Assembly: GCA_021802545.1 (NCBI GenBank)
Contig: JAJZRS010000001.1
Span: 94,822 to 158,821, forward strand
Length of the DNA stretch: 64,000 nt
DNA from: Pseudomonadota bacterium
GTDB lineage: Bacteria; Pseudomonadota; Gammaproteobacteria; Burkholderiales; JABEVD01
Reading direction: 5' to 3'
The notes beneath the pieces are model-generated. The model saw only the letters and a list, made by a program, of their open reading frames with translations. It made no database searches and had not been told where the DNA came from. The translations under genes and the position numbers were made by a program. Shown in pieces: positions 1-64,000 of this stretch; position 1 is the first letter of the stretch; every line of letters starts with the position of its first letter.

Positions 1-1473
1 CGCATGATCCAATATGGCGAGCGCCGAGCGCACGTCCGCATAGGCGATGACCAGCGCCTTCACTCTGAGGAGACCTGCGGCGAGCAGCACCTCCCTGCGG
101 CTGGCATCCCCATAGACCACGTTTTCCCCTGCAGCCGAAGCTTCCTTGACGCGCTGCGGATCATGATCGAGCGCGATGAAGGGGATCGATTCCTGCTCGA
201 GGAATCTTGCCAGGGTCTGGCCGCTGCGCCCGTATCCGCAGATGATGATCTGCGCATCGGTCGCCATGGTTTGCACCGCGATCCTGTGCAGCTGCAGCGC
301 ACGATTCATCCATTCTCCGCCCGAATAGCGTTTCGCGACCTGGTTCGAGCGTTCGATCAGGAAAGGGGCGATGAGCATGGAAATCAGCATGGCGGCGAGG
401 AAGACTTGCAGCGTTGATTCGTTCACGAGCTTGAGACCGCTGGCCTGGGCGATCAGGACGAAGCCGAATTCTCCTGCCTGGGCCAAATGAAGGCCGGTGC
501 GCAGCGCGACCCCCCAGTCGCGGTCGAAAAGATAGCTGAGGCCCGAGACAAGCGCGAGCTTCACGACCATGAGCGCGACGAGGACGAGCAGGATCCAGGG
601 CAGCTCGTTCCAGACGAGCTGCAGGTTGAGCAGCATGCCGATGGTGATGAAAAAGAGGCCGAGAAGCACATCACGGAAAGGCTTGATGTCGTCTTCGACC
701 TGATAGCGGTATTCCGTCTCGGAGATCAGCATGCCGGCGAGAAAAGCGCCGAGCGCAAGCGACAGGCCGGCTGCGTTGGTGACATACGACAGCCCCAGGG
801 TGATGAGGAGCACGTTGAGCATGAAGAGCTCGGAAGACTTCTGCTTTGCGACGAGATGGAACCAGGGGCGCATCATGCGCTGTCCCAGGAGGAGCAGCAT
901 GGCCAGCACAAGCGCGGCTTTCAGGAGCGCAAGCCCGAGTTCGAGGGGAAGCCCCCTTGTCGGGTGGGAAAGCGCGGGAATGATGATGAGGAGCGGAACG
1001 ACGGCAAGGTCCTGGAAAAGCAGGATGCCGAAGACCTTCCTGCCGTGGGCGGAATGGAGTTCATTGCGCTCGGCCATCAGCTTGCTGACGATCGCAGTCG
1101 ACGACATCGACAATGCGCCGCCCAGAGCGAGCCCGATGCGCCAGTCGAGTCCGAGGAGTAGGGTCGCGACGAGGGTGACGAGGATGGCAAGCAGCACCTG
1201 GGCCAGTCCGAGCCCGAAAACGATGCGCCGCATGGTGAGCAGCTTGGGCAGGCTGAATTCGAGGCCGATGCTGAACATCAGGAAAACGATGCCGAATTCG
1301 GCGAGATGGCGGGTTTCCATCGTATCCGGAATCAATCCGAGGGCGTGGGGCCCCGTCAGGATGCCGACGAGCAGATAGGCGAGCATCTGCGGAAGCTGCC
1401 ACATGCGGAAAAGCGCCACCACCAGGACGCTGGAAGCCAGCAGGACGAGGACGAGGGGCAGTGTGTTGTGCAT
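1..1473 (-). CDS. KefB/RosB-type monovalent cation:proton antiporter, partial
   Basis: This is the 5' part of a CPA2-family antiporter; 491 codons are present and the 3' end lies beyond the left edge. The first ~375 residues are a run of hydrophobic helices typical of a Na+/H+ exchanger domain. From about residue 408 a Rossmann RCK_N (TrkA-N) domain begins with CGYGRSGQTLARFL, then VVYGDASRREVL, the nucleotide-binding signature of KefB/KefC-like proteins. It is an inner-membrane K+(or Na+)/H+ exchanger gated by a cytoplasmic nucleotide-sensing domain. The ATG at 1473 is followed directly by a hydrophobic helix. The gene diverges from kdsD with 70 bases between, a common betaproteobacterial arrangement. 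Ion specificity cannot be read from the sequence. Confidence 0.9.
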   Translation of the reverse strand, partial: MHNTLPLVLVLLASSVLVVALFRMWQLPQMLAYLLVGILTGPHALGLIPDTMETRHLAEFGIVFLMFSIGLEFSLPKLLTMRRIVFGLGLAQVLLAILVTLVATLLLGLDWRIGLALGGALSMSSTAIVSKLMAERNELHSAHGRKVFGILLFQDLAVVPLLIIIPALSHPTRGLPLELGLALLKAALVLAMLLLLGQRMMRPWFHLVAKQKSSELFMLNVLLITLGLSYVTNAAGLSLALGAFLAGMLISETEYRYQVEDDIKPFRDVLLGLFFITIGMLLNLQLVWNELPWILLVLVALMVVKLALVSGLSYLFDRDWGVALRTGLHLAQAGEFGFVLIAQASGLKLVNESTLQVFLAAMLISMLIAPFLIERSNQVAKRYSGGEWMNRALQLHRIAVQTMATDAQIIICGYGRSGQTLARFLEQESIPFIALDHDPQRVKEASAAGENVVYGDASRREVLLAAGLLRVKALVIAYADVRSALAILDHA

Positions 1474-1527
1474 GATGCTTGGATACTCCCATGCATGGTA
1501 TCGTCGAACCGATCCCCATGCGACTTC

Positions 1528-1536
1528 TGGTATAAT
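1528..1536 (+). promoter_or_regulatory. Extended -10 promoter of kdsD, 7 bases from the ATG
   Basis: TGG followed by a perfect TATAAT (1531-1536) forms an extended -10 element. Only seven bases separate it from the kdsD ATG at 1544, so transcription should start at or next to the start codon. No -35 hexamer is recognisable at 16-18 bp spacing, and there is no Shine-Dalgarno sequence. This predicts a leaderless transcript. Confidence 0.65.
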
Positions 1537-1543
1537 TCCCTAC

Positions 1544-2530
1544 ATGATACCTCAATCCAACAGAGTGTTTTCGGTGCTGGAAAAAGCCTCCGAAGTGCTT
1601 GTAATCGAATCCGACGCGGTCAGGGGACTGATCGGAAGGCTGGACCATCGTTTCGTCGAGGCGGTGGATCTGATCCTCAATTGCAGCGGCAGGGTCGTGG
1701 TGAGCGGCATGGGAAAATCGGGGCATGTCGCGAGGAAAATCGCTTCCACCCTGGCCAGCACAGGGACGCCTGCCTTTTTCGTGCATCCCGGGGAAGCGAG
1801 CCACGGCGATCTCGGGATGATCACGAGGCAGGATGTTTTCGTCGCGCTTTCCAATTCCGGGGAGAGCGCTGAACTCCTCACCATCGTGCCGCTCGTCAAG
1901 CGCCAGGGCGCAAAGCTGATTTCCATGACCGGGAATCCCGCATCGAGCCTTGCGAGAGAAGCGGACATCCATCTTGATTCTGGCGTCGACAAGGAGGCCT
2001 GCCCGCTCGGGCTCGCCCCCACCGCCAGCACGACTGCAGCGCTTGCCCTGGGGGATGCGCTGGCCGTGACGCTTCTGGTCGAGCGCGGCTTCAGTGCGGC
2101 GGATTTCGCCATGTCGCATCCCGGAGGCTCCTTGGGGATCAGGCTTCTGACCCATGTCAGCGACGTCATGCGCAAGCATGATGCGATTCCTGCCGTTTCA
2201 GACAAGGCATTCCTGTCGGATGCGCTGCTCGAAATGTCGAGAAAGGGGATGGGCATGACGGCGATCGTCTGCCCTAATGGGAAAGTGGAAGGCATATACA
2301 CGGACGGCGATTTGAGGCGCACCCTGGAGAAAGAGATCGATTTTCACAAGACGCCCGTGACCGAGATCATGACGAAGAATCCCAGGACGATCGCTCCAAA
2401 CAGGCTTGCCGCCGAAGCCGTGCAGCTCATGGAAGAGTACAAGATCACGCAGCTGCTTGTCGTCGGCGATGCCGGAAAGCTTGTCGGTGCGCTCAACATG
2501 CACGACTTGTTGCGGGCCAAGGTGATCTGA
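1544..2530 (+). CDS. kdsD: D-arabinose 5-phosphate isomerase (KdsD/KpsF)
   Basis: A 328-residue protein that converts ribulose 5-phosphate to arabinose 5-phosphate, the first step toward KDO for lipopolysaccharide. An N-terminal SIS domain carries SGMGKSGHVARKIAST and HPGEASHGDLGMI. Two CBS repeats follow from about residue 205 (VSDVMRKHDAIP and VTEIMTKNPRTI). The length is normal for KdsD. ATG 1544 was chosen because the family N-terminus starts near here and a strong -10 box lies just upstream; the frame is open further upstream but crosses that promoter. kdsC follows with no gap, starting an LPS operon that continues through lptB. Confidence 0.96.
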   Translation: MIPQSNRVFSVLEKASEVLVIESDAVRGLIGRLDHRFVEAVDLILNCSGRVVVSGMGKSGHVARKIASTLASTGTPAFFVHPGEASHGDLGMITRQDVFVALSNSGESAELLTIVPLVKRQGAKLISMTGNPASSLAREADIHLDSGVDKEACPLGLAPTASTTAALALGDALAVTLLVERGFSAADFAMSHPGGSLGIRLLTHVSDVMRKHDAIPAVSDKAFLSDALLEMSRKGMGMTAIVCPNGKVEGIYTDGDLRRTLEKEIDFHKTPVTEIMTKNPRTIAPNRLAAEAVQLMEEYKITQLLVVGDAGKLVGALNMHDLLRAKVI

Positions 2531-3052
2531 GTGGACGACATGCTCGAGCGGGCGACGAAGATTCGCCTCGCCATATTCGATGTGGACGGCGTCATGACCG
2601 ACGGCAGGCTTTATCTTTCCGATTCGGGGGAAGAGACCAAGGCCTTCGACACGAAGGACGGGCACGGCATGAAAATGCTGAATGCATCGGGGGTCGAGAT
2701 CGCCATCATCACGGGCAGAACCTCGCGCTGCGTCGAGCTGCGCGCGGAAAATCTCGGCATCTCCCTGCTTTACCAGGGGGCTTCCGACAAGCTGGCCGTA
2801 TACGGCCAGCTGCTCGAATCTTTGGGTCTCGAACCTGAACAGACGGCCTACATGGGGGACGACCTGGTCGATTTGCCTGTGCTGACGCGCTGCGGACTTG
2901 CTTTCGCCGTGCCGGATGCGCCGGACATCGTCAGGGAGCATGCGCATTACGTGACGAGAAGGCAGGGCGGGCGAGGTGCTGTCCGCGAAGCGTGCGAATT
3001 CCTGATGCGCATGCAGGGCACTTACGAGCGCCAGCTTGCAGCCTATCTATGA
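2531..3052 (+). CDS. kdsC: 3-deoxy-D-manno-octulosonate 8-phosphate phosphatase
   Basis: A 173-residue HAD-superfamily phosphatase that removes phosphate from KDO 8-phosphate to give KDO. The nucleophile motif FDVDGVMTDG is near residue 15, IITGRTS supplies motif II and YMGDDLVDLP is the C-terminal acidic motif. It lacks a cap domain, as KdsC does. The GTG at 2531 directly follows the kdsD stop; an in-frame ATG at 2540 is the alternative start. The order kdsD-kdsC-lptC confirms its role in KDO supply. Confidence 0.95.
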   Translation: MDDMLERATKIRLAIFDVDGVMTDGRLYLSDSGEETKAFDTKDGHGMKMLNASGVEIAIITGRTSRCVELRAENLGISLLYQGASDKLAVYGQLLESLGLEPEQTAYMGDDLVDLPVLTRCGLAFAVPDAPDIVREHAHYVTRRQGGRGAVREACEFLMRMQGTYERQLAAYL

Positions 3053-3615
3053 TGTCGAATCAGGTCAGGAAGTGGTTCCCTGTGCTTTTTTTTCTGCTGC
3101 TTGCGGTGCTTTCCTACTGGCTGGAGAACAAGGTCAGGCTTTCGGCGCTGAAGCAGGAGACCATGGGGCATGTGCCCGACGTGATCGTCGAGGGCATCGA
3201 GGCGACGAAGTTTGGCCTGGATGGCAAGCCGCACCAGTCGCTTACGGCTGATGAACTGATGCATTACGCGGATGACAACTCCGCGAAGCTCGTGGCACCG
3301 CGCCTGCTTTTGTCCTCCCCGGATCAGGCGGACTGGCATGTCAGTTCGAAATGGGCGCAGCTTTCTGACAACATGAAGGACATTTACCTCCACGAAGACG
3401 TGCAGGTCGTGCGCAGCGCTTTCGGGAAACACAGCAAAATGGACATGACGACCGATTACCTGCACCTCGATCCGGACGGGCATATGGGCGACACGAACAT
3501 GCCAGTGAGAATAAGGGATGCGCAAACGGACATCCATGCCGTGGGCATGGCTTTCAACAATGAAACGGGTGTGGTGAAGCTGCTTTCCCATGTGCATGTG
3601 ACTTATGAAAAATAA
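3049..3615 (+). CDS. lptC: LPS export protein LptC
   Basis: A 188-residue bitopic protein with one N-terminal membrane helix (about residues 9-24, VLFFLLLAVLSYWL) and a periplasmic beta-jellyroll domain, as in LptC. LptC joins the LptBFG transporter to the periplasmic LptA bridge that carries LPS to the outer membrane. The start overlaps the kdsC stop (ATGA) and is an ATGATG pair, so the true start may be three bases later. It overlaps lptA by 11 bases. Sequence conservation in LptC is low; the call rests on the helix, length and position between kdsC and lptA. Confidence 0.92.
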   Translation: MMSNQVRKWFPVLFFLLLAVLSYWLENKVRLSALKQETMGHVPDVIVEGIEATKFGLDGKPHQSLTADELMHYADDNSAKLVAPRLLLSSPDQADWHVSSKWAQLSDNMKDIYLHEDVQVVRSAFGKHSKMDMTTDYLHLDPDGHMGDTNMPVRIRDAQTDIHAVGMAFNNETGVVKLLSHVHVTYEK

Positions 3616-4120
3616 AGCGTGGCTGCTGGTTCTTCTGGCGCTCTTTTCTGCACCGCTCTTTGCCGAAAACGCGGACAAGAGCAAGCCCATCAACATCGAT
3701 GCGGACAGGATAGAGATCGACGATGCCAAGAAAATCACGACGTTCGATGGCAATGTCGTGCTGACCCAGGGAACGTTGACGATCAATGCGCAAAAAGTCG
3801 TGGTGACCCAGGACGCAGAAGGAAACAAGCACGCCACCGCCTATTCCGGCAGCCACCCCGTCCATTTCAGGCAGAAGCGAGAAGGGGTGGACGAATATGT
3901 CGAAGGCGAGGGAGACAGGGCCGAATACGACAGCAAGTCGGACACCGTCGAGCTTTTCGGCAATGCCTACGTGAAGCGCGGTCAGGATATCGTGAAAGGA
4001 AACTATATTTCCTATGATTCGAAAACCGAATTCTTCAAAAGCCGCGGCGGGGTCGAGAACGCGTCAGGCCGCGTGCATGCGGTGATCCAGCCCAAGAAAT
4101 CCGCAGGGGAAGCGAAATGA
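3605..4120 (+). CDS. lptA: LPS transport periplasmic protein LptA
   Basis: A 171-residue secreted protein. The signal peptide runs to about residue 20 ([11 protein letters not shown], then ENAD). The rest is an OstA-like beta-jellyroll with typical phrases [28 protein letters not shown] and [12 protein letters not shown]. LptA multimerises between LptC and LptD to carry LPS across the periplasm. It overlaps lptC at its 5' end and lptB at its 3' end (ATGA), showing tight translational coupling. Confidence 0.95.
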
Positions 4121-4839
4121 CCAGCTTCAGGGCGGAAAACTTGAGAAAGCGCTACAAGTCGCGCACTGTCCTGCAGGATGTTTCTCTCGAAGTGGGCAGC
4201 GGCGAGGTCGTGGGACTGTTGGGGCCGAACGGCGCGGGCAAGACGACATGCTTCTACATGATGGTCGGCCTCGTTCCGCTCGACGGCGGCGAAATCTATC
4301 TGGACGACAAGAAACTTTCGCGCATGCCCATACACCAGCGCGCCAGGCTCGGGATTTCCTATCTTCCGCAGGAAGCGTCGGTTTTCAGAAAACTCAACGT
4401 GGCCCAGAATATTCAGGCCGTCCTTGAATTGCAGCCCTATCCCCAGGAAGAGATAGCAGGCCGCCTGGAAAGCCTGCTCGGTGACCTGAACATCGGCCAT
4501 CTCAGGAACAACCCCGCGGCAAGCCTCTCGGGCGGCGAGAGAAGGAGGGTGGAGATCGCAAGAGCGCTTGCGACCAGCCCGCGCTTCATCCTGCTCGACG
4601 AGCCTTTTGCCGGCGTCGACCCGATTGCCGTGCTCGACATCCAGAAAATCATCCATTTCCTGAAAGAGCGGGGCATAGGCATCCTGATCACGGACCATAA
4701 CGTCCGGGAAATGCTCGGCATTTGCGATCGGGCCTACATCATCAACGAAGGCGTCGTTTTGGCTGACGGAAAGCCGGACGAAATCATTTATAATGAAAAC
4801 GTCAGGAAAGTCTATCTGGGGGAGCATTTCCGCATGTAA
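4117..4839 (+). CDS. lptB: LPS export ABC transporter ATPase LptB
   Basis: A 240-residue ABC ATPase that powers LPS extraction from the inner membrane with LptFG. Walker A is GPNGAGKTT (about residues 36-44), the signature is [15 protein letters not shown], Walker B is [13 protein letters not shown] and the switch histidine lies in ITDHNVRE. All are intact. LptF and LptG are not in this window, as usual where they are encoded elsewhere. rpoN follows after 21 bases. Confidence 0.97.
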
Positions 4840-4860
4840 TGGAATGCAAGATCTAGTCTA

Positions 4861-6252
4861 ATGAAACCAACCCTACAGCTCAAATTATCTCAGCAACTGA
4901 CGTTGACACCGCAGCTTCAGCAGGCCATCAAGCTGCTGCAGCTTTCCACCCTGGAAATGAATCAGGAGGTGGAGCGTTTTCTGCTGGAAAATCCGCTTCT
5001 TGAGCGCGAGGATGCGGCCGAAGAGGAACCTGCAGCCTCATTCAGCAGGACAGGAGAGGCGGCGGCCGAGACTCCGGAAGTTTCTGAAGCGCAGGAGCCG
5101 GACTGGTTCGACGGCCCTTCCTATTCTCCGGAGTCTTCAGGGGACGACGAAGTCCAGGACTATCAGCAGGCCCAGAGTCCGAGCCTCAGGGACCACCTGA
5201 ACTGGCAACTCGGCATGACCCAGCTCACCGACAGGGACAAAAAGATCACCTCGCTCCTCATCGATGCGCTTGACGACAACGGCTATCTTTCCCAGGATCT
5301 GGAAGAGCTCTCGGCCATGCTGCCCGAAGAGCTTGAGATCGAGCCGGACGAACTCGCCATCGCGCTGCAGCATCTGCAGCACATGGATCCGGCAGGCGTC
5401 GGCGCGAGAAATCTTTCCGAGTGCCTGATGCTGCAATTGAAGGCCATGCCCCAGGATACGCCTTGTCTCATGGAGGCCATGGAGATCGCCAAGCATTACC
5501 TCGGGAGCCTGGCTGCCCACGATTTCGCGAAGCTGAGAAAAAGCCTGAATTGCTCGGACGAGGCATTGCGCGCGGCAAGGCAGCTCATCATGCAGCTCAA
5601 TCCGAGGCCGGGAAGCGAATATTCCCATCAGGTCGCGCGCTACATCATCCCCGATGTCATCGTCCAGAAGGTCAAGGGCTTGTGGTCCGTGTCGCTGAAT
5701 CCGGACGCCATTCCGAGGCTCAGGGTGAACAAGCTTTATGCGGATATTCTGAGCCGCGGACAGGAATCCGGGCAGATCGGCCAGCAGCTCCAGGAAGCGA
5801 AATGGCTGATCAAGAACGTGCAGCAGCGTTTCGAGACCATACTCAGGGTGTCGAAGGCGATCGTGGAAAAGCAATACAATTTTCTCGAGCATGGCGAAGT
5901 CGCGATGCGCCCGCTCGTGCTGCGTGAAATCGCCGAAGAGCTCGGCCTGCACGAATCCACCGTATCCCGCGTCACGACTCAGAAGTTCATGCTCACCCCG
6001 AGGGGAATTTTCGAACTGAAGTACTTCTTCGGCAGCCATGTCGCGACAGAGGCGGGAGGCGCATGCTCCTCGACCGCCATCAGGGCGCTGATCCGTCAGC
6101 TCGTCAATGCGGAAGATGCGAAAAACCCGCTCAGCGACAGCCAGATTTCTGAGATTCTCGGGAAACAGGGTATTGTCGTTGCACGCCGAACCATAGCAAA
6201 ATACCGGGAGTCCCTCAAAATACCTCCGGTCAATCTTCGTAAGTCACTATAA
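4861..6252 (+). CDS. rpoN: RNA polymerase sigma-54 factor
   Basis: A 463-residue sigma-54. The N-terminal Q/L-rich activator-interaction region starts LKLSQQLTLTPQLQQAIKLL. An acidic linker spans about residues 55-105, then comes the core-binding domain, an HTH (HESTVSRVTTQKFM) and the RpoN box ARRTIAKYRESLKIPP near the C-terminus. It directs activator-dependent transcription from -24/-12 promoters; the pilA promoter at 19913 in this window is a likely target. No Shine-Dalgarno sequence precedes the ATG, so it is probably translated from the lptB readthrough message. Confidence 0.97.
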   Translation: MKPTLQLKLSQQLTLTPQLQQAIKLLQLSTLEMNQEVERFLLENPLLEREDAAEEEPAASFSRTGEAAAETPEVSEAQEPDWFDGPSYSPESSGDDEVQDYQQAQSPSLRDHLNWQLGMTQLTDRDKKITSLLIDALDDNGYLSQDLEELSAMLPEELEIEPDELAIALQHLQHMDPAGVGARNLSECLMLQLKAMPQDTPCLMEAMEIAKHYLGSLAAHDFAKLRKSLNCSDEALRAARQLIMQLNPRPGSEYSHQVARYIIPDVIVQKVKGLWSVSLNPDAIPRLRVNKLYADILSRGQESGQIGQQLQEAKWLIKNVQQRFETILRVSKAIVEKQYNFLEHGEVAMRPLVLREIAEELGLHESTVSRVTTQKFMLTPRGIFELKYFFGSHVATEAGGACSSTAIRALIRQLVNAEDAKNPLSDSQISEILGKQGIVVARRTIAKYRESLKIPPVNLRKSL

Positions 6253-6268
6253 CCAAAAGGAGTTCTAG

Positions 6269-6586
6269 ATGAACATCAATCTCACCGGCCACCATGTGGA
6301 AATCACACCGGCGATTCGCGAGTACGTGAAGACGAAACTGGGGAAAGTCGCCAACCATTTCGATCACGTGATCGACATCAATGCGATTCTTTCCGTCGAA
6401 AAGCTCCAGCAGAAAATCGAGGCGACGGTCCATATGCCCGGGAAAGATTTCTTCGCGGAATGCAGCGATGCGAACATGTATGCCGCAATCGACAGCCTGG
6501 CCGACAAGCTGGACCGTCAGATCATGAAGCACAAGGAAAAGACGATCGAGCGCCGCCTCGACGGCGAGGGCTTGAAGGCCCAATAA
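6269..6586 (+). CDS. hpf: Ribosome hibernation-promoting factor, short form
   Basis: A 105-residue HPF/YfiA-family protein starting MNINLTGHHVEITPAIREYV, with no C-terminal dimerisation extension, so it is the short form. It binds the 30S decoding region during starvation and, with RMF in enteric bacteria, forms 100S ribosomes. A clear AAAAGGAG precedes the ATG. Its place directly after rpoN is the standard arrangement. Confidence 0.95.
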   Translation: MNINLTGHHVEITPAIREYVKTKLGKVANHFDHVIDINAILSVEKLQQKIEATVHMPGKDFFAECSDANMYAAIDSLADKLDRQIMKHKEKTIERRLDGEGLKAQ

Positions 6587-6590
6587 GGCC

Positions 6591-7058
6591 ATGAACCTGA
6601 TCGCCAAATTGCTTGTCCCCGAGCATGTCGTCATGGATCTCGATGCGGGCAGCAAGAAGCGTGTCTTCGAGCAGGTGGGCCTGCTTTTCGAGAACAGCAT
6701 CGGCATTGCCAGGAGCGAAGTCTTCGACAGCCTGTTCAGCAGGGAGAAGCTTGGCTCCACCGGGCTGGGGCAGGGCGTGGCGATCCCCCATGGTCGGATC
6801 AAGGGGCTGAGGGAAGCGGCGGGCGCCTTTGTCAAACTGGCATCCCCCATTCCCTTCGATGCGCCTGATTCCAAGCCTGTCGGGCTGATCTTCGTGCTGC
6901 TCGTCCCGGAGCGTGCGACCGATCTTCACCTGCAGATTCTAGGCGAACTGGCCCAGATGTTCAGCGACAAGAGCTTCAGGGAAAACCTGATGGATGCGCC
7001 TGATCCGAATGCCGTCATCCGTCTTGTCAACGAATGGAAGCCGCATGCCGCAGATTAG
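6591..7058 (+). CDS. ptsN: Nitrogen-PTS enzyme IIA (EIIANtr)
   Basis: A 155-residue PTS EIIA type-2 domain. The phosphorylated histidine lies in GLGQGVAIPHGRIKGL (about residue 66). EIIANtr takes phosphate from NPr and regulates potassium transport and nitrogen or carbon balance by protein interaction. The gene follows hpf after four bases and overlaps hprK by 14 bases. NPr and EINtr are not encoded in the window. Confidence 0.95.
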   Translation: MNLIAKLLVPEHVVMDLDAGSKKRVFEQVGLLFENSIGIARSEVFDSLFSREKLGSTGLGQGVAIPHGRIKGLREAAGAFVKLASPIPFDAPDSKPVGLIFVLLVPERATDLHLQILGELAQMFSDKSFRENLMDAPDPNAVIRLVNEWKPHAAD

Positions 7059-7983
7059 CATTGCCGGCCTGTTCGAGGAACTCAAGGGCAAGCTCGCGCT
7101 GGAGTGGGGCGCAGGGTTGGGCGGGAGCGAGCGGCTGCTCGACAGCGACAGGATAGCCGAATCTCCCCAGGGCCTCATCGGCCACCTCAATTTCATCCAT
7201 CCCAACTGGGTTCAGGTCGTCAGCCGCGCAGAATACGAATATCTCGATGCCTTCGATCTCGATCAGCAAAGAGCATTGCTCGAGCCCGTGTTCAGAGGAG
7301 ATATCGCATGCATGATCGTCGCAGAGAGCGAGCCGGTTTCAAGCATCCTCGCCGAGATGGCCGATGTGTTCGATGTGCCGCTCTTCCGCTCTTCCCAGCA
7401 GAGCGTGCATCTGATGTGGCTGCTGCGCCATTACCTGACCCGCAATCTTGCAGGCTCCACGTCGCTGCATGGCGTTTTTCTCGATGTCCTGGGCATGGGC
7501 GTCCTGATCACGGGGGAAAGCGGAGTGGGAAAGAGCGAACTCGCGCTTGAGCTCATCAGCCGCGGAAGCGGTCTGATCGCGGACGATTCGGTCGAATTCT
7601 ACAGGATAGCCCCCGAGACGCTCGAGGGCAGATGCCCATCCATACTCAGGGATTTTCTTGAGGTGCGCGGCATCGGCCTGCTCAACATCAGGACCATTTT
7701 CGGCGAGAATGCGATGCGCCCGAAGAAGAATCTGAAGCTCATCGTCAATCTCAAGCGATCGAACGAGTCAGATCTCACCGAAATCGAGCGCCTTCCGCTG
7801 GATCGCGGAAGGCGCGAAATCATGGGTGTCGAGATCCCCGAAGTGACGCTTCCCGTGGCTGTCGGGCGCAACCTCGCCGTGCTTGTCGAAGTGGCGGTCA
7901 GGAACCATATCCTTCTGATGCGCGGGATAGACAGCACGAGGGAATTCATCGAGCGGCAGCGGGCGCACATGGAAGGATCCTGA
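7045..7983 (+). CDS. hprK: HPr kinase/phosphorylase
   Basis: A 312-residue HprK. The C-terminal catalytic domain has Walker [19 protein letters not shown], then SVEFYRIAP and the signature [20 protein letters not shown]. It phosphorylates and dephosphorylates an HPr seryl residue in response to metabolites. The start at 7045 is preferred because the N-terminus [13 protein letters not shown] fits the family; the open frame extends 51 bases further into ptsN. The stop overlaps the rapZ start (TGATG). A hprK beside ptsN and rapZ is typical of betaproteobacteria. Confidence 0.95.
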
Positions 7984-8816
7984 TGCAGGTCATCCTGATC
8001 AGCGGGCTTTCGGGTTCGGGGAAAAGCATTGCGCTCAACGTGCTAGAGGATTGCGGGTATTATTGCGTCGACAATCTTCCCGTCATGCTGCTTCCGGAAC
8101 TCGCGCAGATGCTTCTTTCCTCCGGAAACGAGCGCATCGCCGTGAGCGTCGACGTCAGGAGCATGGGGTCCCTGCAGCAGCTTCCCCAGCATATCCTGTC
8201 GCTCAAGGAAAGCGGCATGGATGTCCGGCTGCTTTTTCTGGAGGCCAATACCGAAACGCTGGTCAAGCGTTTCTCGGAGACGAGGCGAAAGCATCCCTTG
8301 TCCGATGAAAATCTCACCCTGCCCGAATGCATCGAAGGCGAGCGGGAAATGCTGTCCGAGATCAGGGAAATCGCCCACAAGATCGACACTTCCGGTTTGA
8401 GCCCGAACGTGCTGAGAGGATGGATACAGGATTTCATCCAGATCGACAAATCGCGCCTCACCCTGCTTTTCCAGTCATTCGGCTTCAAGCACGGCCTGCC
8501 GCTCGATTCCGACATGGTGTTCGACGTGCGCTGCCTGCCGAACCCCTTCTACGATCCGAAGCTCCGTCCATTGACCGGAAAGGACAGGGAAGTCGTCCAG
8601 TTCCTGGAAGGCGTGGAGAGCGTGGGCAGAATGCTTGAAGACATCAGGCGCTTCGTCGAGACGTGGCTGCCGAGCTTCATCAGAGACAACAGAAATTATC
8701 TTTCCATATCCATAGGATGCACTGGAGGGCAGCACCGCTCGGTCTACATGGTCGAGCAGCTCGCCTCCCATTTCGCATCCAGCCAAGTGCTGGTGCGGCA
8801 CAGGGAACTGAAGTGA
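7983..8816 (+). CDS. rapZ: RNase adapter protein RapZ
   Basis: A 277-residue P-loop protein with Walker [18 protein letters not shown] at the N-terminus and the conserved C-terminal region [17 protein letters not shown]. In E. coli RapZ binds GlcN6P and the sRNAs GlmY/GlmZ and delivers GlmZ to RNase E; in betaproteobacteria the RNA targets are unclear. The gene is coupled to hprK (TGATG) and to the next gene (GTGA). Confidence 0.96.
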
Positions 8817-9181
8817 TCCGGCTCGTCAAGGCTGGCGATTGGCTGGTCATCATGATCGGCCTCTTTTTCGTGGCTTATCTTTTCGCGAATCTCTGGCACA
8901 TGGGCGGCGCGCAAAAGGTATTGATCAGGAAAGGCGGGGAAGTCTTCGCCGAACTCAGCCTCGACGAGAACAGGAAAATCAGCGTGCCGGGCCCCTTGGG
9001 CGTGAGCCTTGTCGTCATATCGCAAGGCAAAGCCAGGGTGGAGAAGGATCCCGGGCGGCACCAGTATTGCGTCAGGCAGGGATGGCTGAAAAATGCGGGA
9101 GACGTCGCAATCTGCCTGCCCAATCAGGTGAGCGTCGAACTTCTTGGGGCTGAAAAGACCTATGATTCGCTCAACTATTGA
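8813..9181 (+). CDS. NusG domain II-containing membrane protein
   Basis: A 122-residue protein with one N-terminal membrane helix (about residues 10-28, [19 protein letters not shown]) and a small extracytoplasmic beta domain of the NusG_II type, including [20 protein letters not shown]. The two cysteines around that stretch are characteristic. I take GTG 8813, which overlaps the rapZ stop; starts further upstream would lie deep inside rapZ. It overlaps the Gx transporter gene downstream. Such pairs are often found near flavin-transfer or Rnf-type genes, but none is present here. The function is unknown. Confidence 0.8.
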
Positions 9182-9707
9182 AATTTCGGCCACGGCCGAG
9201 GACAGGCAGATTGCGCGCATGGCGGCAGCCGCGATCGGGCTTTCCTTCGTGGATGCGGCCATACCGCTTCCGATTCCTGGAATCAAGCCGGGGCTTGCCA
9301 ATATCGTCGTCCTGGTCGTGCTGTCGAGATATGGCCTGGGCGCTGCGATATGGGTGTCCTTGCTCAGGGTGCTGGCGGGAAGCCTGCTGTTCGGCTCCTT
9401 CCTTTCCCCGGGATTCTTTCTCAGCTTGTCCGGCGCGCTTTGCAGCCTGGCAGCACTTGCGCTTGCCGGCATCTTGCCCGAGCGCCATTTCGGCGCAGTG
9501 AGCCGCAGCGTGATCGCAGCATTCGCTCATATTGGCGGGCAATTGCTGCTTGCCTATTTGTGGCTGATCCCCCATGTCGGGCTCTTTTCGCTGGTCCCCT
9601 TGTTCGCTTCCGCCGCTCTTCTTTTCGGCACGGTCAACGGGCTCGTCGCCGCGCATTTCCTTGAATACAAAAAAGTTGAGGCGCCTCATCAAGTTCCCCT
9701 ACAATGA
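9162..9707 (+). CDS. Gx transporter family (heptaprenyl diphosphate synthase component I-like) membrane protein
   Basis: A 181-residue integral membrane protein with about five helices and the family phrase FVDAAIPLPIPGIKPGLANIV, where the conserved G-x-x-x-GLAN loop lies. The family resembles substrate-binding S components of ECF transporters; its older name, heptaprenyl diphosphate synthase component I, is not a proven activity. ATG 9162 overlaps the NusG-II gene by 20 bases; an upstream TTG at 9144 is less likely. Its gene ends five bases before ubiX, and the end of the gene contains a candidate ubiX promoter. Confidence 0.8.
   Translation: MIRSTIEISATAEDRQIARMAAAAIGLSFVDAAIPLPIPGIKPGLANIVVLVVLSRYGLGAAIWVSLLRVLAGSLLFGSFLSPGFFLSLSGALCSLAALALAGILPERHFGAVSRSVIAAFAHIGGQLLLAYLWLIPHVGLFSLVPLFASAALLFGTVNGLVAAHFLEYKKVEAPHQVPLQ
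9676..9705 (+). promoter_or_regulatory. Candidate ubiX promoter inside the Gx gene end
   Basis: TTGAGG (9676-9681), an 18-base spacer and TACAAT (9700-9705) make a plausible sigma-70 promoter. The ubiX ATG is only six bases beyond the -10 box and has no Shine-Dalgarno sequence, so transcripts from this promoter would be leaderless. Confidence 0.5.
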
Positions 9708-9711
9708 CCGG

Positions 9712-10329
9712 ATGAACAAGGAAAAAACCATCGTGCTGGCATTGACCGGCGCTTCCGGCATGCCCTACGCGATCCGCCTGATGGAGAGAATACTGGCAAG
9801 CGGCGCACGCCTCTACCTGATCTACTCAAACGTGGCCCAGATCGTCATCAAGCAGGAAATGGGGCTCACCCTGCCGTCGAGAGCCTCCGAGGCCGAAGAA
9901 TACTTCATTGAGCGTTTCAGGCCTGAGCATGGAAAGCTGCGCGTTTTCGGGCGTGAAGAATGGTTCGCCCCCGTCACGTCCGGATCCAATCCGCCCGATG
10001 CGATGGTGGTCTGCCCATGCACCATGGGCAGCCTGGCCGCATTTGCAGCGGGCATGAGCCAGAACATCATCGAACGCGCCGTCGACGTCATGCTGAAGGA
10101 AAAGAAGAAACTCGTCATCGTGCCGAGGGAGACGCCGTTTTCGACCATCCATCTCGAAAACATGCTGAGGCTCGCTCAGGCGGGCGCGGTCATCCTGCCG
10201 GCCAACCCCGGGTTTTACCAGCATCCTCAGACGGTCGACGATCTGGTCGACTATATCGTTGCCAGGATACTGGATCATTTGGACATTCCCCAGGACATTT
10301 CAGCAAGATGGGGTGAAGGAGAGGCATGA
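9712..10329 (+). CDS. ubiX: Flavin prenyltransferase UbiX
   Basis: A 205-residue flavoprotein. The N-terminal FMN-binding motif is [15 protein letters not shown], followed by [19 protein letters not shown] and [16 protein letters not shown]. UbiX joins a dimethylallyl group to FMN to make the prenyl-FMN cofactor of the UbiD decarboxylase used in ubiquinone synthesis. ATG 9712 is chosen from family length; the open frame runs back into the Gx gene. It overlaps sucC by four bases (ATGA). Confidence 0.96.
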
Positions 10330-11492
10330 AGATACACGAATACCAGGCGAAGGCGATCCTCGGCGAATTTGATGCGCCCGTTCCAAGAGGGCTGCCCGCT
10401 TTCAGCGCGAAGGAAGCGGTACAGAATGCGAAAAAGCTTGGCGGCAACACATGGGTCGTCAAGGCGCAGATCCATGCCGGCGGGCGGGGCAAGGCTGGCG
10501 GCGTGAAGATCGCGAAATCGTTTGAAGAAGTCGAGGAACTGGCGTCCGCCATGCTCGGCATGCGCCTTGTCACCCCGCAGACGGGAGAGGAAGGGCGCAT
10601 CGTCAAACGGCTTCTGATCGAGGAAGGCGCTGGAATCGAGAAGGAATATTATGCCGGATTCGTCGTGGACAGGAACAGCCAGCGCGTCGTGCTGATCGCG
10701 AGCAGCGAAGGCGGGACTGAAATCGAGGAAGTGGCGAAAAAAAATCCGGAAAAAATCGAGAAGATCGTAATCGACCCGGGCAAAGGATTGCTCGAGGTTG
10801 ACGCCAAGGCGGTCGCGCGCAAGATAGGCATTCCTGAGGAAGCTATGGACGAGGCAGCCAAGTTTTTCGATGCGCTGTACCGGGCATTCGTGGAAAAGGA
10901 CGCCATGCTGCTGGAAGTCAATCCGCTCGTTCTCGACAAGGACGGCAAGCTCTTCGCGCTGGATGCCAAGATCAATTTCGACGACAACGCACTCTATCGC
11001 CATCCCGAAATCCTTGCGCTGCGCGATCTGGACGAGGAGGATCCTGCAGAGATCGAGGCATCCAAGTACGGGCTCTCATACATTTCGCTCGACGGCAATA
11101 TCGGCTGTCTCGTCAACGGGGCAGGGCTCGCCATGGCGACCATGGACATCGTGAAGCTCTACGGTGCTTCCCCGGCCAATTTCCTGGATGTCGGGGGAGG
11201 GGCGAGCGTCGAGAAGGTGACCGAGGCCTTCAAGCTGATGCTCGCCAATCCGCACCTTCAGGTGATTCTGGTCAACATATTCGGCGGTATCATGAAATGC
11301 GACGTGATCGCCCAGGGCATCGTCGAGGCTGCGAGGCAGGTTGCGCTCACCGTTCCGCTGGTGGTGAGGCTGGAGGGGACGAACGTCGATATCGGAAAGA
11401 AGATACTGGCAGAATCGGGGCTGCCCATCATTTCGGCGAACAGCATGATGGATGCCGCCAAGCTGGCGGTCGAAGCATCGAGGAGCAAGTGA
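10326..11492 (+). CDS. sucC: Succinyl-CoA synthetase beta subunit, ADP-forming
   Basis: A 388-residue ATP-grasp subunit of the TCA enzyme that makes succinate and nucleoside triphosphate from succinyl-CoA. It starts [12 protein letters not shown], has [16 protein letters not shown] in the ATP-grasp region and [14 protein letters not shown] in the C-terminal ligase domain. A strong GGAGAGG precedes the ATG. It is coupled to sucD by a TGATG overlap. Confidence 0.97.
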
Positions 11493-12367
11493 TGGCGATA
11501 CTCGTAGACAAGCATACCAAAGTGATGACGCAGGGCATGACCGGAAAAACCGGCATGTTCCACACCCAGCAATGCAAGCATTATGCGAACGGCGAGAACT
11601 GCTTCGTCGCAGGGGTGACGCCGGGCAAAGGCGGGCAGGCATTCGAAGGCATTCCCGTCTTCGACTCGGTCAGGGAGGCGAAGGAGAAAACGGGCGCAAC
11701 CGTTTCCGTCATTTATGTTCCCCCTCCTTTCGCGGCAGCTGCGATCAGTGAAGCGGTCGATGCCGAGCTCGACCTCGTGATCTGCATCACGGAAGGCATC
11801 CCTGTGCACGACATGATCAATGTCCGGTACAAAATGGAAGGGAAGAAGACCCTGCTCATCGGACCGAACTGCCCGGGCATCATCACGCCCGACGAAATCA
11901 AGATCGGCATCATGCCCGGGCATATCCACAAGAAAGGGAAAATAGGCGTCGTGTCACGGTCCGGCACGTTGACCTATGAAGCCGTCGGCCAGTTGATGGA
12001 AGTCGGTCTCGGGCAGTCTTCCTGCGTGGGCATAGGCGGGGATCCCGTGAACGGATTGAAGCATGTCGATGTCATGAAGCTGTTCAACGAAGACCCGGAG
12101 ACGGAAGCCGTGATCATGGTCGGCGAGATCGGCGGAAACGACGAGGAAATCTGCGCGAGATGGATCCGGGACAACATGAAAAAACCTGTCGTCGGCTTTG
12201 TCGCCGGGCTCACCGCGCCTGCCGGAAAGCGCATGGGGCATGCCGGGGCGATCATATCGGGCGGCGAGGGCGGGGCTGAAGAAAAGCTCGCGGTCATGGA
12301 AGCATGCGGGATCAGGGTGACGCGCAACCCTTCTGAAATAGGAAAGCTCCTGAAATCGGTCCTATGA
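11492..12367 (+). CDS. sucD: Succinyl-CoA synthetase alpha subunit
   Basis: A 291-residue CoA-binding subunit. It has [16 protein letters not shown] near the start, [14 protein letters not shown] in the middle and the phosphorylated histidine in [14 protein letters not shown] (about residue 250). The ATG at 11492 overlaps the sucC stop. It forms the alpha-beta heterodimer or tetramer with SucC. Its stop overlaps the next gene (ATGA), so the TerC-family gene is probably in the same message. Confidence 0.97.
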
Positions 12368-13062
12368 TCGGGACGGAATTCTGGGCCAGCCTGCTGCAGA
12401 TCGTCGCCATCGATATCCTGCTCGGGGGGGACAATGCCGTCGTGATCGCGCTCGCTTGCCGGAACCTTCCGGAGATTCAGAAGAAGCGCGCGATGCTTTT
12501 GGGAGTCGCCGGCGCAGTGGGGGTCAGGCTTGCCCTGATGTTCTTCGCGCTTTCGCTGCTGAAGGTGGCCTACCTCAAGATGGTCGCCGCGCTTTTCCTG
12601 TTCTGGATAGGCGTCAACCTCCTGGGTGGGGAAGCGAAGGAGGGGGAAAGCACGAAAGGCAATGAAACCCTCTTTTCCGCGATCAGGACGATCATCGTGG
12701 CCGATGCGGTGATGAGTCTCGACAATATCGTCGGCGTCGCAGGAGCGGCCAGGGACGACATGATGCTGGTCGCGCTCGGCATCTCGATCAGCGTCCCCAT
12801 CATATTATGGGGCAGCCGGTTCGTGCTCACCCTGATGGACAGGTTTCCGGTGCTCGTCACAGCCGGTGCGGGCTTGATCGGCTGGATTTCGGGGAGCATG
12901 CTGGTATCGGACGCCGCGTATGAAAAATGGGTGAGGGCGGAAATGAATTATCTTTCCTGGGCAAGCCCGTTCTTGCTGGCCTTGATGACCGTCGTCATAG
13001 GCAAATGGCGCGCATCGAGGCGGGCGGTCGAATCCAGGGATCTTGGGAACGAATACGAGTAA
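12364..13062 (+). CDS. TerC-family (YjbE-like) integral membrane protein
   Basis: A 232-residue protein with about seven membrane helices. TerC hallmarks are the paired acidic motifs [20 protein letters not shown] near residue 18 and [20 protein letters not shown] near residue 115. Members of this family act in metal (mainly manganese) efflux, or in metal loading of exported enzymes; the substrate here is unknown. It is translationally coupled to sucD, an unusual partner. Confidence 0.88.
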
Positions 13063-13072
13063 AGGGCATGTC

Positions 13073-13498
13073 ATGAAGATGCTGATTCCCTCCGATGGTT
13101 CTGAGGCCGCATTGCGAGCGGTCGAGCATGCGATCAATACCGCGGGCCTCTATTCTGGCGGAATCGAGATCCATCTCCTCAATGTCCAGCTTCCCATCCT
13201 TTCAGGCAATGTGCGGCTCTTCATCAGCCGGGAAAAGATCGAGGACTATTACAGGGAAGAGGGCATGGCCGCGCTGAAGGATGCGCAGGCGAAGCTGAAT
13301 GAGGCGGGAATCGTCTGCCATGCGCATGTCGGCGTCGGCAATGTGGCCGAAACCATTTTGCAGTATGCGAGACGGAACGGATGCGACCAGATCTGCATGA
13401 CGAAGAGCGGCATGGGTGCGCTTTCCCGCATTTTTCTTGGCTCGGTCGCGGCAAAACTGATCCATCTTTCCGAAATCCCAGTTTTGCTGATCAACTAG
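13073..13498 (+). CDS. Universal stress protein, UspA family
   Basis: A 141-residue single-domain Usp. It starts MKMLIPSDGSEAALRAVEHA and ends with the nucleotide-binding phrase GMGALSRIFLGSVAAKLIHL, close to the G-x2-G-x9-G(S/T) ATP motif. ATG 13073, ten bases after the TerC stop, fits the family N-terminus. It probably binds ATP and is involved in stress survival; no specific role can be read from context. Confidence 0.9.
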   Translation: MKMLIPSDGSEAALRAVEHAINTAGLYSGGIEIHLLNVQLPILSGNVRLFISREKIEDYYREEGMAALKDAQAKLNEAGIVCHAHVGVGNVAETILQYARRNGCDQICMTKSGMGALSRIFLGSVAAKLIHLSEIPVLLIN

Positions 13499-13555
13499 TG
13501 CGCTCATCCATTGTGGTGCATAATTGGTTTCAGGGAACGTAATTTTCGACATGAA

Positions 13556-14356
13556 ATGGATTTGAGCAGCGTTCTGGAAATCTCCAGCAAGTCCGATGCG
13601 GGGCGCGTGCGTTCCCACAACGAGGACAGCATTGCTTTCGATGCCGAAACGGGATTTGCCGTTCTGGCGGACGGCATGGGCGGATACAATGCCGGAGAGG
13701 TTGCGAGCGGGATAGCGGTGACGTTGATCGCAACGGGTTTGAAGGGGCAGCTTGCGCAGGCGGGAAAACTGGACGTCAGGGCAAGGGAGACGCTTCTGAA
13801 GGAGCAGGTGCTCGCGGCCAACAACGCGATCATGCAGGCGGCGCAAAAGCGGCCAGAATGCGAGGGAATGGGAACGACTGTGGTCGCAGCCCTTTTCAGG
13901 GAAGGGAAGGTGAGCGTTGCGCATCTGGGAGATTCCCGTCTCTACAGATTGAGGGAAGGGAAGCTGGATCTTCTGACGCGCGACCATTCCCTGCTTCAGG
14001 AGCAGCTGGATCAGGGCATGCTGACGCCTGAAGAAGCGAAAACATCCCATCACCGGAATATCGTGACGCGCGCGCTCGGCGTGGAGCGGGATGCGGTCGC
14101 CGAAGTCGGAACATTCGATGCGCTTTCCGGGGACATTTTTCTGCTTTGTTCTGACGGACTCAACGACATGCTCGAGGACGAGGAAATCGGGCTTACCGTT
14201 CAGACATTGGAATCGAATGTGAAACTGGCGGCAGACCAGCTCGTCGATCTTGCCAACGAGAACGGCGGACGGGACAACGTATCTGTCATCCTGGTGAAGG
14301 TGAAAGAGGGTTTTGAAGCAAGGCAGGGTCTGCTCTCGAAACTGTTCAGGAAATAG
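13556..14356 (+). CDS. PP2C-family serine/threonine phosphatase
   Basis: A 266-residue metal-dependent phosphatase of the Stp/PppA type. The motifs are VRSHNEDSIAF, LADGMGGYNAGEVAS, GTTVVAALF, LGDSRLYRLREGKL, RDHSLLQEQ, LCSDGLNDML and NENGGRDNVSVILV, and all metal-binding aspartates are present. ATG 13556 fits the family; an overlapping ATG at 13551 is in another frame. No Shine-Dalgarno sequence is visible. It precedes an FHA protein after four bases. PP2C plus FHA usually implies a cognate Ser/Thr kinase, but none is in the window. Confidence 0.92.
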   Translation: MDLSSVLEISSKSDAGRVRSHNEDSIAFDAETGFAVLADGMGGYNAGEVASGIAVTLIATGLKGQLAQAGKLDVRARETLLKEQVLAANNAIMQAAQKRPECEGMGTTVVAALFREGKVSVAHLGDSRLYRLREGKLDLLTRDHSLLQEQLDQGMLTPEEAKTSHHRNIVTRALGVERDAVAEVGTFDALSGDIFLLCSDGLNDMLEDEEIGLTVQTLESNVKLAADQLVDLANENGGRDNVSVILVKVKEGFEARQGLLSKLFRK

Positions 14357-14360
14357 CACC

Positions 14361-15053
14361 ATGTCAAAATTGATTATCAGTGTCGCGGGGAAGACGACCA
14401 AGGAATACCGGCTCAACAAGGAGCGCGTGCATATCGGGAGAAAGCCCGGCAGCGACATCCAACTCGATGATGCCACGGTGAGCGGCCAGCATGCCGTCGT
14501 GATCACGATCCTCAATGATTCCTTCCTCGAGGACATGAGCAGCACGAACGGCACCAAGGTGAACGGCAATCCCGTCAAGAAGTGCTTCCTCCAGCAAGGG
14601 GACAAAATCGAGATCGGCAAGTTTTTCCTGACTTATATCCATGAGGCGCAGCCGTCAAAGGATTTCGAAAGAACTGTCATGCTGAAGCCGAAGACGGCTT
14701 CCGCCGCGCTGCCTTCTTCCGTTTCCGCGTCTGCCGAACCGCCCCCTCCGCCTCCTCCCCCACCACGTCCAGCCGATCAGAGCGCGGCGGGGATCAAGCT
14801 CCTCTCAGGCCCGGGTGCTGGAAGGCAGCTCAGCATCGTCAAGAACCTGACCACGCTCGGCAAGCCTGGTGTGCAGGTAGCGGTGATTTCGAGAAGGCCC
14901 CAGGGATTTTTCATCGCCCATGTCGACGGCGAGAAGCCGCCGCTTCTGAACGGCATGGCAATCGGTTTTCAGGTCAGTCCGTTGAGGCACAACGACATTC
15001 TTGAACTGGCCGGAATCAAGATGCAGTTCTTCGTCAATCAGGTGGGAAATTGA
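14361..15053 (+). CDS. FHA-domain protein with polyproline linker
   Basis: A 230-residue protein. The N-terminal FHA domain (about residues 1-95) has HIGRKPGSDIQLDDATVSGQ and SSTNGTKVNGNPV, the phosphothreonine-binding loops. A low-complexity linker contains nine consecutive prolines (about residues 131-139). A second, degenerate FHA-like domain spans about residues 145-230 (LTTLGKPGVQVAVISRRPQG) and lacks the canonical SxxH and N-G motifs. It probably reads out phosphorylation reversed by the upstream PP2C. Its TGA overlaps the TTG start of the next gene. Confidence 0.85.
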   Translation: MSKLIISVAGKTTKEYRLNKERVHIGRKPGSDIQLDDATVSGQHAVVITILNDSFLEDMSSTNGTKVNGNPVKKCFLQQGDKIEIGKFFLTYIHEAQPSKDFERTVMLKPKTASAALPSSVSASAEPPPPPPPPPRPADQSAAGIKLLSGPGAGRQLSIVKNLTTLGKPGVQVAVISRRPQGFFIAHVDGEKPPLLNGMAIGFQVSPLRHNDILELAGIKMQFFVNQVGN

Positions 15054-15814
15054 AGCTGAGAATTCTGGGCTGCAGCGGGGGGATAGGTGGGGCATTGCAC
15101 ACCACTTCATTTTTGCTGGACAACGATGTGCTGATCGATGCGGGCACGGGGGTGGGCAGTCTCTCGTTCAGCGAGATGCTCGAAATCGACCATGTTTTTC
15201 TGACCCATTCGCATCTCGATCATATCTCCTCGATCCCTTTTCTCGTGGACAGCGTCGGCTACTTGAGAAAGCTCCCGCTTACGATCCACGCCATACCCGA
15301 GACGATCGATGCCCTGAAGAAGCATATCTTCAACGATGTGATCTGGCCGGATTTCAGCCTGATCCCGAGTGCGGGCAATCCCTATATGCGCTACCAGCAG
15401 ATCGAGATCGGCGAAACCCGCGAACTGGATGGAAGGAAAATCACGACGATTCCTGCGAATCATACGGTCCCCGCAGTCGGCTATCATCTCGACAGCGGGC
15501 AGGGAAGCATCGCCTTCAGCGGGGACACGACGACGAATGACGCCTTCTGGGATGCGGTCAACCGCATTTCGAATCTGAAGCACCTGATCGTGGAGACGGC
15601 TTTTTCCAACAGCGAGCTCGAGATCGCCAAGCTGTCCAAGCATCTCTGTCCGAGCATGCTTCTTGAAGAACTCAAGAAATTCAGGAAAAACATTCCTGTG
15701 CACATCACCCATCTCAAGCCGGGCGAAATGAGCGTGATCATGCAGGAAATCGAGCAGGGCACGGCCGGCGAGAGGCCAAGGATGCTGACCAATGGCCAGG
15801 TTTTCGAATTTTGA
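15050..15814 (+). CDS. MBL-fold hydrolase resembling class II cyclic-nucleotide phosphodiesterase
   Basis: A 254-residue metallo-beta-lactamase-fold protein. The metal site motif is FLTHSHLDHISSIPF (about residue 50), with later histidines in PANHTVPAVGYH and ITHLKPGEM and the aspartate in AFSGDTTTND. THxHLDHIS resembles class II cAMP phosphodiesterases (PDE1/CpdP type) more than glyoxalase II or beta-lactamases. TTG 15050 overlaps the FHA stop, so translation is likely coupled. Other MBL hydrolase activities cannot be excluded. Confidence 0.72.
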   Translation: MKLRILGCSGGIGGALHTTSFLLDNDVLIDAGTGVGSLSFSEMLEIDHVFLTHSHLDHISSIPFLVDSVGYLRKLPLTIHAIPETIDALKKHIFNDVIWPDFSLIPSAGNPYMRYQQIEIGETRELDGRKITTIPANHTVPAVGYHLDSGQGSIAFSGDTTTNDAFWDAVNRISNLKHLIVETAFSNSELEIAKLSKHLCPSMLLEELKKFRKNIPVHITHLKPGEMSVIMQEIEQGTAGERPRMLTNGQVFEF

Positions 15815-15827
15815 CTGAAAGAAAGCG

Positions 15828-18191
15828 ATGAGCGGATCGACCGTGACGCAGGAGAGTCTCGCTGATGTCAGCATCAAGCTGAACTTCTCGAAGGCGCTGC
15901 AGGCGCTGACAAACAGAATTCATGCCACGAGCAACATCGACGAGATCATCATCGATCTCGGCAATGATGTCTGCACCTTGTTCAATGCGGACAGGGTCAC
16001 GCTTTATGTCGTCGGCGACGACAGGACTTCGATCATTTCCAAGGTCAAGACGGGGCTTTCTTCCTTCAAGGATCTGAAGCTGCCCATTTCGGAGCAAAGC
16101 ATCGCAGGCTATGTCGCATTCCACAAGAAAGTGGTGAACCTGAAAGATGTATACGACGACAAGGAGCTGCAATCCTACAGCCCGAAGCTCCATTTCATGC
16201 GGGAAGTCGACAGGCGGACGGGCTACAGAACAAAGCAGATGCTGGTTGCGCCCATTGTCGATGCGGCAGACAACGACCTGATCGGCGTGATCCAGATCAT
16301 CAACAACAAGTTCGGGCTCCCGTTCCAGCCGATGACGGAGGAGGGGGTAATAGAGCTTTCCAAAACCCTCGCCATCGCGCTGAAGCAAAGGCAGCGTTCG
16401 CATCAGCTCGTCCGGACGCGTTTCGACCTCCTGATCGCTGACGGCGTGATTTCGGCTGTCGAGTTCGACTTGGCATCGCGTTCGGCAAGAAGGCGCAGCG
16501 TGCCGCTCGAGGAAGTGCTCATCGACGAATTCCAGGTCAAGCTTCAGGATATCGGCAAATCGCTCGCCCATTTCTTCGGCGTAGAGTACGAACCATTCAA
16601 GCCGGACAGGATCCGTCCGCCCGACCTGCTCAAGAACATCAAGCGCGATTACGTCGAAACGAACCAGTGGCTTCCGGTCGACGACACGAAGGACGGCCTG
16701 GTCATCATCAGCCCAGATCCGGAAAGGATACAGACCTCACGCATCGTCAACAACGTTTTTCCCAAGCACAAGCTGGTCTACAAGGTTTCCACCTTGCGCG
16801 AATTCGCGAAAACCGTGGACCAGTTTTTCGGCGAAGGCACGGATAGCGGTTCTTCGATTGGGGACCTGCTTTCTTCCCTGGACGAGGAAGGGGAAAGCGA
16901 GGACATTTCCGACGAATTGTCGGCAGCTGCCGACAACGAACTCGTCAAGCTCGTCAACAAGGTCATCATCGATGCCCACAGGATGGGCGCATCCGATATC
17001 CACATCGAACCTTCCCCTGGAAAGGGGAAAGTGCTGGTGCGCTTCCGCAAGGACGGCTCGCTGATGAATTATGTCGAAATTCCTTCGAGCTACCGGAATG
17101 CCGTCGTGGCGCGCATCAAGATCATGTGCGACCTCGACATTTCGGAGAAGCGCCGCCCTCAGGACGGCAAGATCCAGTTCAAGAAATTCGCGCCGCTCAA
17201 CATTGAGCTCAGGGTCGCGACCATTCCCACTGCGGGCGGTGTCGAAGACATCGTGATGCGCATACTGGCGTCCGGGGAACCGATTCCCATCGACAAGGTC
17301 GGCTTGTCTCCGAAGGCGCTCACCACGCTGAAGAGCATTGTCTCCAAGCCTTACGGACTCTTTCTCGTCTGCGGCCCGACCGGCTCGGGAAAGACGACGA
17401 CGCTGCATTCCGTGCTGGGCTTCATCAATACGCCAGAGACGAAAATATGGACTGCCGAAGATCCCGTCGAAATCACCCAGAAAGGCTTGCGGCAGGTTCA
17501 GATGAACCCCAAGGCGGGCCTCACTTTCGCGACGGCCATGCGCGCCTTTTTGAGGGCGGACCCTGACGTCATCATGGTCGGCGAGATGCGCGACCAGGAA
17601 ACCACGGCAGTCGGCATCGAGGCATCGCTCACCGGCCACCTGGTGATGGCCACCCTGCACACCAACAGCGCGCCCGAAAGCATCGTGAGGCTGCTGGACA
17701 TGGGCATGGATCCGTTCAACTTCGCCGATGCGATTCTGGGCATTCTTGCGCAGCGGCTGATCAAGCGCCTGTGCAAGCACTGCAAGAAGGCTGAAGTTGC
17801 AAGCGAAGAGGAAATCAGGCGGCTGCTTTCGGAGTATTGCGAGGAACTGACGCATACGGAAAGCTGGAAGCAGAATTCGGATGCCGTGGTCAAGGAATTG
17901 TACGACGAGTGGGTCAAGGCCTATGCGAACGACAAGGGACAATTCACGCTCTATCGCGCGGTGGGCTGCCCCGAGTGTCACGATACAGGGTACACTGGTC
18001 GTCTCGGGATATTCGAATTGCTCGAAGGAACGGATGCGGTGAAGAAAAACATCCAGGAGCGCGCGCATGTCGCTCAATTGTTCGCCACCGCATTGTCCGA
18101 CGGCATGAGAACACTGAAGCAGGACGGCATAGAGAAGGTATTGCAAGGCATAACCGACATGCAGCAGGTGAGATCGGCATGCATTAAATGA
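15828..18191 (+). CDS. GspE/PilB-family secretion ATPase with N-terminal GAF domain
   Basis: A 787-residue ATPase. Residues ~20-190 form a GAF domain (CTLFNADRVTLYVV, RTGYRTKQMLVAPI, GVIQIINNKFG) in place of the usual MshEN module. A linker leads to the T2SSE domain with Walker A GPTGSGKTTTLHSVL, the Asp box, Walker B PDVIMVGEMRD and the His box LVMATLHTNSAPES. A tetracysteine zinc site is present (CKHCKK and CPECHDTGYTGR). Such ATPases drive pilus assembly or type II secretion; here the pilin gene lies two genes downstream. The GAF domain suggests direct control by a small ligand, possibly a cyclic nucleotide. Confidence 0.9.
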   Translation: MSGSTVTQESLADVSIKLNFSKALQALTNRIHATSNIDEIIIDLGNDVCTLFNADRVTLYVVGDDRTSIISKVKTGLSSFKDLKLPISEQSIAGYVAFHKKVVNLKDVYDDKELQSYSPKLHFMREVDRRTGYRTKQMLVAPIVDAADNDLIGVIQIINNKFGLPFQPMTEEGVIELSKTLAIALKQRQRSHQLVRTRFDLLIADGVISAVEFDLASRSARRRSVPLEEVLIDEFQVKLQDIGKSLAHFFGVEYEPFKPDRIRPPDLLKNIKRDYVETNQWLPVDDTKDGLVIISPDPERIQTSRIVNNVFPKHKLVYKVSTLREFAKTVDQFFGEGTDSGSSIGDLLSSLDEEGESEDISDELSAAADNELVKLVNKVIIDAHRMGASDIHIEPSPGKGKVLVRFRKDGSLMNYVEIPSSYRNAVVARIKIMCDLDISEKRRPQDGKIQFKKFAPLNIELRVATIPTAGGVEDIVMRILASGEPIPIDKVGLSPKALTTLKSIVSKPYGLFLVCGPTGSGKTTTLHSVLGFINTPETKIWTAEDPVEITQKGLRQVQMNPKAGLTFATAMRAFLRADPDVIMVGEMRDQETTAVGIEASLTGHLVMATLHTNSAPESIVRLLDMGMDPFNFADAILGILAQRLIKRLCKHCKKAEVASEEEIRRLLSEYCEELTHTESWKQNSDAVVKELYDEWVKAYANDKGQFTLYRAVGCPECHDTGYTGRLGIFELLEGTDAVKKNIQERAHVAQLFATALSDGMRTLKQDGIEKVLQGITDMQQVRSACIK

Positions 18192-18206
18192 GGTGAGGGA
18201 GGCGCG

Positions 18207-19826
18207 ATGCAGGCAAATTCGGAAAACAACGTTCCCATCGACGATATTTTCAGATGGATTGATGAGCTCAATCAAATCGGTGCTTCTCTTTCAAGCGAGC
18301 AGAATATCAGCGTGCTGCTCGAGACAATCCTGATTTCGGCGATGAGCATCGCGAATGCGGACGGCGGGACGCTTTATCGCATTGTCGACGGCAAATGGAT
18401 CAAGTTCGAGACCCTCAGGACGGAGTCCCTGGGCATTGCCATGGGCGGCACGACAGGCAAGGAAATCACTTTTCCCCTCATCCCCCTTTACCAGGAAAGC
18501 GGGCAGCCGAACGACTCCCTGGTGGTGGCCAATGCGGTGCTGAAGGACTGCACCATCAACATCCGTGATGTCTACGAAGCGGAAGGGTTCGATTTTTCTG
18601 GAACGCGAAAATTCGACGAGAGAACGGGCTATCGCTCCGAGTCTTTCCTGACCGTTCCGATGAAGAACCACGAGCAGGAAATCATCGGCGTGCTCCAGCT
18701 CATCAATGCGAAAGACAGGAAGACGGGCGAGATCATCGGTTTTTCTGCAGTCGACCAGAATTTTGCCGAGTCGCTCGCTTCCCAGGCCGCGATTGCGTTG
18801 ACCAACCGCCAGCTCATCCTCCAGCTGGAAGAGCTGTTCGAATCCTTCATCAAGGTCATCAACTATGCGATTGAAAGGAAATCCGACTATACGGGCAAGC
18901 ATTTGGAGCGCGTTCCCGAGTTGACCATGATGCTGGCCGAGGCGGCCAACGACGCGGACGAGGGGCCGTTGAAGGATTTTCGCATGACCGAGCGCGACCG
19001 TATGGAACTGAGGATTGCCGGTTTGCTGCACGATTGCGGGAAAATCGTGACCCCGGTCCATGTGGTGGACAAGTCGACCAAGCTGGAAACGATATTCGAC
19101 AGGATACATACTGTCGAGGCCAAGTTCGGCTCGCTGCGACGTGATGCGGAAATAGACTATCTGAAGGGCGTCATGGCCTCCCCAGAAAGGCAGGCCGAAC
19201 TGGAAGACGCTTACCGAAAGACCCTCGTCCAGCTCGATGAAGATCTCGCCTTCCTGCAAAAATGCAATGTCGGCGGGGAATTCATGAACGACGCGGATAT
19301 CGCGCGGGTCAAGGACATGGCTGCACGATACCAGGTGGACGGCAAGAACCTGCTCACCGAAGAGGAGATCGATAATTTGACGATCAGGCGCGGCACGCTG
19401 AATGCGGCCGAGCGGCAGATCATCAATGATCACATCAAGGTGACCATAGAAATGCTCGAAGCGCTGCCCTGGCCGAACCGCCTCAAGAACGTGACGGAAT
19501 ATGCCGGCGGGCATCACGAGAAAATGGACGGGACGGGCTACCCCAAGGGATTGAAGCGCGAAAACATGTCCATCCAGGCGAGGATGATGGGCATCGCGGA
19601 CATCTTCGAGGCGCTGACCGCCTGCGACCGGCCCTACAAGAAAGGCAAGACATTGACGGAATCGCTCGCTATCCTGGGCAAGTTCTGTCTCGACAATCAC
19701 ATCGATCCGGATCTTTTCGATCTTTTCGTCAGGCGCAAGGTTTATCTGCAGTATGCCAAGGCATTCATGAAGCCCGAGCAGATCGACGAGGTCGACCATT
19801 CTAAAATTCCGGGTTATGCGATGTGA
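18207..19826 (+). CDS. GAF-HD-GYP domain protein, putative c-di-GMP phosphodiesterase
   Basis: A 539-residue protein with a GAF domain (~25-210: ADGGTLYRIVDG, ERTGYRSESFLTVP, GVLQLINAKD) and an HD-GYP domain. The HD pair is in LLHDCGKIVTP (~275). GGHHEKMDGTGYPKGLKRE (~435) carries the GYP motif, and MMGIADIFEALTACDRPYK follows. About 110 residues lie between HDCGK and the GYP region, longer than in typical HD-GYPs, so an insertion is present. All metal ligands I can place look intact, so c-di-GMP hydrolysis is plausible. The GAF domain is closely similar in phrasing to that of the upstream ATPase. GGAGG precedes ATG 18207. Confidence 0.9.
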   Translation: MQANSENNVPIDDIFRWIDELNQIGASLSSEQNISVLLETILISAMSIANADGGTLYRIVDGKWIKFETLRTESLGIAMGGTTGKEITFPLIPLYQESGQPNDSLVVANAVLKDCTINIRDVYEAEGFDFSGTRKFDERTGYRSESFLTVPMKNHEQEIIGVLQLINAKDRKTGEIIGFSAVDQNFAESLASQAAIALTNRQLILQLEELFESFIKVINYAIERKSDYTGKHLERVPELTMMLAEAANDADEGPLKDFRMTERDRMELRIAGLLHDCGKIVTPVHVVDKSTKLETIFDRIHTVEAKFGSLRRDAEIDYLKGVMASPERQAELEDAYRKTLVQLDEDLAFLQKCNVGGEFMNDADIARVKDMAARYQVDGKNLLTEEEIDNLTIRRGTLNAAERQIINDHIKVTIEMLEALPWPNRLKNVTEYAGGHHEKMDGTGYPKGLKRENMSIQARMMGIADIFEALTACDRPYKKGKTLTESLAILGKFCLDNHIDPDLFDLFVRRKVYLQYAKAFMKPEQIDEVDHSKIPGYAM

Positions 19827-19828
19827 CG

Positions 19829-19853
19829 TTTTTTGTCACATTGTGACGAAAAA
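19829..19853. promoter_or_regulatory. Palindrome upstream of pilA, candidate PilR-type activator site or terminator
   Basis: TTTTTTGTCAC, three bases, then GTGACGAAAAA: eleven-base arms with one mismatch. It lies about 86-110 bases upstream of the predicted pilA transcription start, the range used by sigma-54 activators. The T-tract plus TGTC arm resembles PilR recognition sequences known in Pseudomonas. It starts three bases after the HD-GYP stop, and T or A tracts flank the stem, so it could also serve as a bidirectional terminator. Confidence 0.45.
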
Positions 19854-19912
19854 TTGCTGATTAATCCGGCATGAGAATGCGCAATCGCAGAATCCGCGCC
19901 GTTCTTACCTTC

Positions 19913-19928
19913 TGGCATGCAGCTTGCT
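19913..19928 (+). promoter_or_regulatory. Sigma-54 (-24/-12) promoter of pilA
   Basis: TGGCATG, four bases, then TTGCT matches the sigma-54 consensus TGGCACG-N4-TTGCW with one change; the invariant GG (19914-19915) and GC (19926-19927) are spaced correctly. Transcription should start near 19939, leaving a leader of about 44 bases before the pilA ATG at 19983. Pilin genes of this type are often RpoN-dependent. Confidence 0.75.
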
Positions 19929-19982
19929 CTATGTGATGCAGGAGTTTTTCTCCTTACCTTCAACTTTCATAGAGGGCTTATC

Positions 19983-20432
19983 ATGAAGCAAATGCAAAAA
20001 GGTTTTACGCTGATCGAACTGATGATCGTGGTCGCGATCATCGGCATTCTGGCTGCAGTCGCCATTCCGCAGTACCAGGATTACGTTTCCCGCGCCAAGC
20101 TGTCCAAGGTCGCTTCCTTCGCTGACCCGCTCAAGACGGCAATCGGCATGTATGCTCAGGAAAACAACGCATTGCCGACCTTCGCGATCGCGGACGGCGG
20201 CAGCTGGACGAGCCTGGGCCTGACGAGCGCGCCCACGCACACCACGGAAGTCAATTCCGTATCCCTCGATGCGACCGGCGCTTTGACGCTCGGCATCGGC
20301 TTCACGGTCGGATCGACTGCCGCGCCTACCGTGAAATTCGCACCGACCCTGACCGGCACGTCGGTCACCTGGACGATGACCTGCTCCCCAACGGGGAACG
20401 CCAACATGATCAAGGTGTTCGGCTGCTCCTGA
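19983..20432 (+). CDS. pilA: Type IV pilin major subunit
   Basis: A 149-residue type IVa prepilin. The short leader MKQMQKG is cleaved before the phenylalanine of [20 protein letters not shown], with glutamate at mature position 5. The hydrophobic N-terminal helix is followed by [14 protein letters not shown] and a Ser/Thr-rich globular domain. Cys134 and Cys148 near the C-terminus form the D-region disulfide loop. ATG 19983 is fixed by the leader length. A sigma-54 promoter precedes it and a strong terminator follows, so it is a monocistronic, separately regulated gene. Confidence 0.95.
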
Positions 20433-20451
20433 TAGTCTGGTCGCAACGTAT

Positions 20452-20481
20452 AACCCGTCACCTAGGTGGCGGGTTTTTTTT
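20452..20481 (+). terminator. Rho-independent terminator of pilA
   Basis: A stem of AACCCG plus CACC, pairing with GGTG plus CGGGTT, is followed by eight T residues. It begins 20 bases after the pilA stop codon. Confidence 0.85.
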
Positions 20482-20499
20482 GCAAAGTGCGATAATCCC

Positions 20500-22149
20500 A
20501 TGCCGCTTTCACGCAAGCCAATTTTCAGTTTCGAATCCCCGATGCTGGGCAAGGCGCCGCTTCTGGTTCTGGCTTTCGCCCTTTTCGTCGCGGTAGACGC
20601 CCTATACGGGAAATTTCTCTGGAATCCTCTGGTTTTCGACGACCACAATTTCTTCAGGAAGGAAATCGTCGAACGCTATGCCCACTCAATGTTCGATTTC
20701 AGCATGAGATGGTTTTCCTACGCATCGATAGGCTGGACATACAGGCTGTTCGGCGAGGACATGATCTGGTTCAGGATGGGGAATCTGCTTCTCCATTTTT
20801 CAACGTCTCTTGCCTTGTTCTTTTTTCTGAGGCGTCTTTTCGGCGCCGTTCTGCGGGAGTCATCGGGCATTTCCGGAGACTGGCTCGCTTTTTTCGCTTC
20901 ATTGATTTTCGCGCTGCATCCCATGTCGGTCTATGCGGCGGGCTACCTCGTCGAGCGCTCGATCGTCATGGCTTCGCTCTTCGGCTTTTTGATGCTGCGA
21001 GCATATCTCGAAGGCGTATTGAGGGAAAGCAGGACATGGTTCCTGATCTCGGCCGTGTGCTATTTTCTCGCCGTCTTCTCCAAGGAGCATGCCGTCATGC
21101 TGCCCGCAGTTGCGCTCGCGATGACGCCCTTGCTGAAGAAGCCGACGATAGGTTTGATGAAGACGCTTTGGCTGCCTTTCGTCCTGTTCTTCGCTATAGG
21201 CATGTTCGTCGTCCTGAAGCAAAAAGGCGTTCTGGGGACGCCCTACGAGATTTACGGCGCTTCCATGATCGGGTCGAAGCACGTCTCGATATCGAACGCC
21301 TATCCGCTGAGCGTGGTGACGCAGTGCTGGCTTTTCTTCAAGTATCTTGGACTCTGGCTTGTTCCTGATCCTTCATGGATGGCGGTGGACATGCGCGAGC
21401 CTTTCGCATCCCGTTTTCTGTCCATGCCCCAGTTTCTGGGATTCGTCGCATTCCTGGTTTACCCCATCATTGCCCTGAAGCTGCTCTTCAGGGGAGGGCG
21501 GGCCGGCCTTTTCGGATTCGGCCTGCTTTTTCCCTATCTCCTGTTCATGACCGAACTCTCCACGGTCAGGATACAGGAGGCTTTCGTGCTCTACAGGAGC
21601 TATCTGTGGATGGGCGGATTTTTCGCCGTTCTTCCCCTCGTCTTTGCGAAGCTCCCTTCGAGGCCGGCATTCGTCATTTTGCTCGCGTCTTCCCTGGTCC
21701 TTTTTCCGCTGTCGAGAAGCGGGCTGGTCTCGTTCTCCAATCCGGTTCTGCTCTGGGGAAATGCGGCCAGGCTGACGGAAGGCAGGGAAGGGGTCAATGG
21801 GCTGGACAGGATCTACTTCAACCTGGGAAAGGCTGAACACGATGAGGGCGACTATGCGGATGCGGCCAAACACCTGACCCGGGTCATCGAGATCAGTCCG
21901 AATGTCTATCAGGCATGGTATTTGAGGGGAAGCGCCTTCTTTTATGAAGGGAAGCTGGGTGACGCCGTTTCCGATTTCGGCAAAGCCATTGCCTTGAATC
22001 CATCCTACGGGGACGCCTATTTCATGCGGGCGGTCGCCTACGGTCAGATGAAGGAAAGGGATCTCATGCTCTCCGACTTCAGGAAGGGCTGCGATCTCGG
22101 TTTTTCCAGGGCATGCTTCAAGCTGAAGGAGGAAAGCGGCCGGCTGTAG
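20500..22149 (+). CDS. GT-C-like multi-pass membrane protein with C-terminal TPRs
   Basis: A 549-residue protein with about ten membrane helices (residues ~18-430) and a C-terminal TPR region (~450-549: NLGKAEHDEGDYADAAKHL, SAFFYEGKLGDAVSDFGKAI). An Asp-Asp pair in the first loop (VFDDHNFF, D47-D48) and HPMSVYAAGYLVERS resemble GT-C glycosyltransferases of the TMTC/DUF1736 class. Its position directly after pilA suggests pilin glycosylation, which is inference. GATAAT lies three bases before ATG 20500; if that is the promoter, the in-frame ATG at 20542 is the real start. Confidence 0.75.
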   Translation: MPLSRKPIFSFESPMLGKAPLLVLAFALFVAVDALYGKFLWNPLVFDDHNFFRKEIVERYAHSMFDFSMRWFSYASIGWTYRLFGEDMIWFRMGNLLLHFSTSLALFFFLRRLFGAVLRESSGISGDWLAFFASLIFALHPMSVYAAGYLVERSIVMASLFGFLMLRAYLEGVLRESRTWFLISAVCYFLAVFSKEHAVMLPAVALAMTPLLKKPTIGLMKTLWLPFVLFFAIGMFVVLKQKGVLGTPYEIYGASMIGSKHVSISNAYPLSVVTQCWLFFKYLGLWLVPDPSWMAVDMREPFASRFLSMPQFLGFVAFLVYPIIALKLLFRGGRAGLFGFGLLFPYLLFMTELSTVRIQEAFVLYRSYLWMGGFFAVLPLVFAKLPSRPAFVILLASSLVLFPLSRSGLVSFSNPVLLWGNAARLTEGREGVNGLDRIYFNLGKAEHDEGDYADAAKHLTRVIEISPNVYQAWYLRGSAFFYEGKLGDAVSDFGKAIALNPSYGDAYFMRAVAYGQMKERDLMLSDFRKGCDLGFSRACFKLKEESGRL

Positions 22150-22170
22150 GAAAAGCTTCGGCTATAGTGG

Positions 22171-22689
22171 CTAGCGCCGATATTTCCCGACGAGTTCGGC
22201 CTTGCCCAGCACATGCCCGTCCATCGCATTTTCGATCTCGCGCATGCTTGCCATGCCGAGATCTGGAAGGGCGATGTCGAGGGCATAAAGCCTGTGGAAA
22301 TAGCGATGGGTGCCGATCGGCGGGCATGGCCCGCCGTAGGCTGTTTTCCTGAAGTCGTTCCATCCGGGCAACGTTCCCTTGGGCAGATGGCTGATCCCTT
22401 CGGAAAGGGATGAAACTTCAGGAGGGATGTTGTAGAGCAGCCAGTGGGTCCAGTCCATTTTAGGGTTGGCCGGATCGGGGGCGTCAGGGTCGTCGACGAA
22501 AAGCACGAGGCTTTTCGTGCCGGGCGGCAGAGCGCTCCAGGCAAGGGGCGGAGAGATGTTCTGTCCGTCGCAGGTATATTTCGCAGGGATCTGTCCGCCG
22601 TTTTCGAATGCAGAAGAAGTCAGAATCATGTTTCCTCCCGCAAGCGCCGCAGGCGCAGAAAATATAAGGATGGGCAAGAGCTTTTTCAT
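22171..22689 (-). CDS. YbhB/YbcL-family (PEBP-like) protein, exported
   Basis: A 172-residue protein. The signal peptide MKKLLPILIFSAPAALA is followed by the family sequence SSAFENGGQIPAKYTCDGQN, SLVLFVDDPDAPD, WTHWLLYNIPP and YGGPCPPIGTHRYFHRLYAL, the bacterial Raf-kinase-inhibitor-like signature. These proteins bind phosphate-containing ligands, but no firm role is known. The gene converges with the GT-C gene and diverges from dnaE across 47 bases. No Shine-Dalgarno sequence precedes ATG 22689; a weak TATCCT lies six bases upstream. Confidence 0.9.
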   Translation of the reverse strand: MKKLLPILIFSAPAALAGGNMILTSSAFENGGQIPAKYTCDGQNISPPLAWSALPPGTKSLVLFVDDPDAPDPANPKMDWTHWLLYNIPPEVSSLSEGISHLPKGTLPGWNDFRKTAYGGPCPPIGTHRYFHRLYALDIALPDLGMASMREIENAMDGHVLGKAELVGKYRR

Positions 22690-22721
22690 CTACCAAGGAT
22701 AGGCGAATTTTCCGCGCTCAG

Positions 22722-22730
22722 TGTTAAAAT
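22722..22730 (+). promoter_or_regulatory. Extended -10 element of dnaE, 6 bases from the ATG
   Basis: TGT followed by TAAAAT (22725-22730) forms an extended -10 box; six bases later comes the dnaE ATG at 22737. No Shine-Dalgarno sequence or clear -35 is present. The layout matches kdsD, nadE and the Tsx-like gene and predicts a leaderless transcript. Confidence 0.55.
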
Positions 22731-22736
22731 GACGGC

Positions 22737-25700
22737 ATGGCAGATCCCCGTTTCGTCCACCTGAGGCTACACAGCGAATATTCAGTGTCGGACAGCATCG
22801 TCAGGCTCGATGACGCGCTGGAAGCCGCGCGCCAGAATGGAATGCCTGCGCTCGCGCTCACCGACTTGTCCAATGTCTTCGGCCTCGTGAAGTTCTACCT
22901 GGCTGCGAGAAAATCAGGAGTCAAACCGATCGCCGGCTGCGATGTCTGGCTGGAAAAAGGGCATCGCATGCTGCTGCTTTGCCAATCCCGGCGAGGCTAT
23001 CTCAAGCTTTGCGAAATCCTGTCGCTCGCCTACAGGAAAAACCAGAACAGGGGCAGGGCGGAAGTGAGGCCGGAATGGTTCGAAGACAGCGAGGGCTTGA
23101 TCGCGCTTTCAGGCGCGCATCAAGGCGAGATCGGCCATGCGCTCTTGAACGGCGGCGATGCGCTTGAGGCTGCAAGGAAATGGAGCGCGCTTTTCCCCGG
23201 AAGATTCTACATCGAGCTGCAGCGGCTGGATGCCCAGAGCGAACTCTGCGTCCAGCATTCGATCAGGCTGGCCTCCGAACTGGGCCTGCCTGTCGTGGCG
23301 ACCCATCCGGTCCAGTTCATGAGACGCGAAGACTACAAGGCCCACGAAGCCAGGGTCTGCATCGCCGAGGGGGCCATCCTGGGGGATCAAAGGCGGGTCA
23401 GGCATTTCAGCGAGGAGCAGTATTTCAAGACCCAGGACGAGGTGGCAGCGCTTTTCTCGGACATCCCCGAAGCGCTCGAGAACAGCGTGGAAATCGCCAA
23501 ACGCTGCAACTTGACCCTCGAGATCGGCAACAACAAGCTGCCGGCTTTCCCTACGCCCCAGGGCCAGAGCCTGGAAGAATACCTGACGGAGCGCGCGATC
23601 ACCGGGCTGGACGCGCGCATGAAGCTACTCTTCCCGGAAGCTGGTGCACGTGAAAACCAGTATCCGAAATACAGGGAAAGGCTGGATTTCGAGGTCGCCA
23701 TGATCATCAGGATGGGCTTTCCAGGCTACTTCCTGATCGTCGCGGACTTCATCAACTGGGCCAAGCAGAACGGCGTTCCGGTGGGGCCGGGAAGAGGTTC
23801 GGGCGCAGGCTCGTTGGTGGCCTATTGCATCGGCATCACCGATCTCGACCCGCTCCGATACGATCTCCTTTTCGAGCGCTTCCTGAATCCAGAGCGCGTC
23901 TCCATGCCCGACTTCGACATCGACTTCTGCCAGGACGGGCGGGAACGCGTGATCGACTACGTCAGGCAGAAATACGGAGAGGAAAGCGTCTCGCAGATAG
24001 CGACCTTCGGCACCATGGCGGCCAAGGCCGTGGTGCGCGACGTCGGGCGCGTGCTCGATCTGCCTTACGGTTTCGTCGATTCACTGGCCAAGCTGATTCC
24101 CTTCGAGATCGGCATGACGCTGAAAAAAGCGCGCGAGCAGGAACCCGAGATCAACCAGCGGGCGGAGAACGAGGAGGAGGTTGCCGAGCTCCTCGAGCTC
24201 GCCACCGTCCTCGAGGGACTCACGCGCAACGTCGGCATGCATGCGGGAGGCGTGCTGATCGCACCGGGGAAACTGACCGATTTCTGCCCCATCTATTGCG
24301 CGGAAGGGAGCGATGCGTCGGTCAGTCAGTTCGACAAGGACGATGTCGAGAAGGTCGGGCTCGTCAAGTTCGACTTCCTTGGCTTGAGGACCCTCACCAT
24401 CATCGACTGGGCTGTGCGTTATCTCAGGATGCTCGACGAGAAGGCGCACGATTTTGCCATCGAAACAATTCCGCTCGACGATGCGCCCACCTATACGCTT
24501 CTGAAGTCGTGCGACACGACCGCCGTATTCCAGCTCGAATCGAGAGGGATGAAGGATCTCGTGAGGCGGTTGCAGCCTGACTGTTTCGAGGACGTCGTCG
24601 CGCTTGTCGCCCTGTTCAGGCCCGGGCCGCTTCAGTCGGGCATGGTCGACGACTTCATCAATCGCAAGCACGGCAGGGCAAAGGTCGATTATTTCCATCC
24701 CGACCTCGAGGGCGTGTTGAAGCCGACCTACGGCGTGATCGTGTACCAGGAGCAGGTGATGCAGATCGCCCAGATCCTTGGCGGCTATTCGCTGGGCGCT
24801 GCCGACCTGCTCAGACGCGCCATGGGAAAAAAGAAGCCCGAGGAAATGGCCGAGCACAGGACCATTTTCGTCGGAGGCGCTACAGAGCGCGGCGTGCCCG
24901 AATGGCAGGCGCAGCAGCTTTTCGATCTGATGGAGAAATTCGCCGAATATGGCTTCAACAAGTCCCATTCGGCAGCCTATGCGCTGGTGGCCTACCAGAC
25001 GGCCTATCTCAAGGCCCATTATTCAGCCGCCTTCATGGCGTCCACCCTCTCGGCCGACATGGACGATACCGACAAGGTGAAGAATTTCTATGTCGATTGT
25101 CTGTCCAGCGGCCTGGAATTGCTTCCCCCCGACATCAATCTGAGCGATTACCGCTTCTTTCCAGTCGATGCCAAGCGCATACGCTATGGCCTCGGCGCGG
25201 TGAAAGGGACCGGAGAGGCTGCGATACAGGCCATACTCGATGCGAGAAAAGAGGGGCCCTTCAGGGATCTTTTCGATTTCTGCAAGCGGGTGGACAAGCG
25301 CACCGTGAACAGGCGGGTGATCGAGTCCCTGGTCAGGGCGGGCGCGTTCGATGCGCTGAATGCCAACAGGCGCAGCCTGCTCGCTTCTGTCGGAACAGCG
25401 ATGGAATCCGCCGAGCAGTCGAGCCGCATGGCCAACCAGCACACGCTTTTCGGCGAAGCGGAAGAAGAATGTGCCTGCGTCGACATCCCCGATTTTTCGA
25501 TGAAGGACAGGCTGAAGGAGGAAAAGGCGAGCCTGGGCTTCTATTTCAGCGGCCATCCCTTCGATGCCGATATCGAAGAGGTTTCGCATTTCTGCAAGCT
25601 GAGGCTCCGCGATCTGAACGTCGCAAAAGGGCCAGCGAAGCCCGTCCTCCTCGCGGGCATCGTGACGGGAGCGAGGATACAGCAGACGAGGCGCGGCAGA

Positions 25701-26117
25701 ATGGCGATCGTCATGATCGACGACGGAACCGCCCAGGTCGAGGTTTCCATTTTTTCGGAAGCCTTCGAGGCCAAAAGGGAGCTCATCAAGGAAGACCAGA
25801 TCCTTATCGTCGAGGGCAAGGCGAGTTACGACGATTTTTCCGGAGGGACGCGGGTCGTCGCCGAAAATCTCTACGATATCGCAGGCGCAAGAGCGAAATT
25901 CGCCAGGGCGCTCGAATTCTATTGCGATTCCGCTTCCAACGTGGAGCGGCTGATGGATCTGATCGCGCCCTTCAAGGGAGAAGGCTGCACCGCGCGCATG
26001 GTCTACAGCAACGGCAAGGCGAGCTGCGAGGTGGAGCTTTGGCAGGTGAGGCCTGAAGATACGCTGATCGAATCGCTCAGGAACCATTTCAAGGAAGTGA
26101 GGCTGGTTTACCCATGA
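22737..26117 (+). CDS. dnaE: DNA polymerase III alpha subunit
   Basis: A 1126-residue replicative polymerase. The N-terminal PHP domain begins FVHLRLHSEYSVSDSIVR. The palm carries the catalytic aspartates in PDFDIDFCQDGRERVIDY (D392, D394). VGPGRGSGAGSLVAYCIGIT and the fingers follow. A (HhH)2 region and an OB domain (AGIVTGARIQQTRRGRMAI) lie toward the C-terminus. It is slightly shorter than E. coli DnaE (1160), normal for the family. The ATG at 22737 agrees with the family start. Its stop overlaps the cupin gene (ATGA). Confidence 0.98.
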   Translation: MADPRFVHLRLHSEYSVSDSIVRLDDALEAARQNGMPALALTDLSNVFGLVKFYLAARKSGVKPIAGCDVWLEKGHRMLLLCQSRRGYLKLCEILSLAYRKNQNRGRAEVRPEWFEDSEGLIALSGAHQGEIGHALLNGGDALEAARKWSALFPGRFYIELQRLDAQSELCVQHSIRLASELGLPVVATHPVQFMRREDYKAHEARVCIAEGAILGDQRRVRHFSEEQYFKTQDEVAALFSDIPEALENSVEIAKRCNLTLEIGNNKLPAFPTPQGQSLEEYLTERAITGLDARMKLLFPEAGARENQYPKYRERLDFEVAMIIRMGFPGYFLIVADFINWAKQNGVPVGPGRGSGAGSLVAYCIGITDLDPLRYDLLFERFLNPERVSMPDFDIDFCQDGRERVIDYVRQKYGEESVSQIATFGTMAAKAVVRDVGRVLDLPYGFVDSLAKLIPFEIGMTLKKAREQEPEINQRAENEEEVAELLELATVLEGLTRNVGMHAGGVLIAPGKLTDFCPIYCAEGSDASVSQFDKDDVEKVGLVKFDFLGLRTLTIIDWAVRYLRMLDEKAHDFAIETIPLDDAPTYTLLKSCDTTAVFQLESRGMKDLVRRLQPDCFEDVVALVALFRPGPLQSGMVDDFINRKHGRAKVDYFHPDLEGVLKPTYGVIVYQEQVMQIAQILGGYSLGAADLLRRAMGKKKPEEMAEHRTIFVGGATERGVPEWQAQQLFDLMEKFAEYGFNKSHSAAYALVAYQTAYLKAHYSAAFMASTLSADMDDTDKVKNFYVDCLSSGLELLPPDINLSDYRFFPVDAKRIRYGLGAVKGTGEAAIQAILDARKEGPFRDLFDFCKRVDKRTVNRRVIESLVRAGAFDALNANRRSLLASVGTAMESAEQSSRMANQHTLFGEAEEECACVDIPDFSMKDRLKEEKASLGFYFSGHPFDADIEEVSHFCKLRLRDLNVAKGPAKPVLLAGIVTGARIQQTRRGRMAIVMIDDGTAQVEVSIFSEAFEAKRELIKEDQILIVEGKASYDDFSGGTRVVAENLYDIAGARAKFARALEFYCDSASNVERLMDLIAPFKGEGCTARMVYSNGKASCEVELWQVRPEDTLIESLRNHFKEVRLVYP

Positions 26118-26581
26118 TCATCAGTGACGCCATGCTCGATGCGCTTTGCCTCGAGGCTTCAGCTTCTCCAAGGCGCAGGAAGAACCTGAATTTCCATAGA
26201 AGCGAAAACGCTTCATGCAACAGGCTGCTCAACGCCGTCGAGCCCGATTCTTACATCCAGCCGCATCGGCATCTTGATCCTGAGAAAGACGAATCGATCA
26301 TCCTCTTGAGGGGTAGGCTCGGCGTGCTTTTCTTTTCGGATAGCGGGGAAATCCTCCTGAAGGCTGAGCTTTCGAAAGCACTCGGCGCTTACGGCGTCGA
26401 CATCCCCCATGGCACTTGCCATACCGTGCTTTCGCTCGAGTCGGGCACGGTTTTCTTCGAGTCCAAGGCGGGCCCCTATGTCCCGTTGTCGGACCAGGAA
26501 CGCGTCCTCTGGGCGCCAAGGGAAGGGGAAAGCGGTGCATCAGTCTATCTCGAATCGCTCAGACAGCTTTTCATGTCCTGA
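26114..26581 (+). CDS. WbuC-family cupin-fold metalloprotein
   Basis: A 155-residue cupin. The family sequence includes RKNLNFHRSENASCNRLLNA, SYIQPHRHLDPEKDESIILL (metal-binding histidines) and IPHGTCHTVLSLESGTVFFE. WbuC homologues are often linked to O-antigen or to conserved housekeeping loci, without a defined reaction. The start overlaps the dnaE stop by four bases, so it is co-expressed with the polymerase gene. No LPS biosynthesis genes are adjacent. Confidence 0.85.
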   Translation: MIISDAMLDALCLEASASPRRRKNLNFHRSENASCNRLLNAVEPDSYIQPHRHLDPEKDESIILLRGRLGVLFFSDSGEILLKAELSKALGAYGVDIPHGTCHTVLSLESGTVFFESKAGPYVPLSDQERVLWAPREGESGASVYLESLRQLFMS

Positions 26582-26638
26582 TTTGCGACGCCATTACGGT
26601 GCTAATATTGAAAAGGCCTGATTAACCGCAGGGCAGCG

Positions 26639-29614
26639 ATGAATTACAGGGAGTTTCTCGAGGAAACGCCGGATGCCTTTTTCGCCCACGACATGACGGG
26701 CAGGATAACCGACGTCAACAGACAGGCTTGCGTAAGCCTTGGCTATTCCAGAGAAGAATTGCTGAACATGTCGGTCGTCGACATCGAGCAGGATTTTTCG
26801 CCCGCCGAAGCGCAGCTGTGTTGGGAAAGGGCAAAGCCGGGGGAGGCATCGACATTCTTCGGCAGGCACAAGCGCAAGGACGGATCGGTTTTTCCGGTCG
26901 AGATCCACATGAGCATCCATGTCGAAGGCGACATGAAGACCGTCCTGGGTATGGTTCACGACATCACGAACCGAAGGGAAGCGGAAAGAAGACAGGAAAG
27001 GCTGACGAAGCTCTACAGGGCGCTCAGCGAAATCAATCAGGCCATCGTCAGGATGGAAGAAGAGGAAACGCTTTTTCCACTGGTATGCCGCATCGCCGTC
27101 GAATTCGGCGGCATGAGCATGTCCTGGATAGGCAAGGCGGGGCGCAAGGACAGGATCGAACCGGTCGCGAGCCATGGCAGCGGGCTCGACTATCTTGCCG
27201 GTCTCAGCATTTCGTCAAGCGCCGACGTTCCCGAAGGAAGGGGACCCTCCGGAACCGCCTTCAGGGAAAACCGCAGCGTGATCGTCAACGATTTGCGCAG
27301 CGATCCGCTGATGAACCACTGGATGAATGCGGCAATTGCCCACGGCTTCGAATCGTGCGCCTCCTTTCCCGTCTTCAGGGGAGAACAACCCTTCGCCGTC
27401 TTCACCGTCTATCACGAGTTGGCCAATGCATTCGATTCCGAAACGGTCGGTCTGCTCGACGAGATGGCCAGAGACATCTCGTTCGCGCTCGACAATTTCG
27501 ACAGGGACAGGGAAAGCAAGCAGGCCGAAGAAGCGCTGCGCAGGAGCGAGGAAAAATTCTCCACGATCTTCCGCAATTCTCCAAACCCGACTTCCATCAC
27601 CCGGCTGACTGATGGAAAGATCATCGAAATCAACGAGGCATGGAGCCGCATCACGGGCTACGACCGGATCGAGGCCATAGGCAGGACGGCTGTCGAGCTC
27701 GGCATATGGAAAAAAGCGGAAGACCGGCGGGCTGCGGTCGAAGAGCTGAAGAAGCATGGACGGATCAGCGCAATGGAGTTCGTTTTCACGAACCGGTCGG
27801 GCGGCGAAATTGTCAGCCTCGTTTCCGCCGAGATGTTCGAAATGCAGGGCGAGGAGTGCATCATACTAATCGCTCAGGACATCAGCGAACTCAGGCGCGC
27901 CATGGAAACCATCAGGGAACAGAACAATTTCCTGAATGCCGTTTTCGACAGCGAGCCGCATTGCGTGAAGGTGGTCGGGAAAGACGGCAAGCTCATCCAG
28001 ATGAACAAGGCGGGGCTCGCCATGTTCGAAGTCGATACGCTCGAGGAAGTTCAGGCGTCCGGCCTGGAAGTTTTCATACTGCCCGAATACAGGAAGACCT
28101 ATGCGCAATTTCATGAAAGCATCTGCGCTGGCAACAGCGGCGTCCTCGAAATTCCCATAGCCGGGAAAAAAAGGACGATGCGCTGGCTCGAGACCCATGC
28201 GACACCGTTGCGAAACGTGAATGGAGAGATCGTCGCGCTGCTCGGCGTCACACGGGATGTCACGGCGAGAAAGCAGTCCGAAGAACTGATCTGGAAGCAG
28301 GCCAATTTCGATCTGCTCACGAATCTGCCCAACCGCTACATGTTCTACGACAGGCTCGAGCATGAAATCAAGAAGGCGCATCAGGGCGGCGGTTCGCTCG
28401 CGCTTTTCTTCATCGACCTGGACGAGTTCAAGGAAGTCAACGACACGCTTGGCCACCAGATTGGCGACAGGCTGCTCATCGAGGCGGCCAGGAGGATTTC
28501 CTCTTGCCTAGAGGAATCGGATACCCTGGCGCGCCTGGGCGGAGACGAATTCACGGTCATATTCAGGATGCGCGACACGGTTCAGGTCGAAACCGTGGCG
28601 CAGCGCATCCTGGATGCTCTTGCCGAACCCTATGCCATGGAAGGCAAGCTCGGCAAGATCTACGTGTCAGCAAGCATAGGCATCACGCTCTACCCGTCGG
28701 ATGCGCCTGATCCCGAGCAGCTCCTGAAGAATGCAGATCAGGCCCTTTATGTGGCCAAGCATGCGGGGCGCAACCGTTTCGGCTATTTCACCAAGTCGCT
28801 TCAGGAGAAGGCGCAATCGAGGCGCAAGCTGCTCAACGACCTGAGATATGCGCTCCAGGATAAGCAGTTCGCGCTCTACTTCCAGCCTGTCGTCGATCTT
28901 TCTTCCGGAAGAGCCGTCAGGGCGGAAGCGTTGCTGCGCTGGATGCATCCAGTCAGGGGAATCGTGAGCCCGCTCGAATTCATTCCCCTTGCGGAGGAAA
29001 CTGGCCTCATCACCCAGATCGGCGACTGGGTGTTCAGGGAAGCGGCAAAATGGGGAAAGCTTTGGGCGGCGCGCTATCCCGATCTGAAGATCAGCGTCAA
29101 CATGTCTCCGCTTCAGTTCAGGAGCGAAAACATCTCATCCTGGCTCGATCATCTCGAAGAAATCGGGTTTTCGGGCAGAAACATGGTCATCGAGATCACC
29201 GAAGGGCTGCTGCTCGATGCCGATTCCGAAGTCATGGACAGGCTGATCGAATTCAGGGATGCTGAAATAGAAGTGGCGATCGACGATTTCGGGACGGGCT
29301 ACTCGGCGCTGTCATACCTGAAGAAATTCGACATCGATTACCTGAAGATCGACAGAAGCTTCATCCGGGATATTGCAGAGAATCCGAGCGACATGGCGCT
29401 GTCGGAGGCGATCGTCGTGATGGCGCACAAGCTCGGGCTCAAGGTGATCGCGGAAGGAGTGGAGACGGTGAAGCAGCTCGAGCTGCTTTCTCTGGCCGGT
29501 TGCGATTATGCGCAGGGCTACCTGTTTTCGGTTCCGGTTCCGGCCGACGAATTCGAAGACCAGCTCGGCGATGGCCGGCTGAATGTGAAGGACAAGGGCC
29601 ACAGGACGGCCTGA
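26639..29614 (+). CDS. PAS-GAF-PAS-PAS-GGDEF-EAL c-di-GMP turnover protein
   Basis: A 991-residue cytoplasmic protein without membrane helices. The order is PAS (~5-115), GAF (~140-290), PAS (~300-420), PAS (~425-545), GGDEF (LARLGGDEFTVIF, ~634) and EAL (RAEALLRWMHP, ~763, with DDFGTGYSALSYLKKF). Both catalytic signatures are intact. The RxxD inhibitory site upstream of GGDEF is absent (ESDT instead). The protein may make or degrade c-di-GMP; the net direction cannot be predicted. TGCTAATAT at 26599-26607 may be its promoter. The EF-hand gene follows after 12 bases. Confidence 0.92.
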   Translation: MNYREFLEETPDAFFAHDMTGRITDVNRQACVSLGYSREELLNMSVVDIEQDFSPAEAQLCWERAKPGEASTFFGRHKRKDGSVFPVEIHMSIHVEGDMKTVLGMVHDITNRREAERRQERLTKLYRALSEINQAIVRMEEEETLFPLVCRIAVEFGGMSMSWIGKAGRKDRIEPVASHGSGLDYLAGLSISSSADVPEGRGPSGTAFRENRSVIVNDLRSDPLMNHWMNAAIAHGFESCASFPVFRGEQPFAVFTVYHELANAFDSETVGLLDEMARDISFALDNFDRDRESKQAEEALRRSEEKFSTIFRNSPNPTSITRLTDGKIIEINEAWSRITGYDRIEAIGRTAVELGIWKKAEDRRAAVEELKKHGRISAMEFVFTNRSGGEIVSLVSAEMFEMQGEECIILIAQDISELRRAMETIREQNNFLNAVFDSEPHCVKVVGKDGKLIQMNKAGLAMFEVDTLEEVQASGLEVFILPEYRKTYAQFHESICAGNSGVLEIPIAGKKRTMRWLETHATPLRNVNGEIVALLGVTRDVTARKQSEELIWKQANFDLLTNLPNRYMFYDRLEHEIKKAHQGGGSLALFFIDLDEFKEVNDTLGHQIGDRLLIEAARRISSCLEESDTLARLGGDEFTVIFRMRDTVQVETVAQRILDALAEPYAMEGKLGKIYVSASIGITLYPSDAPDPEQLLKNADQALYVAKHAGRNRFGYFTKSLQEKAQSRRKLLNDLRYALQDKQFALYFQPVVDLSSGRAVRAEALLRWMHPVRGIVSPLEFIPLAEETGLITQIGDWVFREAAKWGKLWAARYPDLKISVNMSPLQFRSENISSWLDHLEEIGFSGRNMVIEITEGLLLDADSEVMDRLIEFRDAEIEVAIDDFGTGYSALSYLKKFDIDYLKIDRSFIRDIAENPSDMALSEAIVVMAHKLGLKVIAEGVETVKQLELLSLAGCDYAQGYLFSVPVPADEFEDQLGDGRLNVKDKGHRTA

Positions 29615-29626
29615 AAGGGGAACAGG

Positions 29627-31672
29627 ATGGCATGGCGATTTTTCAGGGCAGGCGGTTTCGACCAGGTCAGGCTCGAGTCGGGGGATGAGCTTTCGGATAT
29701 CGGAAAGCTGGACAGGAAGCTCTGGGTCGCCCTCAGCTGTCCGATCGAGGGTGTCGAGTTCGATTCGGATACTCTCGCCATGATCGACTCGGACGGAGAC
29801 GGGCATATCCGCGACAAGGAACTTGTCGACGCCGTCGAATGGGCCGCCTCCTGCCTTTCCGACAAGAAATGGCTGGCGAGCGGCGAAGATTCCCTCCCGC
29901 TTTCCGCGATCGCAAGCGAGGAAATACTCGCCGCTGCCAGGCACATGCTCAAGACGCTGGGCAAGCCGGATATGGATGAGATATCCCTGTCCGACTGCGC
30001 GGATATGAAGGAAATTCCTGTGCTGTTCAATGGAGACGGAATCGTCCCGATCGACGCTGCAGAAAGCGAATCCGAGAGGCGCATCATGGCCGAAATCCTG
30101 GACTTTTTCGGGGAAGGAAAATCTGGAATCACGCAGGACATGATCGATGCCTTCTTCGACGACATCAATGCTTACGCGGCATGGCTGGAAAAGGGCATGC
30201 GCGATCCTGCAGTCATGCCTCTGGGGGAAAAGACTGGAGAAGCCTTTTCTTCGTGGCAGGCAGTCAGGGCAAAGGCGGAGGATTATTTCAGGCGATGCCG
30301 CATCGTCGCCTACGATCCGAACAACGCTTCCGCGATCAACCCTTCCGAAACGGTTTTTTCCAATCTCTCCGCGCTCGATCTGTCTCTGGCCGACCAGGAA
30401 ATCGCCTCCTTGCCGCTGGCCAGGGCAGAATCTGGCAAGGCCATGCCGCTTTTCGACGGACTGAACCCGCTCTGGATCGATCCGCTTCGCGCATTTCACG
30501 ACTGCGCCGTCCTTCCGTTGCTCGCCAGGAAAAAGAGTCTTTCCGAAGAAGACTGGAAAAAATTGTGCATGAAATTGCAACCTTACCTGGACTGGCAGTC
30601 GGAAAAGCCGGAAAGCGCGGTTGCAAAGCTCGGGGACGGACGGATCCTGGAAATTGCGGCAGGCGGGGAGAATGACTTGCTTGAGAAGCTCATCGAACGC
30701 GATCTTGCTCTGGAGCCTGAAGCGAAAGCCATGGCCAACGTCGAGAAGCTTCTGCGCTATTGCAGGGACCTTTCTTCGTTTGCCAACAATTTCGTTTCCT
30801 TCAGGGATTTCTATACGGGAATGGACCAGGCCGTCTTCCAGGCCGGAACGCTTTACATGGACGGCAGGAGCTGCGAGCTCTGCGTTTTCGTGAAAGACAT
30901 GGCCAAGCATGCCATGCTGGCTTCAATGAGCAGGATCTGCCTCGCCTATTGCGAATGCAGGCGAGGAGGGGAAAAGATGATCATCGCGGCAGCCTTCACC
31001 GCGGGCGATTCGGACCAGCTCATGACGGGAAGGAACGGCGTTTTCTACGACAGGAAGGGACAGGACTGGGATGCGACGATCGTCAGGATCATCGACCATC
31101 CGATCAGCATACGCCAGGCTTTCACGTCCCCTTACAAGACCATGGGAAAGATGATCGGCGAACAGATCCAGAAGATTGCCGCATCCCGCTCTCACGCCAT
31201 ACAGGAAAGCGCTGCCAAAGCCATTTCAGAATCGGAAAAGATGGCGGCGGCCAAGCCCTTCGACGTGGGCAAGTTCGCAGGCATATTCGCCGCCATCGGC
31301 CTTGCCGTGGGCGCCATCGGGGGGGCGATCGCTTCGATCGTGACGGGGCTCCTGGGGCTCAAATTCTGGCAGCTTCCATTCGCGCTCTTCTTCCTGGCGA
31401 TGGCTGTCTCTGGCCCTTCAATGCTGATCGCGTGGTTCAAGCTCAGGCAGCGCAACCTGGGGCCGATACTGGATGCAAACGGATGGGCGATCAACACGAG
31501 GGCCAAGATCAACATTCCATTCGGCACATCCCTGACGCAGCTCGCGAAGCTTCCGGAAGGCGCTGAAAGATCGCTTGTCGATCCTTATGCGGAGAAGAAG
31601 CGGCCCTGGATAGGGTATTTCGTCATCGCGCTTCTGCTGTTTCTCGCGCTCATCTGGCGCATCTTAGGCTAG
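29627..31672 (+). CDS. EF-hand membrane protein of unknown function
   Basis: A 681-residue protein. A canonical EF-hand loop DSDGDGHIRDKE lies at about residues 54-65, with DGIVPIDAAESE near 140 as a possible degenerate partner. The C-terminal ~130 residues hold three or four membrane helices (FAGIFAAIGLAVGAIGGAI, FALFFLAMAVSGPSMLI, WIGYFVIALLLFLALIW). The large N-terminal part resembles no enzyme I recognise. Similar EF-hand proteins of about this size occur in betaproteobacteria without a known role. GGGGA precedes the ATG. Its TAG shares CTAG with the stop of the convergent permease gene. Confidence 0.7.
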   Translation: MAWRFFRAGGFDQVRLESGDELSDIGKLDRKLWVALSCPIEGVEFDSDTLAMIDSDGDGHIRDKELVDAVEWAASCLSDKKWLASGEDSLPLSAIASEEILAAARHMLKTLGKPDMDEISLSDCADMKEIPVLFNGDGIVPIDAAESESERRIMAEILDFFGEGKSGITQDMIDAFFDDINAYAAWLEKGMRDPAVMPLGEKTGEAFSSWQAVRAKAEDYFRRCRIVAYDPNNASAINPSETVFSNLSALDLSLADQEIASLPLARAESGKAMPLFDGLNPLWIDPLRAFHDCAVLPLLARKKSLSEEDWKKLCMKLQPYLDWQSEKPESAVAKLGDGRILEIAAGGENDLLEKLIERDLALEPEAKAMANVEKLLRYCRDLSSFANNFVSFRDFYTGMDQAVFQAGTLYMDGRSCELCVFVKDMAKHAMLASMSRICLAYCECRRGGEKMIIAAAFTAGDSDQLMTGRNGVFYDRKGQDWDATIVRIIDHPISIRQAFTSPYKTMGKMIGEQIQKIAASRSHAIQESAAKAISESEKMAAAKPFDVGKFAGIFAAIGLAVGAIGGAIASIVTGLLGLKFWQLPFALFFLAMAVSGPSMLIAWFKLRQRNLGPILDANGWAINTRAKINIPFGTSLTQLAKLPEGAERSLVDPYAEKKRPWIGYFVIALLLFLALIWRILG

Positions 31673-32685
31673 AAAAGGACTGTCGCAATCAGGCCTGCGG
31701 CGATGCCTGAAGCGGCCACGCCGGCGCCGATCAGGAACCTCGTTTTCAGGTCGAGAACCCGGCCAAGCATGGCGAGTGAGGGCAGGCTCACTGCCGGCAG
31801 CGTCATGATGAGCGCGGCAGCGGGACCTGCGCCCAAGCCCAGCGCGAACATGCCCTGCACGATGGGAATCTCTCCCGCAGTGGGAATGACGAAGAGCGTC
31901 CCGGCCAGCGACATGGCGGCAATCCATAAGACGCTGTCGTGCGCGCCGAGCACAGGGAAGAGCCATGCTCTCGCCGCGCCGAGCAGGAGCACGAGAGCGA
32001 AATATTCGGGCACGAGGCCGATCGAAAGGGCCGCGAATTCCCTGATCCAGCGCGACATGAAGCTTCCGTTCTCGTTCTCGGGCGGGATGATCGGCCCGCT
32101 CGAGACCGTTTTTTCGCCAACGCGCTCGGCGAGCAGGGCAATCCCGATCACCATGAGAACGCCCAGTGCCGCCCTGAAGATGGACCATTTCCAGCCGAGC
32201 ACGAATCCCATGAAAATCAGGGTGGCCGGATTCAGGACGGGATTGGAAAGCCACCATGCGACGACGCTGCCCGTGGATGCGCGGCTTTGCCGCATGCCGA
32301 CCGCAACCGGGGCAGCGCAGCAGGTGCACATCATCGAGGGCAGGCCTGCAAGACTGCCGATCGCGATATTCCTGAAGCCCATTTTTCCAAGGGCATGGCT
32401 CATCCATGCGGAAGGAACCAGCGCCTTGATGCCCGAGCCGAGCAGAAGGCCGAGAACGAGCGCCTGCCAGATCGACTTGATGTAGACGGCGGCATAGCCG
32501 AATGCCGCATGCCAGGAAGGAGAGGGAATCGATGCTGATTTTCCGGTGAGGATCGAGCCGCCTATGGCGTGATGGCTCTGCGCGACGAACGCCTTGCCGT
32601 AATAGGGGATCCACTTGACCATGGCGACCCCGGCCAGGGCGACGAGCACCAGCAACAGGATTCTCAGGCGAAGGTTGTTTTGCAT
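31669..32685 (-). CDS. Permease of the ArsP/DUF318 type
   Basis: A 338-residue membrane protein with about eight to ten helices. The family signature MCTCCAAPVAVGMRQ, followed by SVVAWWLSNPVLNPATLIFM, marks the permease family that includes ArsP (organoarsenical efflux). The C-x-C-C cluster may contact thiophilic substrates. The substrate is unknown, and no ars genes are nearby. The 3' end overlaps the EF-hand gene by four bases. Confidence 0.85.
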   Translation of the reverse strand: MQNNLRLRILLLVLVALAGVAMVKWIPYYGKAFVAQSHHAIGGSILTGKSASIPSPSWHAAFGYAAVYIKSIWQALVLGLLLGSGIKALVPSAWMSHALGKMGFRNIAIGSLAGLPSMMCTCCAAPVAVGMRQSRASTGSVVAWWLSNPVLNPATLIFMGFVLGWKWSIFRAALGVLMVIGIALLAERVGEKTVSSGPIIPPENENGSFMSRWIREFAALSIGLVPEYFALVLLLGAARAWLFPVLGAHDSVLWIAAMSLAGTLFVIPTAGEIPIVQGMFALGLGAGPAAALIMTLPAVSLPSLAMLGRVLDLKTRFLIGAGVAASGIAAGLIATVLF

Positions 32686-32708
32686 GGCGGCATTCTATCA
32701 GAGTGAAT

Positions 32709-34100
32709 CTAGTTGCGCTCATCCAGCCAAAGCAGGAGCCTGTCCTCGAAAGGCTTCGATCCGCCGGCTTTCGGGTCGTTGATGATGCATACGACGACAT
32801 ATCTTTTTCCTGATCTTGCCTGGGCAAGACCTGCAATCGCCCTGACATTCTCCAGCGACCCCGTCTTGATGTAGGCGCGCCCCGCCACGATGCTGTCCTT
32901 CAGCCTTTTCTTCATCGTGCCGTCTATTCCCGCGACGGGAAGGGAAGAATAGAAGACGGGCATGAGCGGGCTGTTGTAGGCGTCGAGCAGCAATTCGCCC
33001 ATGTGCTCGGCGCTGATCCTGGAATGCCTGGACAAGCCGGAGCCGTTTTCCATGTAAAGCTCGGGAAAGACAAGACGCCTGCTTGCCAGCCAGGACTGCA
33101 CCACGCTTCTTGCAGATTCTTCCGTGCCCGGAACGGATTTCAATGTTCCGAGGGTGAGGAAGATCTGCCTCGCCATCACGTTGTTGCTGTATTTGTTCAT
33201 GTCGACGACGAGGGAGGAAAGCGGTGAGGAATAGGTCGTCGAAAAAAGCTTCGCGCCTTCGGGCAATTCTCCTTCGCGCCAGGCGCCTTCGATTCTTCCT
33301 CCCGATTCGCGCCAAAGCCTGGAAAAGAGCTGGAAAAGGTATTCCGAATGATCGTACGCTGCGACGTCGTCGAATTTCTCTCCGCAAGAATCGGGATAGG
33401 TCCCGCTGAAGGAAAGCCTTGCGCTTTTGCCGTCGCTTGATACCTCCTCAAGAATGCCGTCCTGCCAGTTCCTGCACGGGCCGGCCACAGGCCTGATCCC
33501 GTTCGATACGGAAAGGCTGGAAAAGTCGGGGAGGAGGATCAGCTTGACGGAATTGCCTTCGGGGACGAAGCGTATGCTGTTCGCCTCGAAATTGGCGAGC
33601 AGGGCGTCCGGAACCACGTTGTACGGGCGGTATCGCTTCCCGTCGAAGCCTCCCGGGTTGCCTTGAGCGCGGAAATAGCTTCTGTCGAAGAGGAGACCTC
33701 CCCTGATGTCTTCAAGTCCCCTGGCCCTGAGATCGTTCACGAAAAGCCAGAGCCGCTCGATGTCGAGCTTCGGATCGCCGTAGCCCTTGAGGATCAACGG
33801 GCCGTCGAGCACCCCGTTTTCCATTTTCCCCGAATAATAGGCTTCCGTTTTCCATTGGTAGGCCTGTCCGAGCAGGGAAAGCGACGCATAGGTCGTGACG
33901 AGCTTCATGGTGGAAGCAGGGCTCATCGGCTTGCCGGATTGCCATGAGAGGAGAGGCGTTTTTTTCGAAACTTCGCGAATGTAGATGGCGACGTTTCCAG
34001 GATCAAGTTCCGAAAGCCTCATCGATTGCGCTATTTCCCTGGGCAGGCCTGCTGCTTGGGCCTGAGTGGCAAGCATGAGGAGAAGAAGGAAGACTCTCAC
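32709..34100 (-). CDS. dacB: D-alanyl-D-alanine carboxypeptidase/endopeptidase, PBP4 class
   Basis: A 463-residue periplasmic peptidoglycan hydrolase. The signal peptide runs to about residue 17 (LLLLMLATQAQA). The catalytic motifs are SxxK as S63-T-M-K66 (SPASTMKLVTTYASL), SxN in KYSNNVMARQ and KTG in YIKTGSLENVRAIAG. It trims D-Ala or cuts D,D cross-links. It starts with GTG at 34100, overlapping the bioA stop (GTGA), an unexpected partner. Confidence 0.93.
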   Translation of the reverse strand: MRVFLLLLMLATQAQAAGLPREIAQSMRLSELDPGNVAIYIREVSKKTPLLSWQSGKPMSPASTMKLVTTYASLSLLGQAYQWKTEAYYSGKMENGVLDGPLILKGYGDPKLDIERLWLFVNDLRARGLEDIRGGLLFDRSYFRAQGNPGGFDGKRYRPYNVVPDALLANFEANSIRFVPEGNSVKLILLPDFSSLSVSNGIRPVAGPCRNWQDGILEEVSSDGKSARLSFSGTYPDSCGEKFDDVAAYDHSEYLFQLFSRLWRESGGRIEGAWREGELPEGAKLFSTTYSSPLSSLVVDMNKYSNNVMARQIFLTLGTLKSVPGTEESARSVVQSWLASRRLVFPELYMENGSGLSRHSRISAEHMGELLLDAYNSPLMPVFYSSLPVAGIDGTMKKRLKDSIVAGRAYIKTGSLENVRAIAGLAQARSGKRYVVVCIINDPKAGGSKPFEDRLLLWLDERN

Positions 34101-35392
34101 AATATTTCCATGGTGTTTTGAACAAGGAAATCCATTTCCTCCTCGTCGATCACATAGGGCGGCATGAAATAGACGGTATTGCCCATGGGCCTCAGAAGCA
34201 GCCCCCTTTCCAATGCCTCGAGATAGAATCGTTCCTGGAAATCCTCTCTTTCATCTTCCACTTCGAATGCCCAGATCATGCCCGCGTTCCTGAAATGCTT
34301 AACTTTCGGATGATGCGAGAGCTGATTCGATTTTTCGTTCATGATCCTCGATTTCTCGAGATTCTGCACGATCACGTTTTCCTCCTCGAAAATGTCGAGC
34401 ACGGCAAGCGCAGCCCGGCAAGCGAGCGCATTTCCAGTATAGGAATGTGAATGCAGGAATCCTCGGGAAGTCCTGTCGTCGTAGAAGGCATCAAAAATCT
34501 TTCCCTGGACCAGCACGACGGACAAGGGCAGGTATCCTCCCGTGATGCCTTTGGACAAGCACAGGAAATCGGGCTTGATGTTCCCCTGTTCATGGGCGAA
34601 GAATGTCCCCGTCCTGCCGAATCCGACCGCGATTTCGTCTGCGATGAGGTGGATTTCGTATCGGTCGCAGAGCTGTCTCGCTCTTTCCAGGTAGACCGGG
34701 TGGTGCATGGCCATTCCGGCAGCGCCCTGAACGAGCGGCTCGAGTATCAGCGCGGCAATGGTTTCATGGCTCGATTCGAGGATTTTTTTAAGTTTTTCCG
34801 CCATGCGCAGCGCATATTGCTCGGATGTTTCACCTGCTTCGGCAAGGCGGAAGTCCGGGGAATCGGCCAGGATGCTTTGCGATATGAGCGGGGAATAGGT
34901 GTCTCTGAAGATCGGAATGTCGGTCACGGAAAGGGCGCCAAGGGTCTCACCATGGTAGCCGTTCTTCAGGCTCACGAAATTCTTCTTTCCAGGCTTTCCG
35001 GTGTTCTTCCAGTAATGGAAGCTCATCTTGAGGGCGATCTCGACGGAAGAGGCCCCGTCGCTCGCATAGAATGCGTGATCCAGACCAGAGCGCAGCGAGA
35101 GCCTTTCGGAAAGCTCGATCACGGGCTCGTGAGTGAATCCTGCCAGGATGACATGCTCTAGTTTTTCGAGCTGGCTGGAGATCGCGGCATTGATTTTCGG
35201 GTTGCAGTGCCCGAAGAGATTGACCCACCATGAGCTGATCGCGTCGAGATAACGCCTCCCCTCGAAATCGTAGAGCCACGCCCCTTTCCCCTTCGAGACA
35301 GGGAAAAGCGGGATCCTTTCATGCCGCTTCATCTGGGTGCAGGGATGCCAGACAGATTTCAGGCTTCTGGATGCCCAGTCTCTGTTTTTCAT
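34097..35392 (-). CDS. bioA: Adenosylmethionine-8-amino-7-oxononanoate aminotransferase
   Basis: A 431-residue PLP aminotransferase of biotin synthesis that converts KAPA to DAPA using SAM as donor. It has SVWHPCTQMKRHE near the N-terminus, SSWWVNLFGHCNPKIN, the PLP region ASDGASSVEIALKM and the lysine in LCLSKGITGGYLPLSV. I chose ATG 35392 (MKNRDWASRSL) from the family length; in-frame starts at 35413 and 35503 exist. No other bio genes are nearby. It diverges from the J-domain gene. Confidence 0.94.
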   Translation of the reverse strand: MKNRDWASRSLKSVWHPCTQMKRHERIPLFPVSKGKGAWLYDFEGRRYLDAISSWWVNLFGHCNPKINAAISSQLEKLEHVILAGFTHEPVIELSERLSLRSGLDHAFYASDGASSVEIALKMSFHYWKNTGKPGKKNFVSLKNGYHGETLGALSVTDIPIFRDTYSPLISQSILADSPDFRLAEAGETSEQYALRMAEKLKKILESSHETIAALILEPLVQGAAGMAMHHPVYLERARQLCDRYEIHLIADEIAVGFGRTGTFFAHEQGNIKPDFLCLSKGITGGYLPLSVVLVQGKIFDAFYDDRTSRGFLHSHSYTGNALACRAALAVLDIFEEENVIVQNLEKSRIMNEKSNQLSHHPKVKHFRNAGMIWAFEVEDEREDFQERFYLEALERGLLLRPMGNTVYFMPPYVIDEEEMDFLVQNTMEIL

Positions 35393-35414
35393 GCGGGGGG
35401 AGGCCCTTCTCATA

Positions 35415-35420
35415 TATACT
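35415..35420 (+). promoter_or_regulatory. -10 box of the J-domain gene
   Basis: TATACT lies 34 bases before the ATG at 35455, which has its own GGAAAGG ribosome site. This is an ordinary leadered layout; no convincing -35 is visible. Confidence 0.4.
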
Positions 35421-35454
35421 TTAGAGTCTGATTTTAACCTTTTTGGAAAGGAAT

Positions 35455-36582
35455 ATGGCTGAAGAATCGCTGTATGCCGTGCTCGGCGTGCCAAGGGAAG
35501 CATCCATGGCCGAGATCAGGGAAGCTTATCGCGCGGCTTCCTCTTCCTGGGAGGCGGCCGAAAAGGGAAATGCAGGCAATTTCAAAAAGCTCGCCTGCGC
35601 CTATGCACTGCTTTCCGAACCCCTGCTTCGCGCCGGGTACGACGAGAACCCGGATTCCGTCGATCTCGCGAAATACGAGCTGACCTTCGATCTCGCCCTG
35701 AAAGGCTACGACGACGAGATGCTCTCCGAATATCTGAGGCGCTTGTCCATTCCCGAAGACTCGATTGCGAGCATGGTCGCTGCCCTGGACAGGGTGAGGG
35801 ACGCGCTGATCGAGCAGTCCGTCGAGCATGTTGCGGAAGAGTTTTCCGGATACAGGAAGGTGGCACCTGGACAGGGATGGCAATGGGTGATCGAGGGATT
35901 CATGATCTTCAGGAAGACCCCGCTGCTCTGGGTCGTGCTCTGCATGATCCTGACCGGAATAGGCCTCACCTTGTCGCTCGTTCCCGTCGCGGGTGAAATC
36001 GCGCTCTATCTCGTCTCCCCGGTATTCGCGGCCGGGCTGATGAGGGGATGCAGGGACGTCGAAAACGGAGGCGAGCTCGAACTCGCCCATCTTTTCTTCG
36101 GCTTCAGGAACGAAACCGGGCAGCTCCTCAAGATAGGCGCCGTCTATCTTTTGGGCCAGGCGCTGATACTCGGGATCATGATCGCATTCGGCGGAGACAC
36201 CATGAACAAGCTCTTTTTCGGAACGGGCGAGATCGATCCTTCGACCCTTCCTCCGGAAGCGATGACCAAGGTGATGATTTCGCTGCTCATCGGGATGGCG
36301 ATTTCCGTTCCGCTCATGATGATGATCTGGTTCGCGCCGCTGCTCGTGATTTTCAAGGGGATGCAGGCGAAGCAGGCAATGATGGTGAGCTTTTCCGCAT
36401 GTCTCGCCAACATGCTGCCCTTCCTGATTTTCGGCAGCGTTTTCCTCGCCATGGGCTTCCTTTCGGGAATCACTTTCGGGCTCGGACTGCTCCTGATGAT
36501 CCCGCTGATCTTCACGTCGACCTATGCGAGCTACAAGGACATATTCGAGGCTAAGGCCCACATCGACATAAGGGTTGGATGA
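35455..36582 (+). CDS. Degenerate J-domain fused to BPSS1780-like membrane domain
   Basis: A 375-residue protein. Residues ~5-65 resemble a J-domain ([20 protein letters not shown], then [15 protein letters not shown]), but the HPD tripeptide needed to stimulate DnaK is replaced by WEA at residues 32-34. After a helical linker, residues ~140-375 hold about six membrane helices in BPSS1780/DUF2189 style ([38 protein letters not shown]). The membrane family is common in betaproteobacteria without a known function. hslV starts one base after its stop, so it leads the hslVU operon. Confidence 0.8.
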
Positions 36583-36583
36583 G

Positions 36584-37120
36584 ATGGAGCAATACCACGG
36601 CACGACCATACTTTCGGTGAGAAGGGGAGCCAAGGTCGCACTGGGCGGCGACGGGCAGGTGACGCTTGGCAACATCGTCGTCAAGGCCGGTGCGAGGAAG
36701 GTGAGAAGGCTTTTTCATGACAATATACTGGCCGGATTCGCCGGCGGGACGGCCGATGCGTTCACTCTTTTCGAGCGCTTCGAGGCGAAGCTCGAGAAGC
36801 ATCAGGGAAACCTGCTCAGATCGGCGGTCGAGCTCGCCAAGGACTGGCGCACCGACAGGATGCTGAGGCGCCTGGAAGCGATGCTCGCGGTCGCAGACGC
36901 CAATGCTTCGCTCATCATCACCGGGAACGGTGACGTGCTTGAGCCGGAGCTCGGCATCATCGCGATCGGAAGCGGAGGCCCCTATGCGCAGTCTGCAGCG
37001 AGGGCGCTCCTCGAGAACACGGATTTTCCCCCGGAGGAGATCGTCAAGAAATCGCTTGAGATCGCGGGGGATCTCTGCATCTACACGAACCAGCAGCACA
37101 GAATAGAGGTTTTGGAATAG
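36584..37120 (+). CDS. hslV: ATP-dependent protease peptidase subunit HslV
   Basis: A 178-residue proteasome-like peptidase. Processing before the catalytic threonine in [15 protein letters not shown] gives the mature N-terminus. It also has [16 protein letters not shown] and NAGF-type [20 protein letters not shown]. It forms the double hexamer degraded-protein chamber with HslU. ATG 36584 is preferred to a TTG at 36575. Of its 13 arginine codons, 6 are AGG, 4 AGA and 3 CGC. Confidence 0.97.
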
Positions 37121-37122
37121 GC

Positions 37123-38427
37123 ATGACCCAGATGACGCCACAGGAAATCGTCCACGAACTCGACAAGCACATCGTCGGGCAGAAGGAAGCGAAGCGGGCT
37201 GTCGCGATCGCGCTGAGGAATCGCTGGAGAAGGCAGCAGGTTGAAGATTCGCTCAGGCAGGAAATCACGCCCAAGAACATCCTGATGATAGGCCCTACCG
37301 GCGTCGGAAAAACGGAGATAGCGAGAAGGCTCGCGAAGCTTGCTGATGCCCCCTTCATCAAGGTCGAGGCCACCAAGTTCACCGAAGTCGGCTATGTCGG
37401 GCGAGACGTCGATTCGATCATCAGGGATCTCGTCGAGACAGCAATCAAGGATGCGCGGGAATCTGAGACGGGGAAAGTGAGATTCAGGGCGGCCGACATC
37501 GCAGAGGAGAGGATACTCGACATCCTTCTGCCCGGTTCGGATGCCGCCGAAGGATCGACACGCCAGAAATTCAGGAAGATGCTCAGGGAAGGGCAGCTCG
37601 ACGAGAAGGAAATCGAAATCGAGGTTTCGGCATCCCATCCTTCCATGGAAATATACGGCCCGCCGGGTATGGAGGACCTCACCTCACAGATCCAGGGCAT
37701 GTTCCAGAACATGGGGACAGGCAGGAAGAAGGCGAGAAAGCTCAAGATTAGTGAGGCGATGAAGATCCTGACCGACGAGGAGTCGTCGAAACTCGTCAAC
37801 GACGAGGAGCTGAAGCTCGGCGCTCTGAAAAACGTCGAGCAGAACGGCATCGTGTTCCTGGACGAGATCGACAAGATCGCGAGCAGGTCCGAGACAATGG
37901 GCTCGGACGTCTCCCGCCAGGGGGTGCAGCGGGATCTTTTGCCGCTCGTCGAAGGCACGACCGTTTCCACAAAATACGGCATGGTGAAGACCGACCACAT
38001 TCTCTTCATCGCGAGCGGCGCCTTTCATCTCGCCAAGCCTTCCGACCTCGTCCCCGAGCTGCAGGGCAGGTTCCCGATCAGGGTCGAGCTCGATTCGCTT
38101 TCCGTATCGGACTTCGAGCAGATCCTGACAAGCACCCATGCCTGTCTTACCGTCCAGTACCAGGCGCTGCTGGAGACGGAAGGGGTGAAGCTCGAATTTG
38201 CCAAGGAAGGGATCACCGAGCTTGCGACGATCGCCTATTCCGTCAACGAGAAGACGGAGAACATCGGCGCGAGAAGGCTTTACACCGTGATGGAGCGTCT
38301 TCTGGAGGAAATCTCCTTCGACGCCGCAAAGCTCTCGGGGAGCACGGTGACGGTCGACGGGCAATTCGTCAGGGATCGCCTCGCCGATCTTGCTCAGAGC
38401 GAGGACCTTTCGCGTTACGTGCTCTAG
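37123..38427 (+). CDS. hslU: ATP-dependent protease ATPase subunit HslU
   Basis: A 434-residue AAA+ unfoldase, partner of HslV. Walker A is [15 protein letters not shown], Walker [12 protein letters not shown], sensor 2 [16 protein letters not shown]. The I domain (about residues 110-240) is intact, and the C-terminus DLSRYVL is the tail that docks into HslV. The gene follows hslV after two bases. Confidence 0.98.
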
Positions 38428-38457
38428 AACTTCCAGGACTCATGGAAGTCACACAGT

Positions 38458-39009
38458 ATGATGAAAAGAAGTCTCATACTTGCAGCAGCTGTTTTCGTCG
38501 CAGCCTTCGCGGCATGGCGCTTCTCGCCTGAAAAGCGGGTGGCGATCGAAAAACGCCCGGTCTCCGGGATGCCTGCTGCTCCTGTCGAAAAACCTTCCGC
38601 TCCCCTTGCGGCGTCCGAGCCTGCCCCCGAACATGCCCATGCAAGGAAGAAGGCTTCCGTTGCAAAAAAGGGCTTGAAGCCGACCCTGAAGATCGGAAAG
38701 CTGGTCATCGAAGAAGATGAAGCGACCAAGGCGATAAAAACCCCTGATCTCTTTTCCAGGTCGCTCGTCTCGAAGGACAAATCGAACGTGAATCTGGATC
38801 TCGGGGGAAAGCTCCCCTGGCCGCTTCCCGATTCCCCCTGGATGCAGAAGAGCCGTGATCTCGGCTTCCATGTCGGGCTGGACTACCGCCTGAACGAGAA
38901 TTTCGAACTGACTGGAATCGCAGGGGTTTCTGTCCCGGCAGGGACGGATGCCTATTCCATCAAGCCCAACGTCGAGCAGATCGGCGTGCGCGCGAATTTC
39001 AGGTTCTGA
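38458..39009 (+). CDS. Hypothetical exported or anchored protein with beta-hairpin C-terminus
   Basis: A 183-residue protein I do not recognise. An N-terminal hydrophobic segment (about residues 4-21) could be an anchor or signal. An Ala/Pro/Lys/Glu-rich linker follows (about 25-75). The C-terminal 60 residues contain amphipathic strands (LGFHVGLDYRLNENFELTGI, IGVRANFRF) ending in Phe, as outer-membrane beta strands do. It starts at tandem ATGs 31 bases after hslU; no Shine-Dalgarno sequence is visible. A small hairpin (CTTCCA/TGGAAG) lies in the gap. Confidence 0.6.
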   Translation: MMKRSLILAAAVFVAAFAAWRFSPEKRVAIEKRPVSGMPAAPVEKPSAPLAASEPAPEHAHARKKASVAKKGLKPTLKIGKLVIEEDEATKAIKTPDLFSRSLVSKDKSNVNLDLGGKLPWPLPDSPWMQKSRDLGFHVGLDYRLNENFELTGIAGVSVPAGTDAYSIKPNVEQIGVRANFRF

Positions 39010-39017
39010 GGGAGGAA

Positions 39018-39461
39018 ATGCTGATCCATGCGGCGACGGTGTTCATGGGATTTTTCGCCATCATGAATCCGATCGCGAACGTCCCCATATTCCTCAGCCT
39101 CACCGCATCGGACGACGGAAATACCAGGAAAAGAATAGCGTTGCGCTCGCTTTTGCTCGCCTTCGGAATAGTCGCCGCATTTTCGGTGGCGGGCAAGGTG
39201 ATCTTCGAGCTCTTCGGCATGACCCTTCCCGCCCTCCGGATCACGGGCGGGCTTTTCTCGATGTCCGTGACAATGGGCGCTTTCGCCCTGCTCTGCCTCA
39301 TCACCTATGCATTCTTTCTCCTCGGGGAGCGTTTCGTCTGTTTCATAGGCGAAGGGGCCTTGGGCGTGATCACGCGCATGATGGGGCTGATCCTTGCGGT
39401 GATCGGGACGCAGATGGCGATAGAAGGGGTGCACGGCGTGATGAAGCTGAGAGGATACTGA
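39018..39461 (+). CDS. MarC-family membrane protein, internally shortened
   Basis: A 147-residue protein; normal MarC proteins are about 200-215. The N-terminus (FMGFFAIMNPIANVPIFLSL, then LPALRITGGL) and C-terminus (ITRMMGLILAVIGTQMAIEG) both match the family. The usual middle, with the cytoplasmic loop and the conserved PLAIPLLAGPG stretch, is missing: RITGGLF runs straight into SMSVTMGAFALLCLITYAFF. GGAGGA precedes the ATG. It may be a stable short variant or a decaying gene; the reading frame is clean throughout. Confidence 0.8.
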   Translation: MLIHAATVFMGFFAIMNPIANVPIFLSLTASDDGNTRKRIALRSLLLAFGIVAAFSVAGKVIFELFGMTLPALRITGGLFSMSVTMGAFALLCLITYAFFLLGERFVCFIGEGALGVITRMMGLILAVIGTQMAIEGVHGVMKLRGY

Positions 39462-39462
39462 A

Positions 39463-40011
39463 ATGGGAAAGCGATACGAAAGTCTGAATAGCGATCATGT
39501 CGAATTCGTGAAGAATCAGAAGCTGTTTTTCGTGGGAACGGCGGCTTGCGAGGGCAAGGTGAACATTTCCCCGAAGGGCATGGACACCCTCAGAATAATC
39601 GGCGAAAAGCGGGTCGTCTGGCTCAACGTCACGGGAAGCGGCAACGAGACGGCGGCCCATCTCCTGAAAAACCCGCGCATGACCCTGATGTTCTGCTCTT
39701 TCGAAGAAAAACCCCTGATACTCAGGATCTACGGCAAGGCGCATGTGTATCATGAAGGCGAAGGAAAATGGAATGAGCTTTATCCCCTTTTCGATCCGCT
39801 TCCGGGCTCTCGCCAGATAGTCGACCTCAATGTCGAGCTCGTCCAGACTTCATGCGGCATGGCCGTTCCCTTCTATTCGTACGAGGGAGAGCGGGATGCG
39901 CTCAACAGCTGGGCGCTGAAAAAGGGGAGTGAAGGAATCGAAAAATACTGGGAAGTGAAGAATGCGACCAGCATCGACGGCTTCCCGACGGGGATCGCCG
40001 GGAAGCCTTGA
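39463..40011 (+). CDS. Pyridoxamine 5'-phosphate oxidase-fold (PPOX) family protein
   Basis: A 182-residue split-barrel flavoprotein-like protein starting MGKRYESLNSDHVEFVKNQK, with VNISPKGMDTLRIIGEKRVV, GSGNETAAHLLKNPRMTLMF and VELVQTSCGMAVPFYSYEGE. The subfamily binds FMN or F420-like cofactors, but the substrate is unknown; it is not the PdxH of vitamin B6 synthesis. It starts one base after the MarC stop. Its TGA lies two bases from the stop of a convergent 34-codon ORF. Confidence 0.88.
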   Translation: MGKRYESLNSDHVEFVKNQKLFFVGTAACEGKVNISPKGMDTLRIIGEKRVVWLNVTGSGNETAAHLLKNPRMTLMFCSFEEKPLILRIYGKAHVYHEGEGKWNELYPLFDPLPGSRQIVDLNVELVQTSCGMAVPFYSYEGERDALNSWALKKGSEGIEKYWEVKNATSIDGFPTGIAGKP

Positions 40012-40013
40012 GC

Positions 40014-40118
40014 TCACCCTCCGTGCCTGTGGAGGAAACTGTAGCTCGATCCGAGGATGATGGCGTCGATCACGACCATCGCGACGAGTCCGAATATGAC
40101 GTAAGCCATGTAGTCCAT
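40014..40118 (-). CDS. Small single-pass membrane protein, 34 residues
   Basis: ATG at 40118 to TGA at 40014 encodes 34 residues with one hydrophobic helix (AYVIFGLVAMVVIDAIILG) and a basic tail SFLHRHGG. A strong GAAGGAGAT precedes the ATG by six to ten bases. It fills the gap between the PPOX and radical SAM genes on the opposite strand. I do not recognise a family; such ORFs often encode regulators or subunits of membrane complexes. Confidence 0.6.
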   Translation of the reverse strand: MDYMAYVIFGLVAMVVIDAIILGSSYSFLHRHGG

Positions 40119-40252
40119 TTCGATCTCCTTCAGGTGATTGCCCCTTTTCGATCAAATGTCCATATGGACGTTTTTTCCGTCCTATGCTGGTGAGACTTCC
40201 TCCTTTCCGCATGGTTCCCGAAGGAGGATAATCGTCTTTTTGAGGAATAGTC

Positions 40253-41305
40253 TTGAAGCGGGAAGAAATCAAGGGCAGAGGGGCCACCCTGCAGATCGAG
40301 GGAAGGTTCGAGAGCAGGATCAGGGAGTCCTGCGACGACGGCTGGGTTCATGAGGAACTGCCGCCCTTGAAAACGACTGTGACCGTCGAGAAGGCGAAAA
40401 GCGTCATCCAGCGTCAATCTTCCCCTGACCTCCCATTTTCACAGTCGCTCAATGCCTATCGCGGATGCGAGCACGGCTGCATCTACTGCTACGCGAGGCC
40501 CAGCCATGGCTACCTCGATCTTTCCCCGGGGCTCGACTTCGAAACCAGGCTTTTCGCCAAGTCTGACGCACCGGATCTGTTGAAGCAGGCGCTTTCGAAG
40601 AAGAACTACAGTTGCGAGGTGCTCGCGATCGGAACGAACACCGATCCTTACCAGCCCATCGAGCGGGAATGGAAGATCACGAGAAAGATACTTGCGCTCC
40701 TCCTCGAATGCAGGCATCCCGTGTCCATCGTCACCAAATCGGCATTGATCGAGCGCGACATCGACATCCTCGCCGAGCTTGCCAGACAGAACCTGGCCCA
40801 GGTTTATATTTCGGTGACGACGCTGGATCATGAGCTCGCGAGAAAAATGGAGCCCAGGGCTTCTTCACCGAAAAGGAGGCTGGATGCCGTCAGGAAACTC
40901 AACGACGCAGGCATTGCCTGCGGGGTGATGGCGGCGCCAGTGATTCCCTTCCTCACCGACCACGAACTCGAATCGATATTGCAGGCTGCCAGTGAAGCAG
41001 GGGCGCAATCCGCCCATTACACGCTGCTGAGGCTCCCATTTGAACTGAAGGAGCTTTTTGCAGACTGGCTCGAAACCCATTTTCCGTTGAAGGCTGCTCA
41101 CGTGATGAGCAGGCTGAGGCAGATGAGGGAGGGCAAAGAGAACGACCACGATTTCGGCAGCAGGATGAGAGGAACAGGACTTTTCGCTGATCTGCTGGAG
41201 AAGCGCTACCGGGTGGCCTCATCCAGATTGGGCCTCAACGGAAGGCAAGTCTTTCTGGATACGAGCCGCTTCAGGTCGCCTTCCGGCCAGATGGATCTTT
41301 TCTGA
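40253..41305 (+). CDS. PA0069-family radical SAM protein
   Basis: A 350-residue radical SAM protein. It starts with the family phrase KGRGATLQIEGRFE and DDGW. The cluster motif is CEHGCIYCYARPSHGYLD (C72, C76, C79), and ALLLECRHPVSIVTKSALIE and YISVTTLD follow. The family resembles DNA photoproduct-lyase-like Rv2578c proteins, but no activity is established. The start is TTG 40253 with GAGGA seven bases upstream; no ATG gives a complete N-terminus. Confidence 0.9.
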   Translation: MKREEIKGRGATLQIEGRFESRIRESCDDGWVHEELPPLKTTVTVEKAKSVIQRQSSPDLPFSQSLNAYRGCEHGCIYCYARPSHGYLDLSPGLDFETRLFAKSDAPDLLKQALSKKNYSCEVLAIGTNTDPYQPIEREWKITRKILALLLECRHPVSIVTKSALIERDIDILAELARQNLAQVYISVTTLDHELARKMEPRASSPKRRLDAVRKLNDAGIACGVMAAPVIPFLTDHELESILQAASEAGAQSAHYTLLRLPFELKELFADWLETHFPLKAAHVMSRLRQMREGKENDHDFGSRMRGTGLFADLLEKRYRVASSRLGLNGRQVFLDTSRFRSPSGQMDLF

Positions 41306-41504
41306 GGGCTGGATTTGCTTGAGCGGCTGTGCTGCCTTTCGCAGCGATTGCCGAGCGCTTCGGCCACGCTCTCGCGGTCACGCAGGGGGAGTGAAACGAA
41401 AATCGGGTCTGGCTTCATCAAATTGCGCTGTCCGTTTTGAAAATTGAGTAAAATCGAAATAGGGTCTGTCCGTGCGGTTCAATATCAACAACACATTGAA
41501 TTAA
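41306..41504. other. Intergenic region without a supported gene
   Basis: About 200 bases follow the radical SAM gene. The left half is G+C-rich with short inverted repeats (GCCGAGCGCTTCGGC near 41352), and the right half turns A+T-rich before the Tsx-like promoter. A 71-codon minus-strand reading frame crosses it but extends antisense into the radical SAM gene and has no ribosome site. I see no RNA gene. Confidence 0.4.
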
Positions 41505-41513
41505 TGGTAAAAT
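41505..41513 (+). promoter_or_regulatory. Extended -10 element of the Tsx-like gene, 7 bases from the ATG
   Basis: TGG plus TAAAAT (41508-41513) is followed seven bases later by ATG 41521, exactly as in kdsD. No Shine-Dalgarno sequence is present. The flanking 40 bases are strongly A+T-rich. Confidence 0.55.
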
Positions 41514-41520
41514 TTTGTAG

Positions 41521-42432
41521 ATGATTGAAACTTTCGAAGGACTCTGCGTCTTTTCCCTGGCGCATCGACTCGTTCGCCTTCTCAAGGCTGCATCGATGCT
41601 GTCAGGCATTTTAATGATGAGTGATGCAGCAGCCTGGAGCGATGCGTCCGTCGGGTACCGGTACGGGACGGATTTTGCAGAGCCCTTTGAAGGCAACCGG
41701 GTCGCGAAGAACATCTTCAACGTGCGGTACGCCAACGGCTATGCATACGGCACGAACTTCTTCAATGCGGACCTGCTGTTATCGAACGGAAACGACCCCG
41801 CCTCTCCCGGGACTGGCAGAGGTGCGCACGAGGCGTATGTCGTCTACAGGCACACCCTCGATTTCGGCAAGGCCGTCGGCCGCAACCTCTCGTTCGGTCC
41901 ATTCAAAGGCATCGGCGCGACCGCAGGCTTCGACCTGAACGCCAAGCACGACGCAGGATACAACTCGAGGAAGCGCATGCTCGCCCTGGGCCCCACGTTG
42001 ATGGCGGACGTGCCAGGATTCCTCAACGCGAGCATCCTTGAACTGTGGGAGAGCAACGAACCATATGACCGCCATACCGGCGCGACCGATCAATGCAATT
42101 GCCGCTACCATTACCGCCCACATCCCGAACTGGACCTCAACTGGAGCATTCCCTTCCACTTGGGCGGCATCGCGCTCTCCTACGAAGGGTATGCGGATTT
42201 CATCTCGGCCAAGGGGAAGGACGAGTTCGGGAACGACACGGCACCCGAGACGAACATCGACTCGCAGATCATGTACGACGTCGGCCACTTTTTGGGCAAG
42301 CGGAAAAACACCCTGAAGGCGGGGTTCGAATACCAGTACTGGAAGAACAAGTTCGGGAACAGCGCGTCCGGTCCAGCAGGAAGCGGCGCGTACGCCAGGA
42401 CCAAAATGATCCGTGTCGAGTACCATTATTGA
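41521..42432 (+). CDS. Tsx-like outer-membrane channel protein
   Basis: A 303-residue protein. An unusually long N-terminus leads to a signal-like segment (SMLSGILMMSDAAA, cleavage before WSD). The mature part has SVGYRYGTDFAEPFEGNRVA, NIFNVRYANGYAYGTNFFNA, alternating beta strands and a C-terminal strand ending MIRVEYHY, an aromatic end typical of outer-membrane barrels. It resembles the nucleoside-specific Tsx/outer envelope protein family; the substrate is not predictable. The family and signal support a start at 41521, or at the internal ATG 41596 if the first residues are not used. Confidence 0.78.
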   Translation: MIETFEGLCVFSLAHRLVRLLKAASMLSGILMMSDAAAWSDASVGYRYGTDFAEPFEGNRVAKNIFNVRYANGYAYGTNFFNADLLLSNGNDPASPGTGRGAHEAYVVYRHTLDFGKAVGRNLSFGPFKGIGATAGFDLNAKHDAGYNSRKRMLALGPTLMADVPGFLNASILELWESNEPYDRHTGATDQCNCRYHYRPHPELDLNWSIPFHLGGIALSYEGYADFISAKGKDEFGNDTAPETNIDSQIMYDVGHFLGKRKNTLKAGFEYQYWKNKFGNSASGPAGSGAYARTKMIRVEYHY

Positions 42433-42483
42433 ATCCCGGGAATGCAATAAATGGGGTTGGGCTCGATTTTCACGGGGGTAAAG

Positions 42484-42510
42484 AAAAACCCGGCATCAGC
42501 CGGGTTTTTT
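42484..42510. terminator. Bidirectional rho-independent terminator
   Basis: AAAAACCCGGC, four-base loop ATCA, GCCGGGTTTTT: an 11-bp perfect stem with an A tract on one side and a T tract on the other. It lies between the convergent Tsx-like and cspA genes and can end both. Confidence 0.9.
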
Positions 42511-42564
42511 GATAGCGCCGGCCCTTGACGAGGCAAGGGGCAGCGCTGGTGCAGTTTCGGCGCT

Positions 42565-42768
42565 TCAAGCTGCGCGGATATTGGTCGCCTGCAGGCCTTT
42601 TTGGCCGGTGGTCACATCGAACGTGACGCGCTGCCCTTCGGTCAGGGTCTTGAAGCCCGTACCCTGGATTGCGGAAAAATGGGCGAAAAGATCATCGCCG
42701 CCGTTTTCCGGAGTAATGAAGCCGAAACCCTTGGAATCGTTGAACCACTTTACGGTACCTGTTGCCAT
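42565..42768 (-). CDS. Cold-shock protein, CspA family
   Basis: A 67-residue cold-shock domain protein. RNP1 is [11 protein letters not shown] and RNP2 is [11 protein letters not shown]; the start [12 protein letters not shown] is canonical. It binds single-stranded RNA or DNA as a chaperone. TAGGAG precedes the ATG by eight bases. About 200 bases without a supported minus-strand gene lie upstream, enough for the long leader often found in csp genes. Confidence 0.96.
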
Positions 42769-42972
42769 ATCTTGAATCTCCTAAAAATGAATGAAGGGGT
42801 GCTTCCCCCGCAGGGCGAAGGTCAAGACGGCGGAACAGGGAAGAATACCGAGAGTTGCGGGTAAAAAACCGAACAGATAAGGCAGAACTTGAGAATCGCT
42901 GCTGCGCACTATCCTCCATATTCGGAAGAATTGCAACATATATTTTTCGCACGGCATGAACAATGCCTGTTT

Positions 42973-43125
42973 ATGGCAACCGCCATATGGATCGGCATCT
43001 GGCTGACGGGCTTCGGCAAGGTGCACTGGCTGCTTTATGCGCCTGCCGCATTTCTGACTTTTGCAGGAGTGACAGGAATCTGCCCCGGGCTCATCCTCAA
43101 CAGGATCATATTCCGCGAAAATTGA
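42973..43125 (+). CDS. Short DUF2892-like (YgaP transmembrane-type) protein, possibly incomplete
   Basis: A 50-residue hydrophobic ORF. TGFGKVHWLLYAPAAFLTFA and GVTGICPGLILNRIIF resemble the C-terminal part of DUF2892 two-helix proteins, including the conserved G-x-CP. The first helix is short, so the 5' end may be lost; the frame is open back to 42889. No convincing ribosome site precedes ATG 42973. Its 3' part overlaps antisense the end of the truncated CHASE3-PAS ORF, next to the apparent break point. Confidence 0.5.
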   Translation: MATAIWIGIWLTGFGKVHWLLYAPAAFLTFAGVTGICPGLILNRIIFREN

Positions 43126-44078
43126 GACTGTTTCTCGCGGAAGAGGCTTGATGCCTCATCAAGGAGCGCCTTGTCCTTGCGCACCCGCCATCCTTCATTC
43201 TCGATGCGGCCTTGCAGCTCGGCCTGTCCGAGCAGGGAAGCAGGCAGGCCGGCCGAAATGTCCTCGGGCGTATAAAATACGGACATGGGTTGGCCGATGA
43301 TTTCTTCCGCCGCATATCCCTTGAGGCGGCGCGCTCCTTCGTTCCAGGAAACGACGCGTCCACGGGGATCGATCATGATGATGGCATAGTCGCTGATGTT
43401 GTCGGTCAGGAGGCGCAGGCGTTCTTCGCTCTCCATGATCGCAGCCTGGGTGCGTTTTTCCCCTGCCCTGTAATTGCGCCACATGACGATGGCGATGCCG
43501 AACATGGTAAAGGAGGTCAGAATAAGCAGCGCGGTTGTCCATTCCGCATCCGTTTTCTGGTTTTCCTGTCTCACCAGGGCGAGTCTGGTTTCCTCGCTCT
43601 GCATGGCCCTGATGACGGCCCTGGCCCGGTCCATCAGGTCCTTTCCTTCTTTCATGGACGGAGTCAAGCTGCTGCCACGCTCGCCGCGATCGAAGGCGAT
43701 TTTCGTTTGCTGCATGGTCGAAAGCACACTGTCGATCAGGCCGTTCAGCTTGCGCAAGTTCTCGTGCTGAGCGGGGTTGTCTGAGGTCAGCTCTCGCAGA
43801 TGATCGAGCTGCCCGTGCCAGCGGCTCTGCGCACGATAGTAAATGTCGAGGAACTCGGGGTCGGATGTGGCGAGAAAACCGCGCACCCCGGTTTCAGCAT
43901 CGATCAGGGTGCGCAACAGCTTGGATATGTTGTATTCGACTTCAATGGTGTGCACCACCATGGCCGAGAAATGCGACAGCCTGTACAAGCTGGCCAATGG
44001 GGCAAGCAGCATCGCCGCTCCGGCCAATATCACGATCAGCAGGAGTTTTGCGGGGGCGGTTTTGCCTGTTGGATTCAT
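43035..44078 (-). pseudogene. Truncated CHASE3-PAS sensor protein, kinase or effector part missing
   Basis: A 347-residue ORF. TM1 (about residues 9-30) and TM2 (about 178-198) enclose a CHASE3 sensor domain (LLRTLIDAETGVRGFLATSD, EFLDIYYRAQ). A PAS domain follows (LLTDNISDYAIIMIDPRGRV, GYAAEEIIGQPMSVFYTPED). The PAS stops being recognisable after GRIENEGWRVRKD, where the usual fifth strand should come. The last ~40 residues are unrelated and partly antisense to the DUF2892-like ORF. A histidine kinase or other output domain would normally follow, so the gene looks cut at about 43130-43170. The 5' end looks intact. Confidence 0.75.
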
Positions 44079-44119
44079 GTGCTGTAAATTTGCCTGCGCA
44101 AATCACCATTCGCGTGAGC

Positions 44120-45286
44120 TCACTCCTTCGGCCAGTAGGCCGTCGCTATTCCGTCGCCGAGATCCGCCTCGATCAGGCGGCGGCGCACTTCCATGAGGCG
44201 GGCGATCAGCGCCGGCTCGCGATTTTTGTAGGCTGCTTCGTCCGGCACGCGGTTCACCACCACGCCGAGCAGTTCCGTGATCGCATTGCCGATCGAGTTC
44301 TGGCTGATGGTGACGATCAGCTTGCCGCCATCGTTCCTGTAGATGAGCTGCTTGAAGGCGGGCTGCCAGCGGATCGCGTTGGCATATTTCGCGTCCGTGA
44401 TGCAATGGTCCCGCACCTTTTTGGCCGTCTTCATGAAATCGTTGTTGAAAAGCAGCACGCTTTCGACCTCTTCCGGAAAATAGACGTCGGGAAGCATGGG
44501 TGCGTTGTGCGTGGAGACCTGGGAGAAGAATGTCCTGTAGAAATCGATGAAACCTTTCAGCACTTCGTCGTATTCCTTCCAGAAATGCACGTCCCTGAGC
44601 GCGTCAGCGCCCCCGGATACTTCCCAACTCGGCAGTCCCTGAGGGTATCCGGTGAGGCCGATGCAGGCATCCAGATCGCTCGCGGGTTTCAGTATTTTCA
44701 GATCCAGAGCGCTTTCGAAAAATTCCCTGTAGACGTTCCGCATGTAGGCCTGGAAAAGGCTGTGCTGGCCACCGTCGGTGAGATTGGGGTTGTCCGGGTC
44801 GGCCAGTTTCGCATTCTTCAATTCCTCCATGGGGAAGACGACGAAATGGTTGTGCAGCATCCTGATGCTCGGCACTCCCGGGGAAGAGAGCGGCCATGTC
44901 GCATCCAGGCTCGCCTCGCCCGCCAGGATCAGCGCTTTCCCGGGGTCGGGGTACTGCTCGAGCATGTAGTCGATGATGATCTGGTTCATCCTGTTCCAGG
45001 CATGCTTCACTTCTTCGGATACCTGGGTTCGCCTCACTGGACGCCCGAGCGGATTGAGGATGAGCTTGGAGGTGTTGTAGATGATCGAGCAGTCGAATTC
45101 GGTGCTGTGTCCCAACGCCTTCCGGTAAAGGAGCAGGTTCTCGGGATTGACCAGCAAGCCGTTATTGTTGACCAGGTCTTCGAGATTCTCGGTGCTGTTG
45201 AAGAATTCGTTGTGCTTCATCCCTTCGGGGATTTCGAGGGGAATCGGTCTGAAAGGCGTGCAAATTTCGCGAGGACCTGAGCGCAT
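44120..45286 (-). CDS. Conserved-looking hypothetical protein, 388 residues
   Basis: I do not recognise the family. The protein is soluble, with no signal or membrane helix. Notable stretches are CSIIYNTSKLILNPLGRPV, LAGEASLDATWPLSSPGVPS, RMLHNHFVVFPMEELKNA and ISQNSIGNAITELLGVVVNR. HNHFVVFP resembles a HIT/GalT-like histidine cluster, but only weakly. ATG 45286 follows GGGAAAG; an upstream ATG at 45331 is possible. TGTTAGCAT at about 45366-45374 on this strand is a candidate extended -10. No partner genes are adjacent. Confidence 0.65.
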   Translation of the reverse strand: MRSGPREICTPFRPIPLEIPEGMKHNEFFNSTENLEDLVNNNGLLVNPENLLLYRKALGHSTEFDCSIIYNTSKLILNPLGRPVRRTQVSEEVKHAWNRMNQIIIDYMLEQYPDPGKALILAGEASLDATWPLSSPGVPSIRMLHNHFVVFPMEELKNAKLADPDNPNLTDGGQHSLFQAYMRNVYREFFESALDLKILKPASDLDACIGLTGYPQGLPSWEVSGGADALRDVHFWKEYDEVLKGFIDFYRTFFSQVSTHNAPMLPDVYFPEEVESVLLFNNDFMKTAKKVRDHCITDAKYANAIRWQPAFKQLIYRNDGGKLIVTISQNSIGNAITELLGVVVNRVPDEAAYKNREPALIARLMEVRRRLIEADLGDGIATAYWPKE

Positions 45287-45544
45287 GTTGGCTTTCCCGG
45301 GATGAAGATGATATGAATTCGGGCAGGGCATTTCCTGGCGCCGCTGCTCGATAAGGTGATGCTAACATGAATGCCGGGAAATGGCTGAATCCTGCAAGGT
45401 TTCGATTGTTCGCAATTTACGGGCTGCCCCGAACATGAGCCTGCCATGCGCTGCGCTCGATTTTTTTACGAAGAGCTGGAAAAATTGCGCCGGGCATCGG
45501 ACCCTTGGCGAACTGCCCGATGATTCGGACAGGCATTCATCCCG

Positions 45545-46702
45545 TCACAGGCTGCAGAACTTCAGCCCGGTCAGAAAATAGCCCATCAATTCCCGAACGG
45601 ATCTGATCGCATTGCCAAAAGGAAGCGGCTCCGACCCCCTGAAGAAGAGCCCCTTCCTGACGTCGCCCTTGAGGGCGGCCGCGAGCTGGGCGTCGATGCA
45701 GAACTGGCCGGCCTTCGGGTTTCCATCCCTCAATCCGCAATGGAGCAGGCAGCCGAGTCCCGATGCGCAGCGCTCTCTTTCCGCTTTCGCGCAACTCTGC
45801 AGCTTTTTCTCACGGTTCAGGTAGTTCTTCAGCCACGGGGTGACTACCGCGCGTGCCGGGAGACCTGCGACGCTCATGAAGGTGACGATATCCTCAGGCT
45901 TCGCTTCGGCAAGTATCTTCTTGAAGTTGGGATGGGCGTCTCCTTCGAGGGTCACCGCGAAAGGCGTGCCGATCTGCACGGCGCTCGCTCCGAGAGAAAG
46001 AACCTCCCTGATCTTTTCGTGCGTGTTGATCCCGCCCGCGGGGATGAGCGGAATGCGCTCGCTCTCGATACCCATCTCCTTGAAGGAATTCAGCACTTCA
46101 AGCAGGACGACCTTGAAATCGAAGCGGGGATCCCCGATTTCATCCGGGTTCGGTGCGCCCAGATGGCCTCCGGCGTAGCGCGGATGCTCGATGATGATGG
46201 CATCCGGAAGCCTGCCCTTTCTCATCCACTTCTTCAGGACAAGATTCACGCCCCGCGCATCGGAAAGGATGGGAATCAGCGCGACTTCGGGATGGTCTTG
46301 AGCCAGATCGGGAAGGTCCAGCGGCAATCCGGCACCCATGACGATCGCCTGGGCGCCGCTTTCGCAGGCCTGTTTGACGAGCGCTGCGTGTTCCGTGACC
46401 GCCTTCATGACATTGACCGCCACCATGCCCGATCCTCCGGCAAGCTCAAGCGCCGAGCGTATCTCGCGGTCGAGCGCGATCAGGTTCATCCTGTCAAGCT
46501 CGGACTTTTCCCTGCAGCCGCGCAACTGCAGGTCCGGATGATGGTGCCTCAGGTCGATGCTGGCGATCGTTCCCACTGCGCCTGTCGCTGCCACGGCTCC
46601 GGCGAGCCTATGCGCCGATACGCCGACCCCCATGCCGCCCTGGACGACGGGAAGCAGTTTTTTGCCCTTGAGGCTGAATGAAGGAAGCCGGCTCCGGACC
46701 AT
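45545..46702 (-). CDS. Nitronate monooxygenase/2-nitropropane dioxygenase-like FMN enzyme
   Basis: A 385-residue TIM-barrel flavoprotein. It has VVQGGMGVGVSAHRLAGAVA, GSGMVAVNVMKAV, QAIVMGAGLPLDLPDLA, IIIEHPRYAGGHLGAPN and PLIPAGGINTHEKIREVLSL with GASAVQIGTPFAVTLEGDAH, the phosphate-binding end typical of the NMO family. A Cys-rich C-terminus (CAKAERERCASGLGCLLHCG) is an added feature. ATG 46702 has GGAGG at ideal spacing; the frame open to 46834 crosses the promoter. An FNR-type site at -41.5 suggests induction at low oxygen. The family also includes enoyl reductases, so nitronate may not be the substrate. Confidence 0.85.
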   Translation of the reverse strand: MVRSRLPSFSLKGKKLLPVVQGGMGVGVSAHRLAGAVAATGAVGTIASIDLRHHHPDLQLRGCREKSELDRMNLIALDREIRSALELAGGSGMVAVNVMKAVTEHAALVKQACESGAQAIVMGAGLPLDLPDLAQDHPEVALIPILSDARGVNLVLKKWMRKGRLPDAIIIEHPRYAGGHLGAPNPDEIGDPRFDFKVVLLEVLNSFKEMGIESERIPLIPAGGINTHEKIREVLSLGASAVQIGTPFAVTLEGDAHPNFKKILAEAKPEDIVTFMSVAGLPARAVVTPWLKNYLNREKKLQSCAKAERERCASGLGCLLHCGLRDGNPKAGQFCIDAQLAAALKGDVRKGLFFRGSEPLPFGNAIRSVRELMGYFLTGLKFCSL

Positions 46703-46734
46703 GGGACCTCCAGATATATTAACGAATGCTGATA

Positions 46735-46740
46735 AGCATA
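46735..46740 (-). promoter_or_regulatory. -10 box of the nitronate-monooxygenase-like gene
   Basis: Read on the minus strand the hexamer is TATGCT. It predicts transcription start near 46728, leaving a 26-base leader with GGAGG. It stands exactly 22 bases from the FNR-type box. Confidence 0.55.
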
Positions 46741-46762
46741 ATCCTGATCGATCGGCTGTCCA

Positions 46763-46776
46763 TTGATCTGGGTCAA
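46763..46776. promoter_or_regulatory. FNR/Anr-type operator
   Basis: TTGATCTGGGTCAA matches TTGAT-N4-ATCAA with one change and is close to Anr/Dnr boxes of Pseudomonas. Its centre (46769.5) is 41.5 bases from the predicted start of the minus-strand gene, the class II activator position. It lies about 110 bases upstream of the divergent diguanylate cyclase start, so it might influence both. Confidence 0.6.
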
Positions 46777-46879
46777 AGATTGGGTTCGTCCGGAAGACGA
46801 TTTCCTGAACCTCAAGACTGAGGCTCATTATCATATAGAATTCAATGTGAGGGGGTATTGAAGCGTTCTAGGAGGGTTC

Positions 46880-49474
46880 TTGGAGTCGGACAAACACAAG
46901 ATAACGCTGGTCGGCTTCATGATCCTGATGCTGCTGACGCTGGCTGCGGGCATTTCCGTCTACGTCGTGATGCTTGATGAATCGGAGGCTGTGCTCAGCA
47001 AAAGCCTCCAGTCTTCCCTGAAAAGCGGCAGTGCGCTGCTCGAAAACAGCATCGCCAACGCATTCAACAATGCGCACATGATGGCCACAAGGCCGTTCAT
47101 CGTCGACAACTTGACCCGGCTCAACGCCAATCCAGGCGATCAAAAAAGCATCGATTCGCTGAACCGGATTGCGCAGTCCTTCGTTTCACCGAACAAATTC
47201 AGCGCCGTTGCCTACTACGACGCAAAAGGCAAGGAATTGGCATCTGCCGGCAGGCTCATGAAGAATCCCGACCGGCTGTTTCTGAAAAACGGCGCGTCCC
47301 TTTTATGGAAAAACGAGTTCATCATGCATGTCCGCACCTTTGTTTCAGACGAAGGAGGAAGACGCATCGGGAGCATCGTCACTGAAACCGAGCTGCTTCC
47401 GCTGAATTCGGCTATCGCGGACATGACCTCCCTTGGTCATACCAGCGAATTTGCCTTGTGCGGCGCGCTGAGCATCCCGAATTCCATGGATTGCTACCTG
47501 AGGCGGATTTCAGGAAATCGATTTCTCCATCGCCTCAACCGCATCATGGAAGACAAGGCGCTGCCCATGAATTATGCCCTGGAAGGGAAAACAGGCGTCA
47601 TTTTAGCCAAGGACTACCGGAGAATGGAAGTGGTGGCGGCTTACGCGCCGCTTGCCGATACAGGCCTGGGCCTGGTCCTGAAGATGGATCAGTCCGAGCT
47701 GTACGGGCCGGTCACCGGGCAGTTGAAATACATTGCAGTGCTTCTGGCAGCGCTCGTCATGCTCGGCGCCCTGATGCTCTACTGGATGGTGTCTCCGCTC
47801 GTCCAGAAACTCATCGATTCAAGAAGGAAGGTCATCGAAAGCAACGAGGCCTTGATGCGGGCGAACGAAAAGAACCTGATGCTGCTGAGAAATGCAAGCG
47901 ACGGTATCCATATTCTCGATGCCGACGGAAACCTGATCGAATGCAGCGATTCGTTCTGCGATATGCTGGGCTACTCGCGAGAAGAGATGATCGGGATGAA
48001 TGTTTCGCGATGGGACGCATTCCTTTCCGAATCAGAACTCCGCGAAGCATTGATGATGCAATTCTCGAGGCAGGAGCGCACCCTCTTCGAGACCAGGCAT
48101 CGCCGCAAGAACGGCGAAATATTCGATGTCGAGGTGAGCGGCTACCCGCTCAGCCTAGAAGGAAAGCCCGTGCTCTTCAATTCCGCGAGGGATATCACGG
48201 AACGCAAGAAGAGCGAAGCCATGATCAGGATACAGTCGAACGCATTGAACGCGAGCACGGACGGCATTGCCATTGCCGATGCGCGTGATCCAGACTTTCC
48301 GCTGGTCTACGTGAATCACGCATTCGAAGAAATCACAGGCTATTCCAGGGATGAATTGCTGGGCAGGAATTGCCGCTACCTGCAGGGAGACGACAATAAT
48401 CAGCCCGAGCTGGAAAACATCCGAGCCAGCCTGAAGGCGGGTCGAAGCGGCGTGGCGACCCTGCGCAATTACCGGAAGGACGGCTCGCTTTTCTGGAACA
48501 GGATGCATATTGCGCCTGTCCTGGATGAACATGGCAAGCTGACCCATTTCCTAGGAGTCATCAACGATGTCACGGAGCGCAGGAATGCCGACGAATACCT
48601 CAGGATGGTCTCCAGCGTGTTTCACCATGCTGACGAAGGCATCGTCATTACCGATACGAATGCGATGATACTGGAGGTCAATCCAGCATTCACCAGCATC
48701 ACGGGATACGAGCGTGATGAAGTGTTGGGCAAGAACCCCAGCATACTTCGCTCCGGGAAACATGATCGGGCATTTTACGAAGACATGTGGCGCCAGATCA
48801 TCGAGGAAGGGCATTGGACCGGGGAAATCTGGAACAAGCGGAAAAACGGGGAAATCTATCCGGAAAGGCTGATCCTTTCCGCAGTGAAGAACGAGGAAGA
48901 TGAAACTGTGCGCTATGTCGCGCTTTTTTCGGACATATCGGACATCAAGAGCCATCAGCAGCAGCTCGAGCGCATGGCGCACCATGACGTCCTGACAGGA
49001 TTGCCCAACCGGATGCTGCTCAACGACAGGCTCGACATGGCCATCGCTCAGGCGCAACGCAGCGGTGAAAGGCTGGCGGTATGCTTCCTGGATCTCGACG
49101 GATTCAAGCTCGTCAACGACAATCTGGGACATGAAGTCGGCGATCTGCTGCTCGTCGAAGTGGCCAAAAGGCTGATTGCCGAATCAAGGGCTACCGATAC
49201 CGTCGCGAGGCTTGGCGGGGACGAATTCGTGCTGGTTTTTGCCGACTTTTCCGACGAAGCGGAGTGCCTTCAGCTTGTATCCAGGATCAAGGATGCGATC
49301 AACCATCCCTTTCGCATACGCGGCCACGAAGTGCATGTCTCGGCGAGCATAGGCGTCGCGATATACCCGGATCTGGATGCGGACGGGAACACCTTGCTTC
49401 GCTATGCCGACCAGGCCATGTACAAGGCGAAGCAGTCGGGGCGCAACAGGATCCGTTTTTTCGAGCAGGAATGA
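46880..49474 (+). CDS. Membrane diguanylate cyclase with LOV-like PAS domain
   Basis: An 864-residue protein. TM1 (~13-33) and TM2 (~283-303) enclose a periplasmic Cache-like sensor. PAS (~330-450), a LOV-like PAS (~455-575) and a third PAS (~580-700) precede GGDEF (~705-864). The LOV motif GRNCRYLQGDDN has the photoactive cysteine (C498) and LRNYRKDGSLFWN has both flavin asparagines, but the conserved final Gln is replaced by Ile in FLGVINDVT. GGDEF is intact (779-783) with an RxxD inhibitory site (RATD). There is no EAL. The start is TTG 46880 after AGGAGGG. Confidence 0.9.
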   Translation: MESDKHKITLVGFMILMLLTLAAGISVYVVMLDESEAVLSKSLQSSLKSGSALLENSIANAFNNAHMMATRPFIVDNLTRLNANPGDQKSIDSLNRIAQSFVSPNKFSAVAYYDAKGKELASAGRLMKNPDRLFLKNGASLLWKNEFIMHVRTFVSDEGGRRIGSIVTETELLPLNSAIADMTSLGHTSEFALCGALSIPNSMDCYLRRISGNRFLHRLNRIMEDKALPMNYALEGKTGVILAKDYRRMEVVAAYAPLADTGLGLVLKMDQSELYGPVTGQLKYIAVLLAALVMLGALMLYWMVSPLVQKLIDSRRKVIESNEALMRANEKNLMLLRNASDGIHILDADGNLIECSDSFCDMLGYSREEMIGMNVSRWDAFLSESELREALMMQFSRQERTLFETRHRRKNGEIFDVEVSGYPLSLEGKPVLFNSARDITERKKSEAMIRIQSNALNASTDGIAIADARDPDFPLVYVNHAFEEITGYSRDELLGRNCRYLQGDDNNQPELENIRASLKAGRSGVATLRNYRKDGSLFWNRMHIAPVLDEHGKLTHFLGVINDVTERRNADEYLRMVSSVFHHADEGIVITDTNAMILEVNPAFTSITGYERDEVLGKNPSILRSGKHDRAFYEDMWRQIIEEGHWTGEIWNKRKNGEIYPERLILSAVKNEEDETVRYVALFSDISDIKSHQQQLERMAHHDVLTGLPNRMLLNDRLDMAIAQAQRSGERLAVCFLDLDGFKLVNDNLGHEVGDLLLVEVAKRLIAESRATDTVARLGGDEFVLVFADFSDEAECLQLVSRIKDAINHPFRIRGHEVHVSASIGVAIYPDLDADGNTLLRYADQAMYKAKQSGRNRIRFFEQE

Positions 49475-49508
49475 CTGCGACTCGGGAGTTGGCGAGCGGC
49501 AGGAGAAT

Positions 49509-49916
49509 CTATCTCGGGGGGACGGCTGGGACCATTCTCCATCCTTCGGGGCAGACTGGCACATAAGGATAGTACGCGCCGGCGGACGCGCAGTAATACC
49601 AGTATTGAGGTGAGGGAGGGAGCTGCTGGATCACGGGAGGGGTGTAGGGATCCGGATAGGGATAAATGGGGCCGGGGTAGAAGTACCAGATCGTGCCGAT
49701 TACCCACCACCATCCCAGGCGTCCGTCGTGGACTTCGTGATGCCAGGTTCCTGAGCGCCAGCGGGGAAAATCTCTGTTGTGAAATTCGCGGATGTCTCCA
49801 TGCCACCTGTCTTCATGACGACGGCCCATGTCATGGGATCGTCCTTCTTCCCTGCGCTCGGCGCCTGCGGGAAGAGCGAGCACTGCTGCAAGGAAGAAAA
49901 CCAGAGCTGCCTTCAT
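49509..49916 (-). CDS. Small secreted Tyr/Pro/Trp-rich protein
   Basis: A 135-residue protein. The signal peptide MKAALVFFLAAVLALPAGA is followed by an Arg/His-rich section and then GWWWVIGTIWYFYPGPIYPY, QYWYYCASAGAYYPYVPVC and PEGWRMVPAVPP. Proteins with this Tyr/Pro pattern and YYPYV-x2-CPxGW ending are common in betaproteobacteria, function unknown. Two cysteines could form a disulfide. GGAG precedes the ATG. Confidence 0.8.
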   Translation of the reverse strand: MKAALVFFLAAVLALPAGAERREEGRSHDMGRRHEDRWHGDIREFHNRDFPRWRSGTWHHEVHDGRLGWWWVIGTIWYFYPGPIYPYPDPYTPPVIQQLPPSPQYWYYCASAGAYYPYVPVCPEGWRMVPAVPPR

Positions 49917-49951
49917 TTCGTGCTCCAGGATCCAAAAGGAAGATGAATTAA

Positions 49952-49957
49952 AGTATA
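49952..49957 (-). promoter_or_regulatory. -10 box of the small secreted protein gene
   Basis: TATACT on the minus strand lies 35 bases before ATG 49916, giving a leader of about 29 bases with a normal ribosome site. Confidence 0.4.
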
Positions 49958-50007
49958 GCCCAGCCCATTCATCAGGCCCGCGAAAGATACTTTTTGTTAC
50001 GATAGGA

Positions 50008-50541
50008 TCAGTTTTTGACGGGTTTCTTGGAAAGCTTCCTCTGCAGCGTCCTTCTGTGCATGTTGAGGCTTCTTGCGGTGGCCGAGATGTTGCCGTTGTT
50101 TTCGGCGAGCACGCTCTGGATATGCTCCCATTCGAGCCTGTTCACCGACATCGGGTTTTCGCTCACCTCGGCCGAAGCATTTCCTCCCGAATCGCGCTGC
50201 AAAGCGGCCACGATCTCCTCAGCCCTGGCCGGCTTGGCAAGATAATGGACAGCGCCGAGCTTGATCGCTTCCACTGCGGTCGCGATGCTCGCATATCCGG
50301 TGAGGACAACGATCCTCGTTTGCTGGTCCAGTTCGAGGAGTTTTCCGATCAGGATGAGCCCTGATTCCCCGGGCATCTTGAGGTCGATCACCGCGTATTC
50401 TGGAGGATCTGTCTGGGCGAGATCGAGCGCATCCTCCATGCATTTCGCGGTTCTGACGGAAAACCCCCTTCTTTCCATCGATCTCGAGAGCACGGAAAGG
50501 AAGACTTCGTCGTCGTCGACGAGAAGAATGCTTTCGTTCAT
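50008..50541 (-). CDS. RoxR/RegA/ActR-type response regulator
   Basis: A 177-residue regulator. The receiver domain has the acidic pocket LLVDDDEVF, phospho-acceptor D53 (YAVIDLKMPGES) and K in YLAKPARAEE. A Fis-type HTH follows: NNGNISATARSLNMHRRTLQ, RKL, the near-invariant helix of this family. It is the DNA-binding half of a redox-responsive system that controls respiration and fixation genes in other proteobacteria. ATG 50541 overlaps the kinase stop (ATGA); the frame is open to 50559. Confidence 0.95.
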   Translation of the reverse strand: MNESILLVDDDEVFLSVLSRSMERRGFSVRTAKCMEDALDLAQTDPPEYAVIDLKMPGESGLILIGKLLELDQQTRIVVLTGYASIATAVEAIKLGAVHYLAKPARAEEIVAALQRDSGGNASAEVSENPMSVNRLEWEHIQSVLAENNGNISATARSLNMHRRTLQRKLSKKPVKN

Positions 50542-51752
50542 TTCCCTGCCGGGAGGCAAACGCGCGTCACGGCCCCCCCTCCTTCCCTGTTATAAAGGTG
50601 AACATGCCCGCCCATGCGTTCTATGCTCGCATTGGCGAGGAAAAGGCCGATGCCGAATCCTTCCTCCTTGGTCGAGAAGAAGGGCTCTCCCGCCTGGGAA
50701 GCGATTTCAGGAGAGAGCCCTTTTCCCTTGTCCCTGATTTCGATCATGACTTCCGGGCCCTTCCAGCCGAGCTCGATTTCGACATCGTTGGGGGATGCAT
50801 CGGCTGCATTGTTGAGGAGATTCAATATGGCCTGGGAAAGGGTGCGCTCGGCGAGGATTTTTGGCGCATCCCCTTTCTGTTTTCCGAAGGAAATCGATGT
50901 GGCCGGCCTGACGATGCGCCATTCCTCGAGAAGATGCTCGACGAAAACGTCCGCTTTCTCCATCTTCCCGCCTTCCGCCCTCGCTTCCCCCGCGCTCGCG
51001 ATGAGCCGGGTGAGGATGCGCTTGCAGTTCTCGATCTGGGAAGTGAGGATGGAAATATCCTTCTGCAACGCCTCGTCCTGATACTCGGACTCGATCTCCT
51101 CGCACACGAGGCTCATCGTCGCGAGCGGCGTGCCGAGCTCGTGAGCCGCCCCTGCCGCGAGCGTGCCGAGGGCCAGGATGCGCTCGCTCCTCAAGGCTTC
51201 CTCCCTCGCCTTGGCCAGAAGCCTGTCCCGCTCCCTGATCGATTCTCCCATTTTCACGACGAAAGCCGCGATGATGAGGGTGGAGAAGACGAAGGTCGCC
51301 CACATCGCGTAGACGTGGAGCATGAACGTCTGCTTGTGCAGCGGCTCGAAATGGGTCATGAGCAGCGTGTAGCAGGCCGCAGCAGCAGCTGCGGTCGTCC
51401 AGGTATAGCGCCATGGAAGGGATGCGGCTGAAACGACGACGGGGATGAGATAGAGCGAGACGAAGGGATTGGTCGATCCGCCGCTGAAATAGAGCAGGAC
51501 GGTGAGTTCGGCAACGTCGAGCAGGATCTGGAAGAAGAATTCGGGTTCGGATACAGGCCTTGGAACGTTCAGCCTGTATTTCGTCGCGAAGTTGAATAGC
51601 AGAAGGATGGCGATCGCCGTCCCCATGGGAAGGAGGGGGAGCGGGATGGAGAGCACCCTGTGAACGAAAGCGATCACCAGGATTTGACCTGCGATCGCGA
51701 TGTTGCGCATCACAACGATGCGCTCGAGATTCCTGTTCAGCGGCGTCTGCAT
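50538..51752 (-). CDS. RoxS/RegB-type redox sensor histidine kinase
   Basis: A 404-residue kinase with about six membrane helices in the first ~170 residues. The quinone-site loop FSGGSTNPFVSLYL lies between helices. The H-box is AAGAAHELGTPLATMSLVCE (H204). A redox-active cysteine equivalent is C243 in QIENCKRIL. The N and G boxes are ILNLLNNAADA and IRDKGKGLSPEI, with GFGIGLFLANAS. It should phosphorylate the adjacent response regulator when the quinone pool is reduced. No Shine-Dalgarno sequence is visible. Confidence 0.95.
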   Translation of the reverse strand: MQTPLNRNLERIVVMRNIAIAGQILVIAFVHRVLSIPLPLLPMGTAIAILLLFNFATKYRLNVPRPVSEPEFFFQILLDVAELTVLLYFSGGSTNPFVSLYLIPVVVSAASLPWRYTWTTAAAAAACYTLLMTHFEPLHKQTFMLHVYAMWATFVFSTLIIAAFVVKMGESIRERDRLLAKAREEALRSERILALGTLAAGAAHELGTPLATMSLVCEEIESEYQDEALQKDISILTSQIENCKRILTRLIASAGEARAEGGKMEKADVFVEHLLEEWRIVRPATSISFGKQKGDAPKILAERTLSQAILNLLNNAADASPNDVEIELGWKGPEVMIEIRDKGKGLSPEIASQAGEPFFSTKEEGFGIGLFLANASIERMGGHVHLYNREGGGAVTRVCLPAGK

Positions 51753-51837
51753 GAAACTATGCTTAAAACGAACATTCTAACAACAATCGTCTGTGCGGGG
51801 ATGGGGCAAAATGTCGCGCCCGGGCTCTTCCCTGCGG

Positions 51838-51846
51838 TGGTATGAT
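51838..51846 (+). promoter_or_regulatory. Extended -10 promoter of the copper chaperone gene
   Basis: TGG plus TATGAT (51841-51846). Predicted start near 51853 leaves a 19-base leader with GGAGG, a leadered contrast to the kdsD-type layout. Confidence 0.5.
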
Positions 51847-51871
51847 GCTTCTTCGTTCAAATGGAGGTCGA

Positions 51872-52312
51872 ATGAAATACATTTTCGGAATTTTTCTGCT
51901 TTGCGCGTCCCTGATGGCCAATGCATCCGGCATCTCCGTATCCAACGCCTGGGTTGCAGCAACCGCGCCGGGACAGCAGGTGGGCGGAGCTTACATGGAT
52001 ATTTCGAGCCAGACTGACGCAAGGCTCGTAGCTGCCCAAAGCCCGGTCTCAGGCAAGGTGATGATCCATTCCATGACAATGAAGAACGGCATCATGGAGA
52101 TGAGGAAGATGAAGTACCTGGACATCCCTGCCGGAAAAACGGTGAGCCTGTCGCCCGAAGGCATGCATCTCATGCTGATGAAGCTCAAGGGCCCGCTTGC
52201 CGAAGGGGAGAGCGTACCCTTGAAGCTCACCTTCGTTCAGGACGGAAAAAAGGTCGAGGTGAATGTGGATGCCAAGGTCATGAGCATGGTTCATCACATG
52301 GAGATGAACTAG
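51872..52312 (+). CDS. Periplasmic copper chaperone PCu(A)C family
   Basis: A 146-residue secreted protein. The signal peptide [18 protein letters not shown] is followed by [20 protein letters not shown]. The copper ligands are in [18 protein letters not shown] and [11 protein letters not shown], matching the H-M-x10-M-x21-H-x-M pattern. PCu(A)C proteins deliver Cu(I) to cytochrome oxidase CuA or to Sco. ATG 51872 has GGAGG and starts the signal peptide. The stop TAG shares CTAG with the convergent thiG stop. It diverges from roxS. Confidence 0.92.
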
Positions 52313-53088
52313 GAAATCATTCCAGACGTCGGGGAGCTCGGGGAAGCGCTGTAATATTTCTTCGGCATTCTGCCTGCGAGATAGGCTTCCCTCCCGGCCA
52401 TGACGGCCTTCTTCATGGCTGAAGCCATGAGGATGGGATTCTTTGCCTGGGCGATGGCCGTGTTCATCAGGATGCCGTCGCAGCCCAGTTCCATCGCGAT
52501 CGCGGCGTCGGAGGCCGTTCCGACACCGGCGTCGACCAGCACGGGAACCTTTGCGTTCTCGATGATGATGGAGAGATTCCAGGGATTCAATATCCCCATT
52601 CCCGAACCGATCAGGGATGCAAGCGGCATTACCGCGACGCAGCCGATTTCCTCAAGCTCTTTGGCGACGATGGGGTCGTCGGACGTGTAGACCATCACCT
52701 TGAAGCCTTCATCGACCAGCGTTTTCGCGGCCGAAATCGTCTCGATCACGTTGGGGTAGAGCGTTGCCGGATCTCCCAGCACTTCGAGCTTGACGAGATC
52801 ATGTCCGTCGAGGAGTTCGCGAGCCAGCATGAGCGTCCTCACCGCATCCTTGGCGCTGTAGCATCCCGCCGTGTTGGGAAGATAGGTGTATTTCGAGGGG
52901 GGGAGGGCATCCAGCAGGCTGGGTTCATTCTTGTCCTGGCCGATATTGGTCCTGCGGATCGCGACCGTGACGATCTGTGCGCCGCTTTCCTCGACGGCGA
53001 GCCGCGTTTCCTCGAAATCCCTGTATTTCCCCGTTCCGACAAGCAGTCGGGAAGAATAGGATTTCCCGGCGATATCGAGCATGTCCAT
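52309..53088 (-). CDS. thiG: Thiazole synthase ThiG
   Basis: A 259-residue TIM-barrel enzyme that makes the thiazole phosphate of thiamine from DXP, dehydroglycine and ThiS thiocarboxylate. It has [40 protein letters not shown] (imine lysine), [14 protein letters not shown] and [23 protein letters not shown] 53088 follows the thiS stop by one base. The other thi genes are elsewhere. Confidence 0.96.
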
Positions 53089-53089
53089 T

Positions 53090-53299
53090 TCAGCCCCCTC
53101 CCACTGCGGTGACGATCTCCATCCTGTCGCCGCTCGAGATCATGGTCGAGTCGAACCGGCTCCTCGGCACGATCTCTCCGTTCAGCTCGATTGCGATGCG
53201 GCGGTTGGCGAGGGAAAGCTTTTCTACCAGTGAGGATACGCTGAGCGGCGCATCGAACCGCTTCGGTTCCCCGCCGATCGTGAGTTCTACAGTTTCCAA
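53090..53299 (-). CDS. thiS: Sulfur carrier protein ThiS
   Basis: A ubiquitin-fold protein of about 69 residues ending in the required Gly-Gly (IVTAVGGG), with [17 protein letters not shown] and [20 protein letters not shown]. It carries sulfur as a C-terminal thiocarboxylate for ThiG. The start is uncertain: TTG 53299 gives the family length, and in-frame ATGs at 53335 and 53350 would overlap or touch the divergent tRNA. No Shine-Dalgarno sequence is visible for any of them. Confidence 0.88.
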
Positions 53300-53321
53300 T
53301 TGAATGCCGATCGGATAAAAT
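53293..53321 (+). promoter_or_regulatory. Promoter of tRNA-Gly and mutY
   Basis: TTTCCA (53293-53298), a 17-base spacer and TAAAAT (53316-53321) predict transcription from about 53328, eight bases before the tRNA. It overlaps the 5' end of the divergent thiS gene. It is the only promoter I see for mutY. Confidence 0.55.
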
Positions 53322-53335
53322 GCAAAGTCTACCAT

Positions 53336-53409
53336 GCGGGTGTAGCTCAATGGTAGAGCAGAAGCTTCCCAAGCTTAAGACGAGGGTTCGATTCCCTTCA
53401 CCCGCTCCA
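53336..53409 (+). tRNA. tRNA-Gly (anticodon CCC)
   Basis: Seventy-four bases fold as acceptor GCGGGTG/CACCCGC with U73 and encoded CCA, D stem GCTC/GAGC, anticodon loop TTCCCAA and T arm with GTTCGATTC. The sequence closely follows E. coli glyU (CCC anticodon, reading GGG). One oddity is a G-A mismatch at the top of the anticodon stem (27-43). The encoded CCA ends at 53409, and the mutY ATG starts at 53410. Confidence 0.95.
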
Positions 53410-54390
53410 ATGTCCATGAACTTCGCATCCATCCTCATCGACTGGCAGAAAGAATCCGGCAGGCACGGCCTTCCATGGCAGGGCTCGAACGATCCATACA
53501 GGGTCTGGGTATCCGAGATCATGCTGCAGCAGACCCAGGTTGCGACCGTCATTCCCTATTACGAGAAGTTCCTCTCGGTCTTTCCCGATATTCAAAAGCT
53601 TGCCGAGGCAGGCCTCGATGAAGTGCTCTCGCTGTGGAGCGGACTGGGCTACTATTCGAGGGCAAGGAATCTGCACAAAACTGCGAAGCTGATCCGGAAA
53701 AACGGAAAATTCCCCGAAAATCCTGAAGATCTGGCCATGCTCCCGGGGATAGGCCGGTCGACAGCAGCGGCGATATGCGCCTTCTCTTTCGGGACGCGCG
53801 CCGCGATACTCGACGGAAACGTGAAGCGCGTCTTCTCCAGGCATTTCGGAATGGAAGGGTATCCGGGAGACAAAATGGTCGAGGATCGCATGTGGGAGCA
53901 GGCAGAATCCCTTCTTCCGGAAAACGAAGTGGGGCGCTACACGCAGGCCCTGATGGATCTTGGCGCGACCTTGTGCACGAGAAGGAATCCGGATTGCATG
54001 CATTGCCCACTTTCCGGGTCATGCATCGCAAGGTATGAGGGCAGGGTGGACGAGCTCCCCTATGCCAGGCCGAAGAAGGCATTGCCTTGCCGAAGAACGG
54101 CTTTCCTGCTGATGGAACGGGATGGACGGCTGCTTTTCGAAAGGCGACCGGAAAAAGGGGTGTGGGCAGGGCTGCTTTGCTTTCCCGAAGCGGACCCATC
54201 GGAATTTTCCGAATCTGAGAAGCTTTTCTCCTTCGCGCACACCTTCACCCATTTCAGGCTCGAAATCGAGGCAGTCCGCATCCAGGGGAATCGTGAAGGA
54301 ATATGGCTGGCAATCGAGGAAGCGTTATCCTCGCCGATTCCGGTACCCGTCAGGAAGATTCTCGAGAAAATCCGATCGCCTTCCCTTTGA
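53410..54390 (+). CDS. mutY: Adenine DNA glycosylase MutY
   Basis: A 326-residue base-excision enzyme removing A opposite 8-oxoG. The catalytic glutamate is E36 ([19 protein letters not shown]), the HhH is [18 protein letters not shown], the aspartate is D135 ([16 protein letters not shown]), and the 4Fe-4S ligands are in [23 protein letters not shown]-like C-terminal domain recognises 8-oxoG. ATG 53410 lies immediately after the tRNA CCA; the in-frame ATG at 53416 is also possible. There is no ribosome site apart from tRNA sequence. The 3' end overlaps parC by 41 bases on the other strand. Confidence 0.96.
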
Positions 54391-56644
54391 CCGGGACCGG
54401 CTTTCCTTTTCTCGCGCGCTTGCCGATGTAGGACAGCATGTCCTTCTCGTTGATGGTGTGGAGCGATTCCTTGCCGCCTCGTCCCGAGACCCTGACCTGC
54501 AGCCCGTCGAGCTTCGCAATCGATACGGCATTCAGCGCTTCGCCTTTTTCGAGCGCCATCACTTGCACGCCCCTGCCGCCGTTTCCAAGCACCTTCATTT
54601 CCTCGATCGGGAAGAAAAGCAGCCTGGAAGAGGAAGAAAGCGAGGCGATCAGAAGATCTGAATCCAGGTCGAAGGCAAGCGGGGGAAGGGGGGTTTCGCC
54701 TTCCTCGAGCGTGAGGAACTGCTTGCCTGACCGGGTCTTGGTCAGCAGGTCCTCGAATCCAGTGAGGAATCCGTATCCGCCCGATTGGGAAATGAGGACG
54801 GACTGGCCTGCTTTTCCCTTGAGCATGTAGAGCATCTTCCCCGATGCATCGATCAATGTGGTCAACGGCACGCCCACGCCCCTCCCGCCGGGAATCTGGG
54901 ACGCTGGAAGGGTATAGACCTTTCCCGTCGAGGAGAGGAGGACGAGCGAATCGACCGTCCTGCATTCTATCGAGGAAAGCAGAGAATCCCCTTCCTTGAA
55001 TGCCGGGACTTCGAGATTGTGCCCAACCCTCGACCTGATCCATCCTTTCTCGGAAAGGGTGACGGTGACCGGCTCGTCGACCACCTGGGTGGCGAGCGAT
55101 GAACGGCTCGCGGCTTCGATCAGCGTCCTCCTCTCGTCGCCGTAGGCTTTGGCGTCCTGTTCGATTTCCTTGACGATCTTCTTCTTCATGTGTGAAGGAT
55201 CGGAAAGGAGCTTCTCCAGCTCAGCCTTCTCAATCTTCAGTTTCTCCAGTTCCTGCTCGATCTTGATGCCTTCGAGCCTGGCGAGCTGCCTCAGCCTGAT
55301 TTCCAGGATGTCTTCGGCCTGGCGCTCGGAAAGGGAGAAGCGCTTCATGAGATCGATTTTCGGATCGTCCGAATTCCGGATGATCCGGATCACTTCGTCT
55401 ATGTTGAGAAAGACGATGTGCCTGCCTTCGAGGATGTGTATCCTGTCGTCGACCTGGCCGAGCCTGTGCTCGGTCCGCCTTTTCACCGTCGCGAGCCGGT
55501 ATTCCGTCCATTCCCTCAGAATCTCGACGATTCCCTTCTGCCTCGGCCTGCCGTCCAGGCCGATCATCACCATGTTGACGGGATGGGAAGATTCCATGCT
55601 CGTCTTGGAAAAGAGCAGGGATGCGAATTCGTCGACGTCCTGCCTGGAGGACTTGGGCTCGAAGACGAGCCTCACGGGCGCTTCCTTTCCCGATTCGTCG
55701 CGCACCGCGTCCAGCTGGGACAGGAAGAGCTGCTTCAGCTGGCTCTGCTCCTGGGTGAGCGCCTTCTTGCCCGGCTTGACCTTGGGATTGGTGATTTCCT
55801 CGATCTCCTCGAGCACCTTCTGGCTCGAAGTCGTGGGGGGGAGCTCGAAAACGATGAGCTGCCACTGGCCCCTTGCCAGTTCCTCGATTTTCCACCGCGC
55901 TCTCACCTGGATCGATCCGCGCCCGCTCCTGTAGGTTTCCAGGAAATCGTTCGAGATGATCTGGCCCCCACCCGGGAAATCAGGTCCCTTGATATGCTCG
56001 AGAATCTCTTCAGCGGAAAGGTTCGGTTTTTTGATCAGCGCGATCGCAGCCTCCGCCACTTCTCTCAAATTGTGCGAAGGGATTTCAGTGGCCATGCCGA
56101 CGGCGATTCCGGATGCGCCGTTCAGGAGCACCATGGGAAGCCTTGCGGGAAGGAGGTCGGGTTCCTCGAATGCACCGTCGTAGTTGGGGGAGAAATCCAC
56201 GGTCCCCATGTCGATTTCGGAAAGGAGCAGATTCGCGATCGGGGTGAGCCTTGCCTCCGTGTAGCGCATCGCCGCTGCGCCGTCACCGTCGCGGCTGCCG
56301 AAATTGCCGTGCCCGTCGACGAGCGGATATCTCAGCGAGAAATCCTGTGCGAGTCTCACCATCGCGTCGTACGCGGACTGGTCTCCGTGCGGATGGAATT
56401 TTCCGAGAACGTCGCCGACGACGCGCGCGGATTTCACCGGCTTGGCCGTTGGATTCAATCCCATCTCGTTCATGGCGTAGAGGATGCGTCGTTGGACGGG
56501 TTTCTGGCCGTCGCAGACGTCGGGCAGCGCGCGTCCCTTGACCACCGATATCGCATAGTCGAGATAGGCCTTCTCGGCGAAGCGGCCGAGGTTCAGTGCA
56601 TCTTCTTCCTGGGAAGGGGATTGGAAAAGGTCGATCTGGTCCAT
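54350..56644 (-). CDS. parC: DNA topoisomerase IV subunit A
   Basis: A 764-residue type IIA topoisomerase subunit that cuts DNA to unlink daughter chromosomes. It starts with [20 protein letters not shown], and the catalytic tyrosine lies in [21 protein letters not shown]-terminal beta-pinwheel is present but lacks a clear GyrA box, so it is ParC rather than GyrA. Its ATG overlaps the parE stop (TGATG). The 3' end runs 41 bases into mutY antisense. Confidence 0.95.
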
Positions 56645-58593
56645 CAGATGTCAGCCTCCGCCTCGTTGCCATGCTCTTCGATCCAGGATCGCCTTGAAGC
56701 CGATTCGTGCTTCGACATAAGCATGTTCATGGTCGAATTCGTTTCCTCGATGACCTCCGCTGCGACGGATATTCTCATCAGTCTTCTCGTGTCGGGATTC
56801 ATGGTCGTGTCCCAGAGCTGCTCAGGGCTCATTTCCCCCAGTCCCTTGAAGCGCGATATGCTCCAGTTCTTCAATCCTTCCTTGGCCAGCCTGTCTTCGA
56901 TCGAAGAAAGCTCGGCCTCGTCCAGCGCATAAAATTTCCTGGGGGGCTTGGTTTTTCCCTGCCCATGCGTGTCTATCCTGAAAAGCGGAGGCTGGGCGAC
57001 ATAGACATGCCCGTTCTCGATCAGTTTCGGGAAATGCCTGAAGAAGAGCGTCAACAGCAGCACCTGTATATGCGCGCCGTCGACATCCGCATCGGCCATG
57101 ATGCAGATCTTCGAATACCTGAGGGAGGAGAGATCTGCACCGGCATTTCGCTCGTGAGGGTCCACCCCGATCGCGACGGCGATGTCGTGGATCTCGTTGT
57201 TGGCGAAGAGCCTTGCCGCATCCTGCTCCCAGGTGTTCAGCACCTTGCCCCTGAGCGGCAGGATGGCCTGGAATTCCTTGTCGCGCCCCATTTTCGCGGA
57301 ACCGCCCGCGGAATCCCCCTCGACGAGGAAGAGCTCGGTGCGGGAAGCGTCCTTCGATTCGCAGTCCGTGAGTTTTCCGGGCAATACCGCGACCCCGGAG
57401 CCTTTCTTCTTTTCGACCTTCTGCGCTGATTTCAGCCTGTTCTGGGCCTGCTTGATGGCAAGTTCGGCAAGCTTCCTTCCGTATTCGACATGCTCGTTGA
57501 GCCACAATTCGAATGGGTCCGAGACCATGGAGGAGATGAGCTTCACGGCTTCCCTGGAGGAGAGCCGCTCCTTGGTCTGTCCCTGGAACTGCGGATCGAG
57601 CACCTTTGCGGAAAGAACGAAGCTCGCCCTGCCGAAGAGGTCGTCCGAGATCAGTTTCACCCCCTTGGGGAGCAGGTTGTGGTGCTCGACGAAATTCTTC
57701 ACTGCGTGGAAGACCCCTTCCCTCAGGCCTGACTCGTGCGTGCCTCCGGCGGGAGTGGGGATCAGGTTGACGTAGGATTCCCTGCAGACCGTCCCTTCTT
57801 CGCTCCACGCGATCACCCAGGCTGCGCCTTCCCCTTCTGAAAAATCGGAGGATTTCCCCGAAGTCTTCTCTCCTTCGAAGAAGGGGATGGTCGTCTCCAC
57901 GCCATCGAGCATTTCGGCAAGATATCCCTTCAGCCCATCCGGATAGCTCCATGATTTGACTTCGCCCGTTTTTTCCAGCGTGAGCGTGACATTCACTTTC
58001 GGAAGCAGCACCGCTTTTGAACGAAGCAGCCGCTCGAGTTCGGATAAGGGAATCGTGGGCGAATCGAAATAGACGGGGTCGGGGTAGACATGCAAGGTCG
58101 TCCCGGTCTTCCTGCCGCATGAACCTGTCTTCACGAGGGGTTCGGCGACGTCCCCGCCCTCGAATGCGATGTGGTGGACTGACCCTTCCCGCATGACGTC
58201 GACTTCCAGCCGCCTCGACAGCGCGTTCGTCACGGAAACGCCGACACCGTGCAGCCCGCCAGAGAAGCTGTAGGCGCCGCCGTCCTTCTTGTCGAACTTT
58301 CCGCCTGCATGGAGCCGTGTGAAGACGATCTCGACGGTGGGTATCCCTTCCTCGGGATGGATGCCCACCGGGATCCCTCTGCCGTTGTCGGTGATCGTGA
58401 CCGAATTGTCCACGTGAAGAATCACTTCTATCCTGTCGGCGAACCCCGCGAGCGCTTCGTCCGATGCATTGTCGATCGCTTCCTGGACGATGTGGCAGGG
58501 GTTTTCCGTCCTGGTGTACATGCCCGGACGCTGCTTGACGGGCTCCAGCCCTTTCAGGACCTTGATCGAAGCTTCGCTGTATTTTTCGGCCAT
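56644..58593 (-). CDS. parE: DNA topoisomerase IV subunit B
   Basis: A 649-residue GHKL ATPase subunit. ATP-binding motifs are [31 protein letters not shown] and [15 protein letters not shown]; the TOPRIM motifs are [18 protein letters not shown] and [12 protein letters not shown]. It has the length of ParE and lacks the GyrB insertion. GAGGA lies five bases before the ATG. Operon parE-parC; prfC ends eight bases upstream. Confidence 0.96.
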
Positions 58594-58601
58594 TGTCTTC
58601 C

Positions 58602-60203
58602 TCAGCCCGGTTTCGACGCGTGCTCCCTCGTCGCATGGAACTCGATGTCGGGCCAGCGTTCCATGACGAGTTCCAGGTTCACCCGCGAAGTTGCGAAATA
58701 GGCGAGGCTCCCGCCCGCGTCATAAGCGACCTGGTTCGCGAGCGTCTTTTCGAATTCCTCGAGCTTCTTCTGGTTTTTCGAGGTGACCCAGCGCGCAGAC
58801 TGGATCGATACCGGTTCGAAGACCGCGTCGACCCCGTATTCGGATTCAAGCCTGTGCGCCACGACCTCGAATTGAAGCACGCCTACCGCGCCGAGCACAA
58901 GATCCCCGCCAGAGACCGGCTTGAAAACCTGGACTGCCCCTTCCTCGCCGAGTTGCTGCAACCCCTTGTGCAGCTGCTTGATCTTCAATGGGTTTCTTAT
59001 CCTGGCCACTCTGAAGAGCTCGGGGGCGAAATAGGGGATGCCGGTGAACTGGAGCGACTCTCCTTCGCTGAAGCTGTCCCCGATCTGCACGTTGCCGTGG
59101 TTGTGGATCCCGATGATGTCGCCGGCGTAGGCTTCCTCGACCTGCTCACGCTGGTGCGCCATGAAGGTGATGACGTTGGAAACCTTGAGGTCTCGATCCA
59201 GCCTCAGATGCCTGATCTTCATCCCGCGCTCGAACCTTCCCGAGCATACCCTCAGAAAGGCGATCCTGTCCCTGTGCATGGGATCCATGTTGGCCTGGAT
59301 CTTGAAGACGAATCCCGAGAAGGCGGCTTCCAGAGGGGAGACCATTCTCGATGTCGCGTCCCTGGTCTGCGGCATGGGAGCCCAGTCGACGAGCGCGTTG
59401 AGGATTTCCCTGACCCCGAAATTGTTTATCGCGGAACCGAAGAACACCGGGGTCTGGACGCCCTCGAGAAACGCCTCCAGATCGAAGGGATGGGATGCGC
59501 CCCTCACCAGATCGACTTCCATCCTGAGCTGCGCGATTTCGAGCGGGAAAAGCTCGTCGAGCTTGGGATTGTCTATGCCTGAAATCTTTTCGAAGGACTG
59601 CTTCGCGTCCTCACGTCCTGCCTCGAAAAGCAGGATCTCGTCCTTCATCAGGTGGTAAACGCCCCTGAAGGTTTTTCCCATGCCGATCGGCCAGGTCACC
59701 GGCGCGCACTGGATCTTCAGGACGGATTCGACTTCGTCGAGCAGGGAAAGCGGGTCCCTCGCCTCCCTGTCCATCTTGTTCATGAAGGTGAGGATGGGAG
59801 TGTTCCTCATCCTGCAGACGTTGAGCAGCTTGATCGTCTGCTCCTCGACGCCCTTGGCGGCGTCGATCACCATCAGGGCGGAATCGACGGCGGTGAGCAC
59901 GCGATAGGTGTCTTCCGAAAAGTCCTCGTGGCCCGGTGTGTCAAGCAGGTTGAACACATGGTCGCTGTAGTCGAACTGCATGACCGAGCTTGCGACCGAG
60001 ATTCCACGCTGCTTTTCGATGTCCATCCAGTCGGATGTCGCGTGCCTCCCGCTTTTCCTGCCCTTGACCGTGCCTGCAAGCTGGATCGCTCCCGAGAAGA
60101 GCAGGAGCTTCTCGGTGAGCGTTGTTTTTCCTGCGTCCGGGTGGGATATGATGGCGAAGGTGCGCCTTTTCCCCACCTCGGCTGCTATCGATTCAGTCGT
60201 CAT
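58602..60203 (-). CDS. prfC: Peptide chain release factor 3
   Basis: A 533-residue GTPase that recycles RF1/RF2. G1 is [17 protein letters not shown], followed by [36 protein letters not shown] and [12 protein letters not shown]. This is the RF3 signature, not EF-G. ATG 60203 has no Shine-Dalgarno sequence. It diverges from nadE with 88 bases between. Confidence 0.97.
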
Positions 60204-60276
60204 TTAATGATTCCGCGAAACGCGTTAGTCTAATCAAAATCGCAAGGGAAGTCTCTACCAATAGAATCCCTCGCGA

Positions 60277-60285
60277 TGCTATGAT
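60277..60285 (+). promoter_or_regulatory. Extended -10 element of nadE, 6 bases from the ATG
   Basis: TGC plus TATGAT (60280-60285) is followed by six bases and ATG 60292. No Shine-Dalgarno sequence and no clear -35 are present. The layout matches kdsD, dnaE and the Tsx-like gene. Confidence 0.55.
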
Positions 60286-60291
60286 TCGCAA

Positions 60292-61896
60292 ATGCGAAAT
60301 GGCACCAAAATTGCGATTGCCCAGATCAACTGCGCTGTGGGCGACATGAAAGGCAATGCAGAAAAGATCCTCGAAATGGCGGAAAAAGCCAGGGATTCAG
60401 GTGCATCTATTCTTTTGACGCCGGAGCTTGCGATCTGCGGCTATCCGCCTGAGGATCTCCTCCTGAGATCGGGATTCTACCGGGCGTCGAACGAGGCATT
60501 GAAGCATCTCGCGCAAAGGATAAAAGGCATTTCGGTCGTCGTGGGACACCCGATCGAGCTGGATGGAAAGCGATACAATGCCGCCTCATTGATCAGGGAA
60601 GGCAGGATAGAAGCCACCTACCATAAGCTCGAACTGCCGAATTATGCCGTTTTCGACGAAGAGCGCTATTTTGAAAGCGGCAGCAATCCCGTCGTTTTCG
60701 ATCTTGGCGGCATCAAGTTCGGCATCGCGATCTGCGAGGACATCTGGGAGAAGAAGGCGGCGCAGCTGGCCATGAAGGCCGGAGCGCAAGTGCTGCTCGT
60801 TCTCAACGCCTCCCCCTTCCACATGGAAAAGCAGGCGCTGCGCTACAAAATTGCACGGGAAAGGATCAAGGAAGGCGGATTTTCACTCGTCTATGCGAAT
60901 CTTGTCGGCGGGCAGGACGAACTGGTTTTCGACGGCGCATCCTTCGCCATGGACGAAAAGGGGGAGGTCGTGGCGAGAATGCCTTCCTTCGAGGAGGGGC
61001 TCGGCATTGTCGAAATCGGCAAGGGCGGAGAGATCCACCCTGAATGCTCTCTGGAGGAGAGCGTGTACAAGGCATTGTGCCTGGGGGTTTCGGACTACGT
61101 GGGCAAGAACCGATTTCCCGGCGTTCTGCTCGGACTTTCAGGCGGGATCGATTCGGCCTTGACGCTTGCCGTTGCCGTCGATTCTCTCGGCGCAGACAAG
61201 GTGCATGCAGTGATGATGCCGTCACGATACACCGCGCAGATGAGCCTGGATGATTCGAGGGAAATGGCGCAAATCTTCGGCGTGCGCTATACGGAATTGC
61301 CGATCGAGGCCATCCATTCCCTTTTCCTCGAGACGCTCTCGAAAGAATTCGAAGGACGCCCTGTAGACGCAACTGAGGAGAACATCCAGGCGAGAGTCAG
61401 GGGAACGCTCCTCATGGCGCTTTCCAACAAGAGCGGTGCCATCGTGCTCACGACCGGAAACAAGAGCGAAATGGCGGTGGGTTATTCGACGCTCTACGGC
61501 GACATGGCGGGCGGGTTCGCCGTGCTGAAAGACATCAAGAAAACCCTTGTTTACCGGCTCGCGAATTTCAGGAACGGGCTGGGGCATGTGATTCCTGATC
61601 GCGTTTTGACAAGACCGCCTTCGGCAGAATTGCGCGAGGACCAGAAAGACCAGGACAGCCTCCCCCCCTACGAAGTGCTCGACGCCGTCATGGAGGCCTA
61701 TATGGAGCAGGATCTTTCCCTTCATGAAGTCGCGAAATTAGGCATAAACTTGGAAGATGCGAGGCGCGTGATCCATCTCATCAAGATCAACGAATACAAG
61801 CGCAGGCAGTCGCCTGTTGGCATCAGGATCACGCAGCGCGGCTTCGGGCGCGACTGGCGCTATCCCATTACTTCGAAATTTTTGGATGAATACTGA
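60292..61896 (+). CDS. nadE: Glutamine-dependent NAD+ synthetase
   Basis: A 534-residue two-domain enzyme. The N-terminal nitrilase-like glutaminase has E45 (LTPELAICGYPPED), the lysine in YHKLELPNYAVFDE and C148 (GIAICEDIWE). The C-terminal NAD synthase has the P-loop LGLSGGIDSALTLAVA (~280) and TTGNKSEMAVGYSTLYGDMA. It amidates deamido-NAD using glutamine nitrogen and ATP. It lies next to glnB, a common pairing that links NAD synthesis with nitrogen signals. Confidence 0.97.
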   Translation: MRNGTKIAIAQINCAVGDMKGNAEKILEMAEKARDSGASILLTPELAICGYPPEDLLLRSGFYRASNEALKHLAQRIKGISVVVGHPIELDGKRYNAASLIREGRIEATYHKLELPNYAVFDEERYFESGSNPVVFDLGGIKFGIAICEDIWEKKAAQLAMKAGAQVLLVLNASPFHMEKQALRYKIARERIKEGGFSLVYANLVGGQDELVFDGASFAMDEKGEVVARMPSFEEGLGIVEIGKGGEIHPECSLEESVYKALCLGVSDYVGKNRFPGVLLGLSGGIDSALTLAVAVDSLGADKVHAVMMPSRYTAQMSLDDSREMAQIFGVRYTELPIEAIHSLFLETLSKEFEGRPVDATEENIQARVRGTLLMALSNKSGAIVLTTGNKSEMAVGYSTLYGDMAGGFAVLKDIKKTLVYRLANFRNGLGHVIPDRVLTRPPSAELREDQKDQDSLPPYEVLDAVMEAYMEQDLSLHEVAKLGINLEDARRVIHLIKINEYKRRQSPVGIRITQRGFGRDWRYPITSKFLDEY

Positions 61897-62247
<351 letters not shown>

Positions 62248-62256
62248 GATAACCGG

Positions 62257-62275
62257 CAGGGGCGCAAGGCCCCTG
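62257..62275. terminator. Hairpin after glnB, possible terminator
   Basis: CAGGGGC, loop GCAAG, GCCCCTG: a seven-base perfect stem nine bases after the glnB stop. No T tract follows on either strand, so intrinsic termination would be weak; it may instead protect the message end. Confidence 0.4.
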
Positions 62276-62279
62276 AGGA

Positions 62280-62489
62280 TCACTTCATCATGCCGGCGGG
62301 AGCCTTGTCATGGGTTTTGCGCATCTTCATGCGCGAGCCCTTGCGCTTCATGGCCGGTTTCTTCATGCCGTCCTGTTTCTGCATCATGCCGTCCTGCTTC
62401 TGCATCATGCTTCCCTCTTTGGGCATGTCGGCAGCGAAGGCTGTGCCGGCTGCGAGCAGCAGGCAGAGGGTCAGTGCGGTTTTCTTCAT
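62280..62489 (-). CDS. Small secreted Met/Lys-rich protein with tandem heptapeptide
   Basis: A 69-residue protein. The signal peptide MKKTALTLCLLLAAGTAFA is followed by a 50-residue mature part containing MMQKQDG twice in tandem and a basic tail (KKPAMKRKGSRMKMRKTHDK). About one residue in five of the mature part is Met. AAAGGAG precedes ATG 62489. Met-rich exported peptides often bind copper or silver, which is only a guess here. The frame is open to 62651, but the signal peptide fixes the start. Confidence 0.75.
   Translation of the reverse strand: MKKTALTLCLLLAAGTAFAADMPKEGSMMQKQDGMMQKQDGMKKPAMKRKGSRMKMRKTHDKAPAGMMK
62367..62408. repeat. Two tandem 21-bp copies inside the Met-rich gene
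   Basis: Copies at 62367-62387 and 62388-62408 differ by a single T/C change and encode the duplicated heptapeptide in frame. The number of copies could vary between strains. Confidence 0.85.
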
Positions 62490-62592
62490 TGAGTTTCTCC
62501 TTTGTGGTTGAGTGGCATAATGCCGTGGCATCGCTGCCGCCTCAGTGGCGGCATCGAATCGGGGCGTGCATCGCACGCGTGTTCTGACAGAT

Positions 62593-64000
62593 TCATCCGA
62601 AGGTGAAGGCGTAGGCCTCCAGTCCAGGCTCGCTCGACTTGATCTCAACAACCCCTCTGTTGGGTCTTTTCTGGTCGATCAGCTCGTACAATGCATTGCG
62701 CCGGATGGTGATGTTGCCGGCAGGGGCGTCAATCCCGGCATTTCCTCCCGACGGGGTGCCGTTCAGCAGGATGGTGGCATGCACCGGACGCCCGTTGCTC
62801 GTTCCCAGGACGAGGAAAACGCGGCTTGCCTTGAATTCGAGCCTGAGCGATGCGCCTGCCGATTTCGAGACGATTTTTTCAGATGCGACTGCCCATTGCC
62901 CGGAGAGCGCCCAGGAATCCGCCGGAAGAGAAGCAGGGAAACGGTAGTTTGCGACAGCATCCCTGGAAATCCTTTCCATTCCTGCAAAACTTTCCGCCCT
63001 GGCGTAGCCGAGATAAGTCTCCGGAGTCTGATCAGGCGCATGGAAGGCTTCGGCAGCCTGGGGGGCGGCCTTGTCCTTGATTCCAAGAAGGAACCTGATG
63101 TTGTTTTCGGTGACGTCGTAGCCGCCTTCCCCGAAGTGCGTGTAGACGACGCGCCCCTGCCTGTCTATGAGGTAATGTGCGGGCCAGTACAGGTTGTCGA
63201 AGTTCTGCCAGGTTGAAAGATCGCTGTCCAGCGCGACGGGATAATGGATGCCGAAGTGCGAGAGTGCAGCCATGACGTTCTCGGGTTTTTTCTCGAACTC
63301 GAATTCGGGAGAATGCACGCCGACGATCACCAATCCGTCTTTCCTGTATTTCCTGTCCCAGGCAGTGATGTAGGGGAGGGTGCGGATGCAGTTGATGCAG
63401 GAATAGGTCCAGAAATCGACCAGCACGACCTTGCCCCTCAGGCGCTCCATGGTGAGCGGCGGGGAATTCAGCCAGGACTTGATTCCGGAAAATTCCGGCG
63501 CATGATAGGGAGCAGCGAGTCCATCCTCAAGCGCGAGTCCGGCAACCGGGCTCGCTTGCGAGACGGGCATGGAAAGATCGTAGCCCGAGAAGATGAAGGC
63601 GACTGATGCGAAGATGACGAGGGCGAGCCCCTTTCTCAGGGCGTTCGAGTGGTGCGAGAGAAAAGCCATTCTCTTCAGGATGCTTCTTCCCGCAAGCGAT
63701 ATCGCGAGCATCGGCATGGCTGCGCCTGTTGAAAAGGCGAGGATGACGAAATAGCTTTCCATGTCAGTCTTCTGTCGGATGACTTCGACCAGGACGGCAG
63801 CCAGTATCGGGCCTGCGCAAGGCGTCCATACGAGCCCGATCAGGGAACCGACGACGATGCCGCCCACCATGCCGGGTTTTCCTGTTTCTGCGAGCCGGTT
63901 GCCGAGATTGGAAATGCCCTGGGTCAGTTCGCCGAATTTACTGGAGAGCTTTCTTGAAAAAAGAATCACGCCGAAGAGAAGCAGGAGGAAGAGCGAGGCG
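62593..64000 (-). CDS. DipZ-like CcdA-thioredoxin fusion, partial at right edge
   Basis: The 3' part of a membrane thiol-redox protein; its start lies beyond 64000, and the frame stays open to the edge. The visible CcdA domain has VGSLIGLVWTPCAGPILAA and AFSTGAAMPMLAISLAG with several helices. The periplasmic thioredoxin domain contains VVLVDFWTYSCINCIRTLPY (CINC active site). A C-terminal beta domain of about 110 residues ends the protein. CcdA passes electrons from cytoplasmic thioredoxin across the membrane to the fused domain. A GTG at 63969 is internal, not the start. Confidence 0.9.
   Translation of the reverse strand, partial: ASLFLLLLFGVILFSRKLSSKFGELTQGISNLGNRLAETGKPGMVGGIVVGSLIGLVWTPCAGPILAAVLVEVIRQKTDMESYFVILAFSTGAAMPMLAISLAGRSILKRMAFLSHHSNALRKGLALVIFASVAFIFSGYDLSMPVSQASPVAGLALEDGLAAPYHAPEFSGIKSWLNSPPLTMERLRGKVVLVDFWTYSCINCIRTLPYITAWDRKYRKDGLVIVGVHSPEFEFEKKPENVMAALSHFGIHYPVALDSDLSTWQNFDNLYWPAHYLIDRQGRVVYTHFGEGGYDVTENNIRFLLGIKDKAAPQAAEAFHAPDQTPETYLGYARAESFAGMERISRDAVANYRFPASLPADSWALSGQWAVASEKIVSKSAGASLRLEFKASRVFLVLGTSNGRPVHATILLNGTPSGGNAGIDAPAGNITIRRNALYELIDQKRPNRGVVEIKSSEPGLEAYAFTFG

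Follow-up and report, generated by a model that had tools for sequence, protein, structure and literature searches.

The window, a stretch of 64,000 nucleotides, is part of contig C32 of a 2.77 Mb draft genome of an uncultured betaproteobacterium. Five of its genes, namely kdsD, ubiX, dnaE, a Tsx-like gene and nadE, carry a hexamer of the -10 type just 6 or 7 bases before their ATG (Table 1). These arrangements were described in an earlier note, which took them for extended -10 promoters of leaderless mRNAs, and all five were read exactly at the coordinates given there. A sixth candidate, which that note had overlooked, precedes a permease gene on the minus strand (start at 32685). The product of the first gene scores above the cut-off of the NCBIfam model TIGR00393 and below the own cut-off of the KdsD equivalog model NF008141. 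Its name, KdsD, is thus a putative one, given by resemblance and context. The divergent neighbour of this gene in the window is of the Na+/H+ exchanger type.

Table 1. Predicted leaderless-type promoters of the window and the genes that belong to them.
Feature	Position	Strand	Description	Basis
Predicted kdsD promoter	1528-1546	+	TGG, TATAAT 1531-1536, 7-base spacer, ATG 1544-1546	sequence read
kdsD (putative)	1544-2530	+	KpsF/GutQ-family sugar-phosphate isomerase, SIS and CBS domains, 328 aa	Pfam
Predicted ubiX promoter	9676-9714	+	-35-like TTGAGG 9676-9681, N18, TACAAT 9700-9705, N6, ATG 9712-9714	
ubiX	9712-10329	+	flavin prenyltransferase family, 205 aa	PF02441; TIGR00421 above cut-off
Predicted dnaE promoter	22722-22739	+	TGT, TAAAAT 22725-22730, 6-base spacer, ATG 22737-22739	
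dnaE	22737-26117	+	DNA polymerase III alpha subunit, 1126 aa	Pfam
Sixth candidate promoter	32683-32700	-	TGA, TAGAAT (32697-32692), 6-base spacer, start codon 32685-32683	
Permease gene behind the sixth candidate	31669-32685	-	ArsP_1-type permease	PF03773
Candidate promoter of the Tsx-like gene	41505-41523	+	TGG, TAAAAT 41508-41513, 7-base spacer, ATG 41521-41523	
RF3-type release factor gene	58602-60203		divergent from nadE	PF16658
Predicted nadE promoter	60277-60294	+	TGC, TATGAT 60280-60285, 6-base spacer, ATG 60292-60294	
nadE	60292-61896	+	NAD+ synthase with N-terminal carbon-nitrogen hydrolase domain, 534 aa	Pfam/NCBIfam

The start codons of dnaE, nadE and the Tsx-like gene are the earliest possible ATG, GTG or TTG in their frames; the frames of kdsD and ubiX extend further in the 5' direction. 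The N-terminus of the Tsx-like protein is doubtful. As had been claimed, the five sites are devoid of a Shine-Dalgarno (SD) sequence, each scoring 3 and none having four or more bases of TAAGGAGGTGA at the SD position. Strong SD sequences were likewise recovered at the neighbouring genes: hpf (6269), sucC (10326) and glnB (61909) are each preceded by a match of 6 bases and cspA (42768, minus strand) by one of 5, as scored at crude start calls and under the gene names of the earlier note. The predicted ubiX promoter, inclusive of its -35-like element, sits within the 3' end of the gene called upstream of it (9162-9707), and ubiX may, therefore, also receive read-through from upstream. Between nadE and the divergent release factor gene (60204-60291), a block GGAAGTCTCTACCAAT(C/A)GAATC is nearly unchanged in 8 genus loci; it could be the site of a regulator or a shared promoter element.

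The Tsx-like gene (41521-42432) is the weakest of the five cases, and its hexamer could by itself be a product of chance. Searches of Pfam (E up to 1) and of NCBIfam (E up to 0.1) assigned it to no family. Homologues occur in just two of the 59 relatives searched (G031, 53% identity; G054, 47%), and the gene was perhaps acquired horizontally.

The distance between hexamer and start codon was studied in a gene-start sample of 856 kb (31% of the genome), made up of the window and 40 stretches, with 773 gene calls by a crude script of our own. The -10 hexamer was defined as TATAAT, with no more than one deviation allowed in positions 3-5, and k denotes the bases between hexamer and start codon. 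Before in-frame ATGs, 13 hexamers lie at k = 6 and 7 at k = 7, which makes 20 at these two spacings; the remaining 18 spacings between 0 and 19 share 33. With a background of about 1.8 per spacing below 20, the Poisson probability of this peak is about 2e-9. As for the other start codons, GTG has 4 cases at k = 6 and TTG shows no peak. A second, broad hump of hexamers, about 22-36 bases before ATG, is that of ordinary leadered promoters. Once the background is subtracted, the 24 matches at k 6-7 with ATG or GTG suggest that the sample contains around 19 genes of the leaderless type, about 2-3% of all its genes.

The earlier note had proposed a genome-wide scan for TGNTANNNT-N5-8-ATG and a comparison with shuffled controls. 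The scan gave 123 matches, against 75 for the backward pattern. Of 199 genes for which just one ATG is a plausible start, 5 have the hexamer at k 6-7, while dinucleotide shuffles gave a mean of 0.73 and a maximum of 4 in 500. A stricter pattern, TGNTANAAT-Nk-ATG with k from 0 to 30, occurs 81 times in the whole genome and 15 times backward. Since the backward pattern is no promoter, controls of this kind overstate the spacing enrichment, and spacing controls were used instead. By these, the strict matches number 4, 9 and 5 at k 5, 6 and 7 (18 in all), against 63 over the other 28 spacings, or 2.25 each (P 2.4e-4). In eight congeners, the raw strict pattern shows a weak excess (76 at k 5-7 against 50 at k 11-13; P 0.013). 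The excess is likewise weak in other families, where 51 genomes give 391 and 321, with 24 genomes higher and 15 lower. The raw count is diluted because some of the matched ATGs are no gene starts: of the ten unsampled strict matches in the own genome, six open frames of 138-304 codons and four open 3-9 codons.

The sequences around the two classes of hexamer also differ. SD sequences of four or more bases accompany 2 of the 20 hexamers at k 6-8 and 55 of the 131 at k 20-40 (856 kb; Fisher P 0.006). TGn stands before 11 of the 24 hexamers at k 6-7, 27 of the 130 at k 22-36 and 5 of the 254 inside genes (P 0.018), and a -35-like match (4 of 6) in 9 of 24, 33 of 130 leadered cases and 31 of 254, respectively. 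At the sequence level, the marks of leaderless genes are thus present, with a -10 at about 6-8 bases above chance and the SD absent (0 of the 5 sites), as is the mark of extended -10 promoters, with TGn in excess over background at k 6-7. Shorter upstream gaps were considered as a general cause of the geometry and rejected. Behind a co-directional gene, the median gap is 23.5 bases at k 6-7 and 43 at k 22-36; behind a divergent one, it is 108.5 and 136, respectively, a difference that is uninformative because it is about equal in size to the missing leader.

By Pfam, the genes of the sample with k 6-8 include those for histidinol dehydrogenase, an aminopeptidase P-type M24 peptidase, a glycosyltransferase, a YchJ-like protein, a sigma-54-dependent response regulator, a Nuo51-type flavoprotein, a cytidine-type deaminase, a cyclic-nucleotide-binding protein, a T2SS C-type protein, Leu/Phe-tRNA transferase, a histidine phosphatase, a HAD hydrolase, a transglutaminase-like protein, a Host_attach protein and a DUF3301 protein. 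An AlgH-like protein (yqgE) and a formyltransferase with an ACT domain (purU) are also among them; such short gene names are a reading of the Pfam families. A part of this list must be background matches. The six unsampled genes with strict matches encode a GreA/GreB factor, a Fur-family regulator, endonuclease V, and histone-deacetylase-like, AhpC/TSA and Methyltransf_4 proteins.

Contig C32 has 221 called genes, of which 88 have comparable starts in two congeners, giving three genomes for comparison. Six of the 88 carry the hexamer at k 6-7 in the own genome, and five of these (dnaE, nadE, histidinol dehydrogenase, kdsD and ubiX) keep the geometry in all three genomes; the other 58 spacings together yield 3 conserved cases among the 88 genes. 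The sixth is the ATG at 19992 of a pilin, which was rejected as a conserved case: it fits the geometry without being conserved, and single fits can, therefore, be accidental. The type IV pilin gene (19983-20432) has a GAGGG-type SD at its first ATG (19983), also found in two relatives, and 19992 is its second ATG.

Across the genus, all six hexamer positions are invariant at kdsD (9 genomes) and at dnaE, nadE and ubiX (8 each; for ubiX, the contig of one of the 9 genus loci does not include the start). Among the six spacer positions that follow the hexamer, 0 are invariant at kdsD, 1 at dnaE, 2 at nadE and 1 at ubiX. An unchanging hexamer followed by a drifting spacer is the pattern predicted by a promoter held at a fixed distance from the start codon. 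The distance itself is kept: the kdsD spacer is 6 or 7 in 9/9 genus genomes, and dnaE and nadE retain the geometry in 8/8 loci each. TGn is invariant at kdsD (TGG, 9/9), dnaE and nadE and absent at ubiX. The purU gene was rejected as a conserved case, the geometry being present in 1 of 8 genus loci and 0 of 22 others. Its GTATAAT lies 6 bases before the ATG in the own genome (L331) and 20-23 bases before it in seven congeners (L332-L338); the own genome seems to have lost the leader recently, by deletion of some 14-17 bases.

Beyond the genus, kdsD stands out. The analysis covered the 57 genomes, out of 60, that contain a full match to it: 9 of the genus and 48 from 47 other families, leaving aside a second kdsD-like copy in G025. 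The geometry (k 6-8) is present in 26 of the 48 other-family genomes, with spacers of 6, 7 and 8 in 6, 7 and 13 of them, respectively, while every other spacing occurs in at most 2 genomes. An SD of four or more bases is found in none of these 26 genomes, against 11 of the 22 without the geometry (P 3e-5). By record title, among the best 80 of 121 loci, the geometry is present in 29 of 30 betaproteobacteria, which include close kin (Thiobacillus, Xenophilus, Rhodoferax), and in 0 of 33 gammaproteobacteria; nine of the 80 loci could not be classed by title (L010, L013, L015, L018, L024, L031, L062, L073 and L076), and another eight are those of the genus itself. The gene upstream of kdsD, as called by a simple longest-frame rule with 7 loci of short flanks left out, is divergent in 29 of 33 betaproteobacterial loci, with 26 of the 29 gaps below 60 bases and 10 of the 29 coming out negative, and co-directional in 23 of 31 gammaproteobacterial loci.

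For the other genes, the counts rest on the best matches, at most 30, among the 60 genomes. The yqgE geometry is present in 9/9 genus loci and 7/21 elsewhere (12/21 if the first base may also differ). Outside the genus, it is found at dnaE in 5/22, at nadE in 4/22 and at ubiX in 3/21 loci, and the leadered control ssb has it in 0/9 genus loci and 0/21 elsewhere. The breadth of conservation at kdsD is the most interesting part of these results and goes beyond what the earlier note had claimed.

Taken together, the -10 spacing at these genes very probably marks the starts of leaderless mRNAs, as judged from sequence and comparison. It is proposed that sigma-70-type promoters, often of the extended -10 kind with TGn, are so placed that transcription would begin at the A of the start codon or 1-2 bases before it. 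The resulting mRNA would possess neither a leader nor an SD, and ribosomes would have to initiate on a 5'-terminal AUG. Such terminal-AUG initiation would be carried out by 70S ribosomes, or by 30S subunits with IF2. Both the use of these sites by RNA polymerase in vivo and the translation of the messages by this route are inferred. The first base of the -10 lies 11.7 +/- 0.9 bp before the transcription start site (TSS) in Cupriavidus metallidurans (PMC9045368), so that transcription would begin on the A where the spacer has 6 bases. Against this stands the spacer of 8, the commonest at kdsD outside the genus, which would leave a leader of about 2 bases unless the choice of start site shifts. 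A real promoter at these sites does not exclude promoters further upstream that give leadered transcripts. The proposal of the earlier note is thus supported by the spacing peak, the absence of SD, the excess of TGn and the conserved hexamer and distance, while its Tsx-like example could not be secured. The case is weakened by the small excess of the raw pattern in other genomes, by the 22 of 48 other-family genomes without the geometry at kdsD, and by its low frequency at dnaE, nadE and ubiX outside the genus.

Three other readings were weighed. The promoters may be real and the proteins may begin at a later in-frame codon, so that the mRNA has an ordinary short leader. At kdsD, the crude caller indeed preferred an in-frame GTG ten codons downstream, and the N-terminus varies among families; in the Tsx-like protein, a long stretch precedes a part that by eye resembles a signal peptide, and a later ATG is present. 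Yet the kdsD GTG has no SD of four or more bases (score 3), the homology of dnaE starts within a few codons of its ATG, other families included, and codon-position conservation starts at the ATG for dnaE and ubiX, making a later start very unlikely.

The promoters may instead lie further upstream, with the A/T-rich hexamer aiding translation of an SD-less leader by being unstructured or by binding S1. SD-less, AT-rich starts do exist in bacteria (PMC5397173), and the leaderless reading is built on sequence and comparison rather than on a mapped transcript. The signal, however, is more than general A/T-richness: it consists of one particular hexamer with TGn, placed at a narrowly defined distance and unaltered throughout the genus. 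At purU, moreover, the GTATAAT found at 20-23 bases in seven congeners and at 6 here behaves as a promoter and not as a translation element. This account is, therefore, quite improbable. Accidental A/T-rich hexamers do occur singly, as seen from the pilin ATG at 19992 and from the background of each spacing in the 856 kb; for the set, chance is contradicted by the peak, the shuffles and the conservation and is hardly credible.

As regards the history of the leaderless starts, kdsD in betaproteobacterial families mostly adjoins a divergent gene at a few tens of bases, and crowding of the two promoters would be a possible reason for the loss of a leader. It is tentatively suggested, as a possibility that falls somewhat short of the probable, that the leaderless-type start at kdsD, and less so at yqgE, is an ancient feature of betaproteobacteria which selection has maintained, rather than something that merely results from such crowding. 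If true, the message of kdsD, the opener of the kdsD-to-rpoN gene run, would be leaderless across much of the class, and kdsD would be translated according to the rules of terminal-AUG initiation, under stress for example. No paper on conserved leaderless starts at kdsD or yqgE was found in the open-access literature. The kdsD geometry, traceable through dozens of families alongside SD-led forms, offers a natural experiment on the loss and retention of leaders, of which the mostly co-directional kdsD of gammaproteobacteria is a part. At purU, an apparent gain is seen within one genus. Gene-start callers that lean on the SD may misplace such starts, as the crude caller did at kdsD and ubiX.

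Extended -10 promoters have the form TGn-TATAAT. The promoters predicted here for kdsD, dnaE, nadE and the Tsx-like gene resemble them in that TGn precedes the -10, and that of ubiX is unlike them, with a -35-like TTGAGG and no TGn; less than half of the k 6-7 matches (11/24) carry TGn. Leaderless mRNA in betaproteobacteria is an already known kind. In Burkholderia cenocepacia, 72 primary TSSs coincide exactly with a start codon and a further 42 fall within 10 nt of one; tRNAs account for 24 of these leaderless transcripts (PMC4603805). In C. metallidurans 4.67% of primary TSSs have a 5' UTR below 5 nt, rpoN among them (PMC7563307). Because such mRNAs have been mapped in Burkholderia and Cupriavidus, the statement of the earlier note that they are rare in studied betaproteobacteria was too strong. 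Leaderless genes were also predicted in 9 of 71 betaproteobacterial genomes, with an average of 6.8% of genes (PMC3160421).

The present genes are like those of B. cenocepacia J2315 (PMC4603805) and C. metallidurans CH34 (PMC7563307) in that a TA-rich -10 directly before the start codon replaces the SD in a minority of genes. They are unlike them in that the 5' ends were measured there and are predicted here, and the leaderless sets of both are rich in transcriptional regulators, whereas core enzymes lead here. A likeness is also seen to the TA-led genes of Zheng et al. 2011 (PMC3160421), in which TANNNT about 12 bp before the start codon was taken as leaderless. In that work genes were counted per genome, while here single genes were followed across families and tested against the loss of the SD and the order of genes.
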